From a virus: DNA of 64,000 nt. Every line of letters begins with the position of its first letter. Positions within the stretch are counted from its first letter, which is position 1. The notes under the pieces are model-generated. The model did not search any database and was not told the DNA's origin. It was given only the letters and a program-made list of their open reading frames with translations. Where the stretch lies: positions 52,951-116,950 of IMG/VR virus record IMGVR_UViG_3300023174_000082. The stretch is one strand, 5' to 3'. A program made the translations under genes and the position numbers. Shown here piece after piece: positions 1 through 64,000 of this stretch.

Positions 1-207
1 CATTTGGCCCATGTCTCGAAACTCCATGATGATCATCCATTCAGGCATGTCTGCAATTGAACGAAATCCCATCTTGCATCGTGTGATACGATAGTCTACC
101 ATCTTGTCTTCAGAGATCAAATGATCAAAAAAACTTTTCATTCCGTTGACCCAGTCAAGGTCTGAGATGTCGCCTTCTTTGTCTGCCCAAATTGTGTATA
201 AATCCAT
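1..207 (-). CDS. Small hypothetical protein, DUF6614-like (C-terminus cut by window edge)
   Basis: The reading frame starts at the ATG whose complement is at 205-207 and is still open at base 1, so only the first 69 residues are seen. The N-terminus reads MDLYTIWADKEGDISDLDW and continues with a pattern ending in YRITRCKMGF and a short hydrophobic strand (WMIIMEF). From memory this resembles the small DUF6614 family, in which an N-terminal YxxWxxK strand is followed by a helix and an RxTRxKxGF strand in a ferredoxin-like fold. That assignment is an inference. It is the last visible gene of the minus-strand operon that begins with gp26, only 2 nt beyond the stop of the preceding gene. No function is known. 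Confidence 0.6.
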   Translation of the reverse strand, partial: MDLYTIWADKEGDISDLDWVNGMKSFFDHLISEDKMVDYRITRCKMGFRSIADMPEWMIIMEFRDMGQM

Positions 208-209
208 AG

Positions 210-644
210 TTACTCCAGTGGTCCTAGTATTTCAAATCCCGCCATGCTGGATTTGTATAAGTGTGCTTGCTCAAGATACAGGTATTGGAACCCTCGAGCC
301 TTGTAGATAGCACACTCTGCTTTCATTGTTTCAATTCCTAATCTCAACTTAGGATTGTTGTAGTTCCATGCAAATTGATCGCACAGTGCGTTATGATCAT
401 CATAGCGTTTGATTAACGAGAATGCAACCAATCGGTCATGGTCGTAGTACCCAATCACATCAGTCATTGGATCTGTATATCTGCTGTCAAATATGGGCAT
501 TACACTTGCAAAATGTTTGTATTTGCAATAGTCTCTATAGATAGAGTTTAGCTGTTTGATATCAGGGTTAAACAAGTACTCCCACTTTACACTTGGTGTA
601 TAGTTGGTTTGGCTAAGATCAATTCGTGCAAACTGATAGCTCAT
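210..644 (-). CDS. GNAT-fold-like protein (arginyl-tRNA-protein transferase C-domain resemblance)
   Basis: This 144-residue protein has a pattern of strands typical of a half GNAT fold. A central DVIGYYDHDRLVAFSLIKRY segment could be strands 2-4, and a late GFQYLYLEQAH strand is followed by YKSSMAGFEILGP. The late segment resembles the GLPYLYLGY...F.P region of arginyl/leucyl-tRNA-protein transferases and related GNAT proteins. No clear acetyl-CoA pyrophosphate loop (Q/RxxGxG/A) is visible, so catalytic activity is uncertain. Its ATG overlaps the stop of the upstream gene by 4 nt (ATGA), so the two are probably translationally coupled within the gp26 operon. The function is inferred only at fold level. 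Confidence 0.6.
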   Translation of the reverse strand: MSYQFARIDLSQTNYTPSVKWEYLFNPDIKQLNSIYRDYCKYKHFASVMPIFDSRYTDPMTDVIGYYDHDRLVAFSLIKRYDDHNALCDQFAWNYNNPKLRLGIETMKAECAIYKARGFQYLYLEQAHLYKSSMAGFEILGPLE

Positions 645-1141
645 CGTGGATCCCGGCGATGTTGGAACAATCCAGTAAGATATTCTTCTGGCCAGTTGTG
701 ATAGAATCCCTTCTCAGCCATTGTTCGGGCCTTGGCATCAAGATCGCTGAGACTCTGCACCAACGCCAGTGCATATGTTCCTTGGTTCATACACACGCCG
801 TTGATCATTTCTACATCTGAGGGATGGTCTTCTAGTGCAAGAAGATCCTTGCGTAGTAAAAATTCTTTGTTGGCAATCTTCAAACTGTCACTGAACAATT
901 CATATGGCCATTCTACTGGATTGTATGCATAGATTACAACTTCCCATTTGCCCATACCCCAGTGTGCTTGATTTTTTAAATCAAAATAAGGATGCACACC
1001 CACTCGCACATCGTAGCTTTTTTTCATTCTTGCTGAGCGTGCGTATGGGCAAGGAGCCCAGCCTCCTAAAGCAGGATGTGGAACTTCCACAAAGTTCACA
1101 ATCCAGTTTTCAATATCTTGAGTAACTGTTTCTATATCCAT
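641..1141 (-). CDS. Conserved-looking hypothetical protein with a CPYAR motif
   Basis: This is a 166-residue soluble protein with no signal peptide or membrane segment. The N-terminal third has a Trp/Pro-rich stretch with GGWAPCPYARSARMKKSYDV. The middle holds a WEVVIYAYNP strand, and the C-terminal half is mainly helical, with MAEKGFYHNWPEEYLTGLF near the end. I do not recognise the family with certainty. The small Cys-Pro-Tyr-Ala-Arg motif may be a metal or active-site feature. It overlaps gp51 upstream by 1-3 nt and the next gene by 4 nt, so it belongs to the same compact operon as the tail-assembly genes, although it is not itself an obvious structural protein. Confidence 0.65.
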   Translation of the reverse strand: MDIETVTQDIENWIVNFVEVPHPALGGWAPCPYARSARMKKSYDVRVGVHPYFDLKNQAHWGMGKWEVVIYAYNPVEWPYELFSDSLKIANKEFLLRKDLLALEDHPSDVEMINGVCMNQGTYALALVQSLSDLDAKARTMAEKGFYHNWPEEYLTGLFQHRRDPR

Positions 1142-1371
1142 TAGAAATACGGCAATTTTGTTTTGTTGGTCGTTTCCATGTTTTCTTCAGCAATCTTGCT
1201 AATCATTTTTCTTTCAGTGAAACTTAGTGCCAGCACCTGATCGTAGGTGAGTCCGCCGCGCATCAACCAAGCCAATCTTAAACTGTTTGATCTAATTGCG
1301 TTGGCCTCCTGATCAAGGCTGTCAATGTACTCGCCAATTTCCTCTACTGGGAGGATCAGGAGGCGGCTTCG
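1141..1371 (-). CDS. 51: gp51-like baseplate-hub assembly protein, probably made as a gp26-gp51 frameshift fusion
   Basis: The frame encodes about 76 residues downstream of gp26 in the -1 frame. It contains NSLRLAWLMRGGLTYDQ, then ALSFTERKMISKIAEEN, and ends TTNKTKLPYF. This pattern (helix, MRGGL, S-x-E-R, ENxxTT, LPxF) matches my memory of the short gp51-like protein that follows gp26 in cyanophage-type T4 phages. No ATG lies upstream of the conserved region; the first ATG would remove roughly half of it. The frame runs directly out of a canonical T TTT TTC heptamer at the end of gp26, so a -1 frameshift would give a fusion of about 353 residues. The alternative is an independent unusual start, for example the in-frame ATT at 1296-1294, which is 8 nt after AGGAGG. 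Confidence 0.75.
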   Translation of the reverse strand, partial: RSRLLILPVEEIGEYIDSLDQEANAIRSNSLRLAWLMRGGLTYDQVLALSFTERKMISKIAEENMETTNKTKLPYF

Positions 1372-1377
1372 AAAAAA
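1304..1377 (-). promoter_or_regulatory. Predicted programmed -1 ribosomal frameshift signal
   Basis: On the minus strand the gp26 codons AAT TTT TTC form the slippery heptamer T TTT TTC, complementary to 1371-1377. A 6-nt spacer follows (1370-1365). Then comes GCCTCCTGATC (1364-1354), which pairs perfectly over 11 bp with GATCAGGAGGC (1314-1304) across a 39-nt loop. The gp26 stop codon TGA (1358-1356) lies inside the first stem arm. Slipping back one base on this heptamer enters the gp51 frame exactly at CGA. Heptamer, spacer and stem all match the classical architecture of -1 frameshift sites. Confidence 0.75.
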
Positions 1378-2201
1378 TTTGTAAGATCCAGATTCAGTGC
1401 TTGATCATGTTCGTGATTGCATTCACTGCAGGTGAGATGCACAGGTTTGAGTTCTGTACGATTGCGCAATTCAACTGCGTGATCTCTAACAGCAACAAAA
1501 ATTTGACGATCGCAGTTTTGCAAAAATTCATCAATGTGCTCGGACTCTGACACAACAGACTGTGGTGTACGAATTGCTGAAATTGAGTACTTGAGAGCTC
1601 GCATGGTCAGCTGAGTCAACGTTTTCATCACTTCGGCTAGTTTTTGTAACTTGTCGTCTTCACTGAGTTCAGTATCCATGCTAATGTTGCGCATCATGCG
1701 TTGATTTTCAAATTGCTCAAGATTGATTTCGTTTTGTTTTTCATAACTCATTGGATGAAAATAAATTTCCAAATCTCCATAAGTCACTGTGGCAGAAAAG
1801 TCAGGCATGGTCAACTGATCCAGTGCATTGCGCAAGTCTAACGCAAAACTCTCAATGTGTTTGCAAGCAGGACAAGTGGTTTCAATTTCAAGCTCGTGAC
1901 CGTAGCTGGCAATACGAATAGCAACCAGGATAGAGTTTAAATCTGCCACAGGAGCATGCCAGGCATTTTTAATTGACGGCACACAACTGTGTATCACATT
2001 GACCACAGCTTGCCCGCTAAACAGTGCATCTGGCGTGCGATAGGTAATTTCGTCAATGGCTGTCATGGGATAAACAGGCAGCTCACCGTTTTGAGGCACG
2101 TCTAAGCTGCCTTCTGGCCAGTATTTGCCCTCGCTGGGCAACCGCAAGTAAATTGCTGGTTGTCTAAAAAATTGTCTAAGTGGATTGTGATTTTGGTTCA
2201 T
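1356..2201 (-). CDS. 26: gp26-like baseplate hub / tail assembly protein with zinc-ribbon cysteines
   Basis: This 281-residue protein begins with NPLRQFFRQPAIYLRLPSEG and continues with LPVYPMTAIDEITYRTPDAL and VIHSCVPSIKNAW. These blocks are characteristic of the T4-like gp26 family (T4_baseplate, PF12322). Two CxxC pairs, CPACK near residue 110 and CSECNH near residue 258, probably bind one zinc. It is longer than T4 gp26 (208 residues). It is the first gene of the minus-strand operon and is divergent from the tape-measure gene, with only 41 nt between them. Its last codons carry the frameshift heptamer, so two products are expected: gp26 alone, and a minority gp26-gp51 fusion. The role in tail/baseplate assembly comes from family knowledge; the chaperone analogy is inference. 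Confidence 0.85.
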   Translation of the reverse strand: MNQNHNPLRQFFRQPAIYLRLPSEGKYWPEGSLDVPQNGELPVYPMTAIDEITYRTPDALFSGQAVVNVIHSCVPSIKNAWHAPVADLNSILVAIRIASYGHELEIETTCPACKHIESFALDLRNALDQLTMPDFSATVTYGDLEIYFHPMSYEKQNEINLEQFENQRMMRNISMDTELSEDDKLQKLAEVMKTLTQLTMRALKYSISAIRTPQSVVSESEHIDEFLQNCDRQIFVAVRDHAVELRNRTELKPVHLTCSECNHEHDQALNLDLTNFFEAAS

Positions 2202-2211
2202 AGTGTACCCA

Positions 2212-2217
2212 TAAATA
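2212..2217 (+). promoter_or_regulatory. Late-promoter-like TAAATA upstream of the tape-measure gene
   Basis: The sequence CATAAATA matches the T4 late -10 element (TATAAATA) at seven of eight bases. It ends 25 nt before the ATG at 2243, and a weak AGGTG ribosome-binding site lies between. Confidence 0.55.
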
Positions 2218-2242
2218 TACTTCTACTTATAGGTGTTTTTCA

Positions 2243-5200
2243 ATGGCGGACGTAAATCAAGCATCACAAGAAATGGCTGAAGTCATAGCACAAGTGTCTG
2301 ACGACCTTAGACGTTTTGGGCGAGTTACCGAAGATACTCAAGCAGCACTGGCAGCTGGCAGTTTTCGCCGAGCAAAAGAACTTGACAAAGCCAGTGCGTT
2401 AACAGCAGGTGCGTTAGGAAATCTGGCAGGTGCAGGTCTAGCAGCCGGCAAAGCCATGTATGATGGCCAAAAAGGCGCCGCGGCATTTAACAGTTCACTT
2501 GACAGCATGAGCAAAGCAGTTACCGCAGCCGGTGCTGCGTTGACTTTCTTGGTTCCTGGCGGATTTTTAATCAAAGCTCTAATTGGCCTGGGCACAGCCG
2601 CAGTTGGCGCCAGTATTAAGATGACTCAAGCGGCCAACGACATGGCCGACAATTTGTTCTCAGCCAATAGCAAAATGGCCAAATCTGGCCTGGCAGCATC
2701 AGATGGCATGACTGGCATATTCCGCGACGCCAAGAAGCTTGGCCTGAGCATGAAAGAGTTGGGTGTATACACCAATGCAGTAGCAGCCAACAGCGCAGAA
2801 TTGGCCTTGTTCAAGGGCACAGCATTTGAAGGACGTAAAGCATTTGCTGACATTGGTGCGTCAATGAAGCCATTCCGCGCCAGCTTGGAAGGCGCAGGTA
2901 TCAGTCTTGAAGATCAAATTGCAGGCACTGCTGGCTATTTGAGATTGCAAACTCAAATAGGACAAAGTCAAAACAAAAGCACAACAGAACTAGCCAATGG
3001 TGCTAGAAAATATCTAGTTGAAATGGATGGACTCAGCAAGCTCACAGGCATGCAACGTGAGGAGATGGAAAAACAAATGGAAGCTGCTAGAAGCGAGCAG
3101 CGTTTCCGGGCCAAACTAGATGCCATGCGAGCATCTGGAGATGCCCGACAAATTGCTGCTGCTGATAAGATGGAAAGAGCCAACATTCTTATCAGCAAAC
3201 AAGCACCAGAGTTAGGACAAGCATTTAGAGATGCCAGTTCAGGTGTGCTCACAAGTGATGCAGCAGTTAAAGGGCTGATTGGCACACAAGGCAAGCTGTT
3301 ACAAGTGACTGATCAATTGGCAAATGGTCAAATTGACGAGTATCAAACGTTCAAACAGTTGGGTCAGGCTGCTGGACAGTTTGGTAAAGACATGAACTTT
3401 ACAGCTCAGCTGGGCTTGCTGAATGATTTCAGCATTGATTATGCGCAGGCAATGAAAATTGGTATTGCCACAACAAAAGACACTTCTGAACTGGCTGCGT
3501 TAATTGCAGAAGAACAAAAGAAACAAATGGGCTCGCAGAATGACGCCAACACCAAGGCCATGGCTGATCTCAGAGAAAAACAACGCAATCTCAATGAGAT
3601 GCTGGAAACTACAATAGCTAACCAGATGGGCACAGCTATATCAATGAGCAACGCTCTAGCCAATGCCACAACACCTATTGCCACGGCATTTGACAGACTT
3701 GCACCATTGATGGAAAAATTCATAATCCAAATGACAAAACTCACCGACTTCTTGGCAGAAAAACTGGGATATATTGTTAACAAGAGTATTGATGTAGTAG
3801 AAGCCACACAAAAAGACGGCATGGGCGGATTTTACAGATCTGGTGGCAGTGAATTAGTTGGGTCTGGTGTTGGTGCAGTAGCTGGTGGAGTAAAAGGCGC
3901 AGCCATGGGTGCGGCTCTAGGTAGTGTGGTGCCAGTGCTTGGCACAGCTATTGGTGCCGCCCTGGGCGGATTGGTTGGTGGTGTGGGTGGTTATTATGGG
4001 GGCAAGGTATTGGGTATGGGCGCTGATGCACTAGGTACCGCAGTAACTCCTCCTGGGCGTGCCGCCGGTGGTCCTGTCAGCAGACGAAATCCCTATATTG
4101 TGGGCGAGCGTGGCCCAGAACTCATGGTTCCTGAACAAGCAGGAAAAATTATCAACAATGACAAACTAAGCAAGATGTTTGAGTCCATGGCTTCTTCTGT
4201 ATCTTCAGGACAAGTTAGTGTTGATATGATATCTCAAGTGATGGGCAGCTCTGTAACTGTTGTAACCACAACCAATAGCGAACTGACTGACAATTTAAAA
4301 ACTACACAAAACGTTGGCAACACATATCAAGCAATACTGAAATCTGTTGACGAGCTAAATGACAAAACCAAAAAAACAACAGAGTCTGCAATTACAGCTC
4401 AACGAGAAACTCTAACAGACATACAACGCATTGAACGTTACACTGATCAAGACATGAAACGCACAAAAGAGTTTGTGGATTTTCATAAAAAATATCTTGA
4501 CAGTATCACCCAGATATTGGGTGAAAACTTAGAGCTATTGCAAGAACAATCAGAACAAAGTGGTTCTGCTGGTGCAGGCGGCGCTCCAGGCATGGGCGGA
4601 GGTACAGGACTGAAAATTCCAGCAGCGCCACCAGCCGGAGGCATGGGCGGAGGTACAGGGGTTAGGGCTGGCGGCGGCCAAGGCGTACAAGTTAAAAATC
4701 AAAACGATTTGTTGTCCATGGGTCTTAAATTTGATCCCAAACGTGATGTACAAGCAGAAGGTGCGGCAATCAGTCCCAAGTTAATTGAGCTGGCCAAGAA
4801 CGTTCAAAGTCTCATACCAGGATTTTCAGCATTCACAGGAATGAATGATCAGTACCACAACGAAAAGCATCCACGAAGCTTGCACGCCAAAGGTCAAGCC
4901 ATGGACTTTGTGCTAAACAAAAAGCCCACAAAAGAAGAAGGTGAAAGCATTGTTAGTTGGCTCAAACAGTCAGGAGCCAGTCTTGCCTTAGATGAATACA
5001 ACAACGCTAATCAGCACACAACAGGCGGCCACTTCCATGCAGAAATTCCTGCATTTGGCGACGGAGGCATGGTAGACAAAGCCACACTGGCGTTGATTGG
5101 TGAAAAAGGTCCAGAAGCTGTGATTCCCATGGACGGCAAAGAAATTCCACTGAATATATCCAAGCCAATTCCAATCAAGCTGGATCTCAAAGATGTATTT

Positions 5201-5695
5201 GCCGAAGGAGGCATTGGCCCAACATTTGGCGGCATGAACGAATACACTGGTTACAACATGGGCCACATGTCAACTGATTTGAGTGCAGTGAAAGAAATTG
5301 CTGCCAGCATGGGCGCCTTTGACAAAGCATCACAAACCATCACAGATCCAGCAACCTGGAAAGAAATTATAAATTCAGGCATTGCTATGAATTACGATCT
5401 TGGCATGGCCAAAATTGGTACTCAAATGGGAGACGGTATAGGACAAGAAATGGCACAACGTCTGAATGACATTGTGGCTGAAAATGGTGTGAGTCAAAAG
5501 GAAGCATTTGATATCATGCGAACAGAGTTTGTAGAAGCCATGAAAACAATCACAACAGAAATGTTCCAGAAAATGGCCAAAGAATCAGCCACACCAGAAA
5601 CAGATGCGCTGATTGCTGGCATTGATGCGCTAATTGCCAAGCAGAGTGAAGCCAACGACATCAGCAAGAAGATACTCCAGGTGAGTGCAAACTAA
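2243..5695 (+). CDS. Tape-measure-like tail protein with an M15-type peptidase-like domain
   Basis: The protein has 1150 residues. The first 500 are alanine-rich and helical. A glycine-zipper hydrophobic stretch follows at about 538-598. Next is the GERGPELMVP motif (about 621) that recurs in phage tape measures, then coiled coil to about 770, a Gly/Ala/Pro linker, and a compact domain at about 835-940. That domain has SLHAKGQAMDF (His881, Asp888) and GGHFHAEI (His930, His932), the Hx6D...HxH zinc pattern of D-Ala-D-Ala carboxypeptidase-like enzymes. A second GEKGPEAVIP motif lies near 952. T4 gp29 is about half this length, so the virion tail would be longer or the extra domains would be appended. 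Position between gp26/gp51 and the head genes fits a tape measure. The peptidoglycan-cutting role during injection is inferred. Confidence 0.8.
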   Translation: MADVNQASQEMAEVIAQVSDDLRRFGRVTEDTQAALAAGSFRRAKELDKASALTAGALGNLAGAGLAAGKAMYDGQKGAAAFNSSLDSMSKAVTAAGAALTFLVPGGFLIKALIGLGTAAVGASIKMTQAANDMADNLFSANSKMAKSGLAASDGMTGIFRDAKKLGLSMKELGVYTNAVAANSAELALFKGTAFEGRKAFADIGASMKPFRASLEGAGISLEDQIAGTAGYLRLQTQIGQSQNKSTTELANGARKYLVEMDGLSKLTGMQREEMEKQMEAARSEQRFRAKLDAMRASGDARQIAAADKMERANILISKQAPELGQAFRDASSGVLTSDAAVKGLIGTQGKLLQVTDQLANGQIDEYQTFKQLGQAAGQFGKDMNFTAQLGLLNDFSIDYAQAMKIGIATTKDTSELAALIAEEQKKQMGSQNDANTKAMADLREKQRNLNEMLETTIANQMGTAISMSNALANATTPIATAFDRLAPLMEKFIIQMTKLTDFLAEKLGYIVNKSIDVVEATQKDGMGGFYRSGGSELVGSGVGAVAGGVKGAAMGAALGSVVPVLGTAIGAALGGLVGGVGGYYGGKVLGMGADALGTAVTPPGRAAGGPVSRRNPYIVGERGPELMVPEQAGKIINNDKLSKMFESMASSVSSGQVSVDMISQVMGSSVTVVTTTNSELTDNLKTTQNVGNTYQAILKSVDELNDKTKKTTESAITAQRETLTDIQRIERYTDQDMKRTKEFVDFHKKYLDSITQILGENLELLQEQSEQSGSAGAGGAPGMGGGTGLKIPAAPPAGGMGGGTGVRAGGGQGVQVKNQNDLLSMGLKFDPKRDVQAEGAAISPKLIELAKNVQSLIPGFSAFTGMNDQYHNEKHPRSLHAKGQAMDFVLNKKPTKEEGESIVSWLKQSGASLALDEYNNANQHTTGGHFHAEIPAFGDGGMVDKATLALIGEKGPEAVIPMDGKEIPLNISKPIPIKLDLKDVFAEGGIGPTFGGMNEYTGYNMGHMSTDLSAVKEIAASMGAFDKASQTITDPATWKEIINSGIAMNYDLGMAKIGTQMGDGIGQEMAQRLNDIVAENGVSQKEAFDIMRTEFVEAMKTITTEMFQKMAKESATPETDALIAGIDALIAKQSEANDISKKILQVSAN

Positions 5696-5698
5696 CGG

Positions 5699-5704
5699 TA
5701 AATA
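5699..5704 (+). promoter_or_regulatory. Late-promoter-like TAAATA immediately before gp20
   Basis: The sequence GGTAAATA ends 7 nt before the gp20 ATG at 5712, and no Shine-Dalgarno sequence lies between. If this is a late promoter, transcription would start at or next to the ATG. Confidence 0.5.
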
Positions 5705-5711
5705 AACAACC

Positions 5712-7481
5712 ATGGCAGAACCCAAACAACAAGGCTGGCGCAAATATTTCAAAGTTGCAGACACATCTGGAGTGATGAGTCCAATTTCTGGCAAAAATCA
5801 GTATGGACTACCCAACTACGGCAAAAACGACGGCACTGACTCGTTGATCAACGATTTTACCTTTAGAAATTATGCCAGTAGACTGCCTGAAGTGTATTCA
5901 GGTCACCCCAACAGAGTAGAGCGTTACAACCAGTATGAGAACATGGACATGGACTCAGAAATCAACGCCTGCTTGGACATTATTGCTGAGTTCTCCACAC
6001 AAATTAATCAATCAAACGCCACCCCGTTTGACATTCAATACAACGAAACACCCACAGACCACGAAGTTGACATCATTAAAAAACAACTGCAACAGTGGGT
6101 CAAGTTGAACAAGTTGGATCAGCGTATATTCAAACTGTTTCGCAACACCATCAAGTATGGCGATCAAGTGTTTGTGCGTGACCCAGAAACGTTTGAAATG
6201 TACTGGGTTGACATGACCAAAGTTGCTAGAGTTATTGTGAACGAGTCAGAAGGCAAACGCCCTGAACAGTATGTTATCCGTGACATCAATCCCAACTTCC
6301 AGAACATGACTGTGGCAGCAAAAACTACCACAGACTACATGACCAATCCTGTGACAGGCTCAATATCTGGCGCAGCCAACTACACCATGCCCAATGGTGG
6401 CTCTGGTGGCGGTGTAGGCAACAGTCGCTTTATGACTGCCATGAATGAAACATGTTTGGATGCCAAACATGTGGTACACATGAGTCTGAACGAAGGTTTA
6501 GACGTATTTTGGCCATTTGGGCGCAGTATACTAGAGCAAATTTACAAAGTATTCAAGCAGAAAGAACTGCTAGAAGATTCAATTTTAATTTATCGTGTGA
6601 GCCGTGCTCCGGAGCGTAGAATCTTTAAAATTGACGTGGGCAACATGCCCAGCCACTTGGCCATGGCGTTTGTGGAACGTGTTAAAAACGAAATGCATCA
6701 ACGACGAATCCCTACCATAACAGGTGGCGGAGCCAACATGATGGATTCGTCTTACAATCCACTTTCGATCAACGAAGACTACTTTTTCCCCCAGGGCCAA
6801 GACGGTCGTGGCTCATCAGTTGAGACATTGCCCGGCGGACAAAATCTAGGCGAAATTGACGATTTAAAGTATTTTAACAACAAAATGGCCCGTGGTTTGC
6901 GTGTGCCATCAAGCTATTTGCCCACTGGTCCAGACGACTCAGACCGTGCTTTTTCAGACGGAAAAGTAGGCACAGCCCTTATACAAGAGTACAGATTCAA
7001 TCAATATTGCGAGCGTTTGCAAGGGCATATTTCACAAAAACTAGACGATGAATTCAAGATGTTCCTCAAATGGCGCGGGTTTAACATAGACTCTGGCCTG
7101 TTTAGTTTGAAGTTTTCTCCACCTCAAAACTTTGCAAGTTACCGTCAAAGTGAGTTGGACAACACAAGAATACAAGCATTTACACAGTTAGAACAACTGC
7201 CTTACATGAGCAAGCGTTTTATGTTGGAACGTTTCTTGGGATTGACTGAAGACGAAATCAAAGAAAACGAAGAGCTGTGGCGTGAAGAACGTGATCAGCC
7301 CGAAATGCAAAGTTCAGGTGGCGCCGACTTACGTTCTGTGGGTATTACTCCGGGCGGCATGGAAACTGATATCAACACAGGCGAAGAAATTGGACAAATG
7401 CAACAACCTGGCGCAGGTGAAATGGTTGGCCCGGGTGCTGCTCCGGGTGCTGCCCCAGGCGGAACTCCAGGCGGAGTATAA
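5712..7481 (+). CDS. 20: Portal vertex protein gp20
   Basis: At 589 residues this is slightly longer than T4 gp20 (524). Recognisable portal features include the N-terminal LPEVYSGHPNRVERYNQYEN-type block, DMDSEINACLDIIAEFSTQ (about 79-97), the clip/stem region with FWPFGRSILEQIYKVFKQKE, the RVSRAPERRIFKIDVGNMP segment, and LPGGQNLGEIDDLKYFNNK followed by the GLRVPSSYLP block. The C-terminus is Gly/Pro/Met-rich and disordered. Twelve copies would form the DNA channel and the docking site for gp17 and the neck. It is the first gene of the head cassette. Its stop codon TAA is embedded in the next gene's TATAAATA element. Confidence 0.95.
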   Translation: MAEPKQQGWRKYFKVADTSGVMSPISGKNQYGLPNYGKNDGTDSLINDFTFRNYASRLPEVYSGHPNRVERYNQYENMDMDSEINACLDIIAEFSTQINQSNATPFDIQYNETPTDHEVDIIKKQLQQWVKLNKLDQRIFKLFRNTIKYGDQVFVRDPETFEMYWVDMTKVARVIVNESEGKRPEQYVIRDINPNFQNMTVAAKTTTDYMTNPVTGSISGAANYTMPNGGSGGGVGNSRFMTAMNETCLDAKHVVHMSLNEGLDVFWPFGRSILEQIYKVFKQKELLEDSILIYRVSRAPERRIFKIDVGNMPSHLAMAFVERVKNEMHQRRIPTITGGGANMMDSSYNPLSINEDYFFPQGQDGRGSSVETLPGGQNLGEIDDLKYFNNKMARGLRVPSSYLPTGPDDSDRAFSDGKVGTALIQEYRFNQYCERLQGHISQKLDDEFKMFLKWRGFNIDSGLFSLKFSPPQNFASYRQSELDNTRIQAFTQLEQLPYMSKRFMLERFLGLTEDEIKENEELWREERDQPEMQSSGGADLRSVGITPGGMETDINTGEEIGQMQQPGAGEMVGPGAAPGAAPGGTPGGV

Positions 7482-7484
7482 ATA
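7477..7484 (+). promoter_or_regulatory. Perfect T4 late promoter consensus TATAAATA
   Basis: This is an exact TATAAATA overlapping the gp20 stop codon. It ends 5 nt before the ATG at 7490, and no ribosome-binding site lies between. Confidence 0.6.
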
Positions 7485-7489
7485 TAAAC

Positions 7490-7708
7490 ATGCTCCTACA
7501 AGAATTTTGGAAAAAAGATCCTGAAGCCTATCAAGATCTATCGCAAGACAACAGTCAACCGCAACTGGGTGATCTGCGCAAAACTCGCTTGACATTAAGA
7601 CAGCTTAACAAGTTGAGAAAAATGAATGACGTCCGTGCATTCGAATACAAAGAAAAACTCAAACTAGTGCGACAACAGTACGCACCGCCTCCAGCCCCTG
7701 TGGCTTAA
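7490..7708 (+). CDS. Small head-cassette protein between gp20 and the core genes (gp67-position)
   Basis: This 72-residue, highly charged helical protein starts MLLQEFWKKDPEAYQDLSQD and has a basic middle (RKTRLTLRQLNKLRKMNDVR) and a Pro-rich tail ending PPPAPVA. It lies in the slot where T4 carries gene 67 (prohead core protein). I see no convincing sequence match to gp67, so the assignment is positional. The mixed-charge helix and its size are compatible with a core or portal-associated role. Confidence 0.65.
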   Translation: MLLQEFWKKDPEAYQDLSQDNSQPQLGDLRKTRLTLRQLNKLRKMNDVRAFEYKEKLKLVRQQYAPPPAPVA

Positions 7709-7762
7709 TTGGCATTTATCGCCATTTTGACTCCTTAAACAGCAGAGTTTTTGGTTGTTATG

Positions 7763-7768
7763 TAAATA
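7763..7768 (+). promoter_or_regulatory. Late-promoter-like TAAATA before the acidic core gene
   Basis: The sequence TGTAAATA ends 32 nt before the ATG at 7801. A good ribosome-binding site (ATAGGAG, about 7784-7790) lies between. The 92-nt gap between the two genes otherwise contains only a weak TGGC/GCCA inverted repeat near 7720. Confidence 0.5.
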
Positions 7769-7800
7769 ACAGCACACTTTACCTATAGGAGTTTTCCCTT

Positions 7801-8658
7801 ATGAACAAATTTGAACAGTTGATCGAATACGTGATCAACGACGAAGACCAAAAAGCTCGCGAGCTTTTCCATGACATCGTAGTGGCCAAAAGCCGCGAAA
7901 TCTACGAAAATCTAATGCAAGAAGAGGCTGATGAAGACATCGACGAAGCAGCAGAAAAAGAAACTGATGACGAAGATCTTGACGAATCAGAAGAAATGGA
8001 TGAAAGCGCCATGGGCGGCGACGCCAGCGACGACTTGATTGATGAAATTGAAGCCGACGAAGAACAAGACATGAGCATGGAAGGCGAAGAGTCTGACTCT
8101 GAGTTTGACGACGAAGCTGAAGAAGCTGGTGACGATCTTACTCACGACATTGAAGACATGCACGACGAAGGCGGCAGCGATGAGCCTGCAACCAAAGATG
8201 ACGTTATGAATCTAGAAGACAAACTAGATGAGTTGATGGCTGAATTTGAAGGCTTGATGGGCGGCGACGACATGGGCGACGGCGATGATTTTGGTGGAGA
8301 CGAAGGCGGTGATGCCATTGAAATGGACGACACTGAAGAAATGATGCCTATGGCCGAAGCATTGACATTGAAGGCAGCACCAAAGCCAGTTACCACTGAA
8401 CAAGGTGACGGCAAAGCAGGTCCTGTAGCATTTAACTCAGGCGCAACTGGAATGGCCAGCAAGCCAGTACACACTGGTACCAGCATGGGTGGTGTGCATG
8501 ACAGTTCCGCATATCGCAACACAGTAAAAGAACTTGGCGTAACTCCTACACAAGATGCTGGAAAAAAAGCATTTAAATCAGCTGCTCCTGCTCCTGTAAA
8601 GAGCCAGGCCAGCGGTGTAAACACCAAGAGCCCACTTCCAAGTGGTCGTAAAGGTTAA
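7801..8658 (+). CDS. Highly acidic prohead-core-like protein
   Basis: This 285-residue protein begins with a helical segment (MNKFEQLIEYVINDEDQKA, then AKSREIYENLMQEEA). It then becomes an extreme Asp/Glu-rich low-complexity region (residues about 40-185) with interspersed Gly/Met. The tail is Ala/Pro/Lys-rich and ends KSPLPSGRKG. It sits between the gp67-position gene and the protease gp21, where T4 has gp68 and other core components. Strongly acidic core proteins are typical of proheads and are largely digested by gp21. I infer a core/scaffold role; I cannot assign it to gp68 by sequence. A good ribosome-binding site precedes the ATG. Confidence 0.8.
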   Translation: MNKFEQLIEYVINDEDQKARELFHDIVVAKSREIYENLMQEEADEDIDEAAEKETDDEDLDESEEMDESAMGGDASDDLIDEIEADEEQDMSMEGEESDSEFDDEAEEAGDDLTHDIEDMHDEGGSDEPATKDDVMNLEDKLDELMAEFEGLMGGDDMGDGDDFGGDEGGDAIEMDDTEEMMPMAEALTLKAAPKPVTTEQGDGKAGPVAFNSGATGMASKPVHTGTSMGGVHDSSAYRNTVKELGVTPTQDAGKKAFKSAAPAPVKSQASGVNTKSPLPSGRKG

Positions 8659-8662
8659 TTAG

Positions 8663-9301
8663 ATGTCATCTAGATACCTAAGAGAAGATCTTACTTTTAG
8701 CCAAGCCAACATCCAAGTTTTGGAAGAAGCTGATGTTGGTGGCAAAAAGCACCTCTATCTCAAAGGCATTTGTATTGAAGGCGACAAGCGCAATGCAAAT
8801 GAGCGTATCTATCCTCGACACGAAATTATCAAAGCAGTAGAAACCATCAACGAGCAGATCCGTAACGGTAACTCCGTTTTAGGTGAAGTGGACCATCCAG
8901 ACGATCTCAAGATTAACTTGGATCGTGTGTGCCACACAGTTGAAGGCATGTGGATGGACGGGCATGCTGGTTGCGGCAAATTGAAAATTCTACCAACCCC
9001 TATGGGTGAATTGATAAAGACTCTGTTGACATCTGGCGTGAAGCTGGGTGTTAGCAGTCGTGGTTCAGGAAATGTTGATGACAGAACAGGACATGTAAGT
9101 GACTTTGAAATTGTCACTATAGATGTGGTTGCCCAACCCAGTGCTCCTAATGCGTATCCTACAGCAATCTATGAAGGTCTCATGAATATGAGAAACGGTC
9201 ATAAGATCTTAGAGATAGCAAGAGAGTCTGGTCAGGACGACAAAGTGAAGAAGTATCTCGCAGGTGAGGTTAAACGCCTTATCCGAGAACTCAAAATCTA
9301 A
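8663..9301 (+). CDS. 21: Prohead maturation protease gp21
   Basis: The protein has 212 residues, the usual size for the family (peptidase U9/S80, herpesvirus-assemblin-like fold). The conserved blocks are GEVDHPDD with catalytic His78, GVSSRGSG with the serine at 131/132, and DFEIVTIDVVAQPSAPNA, the third conserved element. It cleaves the scaffold, core proteins and the gp23 N-terminus after (L/I)-x-Glu during capsid maturation, then self-degrades. It lies 4 nt after the acidic core gene and 12 nt before gp22, in the standard T4 order 21-22-23. Confidence 0.95.
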   Translation: MSSRYLREDLTFSQANIQVLEEADVGGKKHLYLKGICIEGDKRNANERIYPRHEIIKAVETINEQIRNGNSVLGEVDHPDDLKINLDRVCHTVEGMWMDGHAGCGKLKILPTPMGELIKTLLTSGVKLGVSSRGSGNVDDRTGHVSDFEIVTIDVVAQPSAPNAYPTAIYEGLMNMRNGHKILEIARESGQDDKVKKYLAGEVKRLIRELKI

Positions 9302-9313
9302 GGAGAACCAGGC

Positions 9314-10408
9314 ATGTTTGATGCTATTAAACCATTGCTTGACAGCGGCTTGATCAACGAAGATGTTAGTAAAGAACTCAACGAAGCTTGGGAATCTAAA
9401 CTGACAGAAGCTCGTGAACTTGTACGTGCAGAACTTCGCGAGGAGTTTGCACAACGCTATGAGCATGACAAAACAGTGATGGTAGAAGCCCTAGATAAAA
9501 TGGTAACAGAAGGTCTTGCAGGAGAATTGGCCAATATTGCTGCTGAAAAGCAAGCATTGGCTGAAGACCGTGTGAAGTTTCAACACAAGATGAAAGAGTC
9601 AGCCACTAAGTTTAACAGCTTCTTGGTTACTAAACTTGCTGAAGAAATTTCTGAACTGCGTAAAGACCGTAAGATGCACACAGAAGGAGTTGCAAAACTT
9701 GAAAACTTCGTGGTGCATGCATTGGCAAAAGAAATTCAAGAATTTGCTGCTGACAAGCGTGATTTGGTTGAAACCAAAGTTCGCTTGGTAAGTGAAGCAC
9801 GTAACAAACTTGAAACTTTGAAAGCACGATTTGTTAAAGAAAGTGCCAACAAAATGAGCCAAGCTGTTAGCAAACATCTTAAGGCTGAATTGAATCAGTT
9901 ACAAGAAGACATCAAAGTTGCTCGCGAGAACAATTTTGGTCGTCGTATCTTTGAAGCATATGCTACCGAATTTGGTGCTACTCACTTGAATGAGAAAGCT
10001 GAAGTTCGTAAGTTGCATAACACAATTGCGCACAAAGACAAGAAATTGTCTGAGGCAATTAAACTCACCATGAAAGCAAAAGTCCTGGTTGAGAATAAAG
10101 AGCGCGAACTGCGTATGATTAAAGAATCCAATGAGCGTGACAGCACAATGGATGAATTGCTACGTCCCTTGAACAAGGAAAAGCAAGAAGTCATGCGTAA
10201 TTTGCTCGAAAGCGTCCAAACTAACCGTTTGAAAAACGCCTTCGAAAAGTATCTACCAGCAGTGTTGGAAGACCGCTCCGTGAAAGCCCACAAAGTGATC
10301 ACAGAAAACGTCACCGCAGTTACTGGTGATAAAACTGTTCCGAACCAGCAGTCCGCCCAAGAAGATCACAGCAATGTGATTGCACTCAAGCGCCTGGCAG
10401 GGCTTTAA
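9314..10408 (+). CDS. 22: Prohead core scaffolding protein gp22
   Basis: The protein has 364 residues and is almost entirely charged alpha-helix/coiled coil, starting MFDAIKPLLDSGLINEDVSK. It contains repeated Lys/Glu/Leu heptads and a C-terminal LRPLNKEKQEVMRNLLESVQ block followed by LKNAFEKYLPAVLE, which is a recognisable gp22 signature. It forms the inner scaffold around which gp23 assembles and is degraded by gp21. The start has a strong ribosome-binding site (AAGGAGA), and the gene is the usual immediate neighbour of gp23. Confidence 0.93.
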   Translation: MFDAIKPLLDSGLINEDVSKELNEAWESKLTEARELVRAELREEFAQRYEHDKTVMVEALDKMVTEGLAGELANIAAEKQALAEDRVKFQHKMKESATKFNSFLVTKLAEEISELRKDRKMHTEGVAKLENFVVHALAKEIQEFAADKRDLVETKVRLVSEARNKLETLKARFVKESANKMSQAVSKHLKAELNQLQEDIKVARENNFGRRIFEAYATEFGATHLNEKAEVRKLHNTIAHKDKKLSEAIKLTMKAKVLVENKERELRMIKESNERDSTMDELLRPLNKEKQEVMRNLLESVQTNRLKNAFEKYLPAVLEDRSVKAHKVITENVTAVTGDKTVPNQQSAQEDHSNVIALKRLAGL

Positions 10409-10427
10409 AATTTTTTAGGAGACTTAA

Positions 10428-11624
10428 ATGTCACAAGAACTATTAGAAAGTCGTTGGGATGAGACCAAAGAGGCCCTGTTAGAAGGCCTCCAAGGCACCA
10501 AACGCAATAGCATGAAAGTTATTCTTGAGAATACTCGTCGCTATTTGAAAGAGAATGCTTCTTCTGGAAGTACTGTTTCTGGCAACATTGCCACACTTAA
10601 CCGTGTGATTCTGCCAGTTATCCGTCGTGTGATGCCAACTGTTATTGCTAACGAGTTGGTTGGTGTTCAGCCAATGACTGGCCCTGTTGGTCAAATCCAC
10701 ACCTTGCGTGTGCGATATGCTCAGAGCTTGACTGACAATTCTGCTGCTGCAACTTCTGTTACAGCCGGCCAAGAAGCATTGAGCCCATTCACAATTGCTA
10801 CAGCTTACTCTACTGTTCCACAAGGAACATCAACAGCTACAGCCTACACCGGCGGCTCAACAGCCAGCATGGAAGGTACTGGCGGTAAGCAAATCAGCGT
10901 TCAAATCTTGAAACAAGCTGTTGAAGCCAAGACCCGCAAGCTGCAAGCTCGTTGGACATTTGAATCTGCACAAGACGCACAAGCCATGCATGGTATTGAC
11001 GTTGAAGCAGAAATCATGGCTGCTCTAGCTCAAGAGATTACCGCTGAAATTGACCAAGAGATTCTTTTGAGCTTGCGCTCATTGGCATCTACTGAGTTCA
11101 CATACAACCAAGCTACCGTTTCGGGTACAGCTACATTCGTTGGTGACGAACACGCCGCTTTGGCAGTGTTGATCAACCGTGTTGCTAACTTGATCGCCCA
11201 ACGTACTCGTCGTGGCGCTGGTAACTACGCTGTTGTGTCTTCAGCTGCTCTGACAGTGTTGCAAAGTGCAACAACTTCAGCTTTTGCTCGTACCACAGAA
11301 GGCACCTTTGAAGCACCTACAAACACCAAGTTTGTTGGTACATTGAACGGCGCTATGCGTGTGTTCGTTGACAGTTATGCCAGCGATACAACTCCAGTTC
11401 TGGTTGGCTACAAAGGCTCTTCAGAAGCTGACGCTCCTGCATTCTACTGCCCATACATTCCTTTGATGAGCAGTGGTGTTGTGTTGGATCCAACAACCTT
11501 TGAACCAGTGGTGTCATTCATGACACGTTATGGTTACATTGAGTTGACCAACACTGCATCGTCATTCGGTAACGCCGGTGACTATGTGGGTGAGATCGCT
11601 GTATCTAACTTGTCATTCTCCTAA
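10428..11624 (+). CDS. 23: Major capsid protein gp23
   Basis: The protein has 398 residues, shorter than T4 gp23 (521), as is seen in some environmental T4-like phages. Key blocks are RVMPTVIANELVGVQPMTGP and VGQIHTLRVRY, the HK97-fold start; WTFESAQDAQAMHGIDVEAE followed by EITAEIDQEI; and the C-terminal YCPYIPLMSSGVVLDPTTFE, then PVVSFMTRYGYIELTN. The N-terminal 50 residues are a charged helical delta-like domain. A possible gp21 cleavage site is LLE-G near residues 18-21. The gene is preceded by AGGAG and followed by a strong terminator, as expected for the most highly expressed structural gene. Confidence 0.97.
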   Translation: MSQELLESRWDETKEALLEGLQGTKRNSMKVILENTRRYLKENASSGSTVSGNIATLNRVILPVIRRVMPTVIANELVGVQPMTGPVGQIHTLRVRYAQSLTDNSAAATSVTAGQEALSPFTIATAYSTVPQGTSTATAYTGGSTASMEGTGGKQISVQILKQAVEAKTRKLQARWTFESAQDAQAMHGIDVEAEIMAALAQEITAEIDQEILLSLRSLASTEFTYNQATVSGTATFVGDEHAALAVLINRVANLIAQRTRRGAGNYAVVSSAALTVLQSATTSAFARTTEGTFEAPTNTKFVGTLNGAMRVFVDSYASDTTPVLVGYKGSSEADAPAFYCPYIPLMSSGVVLDPTTFEPVVSFMTRYGYIELTNTASSFGNAGDYVGEIAVSNLSFS

Positions 11625-11654
11625 TCAGAGAACCAACCCAGGGATGGGAAGGAC

Positions 11655-11681
11655 AAAAAAAGCACCTTCGGGTGCTTTTTT
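11655..11681 (+). terminator. Bidirectional Rho-independent terminator after gp23
   Basis: AGCACC-TTCG-GGTGCT forms a 6-bp stem with a stable UUCG tetraloop. It is followed by six T on the plus strand and preceded by a run of A, so it works in both directions. It ends the head operon and the convergent minus-strand glycosyltransferase gene, whose stop lies at 11688. Confidence 0.93.
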
Positions 11682-11687
11682 GTTGAC

Positions 11688-12836
11688 TTAAACTTTGAAC
11701 CAACCTAAGTATTGACTGACTTTTTTGGTAACTGCGGTCCAGTCATCAAAGTTTTCTTGTCTAAAAAGTCTAGCAGTCGAGTACCAAGGACTAGAATCTT
11801 GATTCAACAACCAACGCCAGTCCGTGCTGAATTTTTGTAGCATTATCCATGTGGGACGACCTAGTGATCCACTCAAGTGTGACACAGCAGTATCCACACC
11901 AATCACCACGTCCATGGCCATGATCAAGGCCGCAGTGTCTACAAAACTTTTAACGCTGCCAGGATAGGCTTGCACTCCTGCTTCAAGCAAGGCTGCTTCT
12001 TCTTCTGGATCAGCATCAACTTGCAAATTGATCCATTCGTATTGAGGATTAGATTTAATCATGTCTAGCATTACAGAGAACGGCACGCTCTTGTGTTGAT
12101 TGAGCCAGGAATCTCTGCGGCCGCTCCAACAAAAGCCCACACGCATGCGAGTTTTAGGACCCAGTATCTGCAACCACTCTTGCTGACGGCCTTGATCTAC
12201 ATTGAGATAGTTCACTGGCCTAGGCAAATTTTCCAACGTTACTCCAAGAATGCCTGGAATGCTCATGATAGGAATCCAATAATCAAACTCACCCATGTCG
12301 TCAGTGTATGTTCCTAACTGCTGAATGACGTCGCTAGATTGTAATAACGGAATCAATCCGTCAGTAACCTGAAGCTTGATTTTTGCTCCAGCCACATGCA
12401 AGTTGTACAAGAATCTGCAAAACTGAATGTTGTCTCCGTGGCCTTGTTCGCCTACTACAAGAATAGTTTTGTCTTTGAGATCTTCGCCACGCCAGCGAGG
12501 CTGTTGGTGTTTGGGTTCAGTTCCGGCAAGATGTTCGTATTGCCATCTTGATTCATAAGCTGGCCATCCATTGGTGTAATCGCCCATCAACAACAGTGCC
12601 ACCGCCAAATTGAACCTAGCAGTTACATTATTTGGATCAAGAAGAATTGCATGTTGCAAGAACGGAATGGCTCGCTGAGGATGGCCAATTTCTCGCATGA
12701 CATTGCCGTAGTTGTTGAATGCCGCAGCAGAATCCATGTCTTTGGCAAATGCCAATGCATAACATTGCAGGGCTTCACCGTATTGTCGGTCAGCTCGATG
12801 TTGGTTGCCTTGTGAAATTAAAAAATCAGTTTCCAT
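11688..12836 (-). CDS. TPR-repeat glycosyltransferase (GT9/heptosyltransferase-like)
   Basis: The protein has 382 residues. Residues about 1-85 form two to three TPR units, ending NPNNVTARFNLAVALLLMGD-like and YTNGWPAYESRW. A glycosyltransferase domain follows with TILVVGEQGHGDNIQFCRFL (about 128-147), the GT9 N-terminal phosphate-binding motif, and VIGVDTAVSHLSGSLGRPTW near the C-terminus, the GT9 donor-site motif. Such proteins transfer sugars to LPS or protein acceptors; the acceptor here is unknown. It is a single gene on the minus strand between head and fibre genes. It has its own sigma70 promoter and a late-like element 5 nt before the ATG, suggesting it can be expressed early and late. 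Confidence 0.85.
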   Translation of the reverse strand: METDFLISQGNQHRADRQYGEALQCYALAFAKDMDSAAAFNNYGNVMREIGHPQRAIPFLQHAILLDPNNVTARFNLAVALLLMGDYTNGWPAYESRWQYEHLAGTEPKHQQPRWRGEDLKDKTILVVGEQGHGDNIQFCRFLYNLHVAGAKIKLQVTDGLIPLLQSSDVIQQLGTYTDDMGEFDYWIPIMSIPGILGVTLENLPRPVNYLNVDQGRQQEWLQILGPKTRMRVGFCWSGRRDSWLNQHKSVPFSVMLDMIKSNPQYEWINLQVDADPEEEAALLEAGVQAYPGSVKSFVDTAALIMAMDVVIGVDTAVSHLSGSLGRPTWIMLQKFSTDWRWLLNQDSSPWYSTARLFRQENFDDWTAVTKKVSQYLGWFKV

Positions 12837-12841
12837 GGTAC

Positions 12842-12847
12842 TATTTA
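12842..12847 (-). promoter_or_regulatory. Late-promoter-like TAAATA just before the TPR glycosyltransferase
   Basis: On the minus strand ATTAAATA ends 5 nt before the ATG at 12836, and no ribosome-binding site lies between. It fits the short-spacing class seen at gp20 and gp14. Confidence 0.4.
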
Positions 12848-12863
12848 ATGGCTATATGAGTTG

Positions 12864-12892
12864 ATTCTAACATTTCCATAAATACTTGTCAA
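12864..12892 (-). promoter_or_regulatory. Sigma70-type promoter for the TPR glycosyltransferase
   Basis: On the minus strand a perfect -35 TTGACA (complement of 12887-12892) is followed by a 17-nt spacer and the -10 element TAGAAT (complement of 12864-12869). The predicted start lies about 20 nt before the ATG at 12836. A plus-strand TAAATA (12879-12884) lies inside its spacer. Confidence 0.75.
12879..12884 (+). promoter_or_regulatory. Late-promoter-like TAAATA upstream of the fibre operon
   Basis: The sequence CATAAATA faces the gene starting at 12973, giving a leader of roughly 80 nt, and overlaps the divergent sigma70 promoter. The leader contains imperfect inverted repeats around 12915-12950 and an AAGGAG ribosome-binding site near 12958-12963. 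Confidence 0.5.
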
Positions 12893-12972
12893 CACAATAC
12901 GGTGTTTTATGCGGTTTAACCCGCCGCGTAGCGACTAGAACTCGCATCGGACTTCTGTAAGGAGAAACAAAA

Positions 12973-13758
12973 ATGGGACGTCCTCTTAAAATACAAAAAT
13001 CAAGCACTGGTTCAGGCAACGGCGGCGCAGCCGTTAGCGTCGACATTGGCTTTCCAAATTTTGGATCATTAACTGCCCCTGTGACCAACACAGGCGACAC
13101 ACTCAGTGCTACTGAATATCTTGGCGTGGTGGGTGGCGCAGCCCCTACTGATACACCAACTACAACCAATCCTAGAATTGACGTAATTGTGAACATTGCT
13201 GCACCTAGTGGATCTGGTATTGGTGTTGCCGCAGGATATATCATCCGTCAAAAAGGTTCACACAAATACCTAGTTGGTGATGCTACTGGCGTTAACGATG
13301 GCAGTTTTGTTGTTGGGCAAGCATATCAAATTTCCACAGTTGGCACAACCACTAACTGGACCGCAGCCGGTGCTCCTGCTAATTTTGGATTAGGCACAAT
13401 TTTCACAGCAACTTCTGTTGGGGGAGCTGGCAACGGCGCAGCATACTCGGTGGGTGTTTGTGTACTAGACGATGACACTACTCCAGCAGCTGGATTGATG
13501 GCTATCACATTTACAGTCACTGATTCTACTGCTACCACAATCTCCAAATTGACCAACAAGTTCTTGTTAGATTGGACTGGCGGTTCAACTTATGCGGCAG
13601 CAAGTGTTGTGGCTGACAAGCGTTATGCAACCAACTTCTTTACTGACGAAGGTACAGTTATCAAATCAGGTACTACTGCAACAGCAAACACAGGCACAGT
13701 ACAAAGCGGACAACAAAATCTGCTTGACTTGGCCATTGTTGACAACGTTACTTCTTAA
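12973..13758 (+). CDS. Virion structural-type protein of unknown function
   Basis: This 261-residue protein is rich in Thr, Gly, Ala and Val and has few charged residues, as in exposed beta-rich virion proteins. The N-terminus MGRPLKIQKSSTG is basic and is followed by beta-strand-rich sequence; GYIIRQKGSHKYLVGDATG and TGGSTYAAASVVADKRYATN stand out. I recognise the MGRPLKIQK type of start from other environmental T4-like phages but not a function. It is the first gene of the rightward fibre region and is followed by a terminator, so it may be expressed at a different level from the genes after it. A head decoration or neck-whisker-like role is possible but not shown. Confidence 0.75.
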   Translation: MGRPLKIQKSSTGSGNGGAAVSVDIGFPNFGSLTAPVTNTGDTLSATEYLGVVGGAAPTDTPTTTNPRIDVIVNIAAPSGSGIGVAAGYIIRQKGSHKYLVGDATGVNDGSFVVGQAYQISTVGTTTNWTAAGAPANFGLGTIFTATSVGGAGNGAAYSVGVCVLDDDTTPAAGLMAITFTVTDSTATTISKLTNKFLLDWTGGSTYAAASVVADKRYATNFFTDEGTVIKSGTTATANTGTVQSGQQNLLDLAIVDNVTS

Positions 13759-13775
13759 TTGATTTAACCCCTGAG

Positions 13776-13806
13776 TCCTCCTAGATAACTACTAGGAGGA
13801 TTTTTT
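13776..13806 (+). terminator. Terminator hairpin whose 3' arm is the next gene's ribosome-binding site
   Basis: TCCTCCTAG (13776-13784) pairs perfectly over 9 bp with CTAGGAGGA (13792-13800) across a 7-nt loop. Six T follow, then directly the ATG at 13807. The 3' arm contains AGGAGGA, which is 6 nt from that ATG. Folding would therefore both terminate transcription and hide the Shine-Dalgarno sequence. Confidence 0.88.
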
Positions 13807-14394
13807 ATGAGTTTTGGTTTTGTATTAGGCAACGGCGTTAGTCGATTAGAATTGAATTTGCAAACTCTCAAAGAGCTTGGTCCAACCTATGGATGCAATG
13901 CACTGCATCGAGAATTTGCACCCACTGTTTTGGTCAGCACAGACAAACCCATCAGTGAATCTATTCAACACAGTGGATATGCCAGTGAACACAGAATGTA
14001 TACTCGAAAACCCATACCGGGCTTAGGCGCACATAGAGTTCCAGATGATTATTTTGGATTCAGTTCAGGACCCATTGCAGTGGCTCTTGCGGCTATAGAT
14101 CAAAATCGTGCAGTGTATCTCATTGGATTTGATATGGGTCCCACAGCTGGGGACAGATTTAACAATGTGTATGCAGACACTGAATTTTACAAAAAAAGCT
14201 CTGCTCGCCCAACTTATACAGGAAATTGGGTCAAACAACTACAAAGAGTGTGCAAGGACTTTCCAGACGTTGGATTTTTCCGGGTAATGGGCAAAACCAC
14301 AGCGGCAATTTCTGAGTTACGGGGCATAAAAAATCTAGCTGCCATGCAAATGGAAGACTTTCAAAACCGCATAAATAACACAAAGGATCTTTAA
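13807..14394 (+). CDS. MptE/DUF115-like sugar-modification protein
   Basis: This 195-residue protein has a Rossmann-like start FGFVLGNGVSRLE, with the GNGxSR loop at residues 8-13. TYGCNALHREFAPTVLVSTD (expected NTP/sugar-binding acidic position) follows, and then AVYLIGFDMGPTAGD at about 101-115. This order (GNGPS, xGxNxxxxxxxPD, YLxGxD) is typical of the 6-hydroxymethylpterin-diphosphokinase-MptE-like/DUF115 family found in flagellin glycosylation and surface-glycan loci. It would act in the host cytoplasm on a nucleotide-activated sugar or a glycoprotein. Its start codon is 1 nt from the U-tract of a terminator that contains its ribosome-binding site, so expression is probably conditional or attenuated. 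The stop abuts the next ATG. Confidence 0.7.
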   Translation: MSFGFVLGNGVSRLELNLQTLKELGPTYGCNALHREFAPTVLVSTDKPISESIQHSGYASEHRMYTRKPIPGLGAHRVPDDYFGFSSGPIAVALAAIDQNRAVYLIGFDMGPTAGDRFNNVYADTEFYKKSSARPTYTGNWVKQLQRVCKDFPDVGFFRVMGKTTAAISELRGIKNLAAMQMEDFQNRINNTKDL

Positions 14395-15909
14395 ATGACT
14401 ACCTACAATCGTGTCGCAGGCAATTTGGTATTCCAATCTGTAGGAAATACCGACACAGTAACTTTTGAAGGCTTGACAGCCAATGCAGCCACGGTTGTGA
14501 TCAACGGTAACCTTTCAGTGACTGGAAACGCCGCACTTACAGGTAACATTTCAGGCGATAATATTTTCAACGGAACCACCAGTATTGCAATCCCTACTGC
14601 TAGTGGCAATGCAGTAATTTCAGTGGGTGGTGTATCCAATGTGGCAGTTTGGTCAACCACTGGTGTGGCTATTACCGGAACTGAATCTGTGACTGGTAAC
14701 GTCACAGGTGGCAACTTGCTCACAGCTGGCCAAGTGAGTGCTACAGGCAACGTCACTGGCGGAAATATGATTGCATCAAGCAATATTATTTTAAGTTATA
14801 CTTCGGGTGCAACCACAGATAGAATTCTGCGTTTTTCTGATGCCAATACCGCTATTACCACAGTCGGTGCTAACATTGGAGCAATTGAATGGTTTACGTC
14901 TGATTCGGCACCAGGAGCTAGAGTTACTGCTGCCATTAGAGCTGTGTACTCTGACTCTCTTGGCAATGCTAATATTTTAATTCAAACAGCCAATACCACA
15001 GCAGCCACTCGTATTGCTATCATTGGAGCATCTGGTAACGTGGGCGTGGCAAATACTGCGCCTTTGCATACTTTTGCAGTTAGTGGCACCATGTACGGGT
15101 CAAGTACTATGACCATAGTTGGTAACGTAGATGGTGGTAATTTGCGTACAGCCGGATTAATAACAGCAACAGGCAATGTAACCAGTGGTAATGTGGCCAC
15201 AGCTGGATTAATCTCTGCCACTGGCAACATCACTGGCGGTAATTTAATCAGCGTAAGTGCAATCGGCGCAGGAGCCGGCGGTGTTAGCACAACTGGTAAC
15301 GTTACAGGCGGTAACGTAGTCAGCCAGGGCATTATTACAGCAACTGGCAACATTACCAGCGGCAACGTGTTTATTGGTACTACTGCCAGTTTGACAGCCA
15401 ATGTTAATGCTGGAAATGCAGTGATCACAGCAAATGTGTCCAGCGCCAATCTCAGTGTTAGTACGCTGTTGACTGGTACAGGTATTGGTGTTCCAAATTA
15501 TGTAGTTCAATCTAGCGACGCTCCAATCTCGTCAGTAACTCCAGCTAACATTGGAACACTGACATTCACAGCAGTAGCCAACAATCGATATTACTTTGAA
15601 AGCTATATCACACTGGTACCAGACGGTTCAATGACTATTTCGCCCACTGTGAATTTTGCATCAGGCACTTGTAATTTTACAACTGAAACGCAAACAACCA
15701 CTACATCCGCATTTGCTACAGCCACAAAAACCACAAGTGATGACGTGGCAACTACCTATGCCAGTACCGGCACAACTGCTAGAACATTGAGAATATCGGG
15801 CACTTTCTTCAACACTGTAAACACCGCAGTGACCATGAGACTGCAAAATTCCACCGGTACAATGACCGCTAAAACAGGTTCTTACCTTATTTTCACCAAA
15901 GTTGCCTAA
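14395..15909 (+). CDS. Tail-fibre-like repeat protein
   Basis: The protein has 504 residues. The N-terminal part reads NRVAGNLVFQSVGNTDTVTF. It then enters the repeat family dominated by (V/I)SATGN(V/I)TGGN(L/I/V)xTAGx. A non-repeat insert (about 130-240) contains TTDRILRFSDANTAI and GAIEWFTSDSAPGAR; this type occurs in fibre proteins that carry a globular domain in a beta-solenoid. The C-terminal 130 residues form a jelly-roll-like beta domain: NRYYFESYITLVPDGSMTIS, then TTSDDVATTYASTGTTARTL. It is probably one segment of the fibre or appendage made with the following giant protein. Its sequence is very poor in charged residues. The role in host attachment is inferred from composition and repeat type. 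Confidence 0.75.
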   Translation: MTTYNRVAGNLVFQSVGNTDTVTFEGLTANAATVVINGNLSVTGNAALTGNISGDNIFNGTTSIAIPTASGNAVISVGGVSNVAVWSTTGVAITGTESVTGNVTGGNLLTAGQVSATGNVTGGNMIASSNIILSYTSGATTDRILRFSDANTAITTVGANIGAIEWFTSDSAPGARVTAAIRAVYSDSLGNANILIQTANTTAATRIAIIGASGNVGVANTAPLHTFAVSGTMYGSSTMTIVGNVDGGNLRTAGLITATGNVTSGNVATAGLISATGNITGGNLISVSAIGAGAGGVSTTGNVTGGNVVSQGIITATGNITSGNVFIGTTASLTANVNAGNAVITANVSSANLSVSTLLTGTGIGVPNYVVQSSDAPISSVTPANIGTLTFTAVANNRYYFESYITLVPDGSMTISPTVNFASGTCNFTTETQTTTTSAFATATKTTSDDVATTYASTGTTARTLRISGTFFNTVNTAVTMRLQNSTGTMTAKTGSYLIFTKVA

Positions 15910-15931
15910 AACGGTAAACTGGATCTTATGG

Positions 15932-15937
15932 TAAATA
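15932..15937 (+). promoter_or_regulatory. Late-promoter-like TAAATA before the 233-residue fibre gene
   Basis: The sequence GGTAAATA ends 22 nt before the ATG at 15960. CAGAGGAT lies between as a weak ribosome-binding site. Confidence 0.5.
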
Positions 15938-15959
15938 CACCAGAGGATCCTGTAAACCT

Positions 15960-16661
15960 ATGGCACAACAAATAATTGACACCGGCGCCGCAGCCAATGA
16001 TGGCACGGGCGAGCCATTGCGTGACGCATTTACTGCTGTAAATGATAATTTTACAGAAATTTATGCCGCAGGTCCTGTTGGCAGCAATGTTGTTATTGCC
16101 AACAATGTAATTTCTGTCAACGGTCTTAATTCCAATTTGGTGCTAGCCGCTAATGGTATTGGAAACATCCAGGCCAATAGTTCCATTATGCCTTCAATTG
16201 ATTCTGTGTATGACATAGGATCTCCAACCAAACGAGTTGACACAGTTTATGCTTCGTATTTTGTGGGCAATGGCAGCTTACTTACAGGTATTGCTGGTGG
16301 GTCTGGCAACGGAACTGCCATTGCAAACGGCACGTCAAATGTGGCTGTTCGCAGCTCGGGAGGCAATGTCACAATTGGCATTGGCGGAACTGGCAATGTG
16401 GCTGTGTTTTACAACAACGGTCTTACTCTCAGCGGTAATTTACAAGCTGCAAATATTCTCAGCACTGGCTTGGTCAGTGCTTCGGGCAACGTCACTGGTG
16501 GCAATATCAGAGCTACTAGCAATATCTACATTGGTAATACTGTTTTTACCAGAACATTGACTGTGGGAACTAGAACCACTCCAGTGTCTGTGCCATTGGC
16601 CAGTAACAACAGTTTTAATGTTTTAACTCGCACCGGCAACGTGGTCGTGTATACCACATAA
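15960..16661 (+). CDS. Short fibre-type protein with head-binding-like N-terminus
   Basis: The 233-residue protein starts MAQQIIDTGAAANDGTGEPL and RDAFTAVNDNFTEIYA. This is a common opening of phage fibre proteins that attach to a baseplate or another fibre (DTGAxxNDGTGDxLRxAxxKxNxNFxELY). A VYDIGSPTKRVDTVYASYFV segment and the GNGSLLTGIAGG motif follow, then short SATGN-type repeats and a terminal beta segment. The same IGSPTxxxxxxYxxxxxxxGNGSxLTG module occurs in the giant protein that follows, so they share ancestry. It is flanked on both sides by TAAATA elements. Confidence 0.78.
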   Translation: MAQQIIDTGAAANDGTGEPLRDAFTAVNDNFTEIYAAGPVGSNVVIANNVISVNGLNSNLVLAANGIGNIQANSSIMPSIDSVYDIGSPTKRVDTVYASYFVGNGSLLTGIAGGSGNGTAIANGTSNVAVRSSGGNVTIGIGGTGNVAVFYNNGLTLSGNLQAANILSTGLVSASGNVTGGNIRATSNIYIGNTVFTRTLTVGTRTTPVSVPLASNNSFNVLTRTGNVVVYTT

Positions 16662-16664
16662 ATA
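16659..16664 (+). promoter_or_regulatory. Late-promoter-like TAAATA before the giant fibre gene
   Basis: The sequence CATAAATA overlaps the preceding stop codon and ends 19 nt before the ATG at 16684. Only a weak GATTAAG lies at the ribosome-binding position. Confidence 0.5.
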
Positions 16665-16683
16665 ATAAAATTGGATTAAGATA

Positions 16684-19600
16684 ATGGCAAACAAGATTCC
16701 GTTAGTAGTAAACACAGGTAGCGCACAGATTCAAGAGCTGGCCAGTGGCGATAATTTGCTGTTGACCAACAATGATATTTTGGGTGTAGGCAGTATCACT
16801 GCTGCCAATAACATTGTTGCTAGTGGCAATATTTACGGTACGTATTTTATCGGTAACGGTTCACAGTTAACTGGGCTTGCCACTGGCAATTCCACTGCTA
16901 TTGAAAGTGGAACATCTAACGTTGCTGTTGTAAGTTCAGGCGGCAATGTCACTGTTGGTATTGCTGGCACCAGTAATGTGGTTGTGGTTGGAACCAACAC
17001 AGTCACAGTCAAAGCCAATATTCTTCCTGCTGCCAACGTAACCTACAGTCTTGGTAGCCCAACAGCACAGTTTAACGATCTTTATCTTTCCAACAGCACT
17101 ATTTTCCTAGGCAATGCCACAATCAGTGCTAACTCAACTGCTGTTATAATGACCAACGAAAGTGGTCAACAAACTGTAATTAGCGGCAGCGGAACCATTA
17201 CAAGTTATGGCAATGCCAATGTGGCATCTTATCTTGCCAGTGGCACAGACACCAGCAACATTATCACCACTGGTAATGTTCAGGGCACTTATATCTTAGG
17301 CAACGGTAGTCAGTTAACTGGCTTGCCTGCAACGTACGGCAACGCCAATGTAGCAGCCAACTTGGCTGCATTTGGTTCAAATCCAATTTTGACCACAGGC
17401 AACGTCACCGCTGGATATGTGTTTGGTAATGGTTCACAACTGACTGGTCTGCCTGCAACATACGGCAATTCAAACGTTGCTGCATATTTGCCAACCTACT
17501 CAGGCAACATTGGCGCACTCGTTGCTAATGGCAACATACAAGTTGTCAACGGTATCTTCATTGGTAACGGTGCTGGATTGACTGGGGTTGTGGCCAGCGG
17601 CAACGTTGGTGCAGCAAGTAAACTCACAAACGGCACAACAGAATTTAACATTCCTGTAGCCAACGGCAACGTGGTTGGTAACATTGGTGGCGTGACCAAC
17701 GTTTATACTTTTGCTTCAACGGGAATGAGTGTTGTTGGTAACGTAACAGCAAACTACTTTATTGGTAACGGTAGTCAGTTAACTGGATTACCTGCCAGCT
17801 ATGCAGATTCAAATGTTACAACATTACTGGCTGCATTTGGTTCAAACGCAATATCAACCACAGGCACAGTCACAGCAGGTAATGTCACTGGTGGTAATTT
17901 ATTAACAGGTGGACAAGTTGTTGCTACTGCCAATGTGTCAGGTGGTAACTTAAACACAGCAGGACAAGTAAGTGCCACTGGTAACATCACAGGCGGTAAT
18001 ATTACCACTGCTGGGGTGTTAAAAATATCAGGGTCATCAGCTTATATAGATGTAGCAGGTACAGGTTTCATTCAAAATGCTGGCATGGGCGAGATGCAAA
18101 TCAGTACAACTGCCAGCAGACCACTCATAATCAACACTAATGCTGGTGCTTATGGATGGAACTTTGGCATAACTGGTAATCTGACTGCACCTGGTGCAAT
18201 TTCTGCTGTGGGTAATGTAACTGGCAACTATATCATTGGTAATGGATCACAGCTGACAGGTTTGCCAGCAGGTTATGCTGATTCAAACGTGACCACATTG
18301 TTGGCAGCATTGGGTTCTAATGTTATCAGTGGCACAGGCAATATCACAACCACTGCTAACATTTCAGGTGGATACATTTTAGGTAATGGTAGTGCATTGA
18401 CAGGTTTGCCAGCAGGCTATGCAAACTCAGATGTTTCAACATACTTGGCCAGTGGAACCAATACATCAAACATCATTACTTCTGCCAATGTCAGCGGTGG
18501 TAATTTGTTGTCGTCAGGTCAGGTCAGCGTTGCTGGCAATGTTACTGCCAACAACATCAACACTACTCAAAGCGTGACTGGCACAGTGATCAGTGCTTCA
18601 GGCAACATCACAGGTGGTAATGTAAACACAGGCGGACAAGTTGTTGCCACAGCTAATGTGTCAGGTGGTAATTTGACCACAGCAGGACAAGTTGTAGCTA
18701 CAGGTAATATCACTTCAGCAGCCAATGTATCAGGTGGTAACATTACCACAGCCGGGTTGATCAGCGCAACTGCTAGTGTCTTGACAGGTGGAGTGATTGT
18801 TGCAACTGGTAACGTTACTGGTGGTAATTTAATAACCGGCGGCGTAGTCAGTGCATCTGGTAACCTTAGTGCAATTGGCAACGTAACTGGTGGCAATTTA
18901 ACCACAGCAGGATTGATTACTGCCACAGGTAACATTGACGGTGGAAACGTTCGTACCCAAGGTGTTGTTAGTGCCGCAGGTAATATTATTACCACAGGTT
19001 ACTTTGTGGGTAACTTTGCCGGTAACATCACTGGTAACTTAACTGTTCCTGGTTCAAACACACAAGTTCTTTACAATGCCAATGGCAATGCTGGCGCAGT
19101 AGCAGGATTTACATATAACACCGGCTCTAACACAATGACTGTGTTGGGAGTTGTATCTGCACAAGGCAATGTGATAGCTGGCAACGTGACCACAGTTGGT
19201 CAAGTCAGTGCCACAGGCAACGTGACTGGCAATTACTTTGTTGGTAATGGTGCATTGTTAACAGGTGTTGCAACAGGCACACCTACTCAAATTGTCAGCG
19301 GAACATCAAATGTTTCTATTGTAAGCTCTGGTGGCAACGTAGCAGTTGGCGTTGGCGGAACTGCCAATGTGGCAGTATATGCTGCAACTGGTGAATATGT
19401 TACAGGATTAATTTCAGCATCAGGCAACGTGTCTGGTGGTAATTTGAACACAGCAGGACAAGTAAGTGCTACTGGTAACGTTACTGGTGGTAACATAATA
19501 TTTGGTGCAGGTCAAATCACCGGTACAGGCAACATTGTTACCACAGGTAACTTAGTAACAGATCAGCTAGTGGTAACTGGCGCAGTAAGCCATCCAAGTT

Positions 19601-22600
19601 GGACCACAACTGGTATTGCCATACGATCAGTGGCCAGCACATACACAGACGCAAGCACACTGGCAGGAGGCACAGCCGCAAGCAATCACATTCACGTGTT
19701 GGCACAACCTACAATTGCTGGCGCTAACTTAACTCAAGTTACAACAGCCGCGGCCACCTTGTACATTGCAGCAGCGCCAGTGGCTGGTACCAACATGACA
19801 ATTACCAATCCATATGCATTGTATGTGGCAGCAGGTAATGTTGTAGCAGTGGCCAATATTTCTGGTGGCAATTTGCTAACAGGCGGATTGATATCTGCAA
19901 CTGGTAACATAAGTGGTGGCAACATCATGGGTGGTGCCAACGTTAATGCCACAACTCACACAGGTACCACAGTATCAGTGACCGGCAACGTAACTGGTGG
20001 CAACATCATGGGTGGTGCCAACGTTAATGCCACAACTCACACAGGTACCACAGTATCAGTAACTGCCAACGTAACTGGTGGCAATTTGACCACAGGTGGT
20101 CAAGTAAGTGCTACTGGTAACATCACTGGTGGCAATATTTTAGGTGGTGCAAACGTCAATGCCACATTATTCACAGGTACTACAGTCTCTGTTACCGGTA
20201 ACATCACAGGTGGCAATATATTGGGTGGTGCCAACGTCAACGCCACAACACATACAGGTACCACAGTATCAGTAACTGCCAACGTAACTGGCGGCAATTT
20301 GGTAACACTTGGTACCGCCAACGTAGCAAGCATAGTCACAAGCGGTACTGCAATTGTAACTGGTAACGTAACCGGTGGTAATTTGTTGACTGCTGGAGTA
20401 GTTTCTGCAACTGGTAACGTCACAGGTGGCAACATTGTTACCGCAGGCGCAGGCGGTAATATTACTGGTGCCAACGTTATCACAGCAACAACATTGAGTG
20501 CAACTGGTGTTGTTGTTGCAACAGGCAACGTCAGCGGTGGCAACTTGACCACAGTTGGTAATGTCAGTGCATCAGGTAACGTAGCTGGTAATTACATTTT
20601 GGGTAACGGTGCATTGCTGTCAGGCATTGCAGCTGGGACTCCTACAAAGATTGCCAATGGTACTACAGAAGCCAATATTGGTGTCACTGGTGGTAACGCC
20701 AACATTTCTGTTGGTGGTATTGCCAATGTGGCAGTGTTTGCCAATACTGGTGCGTTTGTAACTGGACTGATCAGTGCAACCGGCAACATAACTGGTGGCA
20801 ATTTGGTAACCATTGGAACTGGTAACATAGCCGCACTGGTAGTTTCTACCACAGCCGCTGTTACTGGCAACGTAACTGGTGGTAATTTACTAACTGCTGG
20901 ATTGATTTCTGCAACTGGTAACATAACCGGTGGCAATTTGAATGCTACTGGATTGAGTCTAAGTGGCAACGTTCAAAGTGCATTGACCAGTGCGGCAAAT
21001 ATCACAACCACTGCCAACATCAGCGGTGGATACTTATTAGGCAATGGTGCTCTGTTAACTGGCGTTGTGGCCACCAGCATTGGTACACTGCCAAGTTTGA
21101 GTGTAACTGGCAATACTGTAACTGGCAACTTAAATGCATTGGAACAAGTTAGTGCTGTGGGCAACATCACCGGTGGCAACATTTTGTTTGGCACATTCAA
21201 ATTACTTGGTACTGGTGAGGCACAAGTTGGTAATTTAACTGTTACCAATGGCCCAGGTACAGGTAACATTGTTGCTGGCAACATCATAAGTGCCACAGGT
21301 AACATATTAAGCGGCAGTAATATTATTGCAACTGCCAACGTCACTGGCGGCAATATCACTACTGCTGGATTGATTTCTGCAACTGGCAATATCACCGGCG
21401 GCAACATATTGGGCGGCGGAGTTGGTACTCAAATTAGCACAGGCGGAAATGTTAATGGCGCGATATTTAATGGTAATGTAGCATTTGGTACTGGCACAGT
21501 ATCAGGTACTGGCAATATCACCGGCGGCAATATTGCAGTATCAGGCGTGTTGTTATCTACTAACACTGTTTCAGCAACTGGCAATATCACCGGCGGCAAT
21601 ATTGGAACAGCTGGAAATATCACTACCACAAACACTGTTATAGCCGAAGATATCAGAGTTGGTACTGGTATTACTCGTGGTAATGTAAGTGCATATGGCA
21701 ATGTTACTGGTGGTAACTTGGCCACAGGTGGTATAGTAACTGCTACAGGCAATGTAACTGGTGGCAATTTGGCCACAGGTGGATTGATCAGTGCCGCAGC
21801 CAACGTCATTGGCGGTAATTTAATCACAGTTGGAACAGTCAATGGTACAACACTTAATATCACTGGTAATGCAGTTGTGGGTGGTGACTTGACTGTTGAT
21901 GGCAATGTTATCTACATTAACATCACAGACTTAAATGTTCAAGATCCAATTATTGGATTAGGCCGTGGTGCCAACAACACACCTCTAACAGTTAACGATG
22001 GCAAAGATCGTGGTGAACAACTTTGGTATTATACCACTGCTGAGAATTCAGCATTTATTGGTTATCAAAACGCCACAGGCAATTTAATTGCAGCCAGCAA
22101 CGTAAGCATTGCTAACGAAATTGTCACAGTCAACAGCTATGGTACATTTGTGGTTGGTGCGTTGGCAGCAGCATCTGTAACTGCAACTGCTACCATAGCA
22201 GCTGGCAATGTGACCACAGCAGGATTGATCAGTGCCGCAGGCAACGTTACAGGCGGCAATATTAGAACTGTTGGACAAGTTAGTGCCACAGGCAACATCA
22301 CTGGTGGCAATGTTGGTACTGGTATCTTAACAGCAACCACAGTCAGCGCAACAGCCAATATCACTGGTGGTAATATTCTTACTGGCGGAGCAATTAGTGC
22401 AACTGGTTTGATCAGTGCAACTGGTAACATTACTGGTGGAAACATTGACACTACAGGAACAATCAGTGCATCTGGACTGAATGTAACTGCCAACACAGCA
22501 ACTGGAAATTTAACCACAGCAGGCACAGTAAGTGCAACTGGTAACATCACTGGCGGTAACATCACTGGTGGTATTTTGTCAGCCACAGGCAATGTGGTTG

Positions 22601-24939
22601 GCGGAAATGTATCAACTGCAGGGTTGATTCTGGCAACTGGCAACATCACTGGTGGTAATTTGAATGCCGCAGGATTGAGCTTGAGTGGTAATGTTCAGAG
22701 TGCATTGAACTCTACTTCTAATGTCACAACCACAGGCAACATCAGCGCCAATTTCTACATCGGCAATGGCGCATTGTTAACTGGTGTGGTTGCCACTGGC
22801 ATTGGTACACTGGCCAGTTTGAGTGTGACTGGTAACGTTGATGGTGGAAATCTACGCACGGCAGGTTTAGTAACAGCCACAGGCAATGTTACAGGTGGCA
22901 ACTTGCTCACAGGCGGCACAATTACAGCCACAGGCAACATTTTTGGCGGCAATCTGCAAGGTGCATTGATTTCTGCCACAACAGCAATAACAGCAACTGG
23001 CAACGTTACCGGTGGAAACATTGTAACTGCTGGATTGATCACAGCCACAGGCAATATCATTTCTGCTGCTAACGTGTCAGGCGGCAATTTAGTTGCTACC
23101 ACTTTGGTACAAGGTGCTGGACTCAGTGCCACAGGCAACATTGATGGTGGTAACTTAACGGTTAGCGGTGCAGTAGTAGCCACCGCCAACGTGTCAGGCG
23201 GCAATTTGGTCACAGGCGGCCTGGCTGCAATTACTGGCAACGTAACTGGTGGCAATTTACGCACAGTTGGTTTGGTAACAGCAACTGGTAATGTCACTGG
23301 CGGCAATATCACAACAGCCGGCACAGTAAGTGCAACAGGCAATGTGACTGGTGGCAATATCAACGGTGGTATTGTTAGTGCAACAACCAATGTCACAGCA
23401 GGCGGCACAGTAAGTGCAACAGGCAATGTGACTGGTGGCAACATTGTCACAGGTGGATTGATCACTGCAACTGGTACTATCACTTCTGCTGCTAACGTAA
23501 CAGGTGGAAATATCACATCTGGTGGTGCTGTCAGCGCAGCTGGTAACATCACAGCCACAGCTAACATTGCAGGCGGCAATATTTCAACAGCTGGATTAAT
23601 TTTGGCAACAGGCAATATCACAGCTATAGCTAATATTGCAGGTGGAAATATTTCAACAGGCAATGCAATTGCAGGCGGCAGCATACTATCAAGTACCACT
23701 CTCAGTGCAGTGGGCAATGTGATTGGTGGCAATATCACTACTGGCGGACAAGTTAGTGCTACTGGTGCCATTACAGGCGCAAATATTTCTGGTACAAATT
23801 ACACAGGTACCACACTCAGTGTTACAGGCAACATTGATGGTGGAAACATCAGAACAGTTGGTCAACTTTCAGCAACAGGCAACATCACTGGTGCAAATGT
23901 CATAGCAACCACATTTATTGGTAACTTGCAAGGTAATATCTCTCTAGCAGGCAGTAATACTCAAGTATTGTTCAATGACGGCGGCATTGTTGGTGGCACT
24001 GCTGGTATGGTGTTTGACAAAACTACCAATGCACTCAGCATCACTGGCACGTTTGCCACAAACGGTGTGGCAGCAGACATCAACGTTGGCGGCAGAATTT
24101 CTGTAGCTGGCAATATTTTGACTGGCACTGGTAATATCAGTGGCGGTAACGTATTGAGCGGTGCTCAAATCAGCGGTATTGGAAATGTAACTGGTGGAAA
24201 CATTGTCACAGGCGGTTTGGTTACTGCAACAGGTACAATTACTGCAACTGCCAACGTTGCAGGTGGAAATATCACCACAGGCGGGCAAGTTGTTGCTACT
24301 GGAAACATCACTGGTGGAAACTTAATTACATCTGGAACAGGTGGAAACATAAGTGGTGCCAATGTTATTACTGGTACTACATTGAGTGCTACTGCCAACG
24401 TTGTTGGTGGCAACTTGACCACTGCTGGTTTAGTAACTGCTACAGGCAACATTAATACTGGTGCTGGCCTACTGGCCACAGGCAACGTTACAGGTGGCAA
24501 TGTCAACACTAGCGGCCTGGCATCTGTAACAGGCAACGTAATTGGTGGAAACATTAGCACTGCTGGCTTAATTACAGCCACAGGCAACGTTAACACAGCA
24601 GCAGGCGTGCTGGCCACAGGAAATATACGTGGCGGCAATGTAACCAGCGTTGCTCTAGTACAAGGTGTAACTCTAAGTGCCACAGGCAACGTGGTTGGTG
24701 GTAACGTGACTACAGCAGGGTTGATATCAGCAACTGGTAATATCACTAGCGGAAATGTCAATACCACAGGCTTGAGTCTAAGTGGAAATGTGGTCAGCGC
24801 AATCAATATGACTGCAAATATTACCACTACAGGCAATATTTCAGGTGGAAATATCTCAGCTACAGGTAACATAAATATTGCTGGACAGCGGGCAGCAACA
24901 GTAGCAGACGCAACAGCATTGGCAATAGCATTAGGATAA
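16684..24939 (+). CDS. Giant 2751-residue repeat protein, probable beta-solenoid tail fibre
   Basis: Nearly the whole protein consists of an imperfect repeat of about 17 residues, consensus (V/L)(I/V)SATGN(V/I)TGGN(L/I)xTxGx, plus a second recurring module (Y)(F/I)(I/V/L)GNG(S/A)xLTG(L/V). Few residues are charged, and there are almost no Cys, Trp or Lys. One globular insertion near residues 1735-1830 contains DGNVIYINITDLNVQDPIIG and DRGEQLWYYTTAENSAFIGY; a related domain occurs in the gene at 25278. The regular Gly-Gly-Asn turns and small alternating residues are what one expects of a stacked beta-solenoid. The last residues end RAATVADATALAIALG. I infer a long fibre or sheath-surrounding filament. 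It is translationally linked to the next gene (3-nt gap). An adhesin-like role towards the host is the simplest explanation. Confidence 0.8.
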   Translation: MANKIPLVVNTGSAQIQELASGDNLLLTNNDILGVGSITAANNIVASGNIYGTYFIGNGSQLTGLATGNSTAIESGTSNVAVVSSGGNVTVGIAGTSNVVVVGTNTVTVKANILPAANVTYSLGSPTAQFNDLYLSNSTIFLGNATISANSTAVIMTNESGQQTVISGSGTITSYGNANVASYLASGTDTSNIITTGNVQGTYILGNGSQLTGLPATYGNANVAANLAAFGSNPILTTGNVTAGYVFGNGSQLTGLPATYGNSNVAAYLPTYSGNIGALVANGNIQVVNGIFIGNGAGLTGVVASGNVGAASKLTNGTTEFNIPVANGNVVGNIGGVTNVYTFASTGMSVVGNVTANYFIGNGSQLTGLPASYADSNVTTLLAAFGSNAISTTGTVTAGNVTGGNLLTGGQVVATANVSGGNLNTAGQVSATGNITGGNITTAGVLKISGSSAYIDVAGTGFIQNAGMGEMQISTTASRPLIINTNAGAYGWNFGITGNLTAPGAISAVGNVTGNYIIGNGSQLTGLPAGYADSNVTTLLAALGSNVISGTGNITTTANISGGYILGNGSALTGLPAGYANSDVSTYLASGTNTSNIITSANVSGGNLLSSGQVSVAGNVTANNINTTQSVTGTVISASGNITGGNVNTGGQVVATANVSGGNLTTAGQVVATGNITSAANVSGGNITTAGLISATASVLTGGVIVATGNVTGGNLITGGVVSASGNLSAIGNVTGGNLTTAGLITATGNIDGGNVRTQGVVSAAGNIITTGYFVGNFAGNITGNLTVPGSNTQVLYNANGNAGAVAGFTYNTGSNTMTVLGVVSAQGNVIAGNVTTVGQVSATGNVTGNYFVGNGALLTGVATGTPTQIVSGTSNVSIVSSGGNVAVGVGGTANVAVYAATGEYVTGLISASGNVSGGNLNTAGQVSATGNVTGGNIIFGAGQITGTGNIVTTGNLVTDQLVVTGAVSHPSWTTTGIAIRSVASTYTDASTLAGGTAASNHIHVLAQPTIAGANLTQVTTAAATLYIAAAPVAGTNMTITNPYALYVAAGNVVAVANISGGNLLTGGLISATGNISGGNIMGGANVNATTHTGTTVSVTGNVTGGNIMGGANVNATTHTGTTVSVTANVTGGNLTTGGQVSATGNITGGNILGGANVNATLFTGTTVSVTGNITGGNILGGANVNATTHTGTTVSVTANVTGGNLVTLGTANVASIVTSGTAIVTGNVTGGNLLTAGVVSATGNVTGGNIVTAGAGGNITGANVITATTLSATGVVVATGNVSGGNLTTVGNVSASGNVAGNYILGNGALLSGIAAGTPTKIANGTTEANIGVTGGNANISVGGIANVAVFANTGAFVTGLISATGNITGGNLVTIGTGNIAALVVSTTAAVTGNVTGGNLLTAGLISATGNITGGNLNATGLSLSGNVQSALTSAANITTTANISGGYLLGNGALLTGVVATSIGTLPSLSVTGNTVTGNLNALEQVSAVGNITGGNILFGTFKLLGTGEAQVGNLTVTNGPGTGNIVAGNIISATGNILSGSNIIATANVTGGNITTAGLISATGNITGGNILGGGVGTQISTGGNVNGAIFNGNVAFGTGTVSGTGNITGGNIAVSGVLLSTNTVSATGNITGGNIGTAGNITTTNTVIAEDIRVGTGITRGNVSAYGNVTGGNLATGGIVTATGNVTGGNLATGGLISAAANVIGGNLITVGTVNGTTLNITGNAVVGGDLTVDGNVIYINITDLNVQDPIIGLGRGANNTPLTVNDGKDRGEQLWYYTTAENSAFIGYQNATGNLIAASNVSIANEIVTVNSYGTFVVGALAAASVTATATIAAGNVTTAGLISAAGNVTGGNIRTVGQVSATGNITGGNVGTGILTATTVSATANITGGNILTGGAISATGLISATGNITGGNIDTTGTISASGLNVTANTATGNLTTAGTVSATGNITGGNITGGILSATGNVVGGNVSTAGLILATGNITGGNLNAAGLSLSGNVQSALNSTSNVTTTGNISANFYIGNGALLTGVVATGIGTLASLSVTGNVDGGNLRTAGLVTATGNVTGGNLLTGGTITATGNIFGGNLQGALISATTAITATGNVTGGNIVTAGLITATGNIISAANVSGGNLVATTLVQGAGLSATGNIDGGNLTVSGAVVATANVSGGNLVTGGLAAITGNVTGGNLRTVGLVTATGNVTGGNITTAGTVSATGNVTGGNINGGIVSATTNVTAGGTVSATGNVTGGNIVTGGLITATGTITSAANVTGGNITSGGAVSAAGNITATANIAGGNISTAGLILATGNITAIANIAGGNISTGNAIAGGSILSSTTLSAVGNVIGGNITTGGQVSATGAITGANISGTNYTGTTLSVTGNIDGGNIRTVGQLSATGNITGANVIATTFIGNLQGNISLAGSNTQVLFNDGGIVGGTAGMVFDKTTNALSITGTFATNGVAADINVGGRISVAGNILTGTGNISGGNVLSGAQISGIGNVTGGNIVTGGLVTATGTITATANVAGGNITTGGQVVATGNITGGNLITSGTGGNISGANVITGTTLSATANVVGGNLTTAGLVTATGNINTGAGLLATGNVTGGNVNTSGLASVTGNVIGGNISTAGLITATGNVNTAAGVLATGNIRGGNVTSVALVQGVTLSATGNVVGGNVTTAGLISATGNITSGNVNTTGLSLSGNVVSAINMTANITTTGNISGGNISATGNINIAGQRAATVADATALAIALG
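17870..24900 (+). repeat. Long array of degenerate 51-nt coding repeats
   Basis: DNA coding for the SATGN(V/I)TGGN repeat recurs with a basic period near 51 nt through most of this span. Synonymous codons have drifted (GGTAAC/GGCAAT, ACTGGT/ACAGGC), so most units are not identical at DNA level. It is interrupted by globular insertions, for example around 19520-19850 and 21880-22150. Confidence 0.8.
19915..20076 (+). repeat. Near-perfect 81-nt tandem duplication inside the giant fibre gene
   Basis: The 81-nt unit beginning GGTGGCAACATCATGGGTGG occurs at 19915 and again at 19996. It differs only at a few bases near its end. It encodes a 27-residue unit containing GGANVNATTHTGTTVSVT. Diverged copies follow to about 20290, so this looks like a recent expansion on top of the older 51-nt array. 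Confidence 0.85.
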
Positions 24940-24942
24940 AAA

Positions 24943-25278
24943 ATGGCAAATACTTTTACAAGAAAACTCAGCAGACTAACAGGAGTCACAGCTACCACAG
25001 TTGGTGGTTATACTGTTCCTTCGGCAACTACCGCAGTTGTAGTTGGACTTTCTTTGACCAATGTCACTTCAAGTGCAATTGCAGCTAACGTATCAATTTT
25101 AGATAATGCGTCACAAACAACAAACTTAGCAGTAAATGCACCAATCTCAGCAGGTTCTAGTTTGGTTGTTGGTGGTGGCGATCAAAAAATTGTGTTGGTC
25201 ACAGGAGATCAACTGCAAGTTCAAAGCAGCGCAGCTACCAGTATTGACGTAGTAATGAGCATAATGGAAATCACATAA
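24943..25278 (+). CDS. Small beta-rich virion-type protein
   Basis: The protein has 111 residues, beginning MANTFTRKLSRLTGVTATTV and continuing with hydrophobic strands GGYTVPSATTAVVVGLSLTN, then VLVTGDQLQVQSSAATSIDV-type strands. This pattern (short basic N-terminus, VGxxVGGYTVPxxTTxxVxGLxLxN, GDxxxVxSSxxxxxDVxxSxxE) is seen in small tail-fibre-associated or receptor-binding accessory proteins of environmental phages, as far as I recall. It is wedged between two fibre genes with a 3-nt gap upstream, and its stop overlaps the next ATG (TAATG). It is therefore likely a co-translated fibre component. No enzymatic motif is seen. Confidence 0.7.
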   Translation: MANTFTRKLSRLTGVTATTVGGYTVPSATTAVVVGLSLTNVTSSAIAANVSILDNASQTTNLAVNAPISAGSSLVVGGGDQKIVLVTGDQLQVQSSAATSIDVVMSIMEIT

Positions 25279-28200
25279 TGAGTTACGTTGGCCTAAATCC
25301 GCAACAACAACTGCTGAATACCAGCACACAGACCTTTAGTGGTAATGCGGTAGCGTATCAGTTCACTTTGGGTCGAGCCGTTGCATCAGCGTCTGACTTG
25401 GACGTGATGATTGACCAAACTCTACAACGTCCATTCACTGACTACGAAGCTGAAAATGTAACATTGCTGTTTCAAACACCACCTCCTAGTGGTACCAACA
25501 ACATCACAGTTACCTATCGTGCAGGCGCACTTAACTCTTTAAATCTCACAGCCAACGCATTTGGCGCTGGCACAGTTGGCGCACCTAGTGTGTACTCAGT
25601 AGCAGCCAACAACACTGGTATATATTGGCCAAATGCTACCACAATGGTCATGACTGTGGCAGGTGGCAATCGTGCCACTTTCAGTAGCAATGTTGCATCA
25701 ACTAGCAATGTAACAGGTGCGTTGACTGTGGCAGGCGGAGTTGGCGTTACTGGTAATATCAACACTAGCGGAGCAGTAACCATTACCAACGCTACCAACA
25801 GTGGCAATGTAACTACTGGCGCATTGACTGTGGCCGGCGGAGCAGGTATTGTTGGTAACTTAAACATTGGCGGCGACATTACCTGTGTGGGAGATTTTAC
25901 AGTTAATGGAACATTCACTACCACTGGCACAGACAGTTTGGAAGTTAATGACCCATTCATCTTCTTGGCCAACGCCAACCCAGGTGACACATACGATTCG
26001 GGTGTAATCACACAGTATTTTGATGGCACCAACACACGCTATTCTGGATATTTCCGCGACATCACAGATTCCAAATACAAACTGTTTGGTAATCTAATCG
26101 TCAAACCAACCACAGTTGTAGACACAGCCAATGCCAGTTTCACATACAATGATTTGATTCTGGCCAATTTGAGTGCTACAGGCAACGTTAGTGGAACATA
26201 TATTTTGGGCAACGGTGCATTGCTGAGTGGCATCACAACTGATACCAACCAAATTTTCAATGGTACTAGTAGAGTTATCATTGCTTCGGCAGCTGGCAAT
26301 ATTGTTAATAACATTGCCGGAGTAACAATTGCCACTGTTTGGTCAGGTGGTCTTGTTGTAACTGGTGCTATTAGTGGATCATCTACACTTTTAGTAACTG
26401 GCAACGTTACAGGTGGTAACATAACCACAGCTGGACAAATTACTGGCACTGGTAACATAACTTCAGCAGCCAACGTATCTGCTGGTAATATTTTAACAGG
26501 CGGCATGTTCAGCGCCGCAGGTAACATTACTGGTGCAAACGTCAACACTGGCGGTTTGGTATTGGCCACCGGTAACATCACAGGTGGAAACATTAACACA
26601 GCTGGTCAAACCAGTGCTGGTGGTAACGTAACTGGTGGTAATATCAGAACTGCTGGATCAGTTTCAGCAGCCGGTGCGGTATACGGAGACAGTTTTAGTG
26701 CAGTCCTTGGCGTGAGTGCCGGTACAACTGTTGCGGCAACTACAGATATCACTGCTGGCGGCACAATCTCAGCAGTAGGAACTGTTACCGGCGATGGTGG
26801 TATAACATCTTCTGCAAACGTATCTGGTGGAAATGTACTATCTAGTGGTGCAGTCAGCGCAACAGGTAACGTTATTGCTGCCAACATTGTAGTATCAAAT
26901 AATATCTATGATGCCTCGGCAATGAATTTGTTGACTGGTGCTGGTAACATTACTCTAACTCCTGCTGCTGGTTCAAATGTACAAATAACATCCAATGCTA
27001 ACATTACTTCTACTACTATTTCAACATCTTCAACCACAGGTGCCTTACGTGTAGCAGGCGGTATTGGTATAGCTGGCAACAGTTATATTGGTGGTCTAGA
27101 AACTGTTACAGGTAATATTACTGGTGGTAATATTATTACAGCAGGAGCAGTATCAGCAACTGGCAATGTCAACGGCGGAAACGTAATTGCAACCACATTG
27201 GTTCAAGGTACTTCAGTTAGTGCCACTGGTAACGTAACTGGTGGTAACGTGTTAACTGGTGGAATTACCAGTGCAACAGGTAACATCACAGGCGGCAATA
27301 TCATCACAGGTGGCGCTATATCTGCAGGTGGTGCTGTTAGTGCCACAGGCAATGTAGTTGGTGGCAATGTCACTGCAACTACAGCAGTCACAGCAGGATC
27401 AGGCGGTGTTAGTGCAACAGGTAACGTTACAGGTGGTAATATTACCACAGCTGGTTTAATCACATCAACTGGTAACATAACATCAGCTGGCAACATTGCT
27501 GGCGGTAATATATTAGGCACCTTGTTGGTACAAGGATCAATTGTAAGCGCCACAGCCAACGTTTTGGCTGCAGGCAATATTTCAGCAGTTGGTACAGTAC
27601 TAGCATCTCAGTTGAGTTTGAGCGGTAACATTATCAGTGCAGTAGCAACCACAGGCAATATCACTGGCGCTAACGTCAATGCTACCCTTGCATTGAGTGC
27701 AGTTGGCAACATCACAGGCGGCAATATTAGCACTGCTGGTAACCTGGCAGCACCAACCGCAGCTCAAAATACCAACACCACACAAGTGGCAACAACAGAA
27801 TTTGTGATTGGTCAAGCCAGTTCAACTTCACCAGGTGCAGTTGGGTCAGCCGCAGTTGGAACAGGTACAACTTTTGCTAGAGCAGATCACACTCACTCAG
27901 GTGTTACAAACATCACTACCAGCAGCGGTTTGAGTACTAACACCAATGCTACTGGTGCAGTTTCAATTACCAATACTGGTGTAACATCAGCAGTAGCAGG
28001 CACTGGTGTGTCAGTAAGTGGTGCAACAGGTGCAGTAACATTTAGTATTGGTCAAGCAGTTGCAACCAATTCAGGAGTGACATTTGCTTCGTTGACTGTG
28101 GGCACAGGTAATGTTACTTTAGGTAACATTGTAAACGGTGGTACCAATGCTACAGGTAACATTGGTTCGGCTACAACATATTTCAACACTGGTTTCTTGA

Positions 28201-28592
28201 AAGCAACCACAGCACAATACGCTGACTTGGCAGAAAATTATGCAGCCGATGCTGCATATGAACCAGGTACTGTTTTGATTTTTGGCGGCAGTAACGAAGT
28301 CACAATATCAACCACAATAAGTGATCCTAAAGTGGCCGGAGTAGTTTCTACCAATCCGGCACACTTGATGAACAGTGTAATGGAAGCCGAGCACATTGTA
28401 GCAACAGCGTTAACTGGACGAGTTCCAACCAAAGTTATTGGACCTGTAAAGAAAGGCGACATGATGGTGTCAGCAATCAATGGTCGTGCGCAGGCCTGCG
28501 CAACACCAGCCATGGGCACAGTGATAGGCAAAGCATTGCAAGACTTTGATGGCGATCAAGGTACAATTGAAATTGTTGTAGGAAGATTATAA
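25278..28592 (+). CDS. Large tail-fibre protein with conserved C-terminal domain
   Basis: The protein has 1104 residues. The N-terminal 90 residues form a beta domain (LNPQQQLLNTSTQTFSGNAV) that resembles the neighbour at 28592. A globular domain near 195-290 contains VNDPFIFLANANPGDTYDSG and DITDSKYKLFG. A long SATGN(V/I)TGGN repeat region is followed at about 850 by PTAAQNTNTTQVATTEFVIG and ADHTHSGVTN, motifs of fibre shaft and HxH metal-binding fibre domains. The last 130 residues, starting YADLAENYAADAAYEPGTVL, with VAGVVSTNPAHLMNS and GRVPTKVIGPVKKGDMMVSA, form a terminal domain common to many phage fibres. It is probably a trimerisation, chaperone or receptor-binding tip. Start and stop overlap the neighbours, indicating translational coupling. 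Confidence 0.82.
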   Translation: MSYVGLNPQQQLLNTSTQTFSGNAVAYQFTLGRAVASASDLDVMIDQTLQRPFTDYEAENVTLLFQTPPPSGTNNITVTYRAGALNSLNLTANAFGAGTVGAPSVYSVAANNTGIYWPNATTMVMTVAGGNRATFSSNVASTSNVTGALTVAGGVGVTGNINTSGAVTITNATNSGNVTTGALTVAGGAGIVGNLNIGGDITCVGDFTVNGTFTTTGTDSLEVNDPFIFLANANPGDTYDSGVITQYFDGTNTRYSGYFRDITDSKYKLFGNLIVKPTTVVDTANASFTYNDLILANLSATGNVSGTYILGNGALLSGITTDTNQIFNGTSRVIIASAAGNIVNNIAGVTIATVWSGGLVVTGAISGSSTLLVTGNVTGGNITTAGQITGTGNITSAANVSAGNILTGGMFSAAGNITGANVNTGGLVLATGNITGGNINTAGQTSAGGNVTGGNIRTAGSVSAAGAVYGDSFSAVLGVSAGTTVAATTDITAGGTISAVGTVTGDGGITSSANVSGGNVLSSGAVSATGNVIAANIVVSNNIYDASAMNLLTGAGNITLTPAAGSNVQITSNANITSTTISTSSTTGALRVAGGIGIAGNSYIGGLETVTGNITGGNIITAGAVSATGNVNGGNVIATTLVQGTSVSATGNVTGGNVLTGGITSATGNITGGNIITGGAISAGGAVSATGNVVGGNVTATTAVTAGSGGVSATGNVTGGNITTAGLITSTGNITSAGNIAGGNILGTLLVQGSIVSATANVLAAGNISAVGTVLASQLSLSGNIISAVATTGNITGANVNATLALSAVGNITGGNISTAGNLAAPTAAQNTNTTQVATTEFVIGQASSTSPGAVGSAAVGTGTTFARADHTHSGVTNITTSSGLSTNTNATGAVSITNTGVTSAVAGTGVSVSGATGAVTFSIGQAVATNSGVTFASLTVGTGNVTLGNIVNGGTNATGNIGSATTYFNTGFLKATTAQYADLAENYAADAAYEPGTVLIFGGSNEVTISTTISDPKVAGVVSTNPAHLMNSVMEAEHIVATALTGRVPTKVIGPVKKGDMMVSAINGRAQACATPAMGTVIGKALQDFDGDQGTIEIVVGRL

Positions 28593-28984
28593 TGGCTTAT
28601 GTAGGTTATTCACCTGTATTGGGACAATACCGTAAAATGGATACGTTGACTTTTAATGGAGTCACGCAGACATTCAACATCACTGTGGGTGGTGTGAGTT
28701 TTACTCCACCTACTGCTTATGCAATGTTGGTGGTATTAAACAATGTTCCATTGAATCCTGGTGTGGATTTTAGTGTGGCAGCTTCTACAATAAGTTTTTC
28801 TGTAGCACCTGTAAACAACACACCGTTCTTTGCGTTGTTGTTTGGTGATACACTATATACAGGCACGCCCAGCGATGCCACAGTGATCAACAGTAAAATA
28901 GCCACAGGCGCTGTGAGTTATGACAAGTTCAGTGCTAGTACACAAGCTAGACTAACTGCCGGACAAATTATATTTGGAGTTTAA
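28592..28984 (+). CDS. Small fibre-associated beta protein
   Basis: This 130-residue protein carries the domain seen at the N-terminus of the preceding fibre: VTQTFNITVGGVSFTPPTAY, then LVVLNNVPLNPGVDFSVAAS and TISFSVAP. In phage fibres this LNGxxxxPGxDFxxxxxTIxFxxAP pattern marks a repeated attachment domain. The tail DATVINSKIATGAVSYDKFS is the short helical connector seen in fibre shafts. It therefore looks like a stand-alone fibre adaptor. The ATG overlaps the upstream stop, and the next gene starts 3 nt after its stop. Confidence 0.72.
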   Translation: MAYVGYSPVLGQYRKMDTLTFNGVTQTFNITVGGVSFTPPTAYAMLVVLNNVPLNPGVDFSVAASTISFSVAPVNNTPFFALLFGDTLYTGTPSDATVINSKIATGAVSYDKFSASTQARLTAGQIIFGV

Positions 28985-28987
28985 AAG

Positions 28988-31900
28988 ATGGCAAGAAAAA
29001 GATTATATGAGTATACGTTTACCCCAGGAACTGCTGGTTTAGGTACAGTAGCAGTTCCTAACCGGTATAACCTAGCAGACATTCTGGCCATCTACGACAC
29101 AACTTACAACGTTGCTATCTACAATTTTGCTGATCCTACATTGGGGGGCACAGTAAGCTGGGCTGCTGGAGTTACCGCTGCATTTCCTGCTGCGTATGCC
29201 GGTGTTACAACCATCACATTGGATTTAAACACCAGCTCATATCTCAGCACTGATAAGTTAGCAATTTATGTTGAAGATAGAGACTTACAAATTCAACCCT
29301 GGGACTATGGCATGGATGCCATTGGCCGTGAACGTGTTTCAAACCCAGAATCGTTGATTGACGCTGACTTTGAATATGGATTGCAAAACACCAAATGGGA
29401 AAACGTTTCAACCACAAACAACATTCCCAGTTTCTATGAAGACATTGGCGCAGATATTGTTTACAACACCAATGGTTATCTTACACTGTTGGCTGGTGAC
29501 GATGTAATCACATCCAACGTTGATACATCAATCAAATTGGAAAATCAAGGTACAGCACCTTGGGTTGCTGATGACTATGTGCTGATTACTAGCCAAACAC
29601 AAGGCAATACAACTCCGCTTGTGTCAACCTATACAACTGCTAATGTCAGCAGTTCAGCTGAACGCACATTTACTGTTGCCAGCACAACTGGAATGACTGC
29701 CGGAGATCTGGTGTTGATCATTGGCCGCCCAACCTCTGGTGGTACCACAACTGCTGTGGCTGCTATTACCAGCACTGCTACAACTACACTTAACGTTACC
29801 AGTGCATCTGGCGCTGGCATGGTTGATGGTGCCTACATCATTGTTCAAACTGATACTGCAAACGTTTATGAAGTGATGGCAATTACCAACGTAGCAACCA
29901 ACGCACTTACTGTGGTACGCCAGTCAAATCGATCAAACGGTGCTGGAGCTAACATTGCAATTGGTAACAATGCTTACACTGTGGCCACTCTTGAAATTGC
30001 TCAAGTTCAATCAGTCACTGACGGCACAACAATACAACTCAATCGTGGTTGGTATAACAGTACATCGGCAAATTCTTATGCAACTGGTACAGTAATGCAA
30101 CGTTTGAGTGGCAACGTAGAACTTTGTCAACACACTGTGATCAGTACTGCAATCAACGGAACACAAACAATCACACGTGGCCAATTTAATACCACAGCAC
30201 TTACTGCCGCAGGTGTTGGATCACCTATGATCCGTATGACTGGTATGTTTTATGCTACTGGTGCTAACACAATTCCACAAGTTGGTGTCAATCAAAGCGA
30301 CACTCCATTGGACGCTAATGAATATGTGAGCACACAAAATACCAACAACTCAAACACCGAAGGTGTGGGCCTAGTATTCCAAGCAAATACCAATAACTTT
30401 TTCTACTACCCACGTCGTAGTCCAAGTTTGGCACCTGGTTATCCACTCAATCAAACAGATACAATTATTCGTCAAGCATATCCGTATACTGGCGGCTCAA
30501 TGAACGTGTCAAGTATCACAAGTGACGGTGCAAACCCAAGCACAATTACTGTAACAACAACTTATGCTCACGGTCTTGTGCCAGGAACTCCTATTTTGAT
30601 GAATTTGAGTTCTGGTACCAATGCCGCTTATGCTGAAGGTTCATTTACTATTATTAGCGTGCCTAGCACAACTACATTTACCTACACTGCCAAAACTGGC
30701 GCCGCAGTCAGTGGCAGCATTGCTGGTCTTGCCTTTGTTCGAAGTAATGCAGCGTTCCTGCCAAGACCATTTGATGGCGGTGTGTTGATTGGTCCAGGAA
30801 CACCAACACGTGGCGCAAGCGCAATCCGTGTTACTAAAAAGTACTTCCGCTACCAGTCTGGTAAAGGTCTCTTGTTCTCCACTGGTACTGTGTTGGCGCC
30901 AACATTTGACGTTACCGCAGTGAGTGCTGATGGAACTGCCACCAACAGCAACATCACTATCACTGTTGACGTTGAACATGGACTTAATTCCGGAGCTACG
31001 TTAACGCTGTCAGGAGTGACTACCAGCGGGTACAATGCTTCAGGATATGTTGTAACATCAATCACAAGCGACACCAGTTTTGTTGTGCAAGCTCAAACAA
31101 CACTTGGCTCAACCACACCTGAACTGGGACAATCACCTAGAATCAACATCACTGGCTGGCACGGTGCTAGTATTCGTGCTGGTATGTTTGATGATCAAAA
31201 TGGATTGTTCTGGGAAAATAATGGTATCACAGTAAATGCAGTTCAACGCACCAGCACAAATCAGCTGGCTGGCTTTGTATCAGTTGGTGTGGGCAGTAAC
31301 TTAGTCACTGGTGACGGCAACTGCCGATTCCAAGACCAAATCAACAATGGTGACTTAGTTGTTATCAAAGGTATGAGCTACACAGTTACTAGTATCACTG
31401 ACAACAACCGCATGACCATTGTGCCACCATATCGCGGAGTCACAAATCAAACTCGTGTGAGAATGGCGTTGCGCACTGAAATTCGTGTACGACAAGCAGA
31501 CTTTAACGTTGATCCATTGGACGGCACAGGAGCATCAGGCTACACATTAGACGCAAGCAAAATGCAGATGTATGCCATGGAATATTCATGGTACGGTGCT
31601 GGTACTGTGGCTTGGATGCTTCGCGGACAAGATGGACGTTTTGTACATGCACATCGTAGACCCAACAACAATTTGAACAATGAAGCATACATGCGTTCTG
31701 GTAACTTGCCAGCTCGTTATGAAGCCATCAACGAAACACCTGTAGTAGGTTTGTCTGGAGCAATTGACAACAGTCAAACAACTATTACACTAACAGATGC
31801 CACAGATTATCCATCAGCAAGTGTTACATATCCTGTGTTTGTGATGATTGAAAGTGAAATTATCAAGTACTCGGGCAAAGCAGGCAATCAACTTACTGGT

Positions 31901-32947
31901 TGCACACGTGGTGCTACATTTACACAGTGGGCAGACGGACAAAGCCGCAGTTACACATCTAGTGCAGCCGCTGGCCATGCCAATAACACTGGTGTCATAT
32001 TGATTTCTAATACTTGTGTGCCACTGGTCAGCCACTGGGGTAGTGCAGTTATTATGGATGGTAGTTTTGATGGTGACGAAGGTTTTCAGTTTACTTACAA
32101 CCGTACCAACTATGGTTTGCCACCAAACATTGGTGATAAAGCAGTGGCTTTTGCTATGCGTCTAGCACCATCAGTGTCAAATGGTATTATTGGTGATCTT
32201 GGTGTGAGAGAACTTATCAATCGCTCTCAGTTGACATTAGCAAACTTGAACGTTCAGGTAACAGCAGGTCGTTATTTAATTGAAGGTATTTTGAATCCTT
32301 CAAACATTGATTCTGCCAATACTAGCTGGCAAGGTCTGAATAACTTGGGCGGTGGATTCCAACCTAGTTTTTCACAATTCTCAACTGCGCCACGTTACAC
32401 TTCTGAAGCAACAGGTGGTTTGACAAGTGCTCCATACAACACCACAGGTGGTATGACACGCTCAGGTGTTAAACTGACATTCAGTTCTGCGCAAACTTAT
32501 GCCAACTTGACACCTACAAACGTATCTAGCTCAGGTGCTAATGCTAAAATTACCGTGCAGTTGACAGCCGCAGGCACTACCTATTCAACCACAACCACAC
32601 AGATTACTGTTCAGCAAGCTGGCACAGGTTATGCTGTGGGAGATACAATTAAAATTCTTGGTAATACCTTAGGTGGAGCAACCACTGCAAACGACTTGAC
32701 AATGACCATTGCGGCTATTACAAGTGAACTGCAAGGTGGCGAACGTTTGTTTGCTATTCCAATTTCAACAACCAACTCAGGCGTGTTGGATTTGGGTTCT
32801 GTTAAACAAATTGGCACAAGCTCAATCCCAGGAACAGGAACTTTCCCCAATGGACCAGAAGTATTGGCTGTGCAGATCACTGCACTAACAACACAAGTGG
32901 CACCAGTGGGCGAAATTCAATTGCAGTTTGAAGAAAGTCAGGCTTAA
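28988..32947 (+). CDS. Large virion structural protein (baseplate or tail appendage)
   Basis: The protein has 1319 residues with beta-rich Thr/Ser/Gly/Asn composition but, unlike its neighbours, no 17-residue repeats. Distinct blocks are MARKRLYEYTFTPGTAGLG, then YVEDRDLQIQPWDYGMDAIG, VSNPESLIDADFEYGLQNTK followed by WENVS, WHGASIRAGMFDDQNGLFWE, MEYSWYGAGTVAWMLRGQDG, and MRSGNLPARYEAINE. The WDYGMDAI...NPESLIDxDFEYGLQ and FDxxNGLFWE...NLPxRYE blocks recur in large structural proteins of cyanophage-like myoviruses, as I recall, usually annotated only as structural. Several internal Ig-like segments (ITVTTTYAHGLVPGTPILMN) are visible. It ends the long rightward fibre operon, and its stop overlaps that of the convergent NUDIX gene. 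Confidence 0.75.
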   Translation: MARKRLYEYTFTPGTAGLGTVAVPNRYNLADILAIYDTTYNVAIYNFADPTLGGTVSWAAGVTAAFPAAYAGVTTITLDLNTSSYLSTDKLAIYVEDRDLQIQPWDYGMDAIGRERVSNPESLIDADFEYGLQNTKWENVSTTNNIPSFYEDIGADIVYNTNGYLTLLAGDDVITSNVDTSIKLENQGTAPWVADDYVLITSQTQGNTTPLVSTYTTANVSSSAERTFTVASTTGMTAGDLVLIIGRPTSGGTTTAVAAITSTATTTLNVTSASGAGMVDGAYIIVQTDTANVYEVMAITNVATNALTVVRQSNRSNGAGANIAIGNNAYTVATLEIAQVQSVTDGTTIQLNRGWYNSTSANSYATGTVMQRLSGNVELCQHTVISTAINGTQTITRGQFNTTALTAAGVGSPMIRMTGMFYATGANTIPQVGVNQSDTPLDANEYVSTQNTNNSNTEGVGLVFQANTNNFFYYPRRSPSLAPGYPLNQTDTIIRQAYPYTGGSMNVSSITSDGANPSTITVTTTYAHGLVPGTPILMNLSSGTNAAYAEGSFTIISVPSTTTFTYTAKTGAAVSGSIAGLAFVRSNAAFLPRPFDGGVLIGPGTPTRGASAIRVTKKYFRYQSGKGLLFSTGTVLAPTFDVTAVSADGTATNSNITITVDVEHGLNSGATLTLSGVTTSGYNASGYVVTSITSDTSFVVQAQTTLGSTTPELGQSPRINITGWHGASIRAGMFDDQNGLFWENNGITVNAVQRTSTNQLAGFVSVGVGSNLVTGDGNCRFQDQINNGDLVVIKGMSYTVTSITDNNRMTIVPPYRGVTNQTRVRMALRTEIRVRQADFNVDPLDGTGASGYTLDASKMQMYAMEYSWYGAGTVAWMLRGQDGRFVHAHRRPNNNLNNEAYMRSGNLPARYEAINETPVVGLSGAIDNSQTTITLTDATDYPSASVTYPVFVMIESEIIKYSGKAGNQLTGCTRGATFTQWADGQSRSYTSSAAAGHANNTGVILISNTCVPLVSHWGSAVIMDGSFDGDEGFQFTYNRTNYGLPPNIGDKAVAFAMRLAPSVSNGIIGDLGVRELINRSQLTLANLNVQVTAGRYLIEGILNPSNIDSANTSWQGLNNLGGGFQPSFSQFSTAPRYTSEATGGLTSAPYNTTGGMTRSGVKLTFSSAQTYANLTPTNVSSSGANAKITVQLTAAGTTYSTTTTQITVQQAGTGYAVGDTIKILGNTLGGATTANDLTMTIAAITSELQGGERLFAIPISTTNSGVLDLGSVKQIGTSSIPGTGTFPNGPEVLAVQITALTTQVAPVGEIQLQFEESQA

Positions 32948-33384
32948 TGTTCAGTGGCAAGATAGCGTTCAACAGTGTCTATCTTGTCCTGAATTGCTTC
33001 AATATTCACAGTTGACCACAAGCCTGGATGCATGGGTTTAGGCCAGGTACCTTTGTCTATCCAGGCATAGCCTAAATGTTCGTGATTTAGTGTGGGTTGA
33101 AATTCTTCAGCAACTACACATACCCAGGTGTGATATTCAAAGTTTAAATCTGCCGATGTGAATTTTTCCAAAGGCACCAAGCGTTGATAAACAGGAAAAC
33201 TTCCCAGTTCTTCAATGCATTCGCGTTCCATGCCACCCAGTAGAGTTTCGCCAGTTTCTACTTTGCCACCAGGCAATCCCCATGCACCAGGATGTTTTGA
33301 GTCGTTGCGTAACAAATAAAGATAACGTCCAGTGTTACTGGCCCTAAACCAAACACCTACGGCTTTTACAACACCAGTCTCCAT
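32944..33384 (-). CDS. NUDIX hydrolase
   Basis: The protein has 146 residues from the ATG at 33384, which I prefer over an ATG 13 codons upstream because GGGAGG lies directly before it and the overlap with gp15 is shorter. The NUDIX box is complete: GGKVETGETLLGGMERECIE then ELG, fitting Gx5Ex7REUxEExG. The N-terminal strand KAVGVWFRASNTGRYLYLLR and preceding GAWGLPGG are standard for the fold. It would hydrolyse a nucleoside diphosphate linked to another moiety (oxidised dNTP, nucleotide sugar or RNA cap); the substrate is not predictable from sequence. It is the last gene of the gp14-gp15 operon, overlapping gp15 by 19 nt and convergent with the fibre operon. Confidence 0.9.
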   Translation of the reverse strand: METGVVKAVGVWFRASNTGRYLYLLRNDSKHPGAWGLPGGKVETGETLLGGMERECIEELGSFPVYQRLVPLEKFTSADLNFEYHTWVCVVAEEFQPTLNHEHLGYAWIDKGTWPKPMHPGLWSTVNIEAIQDKIDTVERYLATEH

Positions 33385-34763
33385 TGGCCTCCCGGATAGT
33401 AGCCTTGATAACTTTTCATCCATGCGTCACCAGTCCACACATACTGTTGGCTGGTAGTTATATTGGTCACATACTGCCCAGCAGGTTGACCGCTGGCTCT
33501 AAATGTAACGTGCCAATAATTGTTGGAGTATTCAATGATATCGTTGGCATCAGCAATAAGTGGTCTACCATTTGCACCAATCCAGGCTTCTGCTGGACCC
33601 GAGTTGTCACTGGAGCCTGTGCTTTCGGTAAGCAAATATCTTTGTCCTTCAAGCGCACTGTCCAATCCGTTTAATGGCCCACTTACCTGTGGGTTAATCA
33701 CAGCGTCAATTGCATCCATTGTGTTTTGCGGCACAGTATCAATGTCAATGTCGTACAGCACAAATCGATCATCATTTGGGTCAAGCGTGATAGTACCAAC
33801 AACCTCAGACCCATCGGGTTGTTCCAAATAGATTTGACTAATTCCAGGTCGTAAAACACCGTACGCATCAATAATTGCCGGCCACAACAAATTGCTACCG
33901 CTTGCAATAACTGTTGGTGCTAGGCTGCTGTTGCTGGGCTCATCTACAGAACTTGGTGGACGCAAAATTTGTATTTTGTTGCCAATCAACACTGTGGCAT
34001 AGTTGTAAGGAGTGATTACCTGTCTGGTGCCCAACAACAAATCATTGTTTGTTATGGCATCAACAGCATCACCTTGTGCATCAAACACACTGGCAATGAC
34101 CCTTTCTACCACACCTAATTTTTTAACTTTGGCTGGTGAACTGATCCAAATTGGCAATGTAAAACGCAACGTGCATATATCTATGGGATTCTCTGTGCCC
34201 ATGGGTATGGTGCGAGACGTCCATGTTGTACCGTCCAGTTCTACCACACTCAATGAAGTCCAATCAATGTAATTGTCTGTGCTTTGAATTTCCAAACTGG
34301 GATTGAACAGCGTTAAAATTTGCTCAAGCAATTGCAATTTTTGATTGGTGTTTGAAGTCCACAAGTCTAAATTTATAGTCAGCTTGTAAGGAACAGGCAT
34401 CAATCTTTCAATGGTAAATGCATTGCCTTGAGTGGTTTCGTAAGTTTCAGTGCCTGGGTCATAAGTGCGTTGACGCACAGAAATCTTACTCACATGATAA
34501 GGCTCTTGGATTCTAGGTCTATCGTAATCTAGTGCAGTGATGTAAAATGTCATCAACGGAGTAGATGGCAAACTGCTTGCAGAATTTTGCTGAAGAATAG
34601 TTTGTGCGTTTCTACTTGAATCTCCGTATCTCACAGGAACTCTAAGCAAGGCCGCATTTTCGCTGCCTTCTTCTCTGCCGTACTCAACTTGGAATCCTGA
34701 AAAGATTCTAGTGAATTGCAGTAAGAATCTGCGTATTTGTTCGTCGTAAAAAAATTGTTGCAT
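33366..34763 (-). CDS. 15: gp15 tail completion / sheath stabiliser protein
   Basis: The protein has 465 residues. The N-terminal 260 match the T4 gp15 pattern: FFYDEQIRRFLLQFTRIFSG, LLRVPVRYGDSS, LPSTPLMTFYITALDYDR, then PYKLTINLDLWTSN, LLEQILTLFNPSLEIQ and TLRFTLPIWIS. T4 gp15 has 272 residues, so about 190 extra residues form a C-terminal extension of beta-rich sequence ending YPGGQWRLVL. gp15 caps the tail tube/sheath and joins it to the neck. Its partner gp14 lies just upstream on the same strand (2-nt gap), as expected for a neck/tail-terminator pair. Confidence 0.88.
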   Translation of the reverse strand: MQQFFYDEQIRRFLLQFTRIFSGFQVEYGREEGSENAALLRVPVRYGDSSRNAQTILQQNSASSLPSTPLMTFYITALDYDRPRIQEPYHVSKISVRQRTYDPGTETYETTQGNAFTIERLMPVPYKLTINLDLWTSNTNQKLQLLEQILTLFNPSLEIQSTDNYIDWTSLSVVELDGTTWTSRTIPMGTENPIDICTLRFTLPIWISSPAKVKKLGVVERVIASVFDAQGDAVDAITNNDLLLGTRQVITPYNYATVLIGNKIQILRPPSSVDEPSNSSLAPTVIASGSNLLWPAIIDAYGVLRPGISQIYLEQPDGSEVVGTITLDPNDDRFVLYDIDIDTVPQNTMDAIDAVINPQVSGPLNGLDSALEGQRYLLTESTGSSDNSGPAEAWIGANGRPLIADANDIIEYSNNYWHVTFRASGQPAGQYVTNITTSQQYVWTGDAWMKSYQGYYPGGQWRLVL

Positions 34764-34765
34764 TG

Positions 34766-36136
34766 TTAACTTGACTTTTGTCCAGGTTGTGTGCCAGGGA
34801 AAGGTTTAGCAGGTTTGTCGCCACCTTGATCACCATTGTCGGCCCGAGGTTTCAATATCTCGCTGAGACTTTGTCTACTTGGTATGTTACCCATGTCAGT
34901 AGTAGGCACAGTGTATGTATTGTTCACAAAGGTCGAGCGCAAAGTATCATTGGTAGGACCATTGTTAAGGTTTGTACGCACATTGCTTTCAATTTTGACC
35001 CAGCGGCGGCCATCATAGCGGAACAGTCGATTTGGTTGATAATCTAATCGCAAGGCATAATCTCCACTTACAGGATTGGTTGGAAAACTCACACCCGGAG
35101 TAACAGGCAAGCCATTTGGCGCCATGTCGTCGCCAGTGAGATAGCCCATAGTATAACCAAATGACTTTGGTGTGACATTCATGCCACCTTGTGTGCCATC
35201 CACAGTGACAGTGCTTTCGGAACCAAGGCTTGCTGGATTGGCAGGTTGACCATCTTGTGTGGGCTCAATATAAAATTTGGTTACGTCATACCCGCTCAAT
35301 GGAACTTCCACGTCAGCCTGTGTGAGTATGGCGTCGTTGATTTGTGTATCTTTGGTGCGAGTACCTTGCACATCACTGATGGTAGCAGGAGTGTAGGGTG
35401 CCCAAAATTCAGTGTTGGTTATTTCTGTGCCTGCTGGAGTATTTTTTTGAGCTTGATAATATACATCTCCATAGTTCACAATAGAACCCATGGGATAAAA
35501 ATCACCTGGATCCCAAATGTACTCAGCCACAAAAGGTTTGTCAGTGATTGATTTGTATTCTTGTTGATCGTTCAGTGGCGTGGCTTTCACACGCCACAAG
35601 TGTGGCAACCAAGTTTGTGAAAATCCCTCAGAAGCAAACGCCGCATCTTGTATCACATAGTATTTTGGAAATGCTTTTGGGATAGCAGGATTCAGCGGAT
35701 TGTAATCTTTTAAATTTGGAATCTCAAGCACATCGCCGTTCATGAGTTTACGACCAAATGTGTCAATCATGTCGTTGTAGTGGAACGTGATAAACAGCGT
35801 GTCGTTGTTCAAAAACAAGCCAAATTGTGTAAGGTCAAAATCAATGTCTTGTGTGTTGTACACACCGCGCATGACATAAACATCTGTGTCATACACTCTA
35901 TCTCTGTTTTCCAGCAACAGCAAGTCTTGAATGTTCAGTACACTTTGCGTTTCATAAACGGGTTGAGTGGCATCAGCATTGCCGCTGAATGCAGAATCTT
36001 GGCCGCCAGTTTCTGGCCCTAGATACTTGTGAACAAGGATATCCAATCCTCCCACAGTGTACATTTCACTGATGGTGCGGTCAAAAAATTGATAATCTTT
36101 GGTTCGGTTAGGGCGGTAGAGTGACAGGCGAGGCAT
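34766..36136 (-). CDS. 14: Neck protein gp14
   Basis: The protein has 456 residues from the ATG at 36136, giving an MPRLSLYRPNRTKDYQFFDR start. This start is more family-like than one 13 codons earlier and is preceded by TAAATA at 7 nt. The VGGLDILVHKYLGP block and the region with FGRKLMNGDVLEIPNLKDYN, then PKYYVIQDAAFASEGFSQTW, LPHLWRV, are the recognisable gp14 core. The C-terminal 180 residues add a YALRLDYQPNRLFRYDGRRW segment and a disordered Pro/Gly/Lys tail. gp14 with gp13 forms the neck to which tails join. Here the two partners are on opposite strands, separated by an early-type module. Confidence 0.85.
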   Translation of the reverse strand: MPRLSLYRPNRTKDYQFFDRTISEMYTVGGLDILVHKYLGPETGGQDSAFSGNADATQPVYETQSVLNIQDLLLLENRDRVYDTDVYVMRGVYNTQDIDFDLTQFGLFLNNDTLFITFHYNDMIDTFGRKLMNGDVLEIPNLKDYNPLNPAIPKAFPKYYVIQDAAFASEGFSQTWLPHLWRVKATPLNDQQEYKSITDKPFVAEYIWDPGDFYPMGSIVNYGDVYYQAQKNTPAGTEITNTEFWAPYTPATISDVQGTRTKDTQINDAILTQADVEVPLSGYDVTKFYIEPTQDGQPANPASLGSESTVTVDGTQGGMNVTPKSFGYTMGYLTGDDMAPNGLPVTPGVSFPTNPVSGDYALRLDYQPNRLFRYDGRRWVKIESNVRTNLNNGPTNDTLRSTFVNNTYTVPTTDMGNIPSRQSLSEILKPRADNGDQGGDKPAKPFPGTQPGQKSS

Positions 36137-36143
36137 AGTTAAG

Positions 36144-36149
36144 TATTTA
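36144..36149 (-). promoter_or_regulatory. Late-promoter-like TAAATA before gp14
   Basis: On the minus strand CATAAATA ends 7 nt before the gp14 ATG at 36136, and no ribosome-binding site lies between (short-spacing class). Confidence 0.5.
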
Positions 36150-36157
36150 TGGGCAGG

Positions 36158-36186
36158 TTGACCAATAATTCCCAACCTGTTATACT
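36158..36186 (+). promoter_or_regulatory. Sigma70-type promoter, early module (1)
   Basis: TTGACC (36158-36163), a 17-nt spacer and TATACT (36181-36186). The next ATG is at 36193, only 6 nt after the -10 element, so the transcript would start at or beside the A of the ATG and be leaderless. Confidence 0.78.
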
Positions 36187-36192
36187 TTGGGC

Positions 36193-36450
36193 ATGAAAGT
36201 AGTTAAACTGGACCGTAGATTTCGCCAATTCAAACAGCACGGGCATGTGATTGCGGTGCGATGTGATAGTTGGCTGGGGGAAGGTGTTGCTCTTGAAAAA
36301 ATATGCAATGCTAAACTGGAAGGCCACGGCTACATGCCCGACAATGACTGGCATGCATATTTTGGCAAAGACAACGGCCGCCCCAACCGCCCATTCTGGA
36401 TTTCCTTCCGCAGGGAAGCAGATCTTACTTTAGTACTACTTTCTGCCTGA
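36193..36450 (+). CDS. Small early protein of unknown function
   Basis: The protein has 85 residues from the ATG at 36193 (a TTG two codons earlier is less likely). It reads MKVVKLDRRFRQFKQHGHVI and later DNDWHAYFGKDNGRPNRPFW. It is basic at the N-terminus and aromatic-rich in the middle, with no membrane segment or recognisable motif. It stands directly behind a sigma70-type promoter in the early-type module and is followed 1 nt after its stop by a second promoter of the same type. That makes it a typical immediate-early small phage protein, many of which act on host enzymes. I do not recognise the family. Confidence 0.7.
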   Translation: MKVVKLDRRFRQFKQHGHVIAVRCDSWLGEGVALEKICNAKLEGHGYMPDNDWHAYFGKDNGRPNRPFWISFRREADLTLVLLSA

Positions 36451-36479
36451 TTGACCAAATAATCAAAATCTGCTATAAT
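36451..36479 (+). promoter_or_regulatory. Sigma70-type promoter, early module (2)
   Basis: TTGACC (36451-36456), a 17-nt spacer and a perfect TATAAT (36474-36479). It begins at the base after the stop of the previous gene. The leader to the ATG at 36507 is about 20 nt and contains ACAGGAG. Confidence 0.85.
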
Positions 36480-36506
36480 ACACACTTGTTCACTACAGGA
36501 GCCCGT

Positions 36507-36794
36507 ATGCAAAAGGCAGCAAATTTTGTTGCAAAGTACTCTACTGCCAACAAGTCCAAAGCAGTGGTGCCTTATGACCTAATAAAAGCCACAGAAAAAT
36601 GGGTGGAGTACAGCCTGGACATTGTGGATATGAATCGTATTTTGATGCAGTCAGACTTTGACACCAAATGGCGGCTGATGGAGGCTCTTGATGTTGCAGA
36701 GCGCAAACGAAAGTACATGTACAACCACAAAAACTTTAAACTCAAACGTGCCACGCAATTGTTTGAACTCTGCCGAGATTTACCTGTAAAATAA
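36507..36794 (+). CDS. Small early helical protein of unknown function
   Basis: The protein has 95 residues from the ATG at 36507, chosen because CAGGAG lies 7-8 nt upstream. It is basic and almost wholly helical, with MQKAANFVAKYSTANKSK, EKWVEYSLDIVDMNRILMQS and a lysine/arginine-rich AERKRKYMYNHKNFKLKRAT near the end. The composition would suit nucleic-acid binding, but no named domain is seen. It is transcribed from its own sigma70-type promoter and followed after 12 nt by the 378-residue early gene, so the two are probably one unit. Confidence 0.72.
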   Translation: MQKAANFVAKYSTANKSKAVVPYDLIKATEKWVEYSLDIVDMNRILMQSDFDTKWRLMEALDVAERKRKYMYNHKNFKLKRATQLFELCRDLPVK

Positions 36795-36806
36795 GTAAGG
36801 ACACAT

Positions 36807-37943
36807 ATGAGCACCACATTCAAAATTAAACTGCTAAACCCTCGCAGTTCTGACACCAACATCTTGGGCATGGAGCCTACTTGGCAGATCCAGCCCACAG
36901 AGTATCGTACCAGTCGACTGAGCAAAGCATTCTCGTGGTACAACTATTTCTACGGCAAGAAAGATGCCCGGGATATGATTGTAAACTATCTTGAAGCACA
37001 TGACCGCAAGGCCGATGTGCGACTGCTCAAAGGCATTCCAGATTCAGCCATTCGCTTGACTACAGGTTGGCTGTGCCGAATGAGCATGGTGGGCTTGGAA
37101 CTGCATGCTGAGGAACAACTCAAATTGCAAAACCAACTGCGAGAAATATTGGACAGCAAGCAGAATGAAGTTGCGCCCGAAGCAGTAGTGGAAGACGCTA
37201 CACCAAGAATTACCATCCAAGACCGACTGCGCGAAAAAGCGGCTGAGTGTAACGGTGAATTGGAAGGCTTATTTGATGAATTCATGCTAAGTGGCGCCAA
37301 AATGACTGCTGACTTCAAACCTGTAGTAATCATGCGTGGATTGAACGTAGCACCACAACTGATCAGTCAAATTTCTGACAACTGGAAACGCAAGCTCTCA
37401 GAGTTTGAGCGTGTGGCAGAAGGCAAAGACCCTCAGTTGATCGAAGGCTACAGTTACCTTTCTAAAATACAACTGCGCAATGTGATCAAGTTTTGCGAAG
37501 CTGTGGTCAACGACTGCGGTGCTTATGTGCAGATCAAGAAAGTGGAACGCAAGCCACGCAAGGTCAAGGCAGTGCCACCAGAAAAACGTGCGGCCAAGTT
37601 CAAGATGCTGGCAGAGTTTGCAGAACTCAAACTCAAATCATTGCCAGCCGCAAGCCTTGTGGACAAAACAGAAGCCTGGTTGTATGACAGCAAAAAGCGC
37701 AAGCTCATCCACCTTGTGGCAGACAGCCACACACAGGCATTCACTGTAAAGAACAACTCAATTATTGGGTTTTCAACTGTGGATACAGTACAAAAAACTC
37801 TGCGCAAGCCAGCAGAACAGCTGAAGGGTATTACAGGTGCTGGCAAGCCGGCAGCTCGCAAGGCGTTCAAAGATATCAAAGCCACTGAAACTGCATGGAA
37901 TGCCCGTGGCACAGAGAACTTGATCATACTCAAGAGTTGGTAA
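36807..37943 (+). CDS. Early protein of unknown function, basic
   Basis: This 378-residue protein has an N-terminal part with TYEYRTSRLSKAFSWYNYFY-like aromatic sequence (actual start MSTTFKIKLLNPRSSDTNIL) and a GKKDARDMIVNYLEAH helix. A middle Glu-rich helical part (about 100-170) follows, then a KKVERKPRKVKAVPPEKRAA segment (about 235-255). The C-terminal domain has KTEAWLYDSKKRKLIHLVAD and ends KPAARKAFKDIKATETAWNA. The Lys-Pro-Arg-Lys segment and overall basicity suggest DNA or RNA binding. I do not recognise the family. It is co-directional with the preceding small early gene. Its stop codon is part of the TAAATA element of gp13, where early-type and late-type expression meet. Confidence 0.75.
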   Translation: MSTTFKIKLLNPRSSDTNILGMEPTWQIQPTEYRTSRLSKAFSWYNYFYGKKDARDMIVNYLEAHDRKADVRLLKGIPDSAIRLTTGWLCRMSMVGLELHAEEQLKLQNQLREILDSKQNEVAPEAVVEDATPRITIQDRLREKAAECNGELEGLFDEFMLSGAKMTADFKPVVIMRGLNVAPQLISQISDNWKRKLSEFERVAEGKDPQLIEGYSYLSKIQLRNVIKFCEAVVNDCGAYVQIKKVERKPRKVKAVPPEKRAAKFKMLAEFAELKLKSLPAASLVDKTEAWLYDSKKRKLIHLVADSHTQAFTVKNNSIIGFSTVDTVQKTLRKPAEQLKGITGAGKPAARKAFKDIKATETAWNARGTENLIILKSW

Positions 37944-37946
37944 ATA
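37941..37946 (+). promoter_or_regulatory. Late-promoter-like TAAATA before gp13
   Basis: The sequence GGTAAATA overlaps the stop of the early gene and ends 18 nt before the gp13 ATG. Confidence 0.5.
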
Positions 37947-37947
37947 T

Positions 37948-37964
37948 AGGGACACGGAGTCCCT
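37948..37964 (+). promoter_or_regulatory. Hairpin at the gp13 translation start
   Basis: AGGGAC-ACGGA-GTCCCT forms a perfect 6-bp stem that ends at the base before the ATG at 37965. The 5-nt loop and adjacent stem contain the only Shine-Dalgarno-like bases (CGGAG). It could present or mask the ribosome-binding site. Confidence 0.5.
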
Positions 37965-38732
37965 ATGGCAGAACAGCAAGACACACTATCTCAACTCAAG
38001 CAAAATCTCAATGAGTATGTACAGCTTCAGCTGGGCAGTCAAATCATTGATCTTGAACTAGATCCCGAACATTACGAAGCGGCATATCAAAAGACCATTG
38101 GCACCTATCGTCAACGTGCTAACAATGCCTATGAAGAAAGCTACAGCTTCATGTACTTGGTCAAGGACGAAAACATCTACCAACTGCCGCAAGAAGTTGT
38201 AAGTGTGCGCCAAATATTCCGTAGAACATTTGGTGATGCAACTGGCCCATACGCAAGTAATTTTGATCCGTTTAGTCAAGCCAGCTTGAATGTGTATCTG
38301 ATGAACTTTAACGTGGCTGGTGGCTTGGCCACGTATGACTTTTACAGTCAGTACGTTGAGTTGGCTGCCAGAATGTTTGGCGGCTACATGAATTACACAT
38401 GGAATCCTGTAACTAAAAAACTGCAATTGATCCGTGATCCCAAAGGTACCGGCGAAGCTGTGTTGTTGTGGACTTACAACTTGAAACCAGAAATCAATTT
38501 GCTCAGCGACTATCAAATTCAACAATGGATCCGTGACTACATGGTTGCCAACTGCAAAATGATCATTGGTGAAGCCCGTGAGAAGTTTGGTCAGATAGCT
38601 GGCCCACAGGGCGGTGGTACCCTAAATGGCACTGCCATGAAAGCCGAAGCGCAAACCCAAATGGATGCTCTTCTTGAACAACTCAAAATGTATGTGGACG
38701 GCAGTCAGCCGTTGACTTGGGTAATTGGATAA
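37965..38732 (+). CDS. 13: Neck protein gp13
   Basis: The protein has 255 residues, with gp13-type blocks LELDPEHYEAAYQKTIGTYR, NNAYEESYSFMYLVKDENIY followed by QLPQEVVSVRQIFRRT, LATYDFYSQYVELAARMFGG, and the C-terminal QQWIRDYMVANCKMIIGEAR. T4 gp13 is about 309 residues; this form is like the shorter cyanophage versions. It joins the portal to gp14/gp15. It is separated from gp14, which reads the other way, by the early-type module, and is preceded by a late-like element and a start-site hairpin. Confidence 0.88.
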   Translation: MAEQQDTLSQLKQNLNEYVQLQLGSQIIDLELDPEHYEAAYQKTIGTYRQRANNAYEESYSFMYLVKDENIYQLPQEVVSVRQIFRRTFGDATGPYASNFDPFSQASLNVYLMNFNVAGGLATYDFYSQYVELAARMFGGYMNYTWNPVTKKLQLIRDPKGTGEAVLLWTYNLKPEINLLSDYQIQQWIRDYMVANCKMIIGEAREKFGQIAGPQGGGTLNGTAMKAEAQTQMDALLEQLKMYVDGSQPLTWVIG

Positions 38733-38761
38733 TTGACACAAACATAAATCCCTGCTATAAT
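38733..38761 (+). promoter_or_regulatory. Consensus sigma70 promoter, early module (3)
   Basis: TTGACA (38733-38738), a 17-nt spacer and TATAAT (38756-38761) give a perfect consensus. It begins at the base after the gp13 stop. The ATG at 38767 is 5 nt past the -10 element, so a leaderless transcript is predicted. Confidence 0.92.
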
Positions 38762-38766
38762 GTAGC

Positions 38767-39288
38767 ATGGACTTAATGATCGATCTTGAGGGCTTGGGAA
38801 CAGGCCCTGACACCACTATTCTTACCATTGCCGCCCAAGCGTTTGATCCGTTTGGCTCTGGCTATTACGAGCAATCATTCTATGCTAGGGTTACACTGGA
38901 AAGCCAGGAAACCCGTAGCATACAGCAAGGCACCATAGAGTGGTGGTCCACACAACCTGCGGTGGTTCGTGATGAAGCATTTGCTGAAGATGGCCGTATA
39001 CCCTTGGATGAGGCGCTTGATGGCTTGGGCCGACTAATTTGGCACTCCAAACGAATCTGGGCACAAGGTCCAACATACGACATGAACATCCTGGAGCATG
39101 CCTACAAGAGTTACAACAAACCCTTGCCCTGGCAGTACTATATGGTACGTGACAGTCGTACAGTGTTCTCGTTGTGGCCCGACCAGCCCATTCCGCCTAC
39201 CAGTCACCATGCACTAGAAGACTGCCGCCGACAAATAGGCATGCTACAAAACACACTCAAGCATCTTAGAGTTCAAGACCTAAAGTAA
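38767..39288 (+). CDS. DEDDh-type 3'-5' exonuclease (DexA-like)
   Basis: The protein has 173 residues. The exonuclease motifs are complete: Exo I LMIDLEGLG (Asp6, Glu8), Exo II PTYDMNILEHAY (Asp105) and Exo III HHALEDCRRQ (His147/His148, Asp152). This matches the short phage exonuclease family that includes T4 DexA (RNase-T-like fold, PF16473). It would remove nucleotides from 3' ends of DNA or RNA with two metal ions, helping host-DNA breakdown or RNA turnover. It is driven by a perfect sigma70 promoter, consistent with early expression, and starts a plus-strand group with the glycosyltransferase-like, radical-SAM and dNMP-kinase genes. Confidence 0.92.
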   Translation: MDLMIDLEGLGTGPDTTILTIAAQAFDPFGSGYYEQSFYARVTLESQETRSIQQGTIEWWSTQPAVVRDEAFAEDGRIPLDEALDGLGRLIWHSKRIWAQGPTYDMNILEHAYKSYNKPLPWQYYMVRDSRTVFSLWPDQPIPPTSHHALEDCRRQIGMLQNTLKHLRVQDLK

Positions 39289-39293
39289 TTGGC

Positions 39294-40370
39294 ATGACAC
39301 ACGTAATTACATTTGACTTTGGTGGTAAATTCAGTCCTGTTTCGTATCAAAAACTTTTGACTGATATTGCTACCGCGGCCAACACAAGTAAAGACGTTGT
39401 TGTGCTGGGCTGTAGAGAAGAAGATTGCAACCCTTCTGAAAATTACGTTCAAACGCTAGAACTACAAAAGTACATACATGATCTTGGCATGAAATTTTGT
39501 GTTCTGTTCAATCATTACACTCAGTACACCAATGAACACATGCCAGGTATTGATGTTGGCTATGTTGATTTCATGTTGTTGAAAACAATTTATCATGCAC
39601 CTGCTCCACTGCCCAGGCAAGGAAATCGCATTTTATTTTTGATGGGTAAACCCAACAGACTACACCGAGCCCCTCTGTTGTACAAATTTTATGAACACAA
39701 TCAACTTGATCGTCTAAGTTGGTCACTGTTTGTGCCCAAACCAATTGAAGATCAAGTGAGAAATCTGATTCCCACTGCAAGTAATCAACAATGGCAAGAT
39801 TTTTTAGCATTACAGCGCAGTCCAGATGGAGTGGTACCTTTACTAAGTGGCGACAGTATTCACATCTGTAATTATTTTTGTTATGATGCAACTGTATTTG
39901 CAGATGCCAACATGAGTTTGATCAGTGAAAGTATGTTTGAACAACACACTTTAACGTCGGCCCGTGCCACAGAAAAAACCTATAAAACAATCAACAATCG
40001 ACATCCTTTTGTGATTGCTGGTCCTGTAGGTACATTGGCAAGACTTCAATCGTTAGGATACAAAACTTTTGAAAATTATTTGCCTTGCCCGGACTATGAT
40101 CAAGAAATTGATGTTGACAAACGGCTAGAACAAATTTACAAAAACACTCTGGCATTGCATGAATTGGTTACAACTGATCCAAAAATTCTTGCAGATGATG
40201 TAGAACATAATTATACTGTGAATCAGCAACGTTACCAGCAAGAACTTGATTGTGTGTCTGCCATGCTAACAAAGTATGGCTATTGTGGATTGCCCATTGA
40301 TGTTCTTATGATGCATGATCAAATAGCACCAAATGCATTGACAGAGAAATTTATACAGATCAACAAATGA
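39294..40370 (+). CDS. Glycosyltransferase-like protein (paralogue of the 57282 gene)
   Basis: The protein has 358 residues. The C-terminal part carries the pattern SLISESMFEQ, TEKTYKTINNRHPFVIAGPV, GTLARLQSLGYKTFENY. The gene at 57282 has the same arrangement: VSEKIFKPMAYYHPFIVFGS, FETLKYLHREGFETF. The (T/S)EKx(Y/F)Kx(I/M)xxxHPF(V/I) motif resembles the donor-binding end of exostosin/fucosyltransferase-type enzymes. The N-terminal half contains RILFLMGKPNRLHRAPLLYK, typical of this type. It overlaps the following radical-SAM gene by 4 nt, a coupling that suggests joint action on one substrate. The exact sugar and acceptor are unknown; the family assignment is inference from motifs. Confidence 0.65.
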   Translation: MTHVITFDFGGKFSPVSYQKLLTDIATAANTSKDVVVLGCREEDCNPSENYVQTLELQKYIHDLGMKFCVLFNHYTQYTNEHMPGIDVGYVDFMLLKTIYHAPAPLPRQGNRILFLMGKPNRLHRAPLLYKFYEHNQLDRLSWSLFVPKPIEDQVRNLIPTASNQQWQDFLALQRSPDGVVPLLSGDSIHICNYFCYDATVFADANMSLISESMFEQHTLTSARATEKTYKTINNRHPFVIAGPVGTLARLQSLGYKTFENYLPCPDYDQEIDVDKRLEQIYKNTLALHELVTTDPKILADDVEHNYTVNQQRYQQELDCVSAMLTKYGYCGLPIDVLMMHDQIAPNALTEKFIQINK

Positions 40371-41455
40371 CCAAATCTAATTTCATGTGCAAAGCACCTT
40401 GGGTTAGCGTAGCGTTCCAACCCAGTGGCCAAGCTGGGCCGTGCTGTGTTTATGAATTGAACTGTCTTAAACCAGTGGGTGATCCTATTGCGGATACATT
40501 TAAACAAGAACGTGCAGATTTTTTAACAGGCACTGTGCCACCAGGATGTAAAAAATGTCATTACAGTTTTTTGGAAACTGGGAAAAGCTATGCAAACACA
40601 TTTGATCAGTACTATACTGACTTTGACAAAGTTCACGTACAAGAAATAAATGTCAAATCAAACAACATTTGCAATTTGGCCTGCAGGAGTTGTGGACCGC
40701 ACTTTAGTTCCAAGTGGGAAGAAGAATTTGCTCCGTTGATAAAAATAACCAAAGACAACACAGTATCAGAAAAACTAAAGTTATTAAACATAACCAAACT
40801 CAGAAGGATAGTGATAGCCGGCGGCGAACCCACACTAACTCAAGAACATGTTGATTTATTGCAAACTCTAGTGGATATAGGGCACACCAATGTTGAAATA
40901 CGCATTTCAATTAATCTTACAAATTTAAAATACAAACAAACAGACTTGGTATCTTTGTGGAAAAAATTTCCCAACTTACTTTTACAACTCAGCATTGATG
41001 CTGTAGAAGACCGCGCCTCAAACATACGGTCCGGCACTGACTGGGAGTTAGTAAGCGCCAATCTCAAAACTGTCATTGACAGCGGAATATCATACTATGT
41101 CAATGTAACAGTAAGTGCATTGAACATTTGGTTTCTTGAAGAAACATTACTGCATTTGAAAAATACTTACAATATTAAAAACGTTAATTTTACACCGCTG
41201 ATTGGTCCAGAAGAACTAAGCATACAGGTAATTCCAGACCAATATCGGGCTCAGTTAGATCAAATGCTTACTCGTTGTGAAAACATGGGCTACACCCTTA
41301 AACAAGTTAAAGCATTTTTTCATAGCAATCACAGACCAGATTTGTGGACAAAATTTTTAATATACAACCTCATGTTAGATCAAACAAGGAACGAAAGTTT
41401 TTTTAAAACTTTGCCTATAAAAAACGATCTAATAAGTCAGTGGCTTGCCCTTTAA
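40367..41455 (+). CDS. Radical SAM protein with N-terminal cysteine-rich (twitch/SPASM-like) region
   Basis: The protein has 362 residues. The N-terminus holds CKAPWVSVAFQPSGQAGPCC and a later CKKCHY pair, a small iron-sulfur-type region. The radical-SAM core starts with NNICNLACRSCGPHFSS (Cys102, Cys106, Cys109; CX3CX2C), then VIAGGEPTLTQEHVDLL (GGE motif) and LLQLSIDAVEDRASNIRSGT. Such enzymes cleave S-adenosylmethionine to a 5'-deoxyadenosyl radical and use it on peptides or sugars. It overlaps the glycosyltransferase-like gene upstream by 4 nt. Two related enzymes lie at 53693 and 55383. The substrate is unknown. Confidence 0.85.
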   Translation: MTKSNFMCKAPWVSVAFQPSGQAGPCCVYELNCLKPVGDPIADTFKQERADFLTGTVPPGCKKCHYSFLETGKSYANTFDQYYTDFDKVHVQEINVKSNNICNLACRSCGPHFSSKWEEEFAPLIKITKDNTVSEKLKLLNITKLRRIVIAGGEPTLTQEHVDLLQTLVDIGHTNVEIRISINLTNLKYKQTDLVSLWKKFPNLLLQLSIDAVEDRASNIRSGTDWELVSANLKTVIDSGISYYVNVTVSALNIWFLEETLLHLKNTYNIKNVNFTPLIGPEELSIQVIPDQYRAQLDQMLTRCENMGYTLKQVKAFFHSNHRPDLWTKFLIYNLMLDQTRNESFFKTLPIKNDLISQWLAL

Positions 41456-41467
41456 CAGGAAAAATAT

Positions 41468-42118
41468 ATGATCATTGGTATATGTGGATTCATTGGGTCT
41501 GGTAAAGACACCATTGCTGATTATTTGGTAAATTTACATCACTTTCGTAGAGAAAGTTTTGCAAGTACTTTGAAAGATGCTGTGGCTCAAGTGTTTGGAT
41601 GGGACAGAACCTTGTTAGAAGGACGTACAAAACAAGCCCGAGAATGGCGCGAGCGTGTGGATCCATGGTGGGCAGATCGCCTGGGTATGCCCACACTAAC
41701 ACCACGCTGGATCTTGCAATACTGGGGTACAGAAGTATGCAGAGCAGGATTTCACGATGACATTTGGATTGCCAGCTTGGAAAACAAACTGCGCCACAGC
41801 CAGGATGATGTTGTGATTTCAGACTGCCGTTTTCCCAACGAAATTCTAGCCATTAAGAACGCTGGCGGACGTGTGATTCGTGTAGTGCGCGGACCCGAGC
41901 CTGCTTGGTACAATGCGGCTGTAAGTGTTAATCGTGGTGCCAATGGCAATTCAACATGGGCATTGAGTCGAAATAAGTTAGAAAAACTTAAAATTCATGC
42001 AAGCGAAACTGCATGGGTAGGCACTGATTTTGATGCTGTGTTAGACAATAACGGTACACTGGATGACCTGTATCAGCAGGTCAAGAGTCTGGTTCAAGAT
42101 CCCCAGGCTTCCATGTAG
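41468..42118 (+). CDS. 1: Deoxynucleoside monophosphate kinase (gp1-like)
   Basis: The protein has 216 residues and starts with a P-loop, IIGICGFIGSGKDTIADYL (Gly7-Thr15). FGWDRTLLEGRTKQAREWRE and DPWWADRLGMPTLTPRWILQ follow, then YWGTEVCR and VVISDCRFPNEILAIKNAGG. These are hallmark blocks of T4 gp1-type dNMP kinases, which phosphorylate dGMP, dTMP and hydroxymethyl-dCMP for phage DNA synthesis. The 3' end overlaps the convergent HNH-like gene by 38 nt. A plus-strand terminator for this unit lies inside that gene. Confidence 0.92.
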   Translation: MIIGICGFIGSGKDTIADYLVNLHHFRRESFASTLKDAVAQVFGWDRTLLEGRTKQAREWRERVDPWWADRLGMPTLTPRWILQYWGTEVCRAGFHDDIWIASLENKLRHSQDDVVISDCRFPNEILAIKNAGGRVIRVVRGPEPAWYNAAVSVNRGANGNSTWALSRNKLEKLKIHASETAWVGTDFDAVLDNNGTLDDLYQQVKSLVQDPQASM

Positions 42119-42425
42119 AATCTGTACGTTTTAAATCTGCCACACAATTCAAACACACAGTCTTTAGATTACGAAGCTCACAGTTATTGAGGTTACTATC
42201 CACATGGTATACCAACAACTGACTGTGATGTCTGGCCTTAAACCCACATCGATCACATGTGGGTTTTTTCTTATATCCACTTGATTGCCAGCGCGGCACT
42301 GGTGCTTTGATTTTGCGATTTTTCTTTATGCAAGTTTCGCAACGACTGCGATAGTATATCTTGCCATCTCTATAACAGTTTACAGCTCGAGGCCGTTGAT
42401 TACATGCCGGACATACAGGTCTCAT
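42081..42425 (-). CDS. HNH-like endonuclease with zinc-finger cysteines
   Basis: The protein has 114 residues and several CxxC pairs: CPAC (5-8), CETC (about 29-32), CDRC (about 57-60) and CLNC near residue 96. The segment LLVYHVDSNLNNCELRNLKT followed by VCLNC is the HNH beta-beta-alpha-metal pattern (HxDxNxxNNxxxNLxxxCxxC). It resembles free-standing phage HNH endonucleases, which act in homing or DNA packaging. It is the only minus-strand gene between dNMP kinase and the sheath gene, overlaps the kinase, and has its own TAAATA element 4 nt before the ATG. This is compatible with an invading homing gene. Its coding strand carries the complement of a terminator at 42241-42269. Confidence 0.8.
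   Translation of the reverse strand: MRPVCPACNQRPRAVNCYRDGKIYYRSRCETCIKKNRKIKAPVPRWQSSGYKKKPTCDRCGFKARHHSQLLVYHVDSNLNNCELRNLKTVCLNCVADLKRTDSTWKPGDLEPDS
42241..42269 (+). terminator. Rho-independent terminator embedded antisense in the HNH-like gene
   Basis: AACCCACAT (42241-42249) pairs perfectly over 9 bp with ATGTGGGTT (42257-42265) across a 7-nt loop and runs into a six-T tract (42264-42269). It is about 120 nt after the dNMP-kinase stop and would end the exonuclease-to-kinase transcript. The same bases encode the zinc-knuckle region of the HNH-like protein on the other strand. Confidence 0.85.
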
Positions 42426-42429
42426 GTGG

Positions 42430-42435
42430 TATTTA
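42430..42435 (-). promoter_or_regulatory. Late-promoter-like TAAATA before the HNH-like gene
   Basis: On the minus strand CATAAATA ends 4 nt before the ATG at 42425 (short-spacing class). Confidence 0.45.
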
Positions 42436-42489
42436 TGCTCAAACCTTACGGTAAGGGCAGTCTACGACACCGTTTTTTGAATATACCCA

Positions 42490-42495
42490 TAAATA
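42490..42495 (+). promoter_or_regulatory. Late-promoter-like TAAATA before gp18
   Basis: The sequence CATAAATA ends 25 nt before the gp18 ATG. A GAAAAGGAA ribosome-binding site lies between. Confidence 0.6.
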
Positions 42496-42520
42496 TCTAC
42501 AACTTGAAAAGGAACCCACC

Positions 42521-45500
42521 ATGGCTCTAGTATCCCCAGGCGTAGAAGTAACAGTAATTGACGAAAGTCAATATATCCCTTCAGCCGTTAACACCGTACC
42601 GTATTTTCTCATTGCCACTGCACAAAACAAAGTGTCCGGCGATGGAGTAACTGTTGCTGCTGGCACAACTGCTGCCAACGCCAACAAGACTTATTTAATC
42701 ACCAGTCAACGAGATTTGGTGGCCACTTTTGGTGTGCCATTCTTTTATTCTACCACAACTGGAACTCCTATCAACGGTTACGAACTCAACGAATATGGCT
42801 TGCTTGCCGCTTATTCAGCACTAGGCGTCACAAATCGTGCCTACATACAACGTTGCGACATTGACTTAACTGAACTTACTGCTAGTTTGACTCGTCCAGT
42901 GGGCGAACCAGCTGACGGTACCTACTGGTTGGATACATCAACTTCAGTTTGGGGCATCCAAGAGTGGAATGAAACCACCAATGTTTTCACTGTTAATGCA
43001 CCAATTCAAATTATCAGCACAGATGACGTTGTTGATGCCGCAGGCGGAGACTATGCACCGTTGCCATCAATTGGCAGCGTTGGTGACTATGCAGTGATTG
43101 CATTTGCACAGTTTATACCTGGTTACTATAAAAATAGTCTTAATCTTTGGGTGCAAATTGGAACTGACGAGTGGAAAACTTCCTGGGCAACAGTGTCAGG
43201 CACAGCAAGTCCTGCCACACTAACTGTTGGTGCGCAAATGTACATTAATGACACTTTGATCACAGTTGGTGCTACCAATACTGTTGCTGGACTTGCAACA
43301 GTTATTAACGCTGCAAGCATAACTGGTGTAACAGCAGCCGCAGTAAGTGGTAAGTTACAAATTTATGCGGATTCTACTGCTACCAATGACGGATCTACTG
43401 GCTCAGGTGGTATTGTGTCAATTGAAGCTGGTCCAACCAGCGGAGTAGCATTATTGGCAGCATTAGGCATTGATGCTCAAGATTATTACGCACCCACATA
43501 CTTTGTGGGCTATAGTTATCAATCTCCACGTTGGAGAACCACTGATACAACTCCGCGTCCAACTGGATCCGTATGGAACAACATCAGCTCAGCCAACAAT
43601 GGCATGAGTCTGAAAGTGCAAAAATACAGCACAACGTTGGCAACCTGGGTAAGTCAAGTCAGTAACGTTTATGAGTCTGACCGAGCTGCTAACTATGCAT
43701 TAGATCCATCAGGTGGCGGCAAAAATATTCCAGTGGGAAGCACTTATGTGCTTACTCAAGCTGTAGCTTCTGCTTCAGGATTCCCTCAATTTAACTTTGA
43801 AATTTTTGAAAGAATTGCACTTGGTGCCACTGTTGTTACAGGCAGCACCACACCAACATCATTCACTGTTGGCAATGCGTTTGTAATAGCTGGAACTGAA
43901 GCTGGTAGTTCTACTACTACCAACACAGGAACTGCAACCATTGGTGGTACTGGAACTGTAGCTGATTTTGTTGCAGCGGTTAGTGCTGCCAATGTACCTT
44001 ATGTATCTGCCAGTGTTAATTCTGCTGGTAACATTGTGTTTACACACAGTCAAGGCGGCAGCATAGCATTGTCAAACACAGTTGGGTCTCCAGTGATTGC
44101 AGCTGGATTTACCGCAGCCACACCAAAATGTCGTGTAAACAAAACAAACGTGGCTTTCTTGGACATGAGCAACTGGGTCACAGCTGATTTGTTTACCTAT
44201 ACAGCCAGCGACACAGCGCCAGACGTTGATCCAGATGACGGACGTTTGTGGTACTACAGCACTCCAAGTCAAGTTGATATCATGATTCAAAACAATGGTG
44301 AGTGGGCTGGATATCAAAACGTTACCAATGATGTTCGTGGCTACGACTTGTCAAACACCAATGCAAGCGGTCCTATTGTGGCTGCCACTGCACCAACAAC
44401 ACAAAATGATGCTGCTGAGTCACCGTTGGAATATGGCGATTTATGGATTGACTCAAGCGATCTTGAAAACTATCCAATGATTTATCGTTGGGAATCAGTA
44501 AACAACGTTGATCAGTGGGTATCAGTTGACACTACTGACCAAGTAACAGAAAATGGTATATACTTTGCCGATGCTCGTTGGGCCACAAATGGCACTACAG
44601 ATCCCATAAGCGATCCGTTCCCAACCATTGAATCATTGTTGCAATCTAACTATTTAGACTTGGATGCTCCAGATCCAGCACTGTATCCACAAGGCATGTT
44701 GTTGTGGAACACTCGTCGATCAGGTTATAATGTCAAGAGCTACCAAAGCGACTACTTTAATGCTACAGACTTCCCTGATGACACATTGCCTTCTGTAAAG
44801 AGCACCTGGTTAACAGCCAGTGGCAACAAAGACACTGGTGCAATGTGGGCTGGACGTCAAGCACAACGCAAGATGGTTGTGGCTGCAATGAAGTCAGGTA
44901 TTGATACCAGTGCTGCTGCAAGAGAAGAACAGAATGGATTCAACTTGATTGCTGCTACAGCATATCCTGAGTTGACACCAAACATGATTGCACTCAGCAA
45001 CGAGCGCAACAACACATTGTTTGTGGTTGGTGATACTCCAATGCGTCTTGGACCAGATGGCAACAGTTTGGTTAGCTGGGCTACCAACAATCTTGGACTT
45101 GGATTAGATACCGAAGATGGGTTGACATCAACCAGCAACTATGCCGCTAACTTCTACCCAAGCTGCCAGACTAGCGACCTCAGCGGAAACACTGTGGTTA
45201 GTGCGCCAAGTCACATGATGATGCGTACAATTCTTCGCAGTGATGCTGTGAGCTATCCATGGTTGGCACCGGCAGGTACACGCCGTGGTGTTGTTGACAA
45301 TGCTGTGGCCATTGGTTATATCAATGCCGCAACTGGTGAATTTGAACAACTCAGCGTTGGACAAGCTGTACGTGACATCCTGTATGAGCGTAACATCAAC
45401 CCAATCACCTTTATTCCAGGTGTGGGTATTACCAACTTTGGTAACAAGACTTCGACCACTGTTACTACAGCATTGGATCGTATCAACGTTGCACGACTGG

Positions 45501-45796
45501 TATGTTTCTTGCGTGGACGTCTTGAAGAAATTGGTAAACTGTATTTGTTTGAGCCTAATGACGAAATCACACGCAATGAAATCACCAACACTTGCAACAG
45601 TTTGATGATTGACTTGATTGCTAAACGTGCGATCTATGACTACTTGGTGGTGTGCGACTTGAGTAACAACACTCCTGCTCGTATTGATCGCAATGAGTTG
45701 TGGGTTGATATTGCCATAGAACCAGTGAAAGCAGTGGAGTTTATCTACATTCCATTGCGTATTAAGAACACTGGTGAAATCGCTGCTGGAGGCTAA
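42521..45796 (+). CDS. 18: Contractile tail sheath protein gp18
   Basis: The protein has 1091 residues, much longer than T4 gp18 (659). The N-terminus LVSPGVEVTVIDESQYIPSA, then VNTVPYFLIATAQNK, and the C-terminus RAIYDYLVVCDLSNNTPARI, then DRNELWVDIAIEPVKAVEFI, are the conserved sheath core. MIALSNERNNTLFVVGDTPM lies in between. The extra length sits in the middle (about residues 110-650), which is rich in Thr/Ala/Ser with repeated Ig-like segments (TLTVGAQMYINDTLITVG). These are likely surface-exposed protrusions on the sheath. The gene is followed by gp19, the standard order. Confidence 0.94.
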   Translation: MALVSPGVEVTVIDESQYIPSAVNTVPYFLIATAQNKVSGDGVTVAAGTTAANANKTYLITSQRDLVATFGVPFFYSTTTGTPINGYELNEYGLLAAYSALGVTNRAYIQRCDIDLTELTASLTRPVGEPADGTYWLDTSTSVWGIQEWNETTNVFTVNAPIQIISTDDVVDAAGGDYAPLPSIGSVGDYAVIAFAQFIPGYYKNSLNLWVQIGTDEWKTSWATVSGTASPATLTVGAQMYINDTLITVGATNTVAGLATVINAASITGVTAAAVSGKLQIYADSTATNDGSTGSGGIVSIEAGPTSGVALLAALGIDAQDYYAPTYFVGYSYQSPRWRTTDTTPRPTGSVWNNISSANNGMSLKVQKYSTTLATWVSQVSNVYESDRAANYALDPSGGGKNIPVGSTYVLTQAVASASGFPQFNFEIFERIALGATVVTGSTTPTSFTVGNAFVIAGTEAGSSTTTNTGTATIGGTGTVADFVAAVSAANVPYVSASVNSAGNIVFTHSQGGSIALSNTVGSPVIAAGFTAATPKCRVNKTNVAFLDMSNWVTADLFTYTASDTAPDVDPDDGRLWYYSTPSQVDIMIQNNGEWAGYQNVTNDVRGYDLSNTNASGPIVAATAPTTQNDAAESPLEYGDLWIDSSDLENYPMIYRWESVNNVDQWVSVDTTDQVTENGIYFADARWATNGTTDPISDPFPTIESLLQSNYLDLDAPDPALYPQGMLLWNTRRSGYNVKSYQSDYFNATDFPDDTLPSVKSTWLTASGNKDTGAMWAGRQAQRKMVVAAMKSGIDTSAAAREEQNGFNLIAATAYPELTPNMIALSNERNNTLFVVGDTPMRLGPDGNSLVSWATNNLGLGLDTEDGLTSTSNYAANFYPSCQTSDLSGNTVVSAPSHMMMRTILRSDAVSYPWLAPAGTRRGVVDNAVAIGYINAATGEFEQLSVGQAVRDILYERNINPITFIPGVGITNFGNKTSTTVTTALDRINVARLVCFLRGRLEEIGKLYLFEPNDEITRNEITNTCNSLMIDLIAKRAIYDYLVVCDLSNNTPARIDRNELWVDIAIEPVKAVEFIYIPLRIKNTGEIAAGG

Positions 45797-45804
45797 ACCA
45801 AATT

Positions 45805-45827
45805 GGGGGCGGTTTTAATCCGCCTCC
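45805..45827 (+). other. GC-rich hairpin after gp18
   Basis: GGGGGCGG (45805-45812) pairs with CCGCCTCC (45820-45827), one G-T pair, across a 7-nt loop. No T-run follows, so it is more likely an mRNA-stabilising or attenuating hairpin between sheath and tube genes than a full terminator. Confidence 0.55.
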
Positions 45828-45835
45828 ATTCCAGG

Positions 45836-45841
45836 TAAATA
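45836..45841 (+). promoter_or_regulatory. Late-promoter-like TAAATA before gp19
   Basis: The sequence GGTAAATA ends 22 nt before the gp19 ATG, and a strong TAGGAGA ribosome-binding site lies between. Confidence 0.6.
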
Positions 45842-45863
45842 ACAATATAGGAGATTACTACAA

Positions 45864-46496
45864 ATGGCAGTTTCATCACTACAGAGAATGACAGTACCAC
45901 TGGCAAGCGACCAAAGCTCGAACAGTCAGGGTCTGTTGATGCCCAAACTCAAATATCGCTTTAGAGTGTTTTTTGAGAATTTTGGTGTTTCAAAACCAAC
46001 TACAGAACTTACAAAGCAAGTGGTCAGCGCCACACGTCCAAACGTAACTTTTGAAGAAATTACAGTTCCAATTTACAACTCAACATTGAAACTGGCTGGC
46101 AAGCACACTTGGGCTGATATCACAATTTCAATGCGTGACGATGCATCAGGACAAATTTCACGTTTGATTGGCGAGCAACTTCAGAAACAAATGGACTTCT
46201 TGGAAATGGCTTCTGCTGCTTCTGGTATTGACTACAAGTTCTTGACAAAGATTCAAGTGCTAGACGGCGGCAACGGCGCAACAGAACTCAACGTTCTTGA
46301 AACATGGGAGTTGTATGGTTGCTACCTTAAGGGTGCCAACTACGGTGACTTGAACTATGGCACCAACGAAGCAGCCACAATTGAATTGAGCATTGCTTAC
46401 GATAACGCCAACCAGACACCTGAAGGCTCAGGCGTTGGCAGCCCAATTGGACGCACAATTAACGATGTTATAACCGGCGCTGGTCAAGGCGCATAA
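45864..46496 (+). CDS. 19: Tail tube protein gp19
   Basis: The protein has 210 residues (T4 gp19 has 163). Tube-family blocks are LLMPKLKYRFRVFFENFGVS, ELTKQVVSATRPNVTFEEIT, YNSTLKLAGKHTWADITISM, QKQMDFLEMASAASGIDYKF and LETWELYGCYLKGANYGDLN. It polymerises as hexameric rings around the tape measure to form the inner tail tube. It has its own late-like element and strong ribosome-binding site, fitting high expression, and is followed by a second tube-fold gene. Confidence 0.95.
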   Translation: MAVSSLQRMTVPLASDQSSNSQGLLMPKLKYRFRVFFENFGVSKPTTELTKQVVSATRPNVTFEEITVPIYNSTLKLAGKHTWADITISMRDDASGQISRLIGEQLQKQMDFLEMASAASGIDYKFLTKIQVLDGGNGATELNVLETWELYGCYLKGANYGDLNYGTNEAATIELSIAYDNANQTPEGSGVGSPIGRTINDVITGAGQGA

Positions 46497-46505
46497 GGAT
46501 AACGT

Positions 46506-47690
46506 ATGGCCAACGGTGGCGGCCCTTTTGGCATTGGTAATGAAATCCTTCAAGGATTTATTGGCAACAATACCTTGCGTGACTACACTCACGCAAGTAG
46601 AACCTTTACCACAAACAGTTACGAACTTAAACCTCGGTTTAAGTTCTTGTTCCACGTTAGTTTTACCATCAACACAGATGCTATTCCTTATTTGAGATCA
46701 GCAGGCGTATTTGGAAATCAAGAGCGCACTGATCTCAGTCTCTTGGTCAAAACAGCCGAACTGCCAAAATACAAAATGGCCACTGAGACGCTGAATCAAT
46801 ACAATCGCAAAAGAATAATTCAAACCAAAATTGATTACCAGCCAGTGACTCTCACCTTTCATGACGATGGTGGAGACAATGCTCGCAAGTTGTGGTACTA
46901 TTACTATTCCTACTACTACAAAGATCCAACTCAACAGTATTTGGCCGCATCTGCTACCAACGGCAACAATGGTACAGTAAACAATCAAACCACTGGATCA
47001 AGTCTTAACACCAGAGACATCTATTCTGATACCATTCAAAATCGCAACGGCTGGGGATATTCAGGTGAAAGCTGGCTGGATGGCACTGGTCAAGGCACCG
47101 GCGGCGGCAAGCCTCCTTTCTTTAGAGATATTCGAATCTACGGCTTGGATCAGCGCAAATTTGCCGAGTATGTGTTAATCAACCCTGTAATATCAAACTG
47201 GAATCATGATACCTATAACTACACTGAAGGTGGTGGCATCATGGAAAATACCATGACTATTGACTACGAAACTGTAAAATACTATGATGGCGCAGTTGGT
47301 AGCAGTAGACCAGACGTTAACGTACAAGGATTTGCTGATCGCAGTCACTATGACACCACAGTCAGTCCAATTGCTCGCCCTGGCGGCAATCGTACAATTT
47401 TTGGTCAAGGTGGCTTGTTGAATGCAGGCACCGGTATCATTGATGATTTGCAAAAAGGCACAGTGGGTGGATTAATCGGAGCAGCACAAAAAGCCATGCG
47501 TACATATCAAACTTTTGGCGGCAACAAAGGCCCTGGCCTGGCATCAGTAGTAAAAAGCGAAGCCACTGCACTTGGAACTCAATTGTTGTTGGGCGGAGTG
47601 GCAGATGCCACACGAGCAGTGATGAACCGCCCTACTGGTGTGTTTATTCCTACTCCAAAAACATCTCCGACAACTCCTAATGGAACATAA
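46506..47690 (+). CDS. Second tube-fold protein, probable baseplate-tube junction (gp48/gp54-type)
   Basis: The protein has 394 residues. LKPRFKFLFHVSFTINTDAI, LSLLVKTAELPKYKMATETL, then NQYNRKRIIQTKIDYQPVTL and TFHDDGGDNARKLWYYYYSY repeat the gp19 strand order (receptor strand, VKxxxLPxxxxxTETLNxYNR, ITxTFHDD). A C-terminal part (about 280-394) is Gly/Ala-rich and helical. It follows gp19 at a 9-nt gap. In T4, gp48 and gp54 are tube-like proteins that start tube growth from the baseplate; I infer that role, though the exact orthologue cannot be fixed by eye. Confidence 0.72.
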   Translation: MANGGGPFGIGNEILQGFIGNNTLRDYTHASRTFTTNSYELKPRFKFLFHVSFTINTDAIPYLRSAGVFGNQERTDLSLLVKTAELPKYKMATETLNQYNRKRIIQTKIDYQPVTLTFHDDGGDNARKLWYYYYSYYYKDPTQQYLAASATNGNNGTVNNQTTGSSLNTRDIYSDTIQNRNGWGYSGESWLDGTGQGTGGGKPPFFRDIRIYGLDQRKFAEYVLINPVISNWNHDTYNYTEGGGIMENTMTIDYETVKYYDGAVGSSRPDVNVQGFADRSHYDTTVSPIARPGGNRTIFGQGGLLNAGTGIIDDLQKGTVGGLIGAAQKAMRTYQTFGGNKGPGLASVVKSEATALGTQLLLGGVADATRAVMNRPTGVFIPTPKTSPTTPNGT

Positions 47691-47693
47691 CAC

Positions 47694-48053
47694 ATGAGCA
47701 CAATAAACGCTGTTAACCCTAACATTGATGCAACTGTAAGAGTTTTTGATAACTTTTACAAATTTGAAGTCAACGTGCCAGCTGCTGAATATGATGTGGT
47801 CTACAGCTATTTCTTAAAAGAAATGGGCAACAAAAATGCAGCTGGAAATTTTACATCAAGTTTGTTTCAAGTTGCTTCAAGTACTAATATTCCGGCCTTG
47901 ACATTGCTAAAAGAGTTTCAAGGCACCAATGGAATAAATCTAAATGCCAGCTTGGCCTACTACCTCAATCAAATACGCAGCCGTGCCACACTGCTGGGTG
48001 TGGGTGTGGCGGTGGTACCAAACGCATACGTGGCCAGAAACGTATTGCAATGA
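47694..48053 (+). CDS. Conserved tail/head-region protein of unknown function
   Basis: This 119-residue protein reads RVFDNFYKFEVNVPAAEYDV, then VYSYFLKEMGNKNAAGNFTS, SLFQVASSTNIPALTLLKEF and LNASLAYYLNQIRSRATLLG. I recall the same small protein before gp4 in cyanophage-type T4 phages, without an assigned function. It is compact and alpha/beta, with no signal peptide. Its stop overlaps the gp4 ATG by 4 nt (ATGA), so it is co-translated with the head-completion nuclease. Confidence 0.7.
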   Translation: MSTINAVNPNIDATVRVFDNFYKFEVNVPAAEYDVVYSYFLKEMGNKNAAGNFTSSLFQVASSTNIPALTLLKEFQGTNGINLNASLAYYLNQIRSRATLLGVGVAVVPNAYVARNVLQ

Positions 48054-48481
48054 GTCGCTGGGCCCAAGGTCAATACGTAGTTCAAAATCCTGCCAAATAC
48101 GTGGGCAAGGGTACACCTAGATTTCGTTCTGGATGGGAACACAGCTTTATGAGATTTTGCGACAGCAACGATCACATATTGCAATGGGCCAGCGAAAGCA
48201 TAGCCATACCATATCGCCATCCGCTCACAGGCAAAATGACCCAATACATACCTGATTTTCTGATTACCTATCGCAATAGAGACAACACTGTGCGAGCAGA
48301 GTTGATTGAAATCAAGCCCAAAAAGCAAAGTGTAGTAGAATCAAAAATGAGCAGTAGAGATCGAGCAGTGGTAGCAATCAACTATGCCAAATGGGACGCT
48401 GCAACCAAATGGGCCAGACGCAATGGTATGACATTTCGCGTTATCACTGAAAATGACATGTTTCATAACGGTCGTCCGTAA
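48050..48481 (+). CDS. 4: Head completion nuclease gp4
   Basis: The protein has 143 residues (T4 gp4 has 150). The blocks are PRFRSGWEHSFMRFCDSNDH, QWASESIAIPYRHPLTGKMT, QYIPDFLITYRNRD, and AELIEIKPKKQ with the PD...ExK pattern of restriction-type/TnsA-like nucleases (Asp of PDF, Glu and Lys of EIKPKK). gp4 is needed to finish the head before tail joining, probably by trimming packaged DNA. It overlaps the preceding gene by 4 nt. Confidence 0.9.
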   Translation: MSRWAQGQYVVQNPAKYVGKGTPRFRSGWEHSFMRFCDSNDHILQWASESIAIPYRHPLTGKMTQYIPDFLITYRNRDNTVRAELIEIKPKKQSVVESKMSSRDRAVVAINYAKWDAATKWARRNGMTFRVITENDMFHNGRP

Positions 48482-48486
48482 GTCCA

Positions 48487-48492
48487 TAAATA
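48487..48492 (+). promoter_or_regulatory. Late-promoter-like TAAATA before gp16
   Basis: CATAAATA ends 4 nt before the ATG at 48497 and is embedded in the inverted repeat CCATAAATATGG. No ribosome-binding site lies between. Confidence 0.45.
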
Positions 48493-48496
48493 TGGC

Positions 48497-48982
48497 ATGA
48501 CACGAAAACTAGAAGAACTCTTCGATTTACCCCTCTCTGACAAAGAAATAGACTTGGCTGTTCCTGCCTTAGAGGAAAATCGCAACACCATTGTTGCGTT
48601 AGATCAAGCCATTGACAAAATAGATGCTGCCTTGCCGGCTGTGCGAGGCTTGGAATCTACTGATCAAGAAATGGACGAGCTTGCTGGACTAGCCACTTCC
48701 AGTTACCGAGACCTAATGGATCTTGGCATGCAGGTAGACAGTCGATTTGCCAGCGAAATATTTGGTGTGGCATCAAACATGCTGGGGCATGCAATCACAG
48801 CCAAAACTGCCAAGCTGGACAAAAAACTCAAGATGATCGATTTGCAAATGAAAAAAGCACGACTAGATCAGCAACAACCTGAAGAAAAACAGCCACAGCA
48901 AGGCCAAGGTCATGTGCTCAGTCGCAATGAGTTGTTGGACAGAATTATTGGTGCCAAGAACCAAAAAGCACAAAATGAATAA
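48497..48982 (+). CDS. 16: Small terminase subunit gp16-like
   Basis: The protein has 161 residues, mostly helical and acidic, starting KLEELFDLPLSDKEIDLAVP. ATSSYRDLMDLGMQVDSRFA, then SEIFGVASNMLGHAITAKTA and KLDKKLKMIDLQMKKARLDQ follow. The order (short N-terminal helix, central YxxLMxxGxxxxxxxxEIxxxASxML helix, long C-terminal coiled coil, then a Gln/Pro-rich tail) is that of T4-like gp16, which recognises DNA and stimulates gp17. Sequence identity to T4 is not obvious; I rely on the pattern and on the late position between gp4 and internal-protein genes. gp17 lies about 11 kb downstream. Confidence 0.75.
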   Translation: MTRKLEELFDLPLSDKEIDLAVPALEENRNTIVALDQAIDKIDAALPAVRGLESTDQEMDELAGLATSSYRDLMDLGMQVDSRFASEIFGVASNMLGHAITAKTAKLDKKLKMIDLQMKKARLDQQQPEEKQPQQGQGHVLSRNELLDRIIGAKNQKAQNE

Positions 48983-48985
48983 ATA
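48980..48985 (+). promoter_or_regulatory. Late-promoter-like TAAATA before the 202-residue gene
   Basis: AATAAATA overlaps the gp16 stop codon and ends 17 nt before the ATG at 49003. CAGGAAC lies between as a ribosome-binding site. Confidence 0.5.
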
Positions 48986-49002
48986 TATCACAGGAACCTG
49001 AC

Positions 49003-49611
49003 ATGAAACCATTTGCCAAATATCTAGCAGAAAGCGAACGCACATACGACTATCGTATCAAAATGTGCGGGCGCATTCCAGACGATCTTGTGCGTCAACT
49101 CAAATCAAAACTGGATCAATTTGATCCAACCAAATTGGGCGACGTCAAGACCACTCCTATTCAAAAGATCCTCACAGACTTTCCAAACAATCAGAATGAC
49201 GCTGTGACAATGTTTGATGTGAGTTTCAAGTATCCTGCTATTGAGCCGCAGATCAAACAACTGTTTCAAATGCTAGGCGGCGACCCTAATCTTATTGTGA
49301 TGCAGACTCAAGCTCACGTTGATGGCCTGGTTGATGAAGCAGACAAGATTGAAGCTGAAAACAAAAACTTGTTGGCTGATACAGACTATCCAGCACCTGA
49401 TGCTGCTCAGCGAGCACTTAGCAAAGACTACTCAACTGGTCCATACGATCATGCTGTGTTGAAAAATGCTTACCGCAGTGATTTTACTATTGCAGGTGGC
49501 AAAACACCACCTGCTAAAACCACTAACCAACTTCCCCAGGGCAACAAAAGCCCTATGACCAATATCAAACGTCAACCCAAGCCTGCAACCGGCGCCAACC
49601 CAAGAGGATAA
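49003..49611 (+). CDS. Probable packaged internal protein with capsid-targeting-like N-terminus
   Basis: This 202-residue protein starts MKPFAKYLAES. It parallels the capsid-targeting sequence of T4 internal proteins (MKTYQEFIAEA), where gp21 cuts after the Glu at position 10. Here Leu-Ala-Glu10-Ser fits the (L/I)-x-Glu rule. The rest, YDYRIKMCGRIPDDLVRQLK to about residue 110, looks like a small ferredoxin-like domain, followed by a disordered Pro/Lys/Thr-rich basic tail. I infer that it is packaged in the head and possibly injected. The function after injection is unknown. It is followed by the 690-residue gene after a 5-nt gap. Confidence 0.7.
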   Translation: MKPFAKYLAESERTYDYRIKMCGRIPDDLVRQLKSKLDQFDPTKLGDVKTTPIQKILTDFPNNQNDAVTMFDVSFKYPAIEPQIKQLFQMLGGDPNLIVMQTQAHVDGLVDEADKIEAENKNLLADTDYPAPDAAQRALSKDYSTGPYDHAVLKNAYRSDFTIAGGKTPPAKTTNQLPQGNKSPMTNIKRQPKPATGANPRG

Positions 49612-49616
49612 TCAAA

Positions 49617-51689
49617 ATGACATTTTTTTACGACTTAAACAAAAAGCTGGATTCCATTCGTGAGAAGCCAGAGACCACACACAAGCAATTGAACGAGCGC
49701 GACGAAGGCAAGCCAGGCAAGAATTTTGCTAAGATTGCCAAAGACGCCAGTGAGCGTTATGGCAGCAAGGCTGCTGGTGAGCGTGTGGCTGGTGCTGTGC
49801 GTAACAAATTAAAAGCACAAGGCAAGTTGGAAGAAGAAGGTATGAGCCGTGCGGCCAAGGGTTATGAAAAGTATGGCAAGCAAGGTATGGAAGCATTGGC
49901 CAAAGCTGGACGTGAAGGCAAGGCATTAGATCCTGTTCGCAAAAAATACGACAAGTATGACGAAGGCGCTACTGGTGCTGCTGTTGGTGGCGGATTAGGA
50001 GCATTGGCTGCTGGACCGCTGGGTGGCGCTGCTGGTGCTGCTCTTGGTCACTATGCTGAAAAAGGCATGGACACTGAAAAAACTGCCAAAGAAAGCATGG
50101 GCGACATGGCCAAGAAAGTTGGCGGTATGGCCAAGAAAGTTGGCGGCGCTGTGTTGAACAAACTGGGCCACGGCGACGATGCTGACATGATGCGTGACTT
50201 GCAACGCAAGATGGGTGTGCCACAAACTGGTATGAAGCCAGGCGCAGAACCAAATCCCAAACAAGTTAAAGAAAAAATGTCACCTGCCAAGGCCAAGAGC
50301 TTTGCTGCACTTGCCGAACCTAAAGACAAAATTACTTTTGCCGACAAGATTGCCGGCGCCAAAAAAGAAGTTGACGAAATGCTAGGTGACGTAGCAGCTG
50401 AAGCCATGAAAGGCGCACTCAGCGGTGGCCAAAAGAAGTTAGACAAAAACAACAACGGCAAACTAGACGCCAATGACTTTGCTATGTTGCGCAAAGGTGC
50501 CAAGCAAAAAACTACTGAAGAAGATGATGACAATCCGTTTACATCATGGAAAAAGCCACGTGCTGATCGACCAAAGGTTGGATCCATCGAACGCGGTCAC
50601 AAGCACGACATTGAACACACTGCCACAGGCCGTAAAGTAACTCGCAGAGTTGATGATCAAGGCCATTCAGTAGGTGCAGATGACGCCAGTGATGCTGAAC
50701 CACAAAAGCGCGGTCGCGGAAGACCATCAGGAACTGGCAGCAAAATGGGTGCCAAAGGACCTTCGGGTCGTTCAAAGTTGATGACCAAAGAAAACGACGT
50801 TGAGCCAGGTGAAAATCAAAGCGGCGACTTAAAAGCCGCAATGGCATTGTTGAAAAAAGCTGGTTACAAAATCAGCAAGTCTGACAGCAAGCCCGAAAGC
50901 AATAATGACTCTGCACCAAAGAAAAAATCTTCTGGTAGCAAACCTGATTTTGCCGATGTTGATGGCGATGGCGACAAAAAAGAATCCATGAAAAAGGCCG
51001 CCAAAGAAAAAGGATCTTCAGAAGACAAGCCTAAAAAAGTCAAGGAAGAAGGCGGAACCGGAACACCAACAGCGTCTAGTGGATTTGGGTTTGGCAAAGG
51101 CATCTACGATTCATTGAATCGTGATCTAGAAGCCATGATTGCTGAGTCAATGAGCATCAACATGAGCGACTCCACAGAAGGCGGCAAGAGCTTGACTATT
51201 ACCGCTACAGATGAAGATGCACTTAAATTAGGCATGCTGTTGAAAAACGCAGGTCTTGGCGGTGGTGGAGAAGAAGGCAGCTACATGGGCGGCAAAACTT
51301 TTTGCCCAACCTGCGGCAGCGGCGACTGCGGATGTGGCGACATTGAAAAAGAGATTGATGAAAATGCGCCTGATTGGCCCACAGACGAAGAAGGCACAGA
51401 AGATGCCATGATGTACAGTGGCGGTCTAAACGGTCCCAAGTCAACTGGTCAATCAACTGTACCAGTATTGGCCAGTCAAGAAAATCGTCAACACACCTAC
51501 GAAGCAGAGTTACAACGCATGCGTGACATTGCCGGTATCCGAGAAGCCAAGAAGCCTGATTTTTTAGACGTTGACAAAGATGGCAACAAGAAAGAACCTT
51601 TCAAGAAAGCTGTTGATGACAAAGAAGAAAAAAAAGTTGAAGAAAGTATTTTTGCTTTAACAAATTCGTGGAAAGCCTACAAGGGGTAA
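49617..51689 (+). CDS. Large modular head/internal-type protein (glycine zipper, EF-hand-like loops, AT-hook)
   Basis: This 690-residue, highly charged, mostly disordered protein holds several small modules. A glycine zipper at about 120-145 (GAAVGGGLGALAAGPLGGAA) comes first. An EF-hand-like loop DKNNNGKLDANDF follows at about 280. An AT-hook core KRGRGRPSGTG lies near 363. Two Ca-type loops are DVDGDGDKKE (about 444) and DVDKDGNKKE (about 650), and a Cys cluster FCPTCGSGDCGCGD lies at about 562. LNRDLEAMIAES near 505 contains a gp21-like site (Ile-Ala-Glu-Ser). The DNA-binding AT-hook and metal loops suggest a head-interior DNA-associated protein. I do not recognise a named family. Confidence 0.72.
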   Translation: MTFFYDLNKKLDSIREKPETTHKQLNERDEGKPGKNFAKIAKDASERYGSKAAGERVAGAVRNKLKAQGKLEEEGMSRAAKGYEKYGKQGMEALAKAGREGKALDPVRKKYDKYDEGATGAAVGGGLGALAAGPLGGAAGAALGHYAEKGMDTEKTAKESMGDMAKKVGGMAKKVGGAVLNKLGHGDDADMMRDLQRKMGVPQTGMKPGAEPNPKQVKEKMSPAKAKSFAALAEPKDKITFADKIAGAKKEVDEMLGDVAAEAMKGALSGGQKKLDKNNNGKLDANDFAMLRKGAKQKTTEEDDDNPFTSWKKPRADRPKVGSIERGHKHDIEHTATGRKVTRRVDDQGHSVGADDASDAEPQKRGRGRPSGTGSKMGAKGPSGRSKLMTKENDVEPGENQSGDLKAAMALLKKAGYKISKSDSKPESNNDSAPKKKSSGSKPDFADVDGDGDKKESMKKAAKEKGSSEDKPKKVKEEGGTGTPTASSGFGFGKGIYDSLNRDLEAMIAESMSINMSDSTEGGKSLTITATDEDALKLGMLLKNAGLGGGGEEGSYMGGKTFCPTCGSGDCGCGDIEKEIDENAPDWPTDEEGTEDAMMYSGGLNGPKSTGQSTVPVLASQENRQHTYEAELQRMRDIAGIREAKKPDFLDVDKDGNKKEPFKKAVDDKEEKKVEESIFALTNSWKAYKG

Positions 51690-51693
51690 TAAC

Positions 51694-51864
51694 ATGGTAT
51701 ACAAACCTTATAACGAAAACTTGAACACGCCCACACAGCAGAACCCTCACAGTCCTGCTACCAGTGGGTACAAGCAACAACCAGTGGAAATTCCTGGAGT
51801 GTTGCATCAAACACGTGAGTTGTTTCAACCTGTGGTGATTCAACCCAATCAGGATAGCAAATAA
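51694..51864 (+). CDS. 56-residue Pro/Gln-rich small protein
   Basis: ATG at 51694, 4 nt after the stop of the preceding gene. The stop TAA (51862-51864) overlaps the next ATG (51864) as TAATG. The product starts MVYKPYNENLNTPTQQN and ends VVIQPNQDSK. It is extended, rich in Pro, Gln and Asn, and has no hydrophobic core, so it is probably a linker-like virion peptide. Tight packing between two genes and the TAATG overlap support real translation. The function is unknown. Confidence 0.6.
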   Translation: MVYKPYNENLNTPTQQNPHSPATSGYKQQPVEIPGVLHQTRELFQPVVIQPNQDSK

Positions 51865-52157
51865 TGGCTATTCAAGTAATCAAAGACACAGCAGGTAATG
51901 TGTTGTGGACAACAGACAAAGCGCAAATCAATTCTGAAAGCACTAATGTTACCTATCAAGTGTTCGCTACTGCTCTGGGCACTGCTAATGCTGTAGGTAA
52001 TCTATATGCAAATGCAGTAAGTGTACCCAACGGAACCACTCAAGAAATTTATGTAGGTGCAGGCAACTATTTGACCTTGACCGGTAACAATTTTACTGCT
52101 CTTGCATTGGGCACAGCAAGTTCTGCGCAATCTGGAGTGATTGGTGGCGGCAGCTAA
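51864..52157 (+). CDS. Small beta-rich virion-type protein
   Basis: This 97-residue protein reads MAIQVIKDTAGNVLWTTDKA, then strands with VPNGTTQEIYVGAGNYLTLT and a Gly/Ser tail. It has no Cys and few charges in the C-terminal half. The composition resembles capsid decoration or short fibre proteins. It is coupled to the upstream 56-residue gene by an overlapping TAATG and is followed 2 nt later by a probable internal-protein gene. I do not recognise the family. Confidence 0.62.
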   Translation: MAIQVIKDTAGNVLWTTDKAQINSESTNVTYQVFATALGTANAVGNLYANAVSVPNGTTQEIYVGAGNYLTLTGNNFTALALGTASSAQSGVIGGGS

Positions 52158-52159
52158 TA

Positions 52160-52531
52160 ATGAGAGCAACTGAGTTCATTGCTGAAGACACAGTTGGCAA
52201 GATTAGCAAACGCAATCAAAATGCCACTGTGGGTCTAAACAAGTTTCGCGACCAAAAATTCGCTGACCGGGTGTATGAACTCAACCGAATCATGATGGCT
52301 GTGGCCTCAACTGATGGCACATTTGTTCCTGATGTTGATGGCGAGTCGTGGTCGGGACGCAATAACGTGGCTGCACCATACACAAAAGAAGAACAACAAA
52401 TGCTTCAAAAAGCCTACCAAGCAATAGGCAGTCATCACGAAGATATAAACCACGGCGACTTAAACTCACAAGAGCATCCAGCAATTAATACGACCAGTGT
52501 AGTCAACGCATTCAAAGGATATCCTCGATGA
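52160..52531 (+). CDS. Probable packaged internal protein (capsid-targeting-like start)
   Basis: This 123-residue protein starts MRATEFIAEDTVGKISKRNQ. The first nine residues end Ile-Ala-Glu, a gp21-type site, and have the basic-aromatic-helix look of T4 capsid-targeting sequences. The mature part has DRVYELNRIMMAVASTDGTF and VNAFKGYPR at the end. The next protein has the same kind of start (MRAREFITEQ) and also ends FAGYPR, so the two are related family members. I infer packaging into the head. No enzymatic motif is seen. Confidence 0.68.
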   Translation: MRATEFIAEDTVGKISKRNQNATVGLNKFRDQKFADRVYELNRIMMAVASTDGTFVPDVDGESWSGRNNVAAPYTKEEQQMLQKAYQAIGSHHEDINHGDLNSQEHPAINTTSVVNAFKGYPR

Positions 52532-52914
52532 GAGCACGAGAATTCATCACAGAACAAGCAACGCTGCCACCTGAGCAAGCAGATCCCATGAACCATGTGT
52601 TTGTATTGCCTGGCGTGAGCTCTAGCGATCCGTATCAAATATATCGACTGGGTGTGGCAATAGCCCGTGCCCGAAGTGACGCCGGAACAGATGGCCTTAC
52701 TGACAAGTTACCTGCCTGGAGTACATCAGCAGCATTTGGCGAAGACGCAGTGATTGCTGGGTTCAATGCCAATGTTGCTCCAGCTATTGATCATGCATTG
52801 AAAATGGCCGGGTTGCCTGTTAAAAAAGTACAAATAAGCACTCCCAACAGCCTAGAGCCTAGTTTAGTAAATCGCATTAGTCCTGTAACAGCATTTGCTG
52901 GCTACCCACGCTAA
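52528..52914 (+). CDS. Probable packaged internal protein, paralogue of the preceding one
   Basis: This 128-residue protein starts MRAREFITEQATLPPEQADP, with a candidate gp21 cut after Ile-Thr-Glu9. The body contains YQIYRLGVAIARARSDAGTD and ends SPVTAFAGYPR. The shared start (MRA-EFI-E) and the shared ending (AFxGYPR) link it to the gene at 52160, with which it overlaps by 4 nt (ATGA). It is likely an internal head protein pair made together. The function is unknown. Confidence 0.68.
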   Translation: MRAREFITEQATLPPEQADPMNHVFVLPGVSSSDPYQIYRLGVAIARARSDAGTDGLTDKLPAWSTSAAFGEDAVIAGFNANVAPAIDHALKMAGLPVKKVQISTPNSLEPSLVNRISPVTAFAGYPR

Positions 52915-52926
52915 TTGTTTTTTTGC

Positions 52927-52950
52927 TAAATAATTCAACTTAGAATTATT
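52927..52950 (+). promoter_or_regulatory. Late-promoter-like TAAATA plus AT-rich hairpin before the 92-residue gene
   Basis: GCTAAATA (TAAATA at 52927-52932) is followed by a perfect 8-bp inverted repeat AATAATTC-AACTTA-GAATTATT (52929-52950) that ends at the base before the ATG at 52951. No Shine-Dalgarno sequence is present. Confidence 0.45.
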
Positions 52951-53229
52951 ATGGCTAACTCACCACCACCATACGACAACATTACAGGCATTAGCCGTGC
53001 TGTAATGAAAGACAACGCACAAGTAACATTAACCAACTACAATGGCAATGCTCGTCCAGGCGAGTTAGTAGTTGACCAAAGCACTGATCAAGTGTATATT
53101 GGCAACAGTTCGGGTGCGTTGACACAGATTGCAGCAGGCATTGGCAACGGTGGATCCAGTGGATTGCCTGCAGGCTTCTATCAAATGGCATACAATCCAA
53201 CCACTGGTGAGATTGTTTACTACACTTAA
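52951..53229 (+). CDS. Small fibre-type protein with tropism-determinant-like repeat
   Basis: This 92-residue protein contains NARPGELVVDQSTDQVYIGN then SSGALTQIA. This is the RPGELxxDxxTxxxYIGNxxGxLTxI pattern seen at the N-termini or in the repeats of many phage fibre and decoration proteins. The C-terminal LPAGFYQMAYNPTTGEIVYY has a similar tail-fibre flavour. It stands alone after the internal-protein genes with its own late-like element and a hairpin directly before the start. It is probably a minor virion attachment protein. Confidence 0.7.
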   Translation: MANSPPPYDNITGISRAVMKDNAQVTLTNYNGNARPGELVVDQSTDQVYIGNSSGALTQIAAGIGNGGSSGLPAGFYQMAYNPTTGEIVYYT

Positions 53230-53236
53230 TATTAAT

Positions 53237-53674
53237 ATGAAAAAACTCTTCTTACTCTTGCTGATCGTGCCAGTATTGGCCCTAGCACAACCCCGACAAC
53301 GACCAGGTGTGACCTATGACGCTGTGATCACCAGAGTCATAGATGGTGACACAGTGGCTTTCCAAGCAGACTTTTTGCCTGCACCACTCAGGAAAGAACT
53401 CAGTATCAGAGTGTTTGGTGTGGACACGCCAGAAAAAGGATTCCGTGCTCAATGCCCTAGTGAAGCACAGCGTGGCGAAGCAGCCTCAGCCTTTACCAAA
53501 TCAGCCGTTGCTCAGGCTTCACAACGACAGATTGTACTCATGGACTGGGACAAGTATGGTGGCCGTGTGCTAGGAGATGTCTTGTTAAACGGACAAAGTC
53601 TACGTCAAATGCTTATTGCCAACGGGTTTGCCCGAGAATACTACGGCGAAGCCAAAACTTCTTGGTGCAACTAA
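53237..53674 (+). CDS. Exported staphylococcal-nuclease-like thermonuclease
   Basis: The protein has 145 residues from the ATG at 53237. A frame-open region upstream lacks a better start. The N-terminus MKKLFLLLLIVPVLALA is a clear Sec signal peptide, with cleavage probably near residue 17-19. SNase residues are all present: RVIDGDTV (Asp36, Asp38), then RVFGVDTPE (Arg58, Asp63, Thr64, Glu66), and KYGGRVLG (Arg110). It would hydrolyse DNA or RNA with Ca2+ in the periplasm or outside. It lies directly before the radical-SAM/glycan cassette. A secreted nuclease is unusual cargo for a T4-type phage. Confidence 0.9.
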   Translation: MKKLFLLLLIVPVLALAQPRQRPGVTYDAVITRVIDGDTVAFQADFLPAPLRKELSIRVFGVDTPEKGFRAQCPSEAQRGEAASAFTKSAVAQASQRQIVLMDWDKYGGRVLGDVLLNGQSLRQMLIANGFAREYYGEAKTSWCN

Positions 53675-53682
53675 AACGCCCG

Positions 53683-53688
53683 TAAATA
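53683..53688 (+). promoter_or_regulatory. Late-promoter-like TAAATA before the radical-SAM cassette
   Basis: TAAATA is framed by the inverted repeat CCCG-TAAATA-CGGG (53679-53692) and ends 4 nt before the ATG at 53693. No ribosome-binding site lies between. Confidence 0.45.
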
Positions 53689-53692
53689 CGGG

Positions 53693-54841
53693 ATGACAAA
53701 TTTTTATTGTGCGGCCCCCTGGCGAGGCTTGCATATCAATCCCCGAGGTGATGTAAAAACCTGCTGTGCTGGCAATCCCAACATGCTGGGCAACCTCAAT
53801 ACCCAAACCATTGAACAAATCCTCAACAGCAATCTCATGGCAGAGATACGCACCAGTTTAGCCCAAGGCAAACCGCATGAGTATTGCTCTAATTGTGTGC
53901 GAGCTGAACGTTTTGGTGCAGACTCAGAACGTAAATGGCACAATGATGTCAATCCTGACTTTGACTATGCTCAAGCCGGAGACCAGTATCACTATCCTGT
54001 GATTGTGGATGTGCGGTGGAATACCACATGCAACTTGAGTTGCAATTACTGCGGCGAAGCATGCAGTTCAAAATGGGCCAGCCTCAAAGGCATTCCGTTC
54101 AAGTCAGGTGCCCGGCCCTATTATGATTCAGTATGTGACTTTATTGAACAGCACTATGAACACATACACGAAGTAGCATTGGTGGGCGGTGAACCTTTGC
54201 TACTGCCAGAAAACAACAGACTGTTAGACGTCATACCCAAAGATGCTATTGTCACACTGATCACAAACTTGAATGTGGATCTAGAATCCAACAAGATATT
54301 TCAAAAGCTGTCAACTCGTAACCGGGTAGGTTGGTCAATGAGTTTTGATAATACTGGTGAGCGAGTGGAGTATGTGCGTCATGGTGCCAGTTGGGCATTG
54401 ATCAAAGAAAATCTTTCAAAAATCAAAAACCTGATGACCACACAAGGACAGTGGGGAGGCATTCATGCTGTGTACAACATCTACAATGCCACACGCATTT
54501 GTGAACTGCGGCAGTTTGCTGAAGAGACAAAAACCACAGTGCTGTGGCAAAACTTGTTTCAGCCCGAATACCTTGATCCGTTCTTGCATGGCGCAGGTGT
54601 TGCACGAGAAGCCATAGCAGAAATTGAAAGATTCTATGCAATGAACATTGCTACCGCTGCTGAACGGCAATTCTTTGATAATTCTTTGGCCACTTATCAA
54701 AACAGACTGTCAATTGACAAAGTTAGCAAAATTGACGCGACGTTCTGGAGACACATTCACGACAATGAAACCAAGTACCATCCAGACAAAGCTGGAGAGT
54801 TTCAACGCTTATGGCCGGAGTTGGCATTCTTATGCAGATAA
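53693..54841 (+). CDS. Radical SAM enzyme with N-terminal SPASM/twitch-like region
   Basis: The protein has 382 residues. The N-terminal region reads FYCAAPWRGLHINPRGDVKT, then CCAGNPNMLGNLNTQTIEQI, and has a later YCSNC pair. This is the SPASM-type order (CxAPWxxLxIxxxGxVxxCC...LGN...C.NC) but placed before the radical-SAM core. The core has TTCNLSCNYCGEACSSKW (Cys113, Cys117, Cys120), LVGGEPLLLPENN and WSMSFDNTGERVEYVRHGAS. It is the first gene of the cassette and overlaps the next by 10 nt. Family knowledge says radical chemistry on peptide or sugar substrates; the substrate is unknown. Confidence 0.87.
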   Translation: MTNFYCAAPWRGLHINPRGDVKTCCAGNPNMLGNLNTQTIEQILNSNLMAEIRTSLAQGKPHEYCSNCVRAERFGADSERKWHNDVNPDFDYAQAGDQYHYPVIVDVRWNTTCNLSCNYCGEACSSKWASLKGIPFKSGARPYYDSVCDFIEQHYEHIHEVALVGGEPLLLPENNRLLDVIPKDAIVTLITNLNVDLESNKIFQKLSTRNRVGWSMSFDNTGERVEYVRHGASWALIKENLSKIKNLMTTQGQWGGIHAVYNIYNATRICELRQFAEETKTTVLWQNLFQPEYLDPFLHGAGVAREAIAEIERFYAMNIATAAERQFFDNSLATYQNRLSIDKVSKIDATFWRHIHDNETKYHPDKAGEFQRLWPELAFLCR

Positions 54842-55386
54842 TACCAGTTGACCAAGATTGTAATTTGTTTGCAGTAACGGATTTGATACCTCAATCTCTA
54901 GTGGATAAAATTTTAAAAACTGATTGGTTAAGTTTGACACACACGTTAACAGAAGGCAATAGATTATTACGGAGACAGGTGCATAACAATCAATTATCAT
55001 GGATTAACGAATGGCATAACTGTATCCATCAAGCATGGGAAAATATTGTTAAGGAGACTGGGTGCCATCATTTGAATTATGCCGACACTGGATTTTGGAT
55101 AGATCAGGAAACATATACATGCCCCATTCACACTGATGGAGAGTTACCAGGGTCGATGCAAATGTATTGGATTGGCGCAGATAGAAATATTGGTACTACT
55201 TGGTATCATTACAAAGATCAAAACTTGATTAGATATTGTTTTGAATTTCGGCCCAACACTGGATATATCATGATCAATAAACCTGCAGACAATGGCTACA
55301 GAAAATTGCAATGGCATGGCATGTTGACACCAGTACCTAACAATTCTTTTAGATTGAGTTCATATTCATGGTTGACAAACAAATGA
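54832..55386 (+). CDS. 2OG-Fe(II) oxygenase-like protein
   Basis: The protein has 184 residues from the ATG at 54832, chosen because it gives a 10-nt overlap with the upstream stop. The C-terminal half has PIHTDGELPGSMQMYWIG (His100, Asp102), then GYIMINKPADNGYRKLQWHG (His162) and NNSFRLSSYSWL (Arg174). The HxD...H...R spacing fits the jelly-roll core of 2-oxoglutarate/Fe(II) oxygenases such as prolyl hydroxylases. It would hydroxylate a protein or small molecule; the substrate is unknown. It overlaps the next radical-SAM gene by 4 nt (ATGA), so the enzymes are probably made in fixed ratio. Confidence 0.68.
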   Translation: MQIIPVDQDCNLFAVTDLIPQSLVDKILKTDWLSLTHTLTEGNRLLRRQVHNNQLSWINEWHNCIHQAWENIVKETGCHHLNYADTGFWIDQETYTCPIHTDGELPGSMQMYWIGADRNIGTTWYHYKDQNLIRYCFEFRPNTGYIMINKPADNGYRKLQWHGMLTPVPNNSFRLSSYSWLTNK

Positions 55387-56522
55387 TAACCAAAAGTCCT
55401 ACATTTTGTCCAGCGCCTTGGACCAGTCTCAACATTGATCAAACTGGCAGAGTTATGCCTTGTTTTCACACTGGATACGAATTAGGCAATATCAAACACA
55501 TACCAATTCAACAAGTTCTAATAGATAAACCGCTGCAAGATTTACGACAAACAATGGCTCGTGGCGAATGGCATGATGCATGTGCATGGTGCAAGCGACT
55601 TGAAGAAACTACAGGAACCAGCGGAAGAACAGTGAGACATGCAGATTCAAATACGTTGGCGGCTATTGACAATGATTTAGATTTTTTCAAACTAGAACAT
55701 CTAGTAGTCAATTGGAGCAATCTTTGCAACTTAACTTGTGTATATTGCAATCCAGAAACATCAACAGCTTGGCAAAGCGTTAAACGTATACCCATTAATC
55801 ATGTCAAAAACGAACACGAAGATCTAATAGAACTGGCTCGTACTCAAGGGCACAACATACAAGGACTAAGTCTTGGTGGCGGCGAGCCGCTGTTGCAAAA
55901 AGGTCTTGACAAATTTTTAAATTATATCAACCCTGACAAAGTGCGAGTGATGGTCACAACCAATCTCAGTGTGGAGCTATCTACCAACCCCATATATCAA
56001 ATGCTTAAAAACTGGCCCAGCGTAGACTGGATGATTAGTTTTGACAACGCTGATAAAGAAAAATTTGAATATGTAAGAGATGGCGCCAGTTGGGAACAGT
56101 TTGTGAAAAATTTGCGGCAGATGAAAAAAGACAATCAACATGTGTTGGCCCACCCAGCGTACTCGATCTACTGTGCATTGGATCTTGAAGAATACTACGA
56201 TTTTTGTGACCAGGAAAATTTATCAATTTTTTGGTGCGAACTCAATCATCCAGAAGACTTAGACATGCGCAGGCAACCCATGGCATTGAGACAGTTAGCA
56301 ATAGATGAAATTGACCGGGTAGTTGCAAAATACAAACACCATCAACACATGGCTGTGGATGCATTGGAACGATATCGATTGACACTGCAAAACAACAGCT
56401 ATCTTCCAAACAATCATCATAAAATTGATGTGTTGATTTTCCATCAAACTGTTGAAACACAGTTAAAAAAATCTACACGTTTTGTTGACTTATGGCCAAC
56501 AATTGTTAATACACTATCATGA
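55383..56522 (+). CDS. Radical SAM enzyme (second in cassette)
   Basis: The protein has 379 residues from the ATG at 55383, which gives an ATGA overlap. The N-terminal FCPAPWTSLNIDQTGRVMPC and ACAWCKRL form a SPASM-like cysteine region. The core has NLCNLTCVYCNPETSTAW (Cys115, Cys119, Cys122), LGGGEPLLQKGLDKFL and WMISFDNADKEKFEYVRDGA. It is clearly a paralogue of the 53693 enzyme (shared SFDN...E(R/K)xEYVR(H/D)GASW segment) and more distantly of 40367. In this paralogue the N-terminal motif has Cys-Phe-His where the others have Cys-Cys. It overlaps the SGNH gene by 4 nt. Confidence 0.87.
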   Translation: MITKSPTFCPAPWTSLNIDQTGRVMPCFHTGYELGNIKHIPIQQVLIDKPLQDLRQTMARGEWHDACAWCKRLEETTGTSGRTVRHADSNTLAAIDNDLDFFKLEHLVVNWSNLCNLTCVYCNPETSTAWQSVKRIPINHVKNEHEDLIELARTQGHNIQGLSLGGGEPLLQKGLDKFLNYINPDKVRVMVTTNLSVELSTNPIYQMLKNWPSVDWMISFDNADKEKFEYVRDGASWEQFVKNLRQMKKDNQHVLAHPAYSIYCALDLEEYYDFCDQENLSIFWCELNHPEDLDMRRQPMALRQLAIDEIDRVVAKYKHHQHMAVDALERYRLTLQNNSYLPNNHHKIDVLIFHQTVETQLKKSTRFVDLWPTIVNTLS

Positions 56523-57316
56523 AAACTCAAATTAATCATCCAAGACCTTACCATGCAGGGATTCACATAGCAGACCAATGCTTGGATTGGATGCCAACTG
56601 ACACAAAAGATCATTATGATAATCTGATAAAAAATCCCAAACATCAAGAGTATTTTCAAACTATGGGCTGGGACAAACCAGGCGCTATCACCTACAAACT
56701 AAACAGTGAAGGGTTTAGGTGCGAAGAGTTTGATGACTCGCCGTGTGTTGTGGCTCTGGGCTGTAGTTATACCATGGGCATTGGATTGCCTGTGGAGTGT
56801 TTGTGGCCTAGCTTGGTAGGACAAGCATTGAATTTAAAAGTGTTTAATTTAGCATGGGGTGGTTACTCAGCTGATAGTTGTTTTAGAATAGCCAGGTACT
56901 GGATACCTAAACTCAATGCCAAAGTGGTTTGTATGCTCGCTCCACCGCAGGCCAGAATTGAATTGATTACCAGTGAAAAGTGTAGAGATACTGGTAGAAC
57001 ATTCACTGACGTTTTTATGCCAGAAAGTCGCAGTCAATACTATAATCCCGCAGATGTGTATCTCAACACATGGTTCATGCAAGAAGAAAATCATATCATT
57101 AACAAAGAAAAAAATGTATTTGCTATACAGCAAATTTCTACCAATGCCGGTGCTAAATTTTGTATTGTAGATACTGACACTACAATGACAAGGTCAAGAG
57201 AAGAAATAGGATATGCAAGAGATCACATGCATGGGGGTCCACAAATACATCGTGAAATCGCTGGTAATATGTTGGCACAGTATGAGCAAAATCAAATTAA
57301 TATATCATCCCAATGA
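56519..57316 (+). CDS. SGNH/GDSL-type hydrolase (first)
   Basis: The protein has 265 residues. Block I is VVALGCSYTMGIGLP with nucleophile Ser83 (GxSxT form). NLAWGGYSADSCFRIARYW supplies the Gly/Asn block, and ARDHMHGG holds the DxxH catalytic pair (Asp235, His238). This is the SGNH fold, which includes esterases, O-acetyl-transferases and deacetylases acting on sugars. There is no signal peptide, so it acts in the cytoplasm or with a partner. It overlaps radical SAM (4 nt) and the next gene (35 nt), placing it firmly in the cassette. Removal or addition of acyl groups on a glycan is the likely task. Confidence 0.8.
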   Translation: MKTQINHPRPYHAGIHIADQCLDWMPTDTKDHYDNLIKNPKHQEYFQTMGWDKPGAITYKLNSEGFRCEEFDDSPCVVALGCSYTMGIGLPVECLWPSLVGQALNLKVFNLAWGGYSADSCFRIARYWIPKLNAKVVCMLAPPQARIELITSEKCRDTGRTFTDVFMPESRSQYYNPADVYLNTWFMQEENHIINKEKNVFAIQQISTNAGAKFCIVDTDTTMTRSREEIGYARDHMHGGPQIHREIAGNMLAQYEQNQINISSQ

Positions 57317-58274
57317 GTTTGTAAACTTTACTCATGGTTGCATTCGGCCCTTGATAGATCCGCATTTTGAGTTAGTACCTTACTCAAATGATGTGTTCTA
57401 TTCGCCTGCGGATTGTGCGGTGCTGACCAGCCATGTTAGTGTGTTAGAAAAAAGTCCTAGATGGTGGCAACCTTTTGTCAACAGCGGTTTTAAGATGATT
57501 GTGGACCATCTTTGGGACAGCGATGTCGATACACCTAGCATGATCAAAGATGGGCGATTGACATTGAGAAATGGCAATTGGTTATGGTACAGAGAAAGTT
57601 TGTATTACACTGCTGTGGGGTATAATGAGTATCAGCCCAATAGAAACTATCGTCATAGTTTTTTCATGTCAATGAATAAACAAAGAGAACACAAAGATCT
57701 AACATTGCAAACATTGTCTCCGGTGCTCGATCAAGCATTATGGAGTTATGTAGCACGCGGCCATTTGTTGCCCGGCGACTGCGATCATAACAATCCTAAC
57801 AATCCTGTGTATTGGCTTTACTACATGAATCCAGACTGGTATGACTCGTGTTGTTTTAGTGTGGTGGTAGAAAGTTACATGCGAACCAATGCCTGGATCA
57901 ACAGTCCACAGGTGCCGTGTTACAAAACTGAAGTCAGTGAAAAAATATTCAAACCCATGGCTTACTATCATCCGTTCATTGTGTTTGGATCTTTTGAAAC
58001 ACTAAAGTATTTGCATCGAGAAGGATTTGAAACATTTAACAACCTTTGGGACGAAAGTTATGACAACATTGCCAATGATGAACAACGGCATGCTCAAGTT
58101 ACCAAAGTTGTTGTAGATTCAGTACGCCAATATTGGCCGCATCAATTTGCAATTGATAGAGTTACAGAACAAAAGTTGCAACACAATCGTAATAGATTTT
58201 TCAACCAACAATTGGTACAACAACGATTTGTAAATGAAATCATTAGAGACATTGAAAATTTTGTAAACTCATGA
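57282..58274 (+). CDS. Glycosyltransferase-like protein (paralogue of the 39294 gene)
   Basis: The protein has 330 residues from the ATG at 57282 (MSKIKLIYHPNEF), preferred to upstream in-frame ATGs because these would overlap the SGNH gene by over 100 nt. The C-terminal part has YKTEVSEKIFKPMAYYHPFI, then VFGSFETLKYLHREGFETFN, and NLWDESYDNI. The SEKxFKPMxxxHPFxxxGxxxxLxxLxxxGFxTF...DESYD pattern is typical of a phage and bacterial glycosyltransferase-like group. The N-terminal half includes FMSMNKQREHKDLTLQTLSP. Substrate is unknown. It overlaps the second SGNH gene by 4 nt. Confidence 0.68.
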   Translation: MSKIKLIYHPNEFVNFTHGCIRPLIDPHFELVPYSNDVFYSPADCAVLTSHVSVLEKSPRWWQPFVNSGFKMIVDHLWDSDVDTPSMIKDGRLTLRNGNWLWYRESLYYTAVGYNEYQPNRNYRHSFFMSMNKQREHKDLTLQTLSPVLDQALWSYVARGHLLPGDCDHNNPNNPVYWLYYMNPDWYDSCCFSVVVESYMRTNAWINSPQVPCYKTEVSEKIFKPMAYYHPFIVFGSFETLKYLHREGFETFNNLWDESYDNIANDEQRHAQVTKVVVDSVRQYWPHQFAIDRVTEQKLQHNRNRFFNQQLVQQRFVNEIIRDIENFVNS

Positions 58275-58876
58275 AACATGTGTATATTTGTGGCGATAGT
58301 TTTTGTGTGCCAGATCCAGAGTATGGACCATGTTGGGTAGATCTGTTGGCAAACAAATATCACATTGTTAATCAATCATGCGTGAGTGCTACCAATCTTA
58401 TAATTGCCATGCAAGTGGACACAGCCATTGCAGCGCAGGCCGACTTTGTGATTGTGCAAGGAACCAGTTGTACTCGTAGTCAAACACGCTACCAAGATCG
58501 AATAGTTCCTTATAGTTTTCTCACAGCAAGCACAACAACCACACCGTTTGATCAGCGTAAGTTAGAATTAATCAAACACTATTACACAGAATTTTTTGAT
58601 CTTGATCTTGCTATATACCAAAATCAATGCATTATTGAAAACACTCTACAAAAATTAATGGACAGCAACATACCTTTCTTGTTTGATCAAGGAGGTTTTG
58701 AGCATTCAAAGTTTGGAAACTTTGGCAAGGTGTATTTTGCAAAATTTGAGCACTACCGCAGTCAAGTAAATCTGTGGGATCATGGCAATACTGCACTGTA
58801 CAGACCCTACTATCATATAACTGATCCAAACATACATAAGTCTGTAGCAGAATATTATATCAAGGAAATACAATGA
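58271..58876 (+). CDS. SGNH-type hydrolase-like protein (second)
   Basis: The protein has 201 residues. It starts MKHVYICGDSFCVPD with the GDSF block (Ser10). VIVQGTSCTRSQTR may hold the third block, and DPNIHKSVAEYYIKEI at the C-terminus gives the DPxxH catalytic pattern. It is shorter and more divergent than the first SGNH protein, so the two are not close copies. It overlaps both neighbours by 4 nt (ATGA). A role in modifying a sugar or lipid acyl group is inferred from the fold and context. Confidence 0.72.
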   Translation: MKHVYICGDSFCVPDPEYGPCWVDLLANKYHIVNQSCVSATNLIIAMQVDTAIAAQADFVIVQGTSCTRSQTRYQDRIVPYSFLTASTTTTPFDQRKLELIKHYYTEFFDLDLAIYQNQCIIENTLQKLMDSNIPFLFDQGGFEHSKFGNFGKVYFAKFEHYRSQVNLWDHGNTALYRPYYHITDPNIHKSVAEYYIKEIQ

Positions 58877-59829
58877 AAAAAGTTTTAGTTTGTGGTGCCG
58901 GGGGATTTATTGGCACACACCTAGTAAGAAGTTTAAGGGCTCAAGGGCACTATGTGATTGGTGCTGATCTAAGATACCCAGAATTTGGGCCGCATGAATG
59001 CCACGAATTTTACCAGTATGATTTAAGGAATCAACGTCGAGTGACCAGTTTGATTACAAATGAAATAGATGAGATATATCAGTTAGCAGCAGACATGGGC
59101 GGTGCAGGATACATTTTTTCCGGGGCCAACGATGCTGAAATCTTACACAACAGTGCCTTGATCAATCTCAACATTCTGCATGAGATGACTTTTAAACGCT
59201 GTAAAAAGATTTTTTATAGTTCTAGTGCTTGTATATATCCTGCACACAATCAGGTTGATCCCAACAACCCCAACTGTGAAGAAGCCAGTGCATATCCAGC
59301 CAATCCAGACAGTGAGTATGGGTGGGAAAAATTGTTTAGTGAACATCTCTACGCCAGCTTTGCTCGCAATCACGGATTTGACGTTAGAATAGCTAGACTG
59401 CATAATGTGTTTGGTCCTGACAGCGCCTGGCAAGGTGGCAGAGAAAAAGCACCAGCGGCATTGTGTCGCAAAGTTGCTGAAAGTGAAAATGGCATTGTTG
59501 AAGTATGGGGCCCGGGCACACAAACTCGCAGTTTTTTATGGATTGAAGAATGCATCGAAGGCATACATCGGCTGATGGCCAGCAGTCATACCCAACCTGT
59601 AAACATTGGCAGTGATCGAATGATATCAATCAATGACTTGGTAAACTTGATAGCCACTGTGGTCAACAAACCAGTCGCAATACAAAACATACCTGGACCA
59701 CTAGGAGTAATGGGGCGCAACAGTGACAACACCTTGATTGAGTCGGTGCTGGGGTGGAAACCACAAGATCGTTTGGAGCATGGCATAACCCAATTGTATC
59801 TATGGATACAACAACAACGCAATAAGTAA
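58873..59829 (+). CDS. NAD-dependent sugar epimerase, GDP-mannose 3,5-epimerase-like
   Basis: The protein has 318 residues, an extended short-chain dehydrogenase. The NAD motif is VLVCGAGGFIGTHL (Gly8-Gly14). The active site has SSSACIYP (Ser118, Cys120) and YGWEK (Tyr149, Lys153). WQGGREKAPAALCRK carries Lys192, and QTRSFLWIEECIEGIHRLM and PVNIGSDRMISINDLV follow, then PGPLGVMGRNSDNTLI. These blocks match, almost motif for motif, what I remember of plant GDP-mannose 3,5-epimerase, including the Cys and Lys acid-base residues. It would make GDP-L-galactose/GDP-L-gulose-type sugars. It closes the cassette, 4 nt before gp17. Confidence 0.88.
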   Translation: MKKVLVCGAGGFIGTHLVRSLRAQGHYVIGADLRYPEFGPHECHEFYQYDLRNQRRVTSLITNEIDEIYQLAADMGGAGYIFSGANDAEILHNSALINLNILHEMTFKRCKKIFYSSSACIYPAHNQVDPNNPNCEEASAYPANPDSEYGWEKLFSEHLYASFARNHGFDVRIARLHNVFGPDSAWQGGREKAPAALCRKVAESENGIVEVWGPGTQTRSFLWIEECIEGIHRLMASSHTQPVNIGSDRMISINDLVNLIATVVNKPVAIQNIPGPLGVMGRNSDNTLIESVLGWKPQDRLEHGITQLYLWIQQQRNK

Positions 59830-59833
59830 TTGT

Positions 59834-61420
59834 ATGATTGGAATGAAATCAAATAATCTAGAAACAGTGCTGGTCAAAGCACCACATAGGGTTGAAACAT
59901 ACACTGAACAAGAACTCACGGAGTTTGCGCTGTGTGCAGATCCTGTCACAGGACCGCTGTATTTCATGGATAACTTTTTCTTTATCCAGCATCCCACACG
60001 CGGCAAGATGTTGTATCATCCTTTTGACTATCAAAAGCGACTGATCCATACCTATCACAACTATAGATATTCAATATCCTTGATGCCTCGACAAACAGGC
60101 AAGTCCACATCAGCTGCTGGATACCTGCTGTGGTATGCAATGTTTGTGCCAGATTCCACAATTCTCATTGCCGCACACAAATACACAGGCGCACAAGAGA
60201 TCATGCAACGTATAAGATATGCTTATGAGTTGTGCCCCAATCACATACGAGCAGGTGCTACCTCTTACAACAAAGGGTCAGTGGAGTTTGAAAACGGATC
60301 GCGTATTGTCAGTCAAACCACAACAGAAACAACCGGCCGGGGTATGTCAATATCCTTGCTGTACGCTGACGAATTTGCGTTTGTGCGACCCACAATTGCC
60401 AAAGAGTTTTGGACTTCAATTTCGCCTACTTTGGCCACTGGTGGTAAAGCAATTATCACAAGCACTCCCAACTCGGACGAGGACCAGTTTGCGTTCTTGT
60501 GGAAAGGTGCAAACAAAACAGAAGATGAACATGGCAACACCACAGAACTAGGTATCAACGGATTCCGTGCCTTTCGCAGTTTCTGGCGCGAGCACCCTGA
60601 TCGTGGAGATCAATGGGGTGCAGAACAACTGGCTCAGCTGGGCGAAGAACGTTTTCGCAGAGAAATGGATTGCGAATTTGTTATCAATGACGAAACACTA
60701 ATAGCACCTATCAAGCTGATGGATCTTGAAGGAACAGAACCCATGCACAGAACTGGACAGGTGCGCTGGTACAAGACTCCCACTAAAGATGGCATGTATG
60801 TGGTAGCACTAGATCCCAGCTTGGGCACAGGTGGCGATCCTGCTGCCATACAAGTATTTGATGCTAGAACTACAGATCAGATTGCTGAATGGCGCCACAA
60901 CAAAACTGACATTCCCACACAAATTAGAATTCTTGCAGATATTATAAAAGAACTGCATGGGGTAGTGAAAGACGAAAAAAGCATTTACTATTCAGTAGAA
61001 AACAACACCATTGGTGAAGCGGCCCTGATCAGTATTGCTGAATACGGTGAAGAAAATATTCCAGGATATTTTTTAAGCGACAATTCAGTAACAGGCACAA
61101 CAGGTCGACGATTCCGCAAGGGCTTTAACACCACAAACAAAAGCAAAATAACAGCCTGCAACAAGTTCAAAATTCTAGTGGAATCTGGGCGTATGAAAAT
61201 TAACTCAAGACCCCTGGTTAGTGAACTCAAAACGTTTGTGGCCATGGGCACCAGTTATGCTGCCAAGCCGGGCGAAACAGACGATTTGGTCATGGCCAGT
61301 CTGCTGGCTGTACGAATGCTGTTAATGCTACAAACTTACCACGCAGACCTGGACACACACCTAAAAGACCACGGAGATATGATTATTGAACCGTTTCCAT
61401 TCATATCAATGATGCGCTAA
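59834..61420 (+). CDS. 17: Large terminase gp17 (ATPase and nuclease)
   Basis: The protein has 528 residues (T4 gp17 has 610). The ATPase has Walker A LMPRQTGKSTSA (Gly89, Lys90, Ser91) and Walker B LLYADEFAF (Asp179, Glu180), and ITSTPNSDEDQF is the coupling motif. The nuclease has VALDPSLGTGGDPAAIQVFD (Asp327), YSVENNTIGEAAL and ETDDLVMASLLAVRML (Asp483, Asp484), giving the RNase-H-type metal site. It packages DNA into proheads through gp20 and makes headful cuts. It lies 4 nt after the epimerase gene, with no late-like element seen just before it, so it may be transcribed with the cassette. Confidence 0.95.
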   Translation: MIGMKSNNLETVLVKAPHRVETYTEQELTEFALCADPVTGPLYFMDNFFFIQHPTRGKMLYHPFDYQKRLIHTYHNYRYSISLMPRQTGKSTSAAGYLLWYAMFVPDSTILIAAHKYTGAQEIMQRIRYAYELCPNHIRAGATSYNKGSVEFENGSRIVSQTTTETTGRGMSISLLYADEFAFVRPTIAKEFWTSISPTLATGGKAIITSTPNSDEDQFAFLWKGANKTEDEHGNTTELGINGFRAFRSFWREHPDRGDQWGAEQLAQLGEERFRREMDCEFVINDETLIAPIKLMDLEGTEPMHRTGQVRWYKTPTKDGMYVVALDPSLGTGGDPAAIQVFDARTTDQIAEWRHNKTDIPTQIRILADIIKELHGVVKDEKSIYYSVENNTIGEAALISIAEYGEENIPGYFLSDNSVTGTTGRRFRKGFNTTNKSKITACNKFKILVESGRMKINSRPLVSELKTFVAMGTSYAAKPGETDDLVMASLLAVRMLLMLQTYHADLDTHLKDHGDMIIEPFPFISMMR

Positions 61421-61423
61421 ATA
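61418..61423 (+). promoter_or_regulatory. Late-promoter-like TAAATA before the 828-residue gene
   Basis: GCTAAATA overlaps the gp17 stop codon and ends 7 nt before the ATG at 61431. No ribosome-binding site lies between. Confidence 0.5.
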
Positions 61424-61430
61424 CACTACT

Positions 61431-63917
61431 ATGGCACAAGAAATCCAAATTGGCAATGATCTGTATGATCTGTTAAACACTCGTAATTTTGATGTGGATA
61501 TCACTGACGAGCGTGGGCAAGCAGCTGATCCTGCTGACGGCAAAGTTTTTAAGTTTAATTGGGTATCATCTAACGGCAACAACTACGGAACCGCAGTGAT
61601 TGTGGCCGGAGAAGACAACGAGCTCATGCTGTTTTATGGAGACAACCTTGGAAAAGGCATGGCGCCCGAAGACAAGGATGAATGGTTTGGGTTTATGAAA
61701 GAACTCAAAGACTTCAGCACTCGCCACAACTTTTATACGTTTAGCCCAAAAAACATCAATGCTCTCAAGCACACAATGACTGGCATGGCCGCCATCAAAG
61801 AAGGCCTATTTGAAGGCTACTATGGCACACGCCGTATCAGCTACATGGGCGAGCAAACTGACGCTAGACTGGTAATCAAACACAATCGCATGATTGGCAA
61901 AAACGACAAACGTTATCGTTACGTAGAAAGTTTGTTTATCGAAACTGCGGACGGTGAACGGTTCAAATTACCATTTGTCAAATTGGTTGGCGGCCGAGCC
62001 ATGTTAGAACATGTGCGCCAAGGCGGCAGACCCTACGATATTCGTGGACAACACATCACAGAAACTGTTAGTGAGATGGCAGTGCTGTCAAGATTCCGTA
62101 GAGCACAGCAAGGTCGCATGTTTGAAGGTGTCACACAGCAACTGGTTGAAAGCGCCAACCAATACTACGAAGCCTTACAAAGCAATTTAAAACACCTGGC
62201 CACTGGTCGCGGGTACACACATTATTTTGAATCTTGGACACCAGCAGACATTGGCGAACAAGAATCACTGGTAGAAGATCTACGCACCATGTTCATTGAA
62301 CAAACACTGGACACAAGAATTGAACAGGCCTTACCTACTTTGGCCAAAATACAACAACGAGGAACCGCTATGAAAGAAGCACAAATTTTTGAAAACTGGG
62401 TAAACGGTATCATGGAAGGCACCTGGGCATTGCCAGACACTCCAGAAGCACAGGAAAAACTCAATCAACTCATGACTGGAGAACTTATTGTTGGTCCAGA
62501 TGCCACCAACGCTACAGAACTGCTGTATGATGTGATAGGCGATGATCAATTGTTTGACATCCTTAATGACTTGGCTGAACGTAATCCGAGAGCTAACATT
62601 TGGGACGACTCAGATGTTCAAGCTAGATTGGCTGAATTAGGAATTCAAACACCACAGAGCTCCGAAGCTGAACCTGCTGATGTTGCACAAGACACTGCTC
62701 CTGAACAAACTGTAGCGGAGGCAATTCCGGCTGCTGGAGTAGATCCCAAAGCAACTCAACAGTATGCTCAACAAATTGTGCAGGCCTTGCAACAAGCAAC
62801 CGGTGCAACTGTAAAAGATTTTCCAAATCAAGACGGCACTGTTAAAATAGTAATAAACCCAGATCCTAACGACCGTACATATCCACCATCACGTGGATAT
62901 ATAGTTCCAACTGGTAATGACGGTGCAACAATGCAAAATATTACCAAAGCAATCAATCCATACTATAATACATTTAGACAAAAAGGTTGGAGATTTGATC
63001 AACCTGTAGGCGGTGCATTTACAATTGGTATTCCAACACAACAAGATGTGGCAGAAGATCAATTGGACGAGTTTGATATTGATGCACTAAATCAGTTGGC
63101 TAGTCATCCAGGAATTGGTGTAGCTGCAAGTGCTGGCGGTGCCGCACTTGGCGGATTAATTGGCAAAGGTATCGAAAAAACTGCAAACTATTTCCAAAAG
63201 AAAAAGCAAGACAAAGCATACGATAATATAAAAAAACAACAAGGTATGGCAGAAAACGCAGAACTAAACACCATGCTCAAATACGCTGGCGTGCCTGTAA
63301 AAGAAAGTGTGTTGACAGATTCAACTGGTCACACCATGGATCACATCATCAAACGTTTCACCAAAGAAGTTGCTAACTTTAAAGAAAACGGCGATTTGGA
63401 TGATGATCTCTATCATGCACTGTACGACTACTACTTTGATGACATGCCATATGGCACCAAAAAAGCCAGAGATGGTGATCCGTATGAGTGGGTGTCTGAT
63501 CGATTTTATGCTGATTTAGGATTAAGCGAAGGTTGGAAGGGCGAACTTGCTGGCGGAACATTAGGCGGTGTTGGCGGAACAGTTGCTGGATCTGCATTGG
63601 GCGCACTAGCAGGTGGACCAGTTGGTGCAGCGATAGGTGGTGTAGTAGGTGGCGCCGCAGGCGGCACAGGCGGTGCCATGCTAGGTCGCGAAATGACCAA
63701 AGAAAGCACTTGCAATCAAACTATGGAGGGCGAGTATTGCCCAGAACACGGCCTAGCCGAATGTGGCATGTATGAAATGGGCACAGTAGCTGGTAGCGTA
63801 GCACCAGTGATTGGGGAAGCACCACAGGACGCAATCAACTACAATGGCGCTGTTACAGGCAGCTACTACGAGTCAGACGAATTGGCAAGAATAAAAACAT
63901 TAGCTTTGCTCAAATGA
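61431..63917 (+). CDS. Large virion-associated protein of unknown function
   Basis: The protein has 828 residues. The first 350 form a globular alpha/beta region (GNDLYDLLNTRNFDVDITDE; RYVESLFIETADGERFKLPF). The helical block AQIFENWVNGIMEGTWALPD, then DTPEAQEKLNQLMTGELIVG and LYDVIGDDQLFDILNDLAER, follows at about 320-400. A Pro/Gln/Ala linker, a small alpha/beta module, a glycine-zipper (about 700-750, GSALGALAGGPVGAAIGGVV) and a Cys/His cluster CNQTMEGEYCPEHGLAEC end the protein. The block around 320-400 recurs, as I recall, in large proteins of related environmental phages next to terminase. It is probably a virion or injected protein. Confidence 0.72.
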   Translation: MAQEIQIGNDLYDLLNTRNFDVDITDERGQAADPADGKVFKFNWVSSNGNNYGTAVIVAGEDNELMLFYGDNLGKGMAPEDKDEWFGFMKELKDFSTRHNFYTFSPKNINALKHTMTGMAAIKEGLFEGYYGTRRISYMGEQTDARLVIKHNRMIGKNDKRYRYVESLFIETADGERFKLPFVKLVGGRAMLEHVRQGGRPYDIRGQHITETVSEMAVLSRFRRAQQGRMFEGVTQQLVESANQYYEALQSNLKHLATGRGYTHYFESWTPADIGEQESLVEDLRTMFIEQTLDTRIEQALPTLAKIQQRGTAMKEAQIFENWVNGIMEGTWALPDTPEAQEKLNQLMTGELIVGPDATNATELLYDVIGDDQLFDILNDLAERNPRANIWDDSDVQARLAELGIQTPQSSEAEPADVAQDTAPEQTVAEAIPAAGVDPKATQQYAQQIVQALQQATGATVKDFPNQDGTVKIVINPDPNDRTYPPSRGYIVPTGNDGATMQNITKAINPYYNTFRQKGWRFDQPVGGAFTIGIPTQQDVAEDQLDEFDIDALNQLASHPGIGVAASAGGAALGGLIGKGIEKTANYFQKKKQDKAYDNIKKQQGMAENAELNTMLKYAGVPVKESVLTDSTGHTMDHIIKRFTKEVANFKENGDLDDDLYHALYDYYFDDMPYGTKKARDGDPYEWVSDRFYADLGLSEGWKGELAGGTLGGVGGTVAGSALGALAGGPVGAAIGGVVGGAAGGTGGAMLGREMTKESTCNQTMEGEYCPEHGLAECGMYEMGTVAGSVAPVIGEAPQDAINYNGAVTGSYYESDELARIKTLALLK

Positions 63918-63925
63918 TATAAATA
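63918..63925 (+). promoter_or_regulatory. Perfect late promoter consensus TATAAATA at the right end
   Basis: Exact TATAAATA directly after the stop of the 828-residue gene, facing out of the window towards the next, unseen gene. Confidence 0.55.
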
Positions 63926-63928
63926 CAC

Positions 63929-63957
63929 TTGACACCAAGGCAAATAGCGCATATACT
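63929..63957 (+). promoter_or_regulatory. Sigma70-type promoter at the right end
   Basis: TTGACA (63929-63934), a 17-nt spacer and TATACT (63952-63957). The -10 element lies inside the left arm and loop edge of the terminator hairpin at 63947-63978. Confidence 0.6.
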
Positions 63958-63978
63958 ACATGGTGTATGCGCTTTTTT
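63947..63978 (+). terminator. Rho-independent terminator after the 828-residue gene
   Basis: GCGCATA (63947-63953) pairs with TATGCGC (63966-63972). The stem extends inward with TAC/GTG-type pairs to a 4-nt loop, and TTTTTT follows (63973-63978). It ends the gp17 region transcript. Confidence 0.85.
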
Positions 63979-64000
63979 GTTTGTGCGTCACAGGCAACAA

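Follow-up and report, generated by a model that had tools for sequence, protein, structure and literature searches.

A probable -1 frameshift joins gp26 to a downstream reading frame in a jumbo T4-like phage

A single gene of a jumbo T4-like phage very probably encodes both a short and a long tail-assembly chaperone (TAC-N and TAC-NC), with the long form produced by a programmed -1 frameshift at the sequence T TTT TTC. We base this on comparative sequence analysis of a window of 64,000 nucleotides, the final 64 kb of a 116,950-bp IMG/VR record in which genes for portal, major head protein, and tail sheath can be identified. Records with a gp26 97% identical to that of the window are up to 364 kb long. 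A sequence-only reading of the window had proposed that gp26 and a gp26-gp51 fusion are the T4-type equivalents of the lambda proteins G and GT, and this proposal is supported by the heptamer, by a stem at a fixed distance from it, by a conserved -1 open reading frame, and by the PF12322 paralogy of two T4 proteins. The proposal is right but is not new, as the principle was published in 2022.

The gp26 junction in the window

The gp26-like gene occupies positions 1356 to 2201 on the minus strand and encodes 281 aa. The protein matches Pfam family PF12322 (E 5.4e-15, 56.1 bits, above the curated cutoff of 24.5) and the baseplate hub family PHROG_150 (E 4e-18), while no lambda tail-assembly chaperone family was among its Pfam matches. 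The AlphaFold model is confident (pLDDT 89.7), and the predicted fold is related to those of other phage gp26/gp51-type proteins. Searches of solved structures with window gp26 returned no PDB fold match at E<=0.001, and the same searches with T4 gp51 found no relative. Because the predicted gp26 fold is without a solved relative, it provides no structural tie to lambda G.

On the minus strand, the 3' end of gp26 reads ACA AAT TTT TTC GAA GCC GCC TCC TGA. The heptamer T TTT TTC (1377 to 1371) lies in the frame-0 phase needed for tandem tRNA slippage (X XXY YYZ) and is followed by the 6-nt spacer GAAGCC (1370 to 1365), a distance common to most jumbo-phage homologues and within the 5-9 nt expected for a stimulatory structure. 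Next comes the 5' arm of a perfect 11-bp stem, GCCTCCTGATC (1364 to 1354), which pairs with the 3' arm GATCAGGAGGC (1314 to 1304) and contains the gp26 stop codon TGA (1358 to 1356). RNA folding of 1385 to 1295 gave -26.2 kcal/mol (z -2.76), and none of 200 shuffled sequences folded as well. The heptamer in phase, the spacer, and the perfect stem had all been described from the letters alone, and each was confirmed on the minus strand. Two details needed correction. The gene was said to end in AAT TTT TTC, and those codons do form the heptamer, but four further codons (GAA GCC GCC TCC) precede the TGA; the -1 frame was said to open exactly at the heptamer, and an open frame is indeed present there, but it is already open about 9 codons upstream.

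From the heptamer, the -1 frame runs from 1371 to 1144 and encodes 76 aa before the stop TAA (1143 to 1141), so that the complete extension (1371 to 1141, minus strand; TAC-C, in the position of gp51) would give a fused product of 353 aa composed of gp26 residues 1-277 and these 76. The next gene downstream (641 to 1141, minus strand) has an ATG that overlaps the extension stop as TAATG. Divergence of the -1 frame by codon position was 0.35, 0.23, and 0.56 in 25 comparisons with the relatives of the window, and the higher value at the third position means that the extension bears the mark of a translated frame. The first ATG, GTG, or TTG in this frame is a TTG at 1275, 32 codons past the slip site, while the invariant extension residues F1, F2, R3, L6, and L7 all lie upstream of any start codon. 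The extension model, computed like that of gp26 as a separate chain rather than as part of the fused protein, is confident and all-helical (pLDDT 88.5); initiation at the first start codon (residue 35) would truncate its first long helix (residues 11-40). Searched alone against Pfam and PHROGs, the extension returned nothing significant.

Beside gp26, a divergent open reading frame on the plus strand (2243 to 5695) encodes a tape-measure-like protein of 1150 aa, with weak matches to PHROG tape-measure families (E 9e-8 and 1e-5). It starts 41 nt from gp26. A position like that of lambda G/GT had been claimed for the gp26 gene. The gene does adjoin a tape-measure-like gene, but the arrangement is divergent, as it is in other jumbo phages, rather than upstream on the same strand; the same divergent order of gp26 and a large protein was seen by synteny in 121Q, CBB, RaK2, PA5oct, and Phosso. 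Read on the minus strand, the 41-nt gap (2202 to 2242) contains TATAAGTA, and read on the plus strand it contains CATAAATA; the two resemble T4-type late promoters pointing both ways.

Conservation of the junction and competing explanations

Homologues were collected from isolate genomes and IMG/VR and divided into group A (jumbo phages), group B (cyanophages and rhizobiophages), group C (mixed, including Ackermannviridae), and group D (vibriophage-like phages and others). An in-phase T TTT TT followed by C, T, A, or G was present at the gp26 end in 340 of the 353 loci and in 148 of 156 representatives less than 70% identical to each other, being kept in jumbo phages, cyanophages, KVP40-type vibriophages, rhizobiophages, and many uncultured phages. 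The codon before the Phe-Phe pair of the junction encodes S, N, D, R, H, T, A, or G, yet its last base is T. Phe-Phe pairs are slippery at the junction in 140 of 142 cases, compared with 52 of 442 elsewhere in the same loci (Fisher p 1e-87), and the second Phe codon at the junction is TTC in 117 cases and TTT in 23. Moreover, in none of the 353 loci does the -1 frame end less than 95 nt beyond the gp26 stop. Conservation of this kind excludes chance as the source of the junction architecture.

Since a long loop often separates the stem arms (median 47 nt), the folding z-score of a 60-nt segment alone is a weak signal, and the stem was therefore surveyed by scanning for the best helix at each offset of the 5' arm from the heptamer. 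In group A, the best helix averaged -15.2 kcal at exactly +6 nt, against about -3.9 at other offsets (sd 1.2), and nine different 5'-arm sequences, mostly GCCTCCT, retain pairing. CBB and Munch, which belong to a minority of jumbo members, have weak stems. The helix of group B peaks at +7 to +10, and groups C and D gave little stem signal. The structural stimulator is thus strong in jumbo phages and cyanophages and weaker elsewhere.

The lack of an ATG for the conserved part of the extension had also been put forward. It is correct for the window, where no start occurs for 32 codons, but it is not a rule of the family: a -1-frame ATG lies at or before the junction in 36 of the 148 slippery homologues, and we rejected a missing ATG as a general diagnostic. 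Relatives that combine a start codon with absence of the heptamer were found in the Ackermannviridae-type clade only. Seven members of this clade (L042, L207, L208, L210, L217, L218, and L233) have no T TTT TTN, and their gp26 ends in GTT TT[T/C/A] NNN stop. The -1 frame is conserved in them, and several have no nearby start (none within 60 nt in L217); judging from the motif, these relatives may use a GTT TTY slip site as reported for Vandenendeviridae. In Cygsa01, BX-1, and K475 (L040, L041, and L044), the gp26 stop overlaps the ATG of the -1 frame as TAATG, which suggests translational coupling instead of, or besides, frameshifting.

Two single records depart from the pattern in other ways. 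In a jumbo-group contig (L114), T TTT TCC stands in place of the heptamer while the -1 frame is intact, which is either a natural variant or an error. IME-SM1 (L037, KR560069) has a run of five T, and its annotation fuses the frames into a 280-aa 'gp26'; we set it aside as an example of a phage without the heptamer, as the five T are probably a record error.

It is very unlikely that the extension, annotated in some records as 'gp51 baseplate hub assembly catalyst', is instead translated on its own as a small protein, either from an independent start or by termination and reinitiation after gp26. GenBank does annotate the extension apart in cyanophages and others, the Ackermannviridae-type clade lacks the heptamer and through TAATG gives the -1 frame an ATG in three members, and 36 of the slippery homologues have an ATG at or before the junction. 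In the window, however, the first available start lies inside the predicted long helix, and the most conserved extension residues precede it. For reinitiation, both T TTT TTN and a fixed stem would be superfluous, and T4 gene 51 encodes the fused form as a single gene.

Slippage of RNA polymerase on the T run, rather than of the ribosome, would lead to the same protein, and the conserved core is indeed a run of 6-7 T. Against a shifted message of this origin, which we consider slightly less probable still, stand the maintained X XXY YYZ phase, the preference for TTC over TTT as second codon, which shortens the T run, and the beginning of the stem at the 6 nt typical of ribosomal sites; a run of six T is also short for slippage by a bacterial polymerase. 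Finally, homopolymer runs are error prone, as the record of IME-SM1 with one T too few may illustrate, so a frame break could stem from faulty sequencing or assembly, or from decay of the gene. The chance of this is negligible, because the architecture is shared by hundreds of contigs as well as isolate genomes and the extension is under coding constraint; conservation has already refuted it. Ribosomal -1 frameshifting remains our preferred reading of the junction.

Relation to T4 genes 26 and 51 and to other phages

About 200 residues of T4 gp26 (208 aa) match PF12322, and so do about 200 of T4 gp51 (249 aa), which carries an extra tail; T4 therefore holds the short and the long form as two genes. 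The view that genes 26 and 51 are separate in T4 is accurate in that there are two genes, but gp51 is a full-length gp26 paralogue with a tail and not just a small protein. Among 12 checked records, only T4 had two PF12322 copies, whereas frameshift phages had one, and T4 gene 26, with TTC TTT, lacks a slip site. Vladimirov and colleagues reportedly name T4 genes 26 and 51 and describe frameshifting as conserved in several T4-like groups. In a midpoint-rooted tree with long branches, T4-type gp26 and gp51 grouped together (97/88) and the jumbo group stood alone (100/100). The plain reading is that T4 swapped one frameshifting gene for a duplicated pair, and it is plausible that the frameshift architecture is ancestral, as had been proposed for this phage; because the root of the tree was set by midpoint only, the direction of change is one that we infer. 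In RB43 (L045, 2501-3794), the long (gp51) and short (gp26) paralogues lie in tandem on the same strand, while the T4 order is divergent, making this pair a useful case for the duplication history.

The label 'gp51-like' for the extension of the window rests mostly on architecture. It holds by position and by a short motif, and weakly by sequence: the jumbo-group extension aligned with the T4 gp51 C-terminus at an hhalign probability of 35% over 33 columns, a short segment on the C-terminal side with an E-R motif at its end, compared with 97% for the extensions of groups B, C, and D. A bolder scenario, which we regard as rather unlikely, is that the jumbo TAC-C has an origin other than the T4 gp51 tail, the slippage-dependent half having been replaced and the frameshift and the PF12322 half being shared. 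The GCCTCCT-type stem at exactly +6, which swallows the gp26 stop, would then be a stimulator peculiar to this lineage and adjusted to another ratio of short to long product.

The slip site of lambda is G GGA AAG rather than T TTT TTC, and the lambda extension is longer than the 76 aa of the window; window gp26 has no detectable sequence or fold relation to lambda G/GT. The likeness lies in a short product and a -1 frameshifted long product encoded beside the tape-measure gene (Xu, Hendrix & Duda 2004). In cyanophages, gp26 and 'short gp51' show T TTT TTC and a downstream hairpin as in the window, although they are annotated as two genes and the homology of their extension (about 55-65 aa) with the C-terminus of T4 gp51 is clear. 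Sullivan et al. (2010, PMC3037559) had observed that, relative to T4 gp51, the gp51 of cyanophages and marine vibriophages is missing ~200 aa at its start; cyanophage 'gp51' looked ~200 residues short because gp26 supplies that part via the frameshift. The TAC genes of Vandenendeviridae and Andersonviridae (PMC12846349) follow the same -1 logic at the 3' end of TAC-N beside the tape measure, but their motif, GTTTTT, differs from the heptamer of the window and resembles the GTT TTY of the Ackermannviridae-type clade.

As credited in PMC12846349, poly-T frameshift signals in T4-like TAC-N genes were reported by Vladimirov, Gautam & Davidson 2022 (Virology 566:9-15). According to papers that cite it, the same study identified the TAC genes of T4-like phages, some of which have separate short and fused long genes. 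The T4-like TAC-N and TAC-NC (genes 26 and 51) share PF12322, poly-T slip sites, and the logic of short and long forms with the window, T4 itself having two genes where the window phage has one frameshifting gene. We did not find frameshifting reported in print for RaK2-, 121Q-, PA5oct-, or Atu_ph07-like jumbo phages, which the 2022 study may cover, and papers on CBB, Atu_ph07, MIJ3, and XacN1 and an overview of jumbo phages never mention it. The GenBank records of CBB, Munch, XacN1, 121Q, and cyanophages show the extension as a gene of its own, labelled hypothetical or 'baseplate hub assembly catalyst', and those of RaK2 and PA5oct leave it unannotated.

Proposed function and implications

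If the junction works as its sequence suggests, most ribosomes would read gp26 through to the TGA and release the 281-aa TAC-N. A minority would pause at the stem 6 nt past the heptamer, both tRNA-Phe would slip back one base, and translation of 76 further codons would yield the 353-aa TAC-NC. By analogy with lambda G/GT, both forms would coat the tape-measure protein during assembly of the tail tube, and neither would be expected in the virion. Slippage and its efficiency, the binding of the tape measure, and a division of labour between the forms are what we infer. The tape-measure neighbourhood, the predicted short and long forms, and the failure to detect gp26 in virions of other jumbo phages fit an identity as TAC-N and TAC-NC. 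Both gp26 and gp51 of T4 have been classed as hub assembly chaperones, and assembly requires gp51 although the particle does not contain it (PMC3004832). Mass spectrometry of CBB virions identified 55 proteins and no gp26, whereas the adjacent large protein CBB_251 was represented by 29 peptides (PMC5259590), an absence that is weak evidence. Likewise, gp26 was undetected in the virions of XacN1 and RaK2, for which the authors suggest low abundance (PMC5852040).

The published T4-like mechanism is extended to a large and poorly annotated group of jumbo phages in which the long form is unannotated or recorded as hypothetical. For annotation, T TTT TTN at the end of gp26 can be read as one gene with two products. 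These phages offer a range of solutions, namely the frameshift, the duplication in T4, and another mode in the Ackermannviridae-type clade, through which the role of the long form can be tested.
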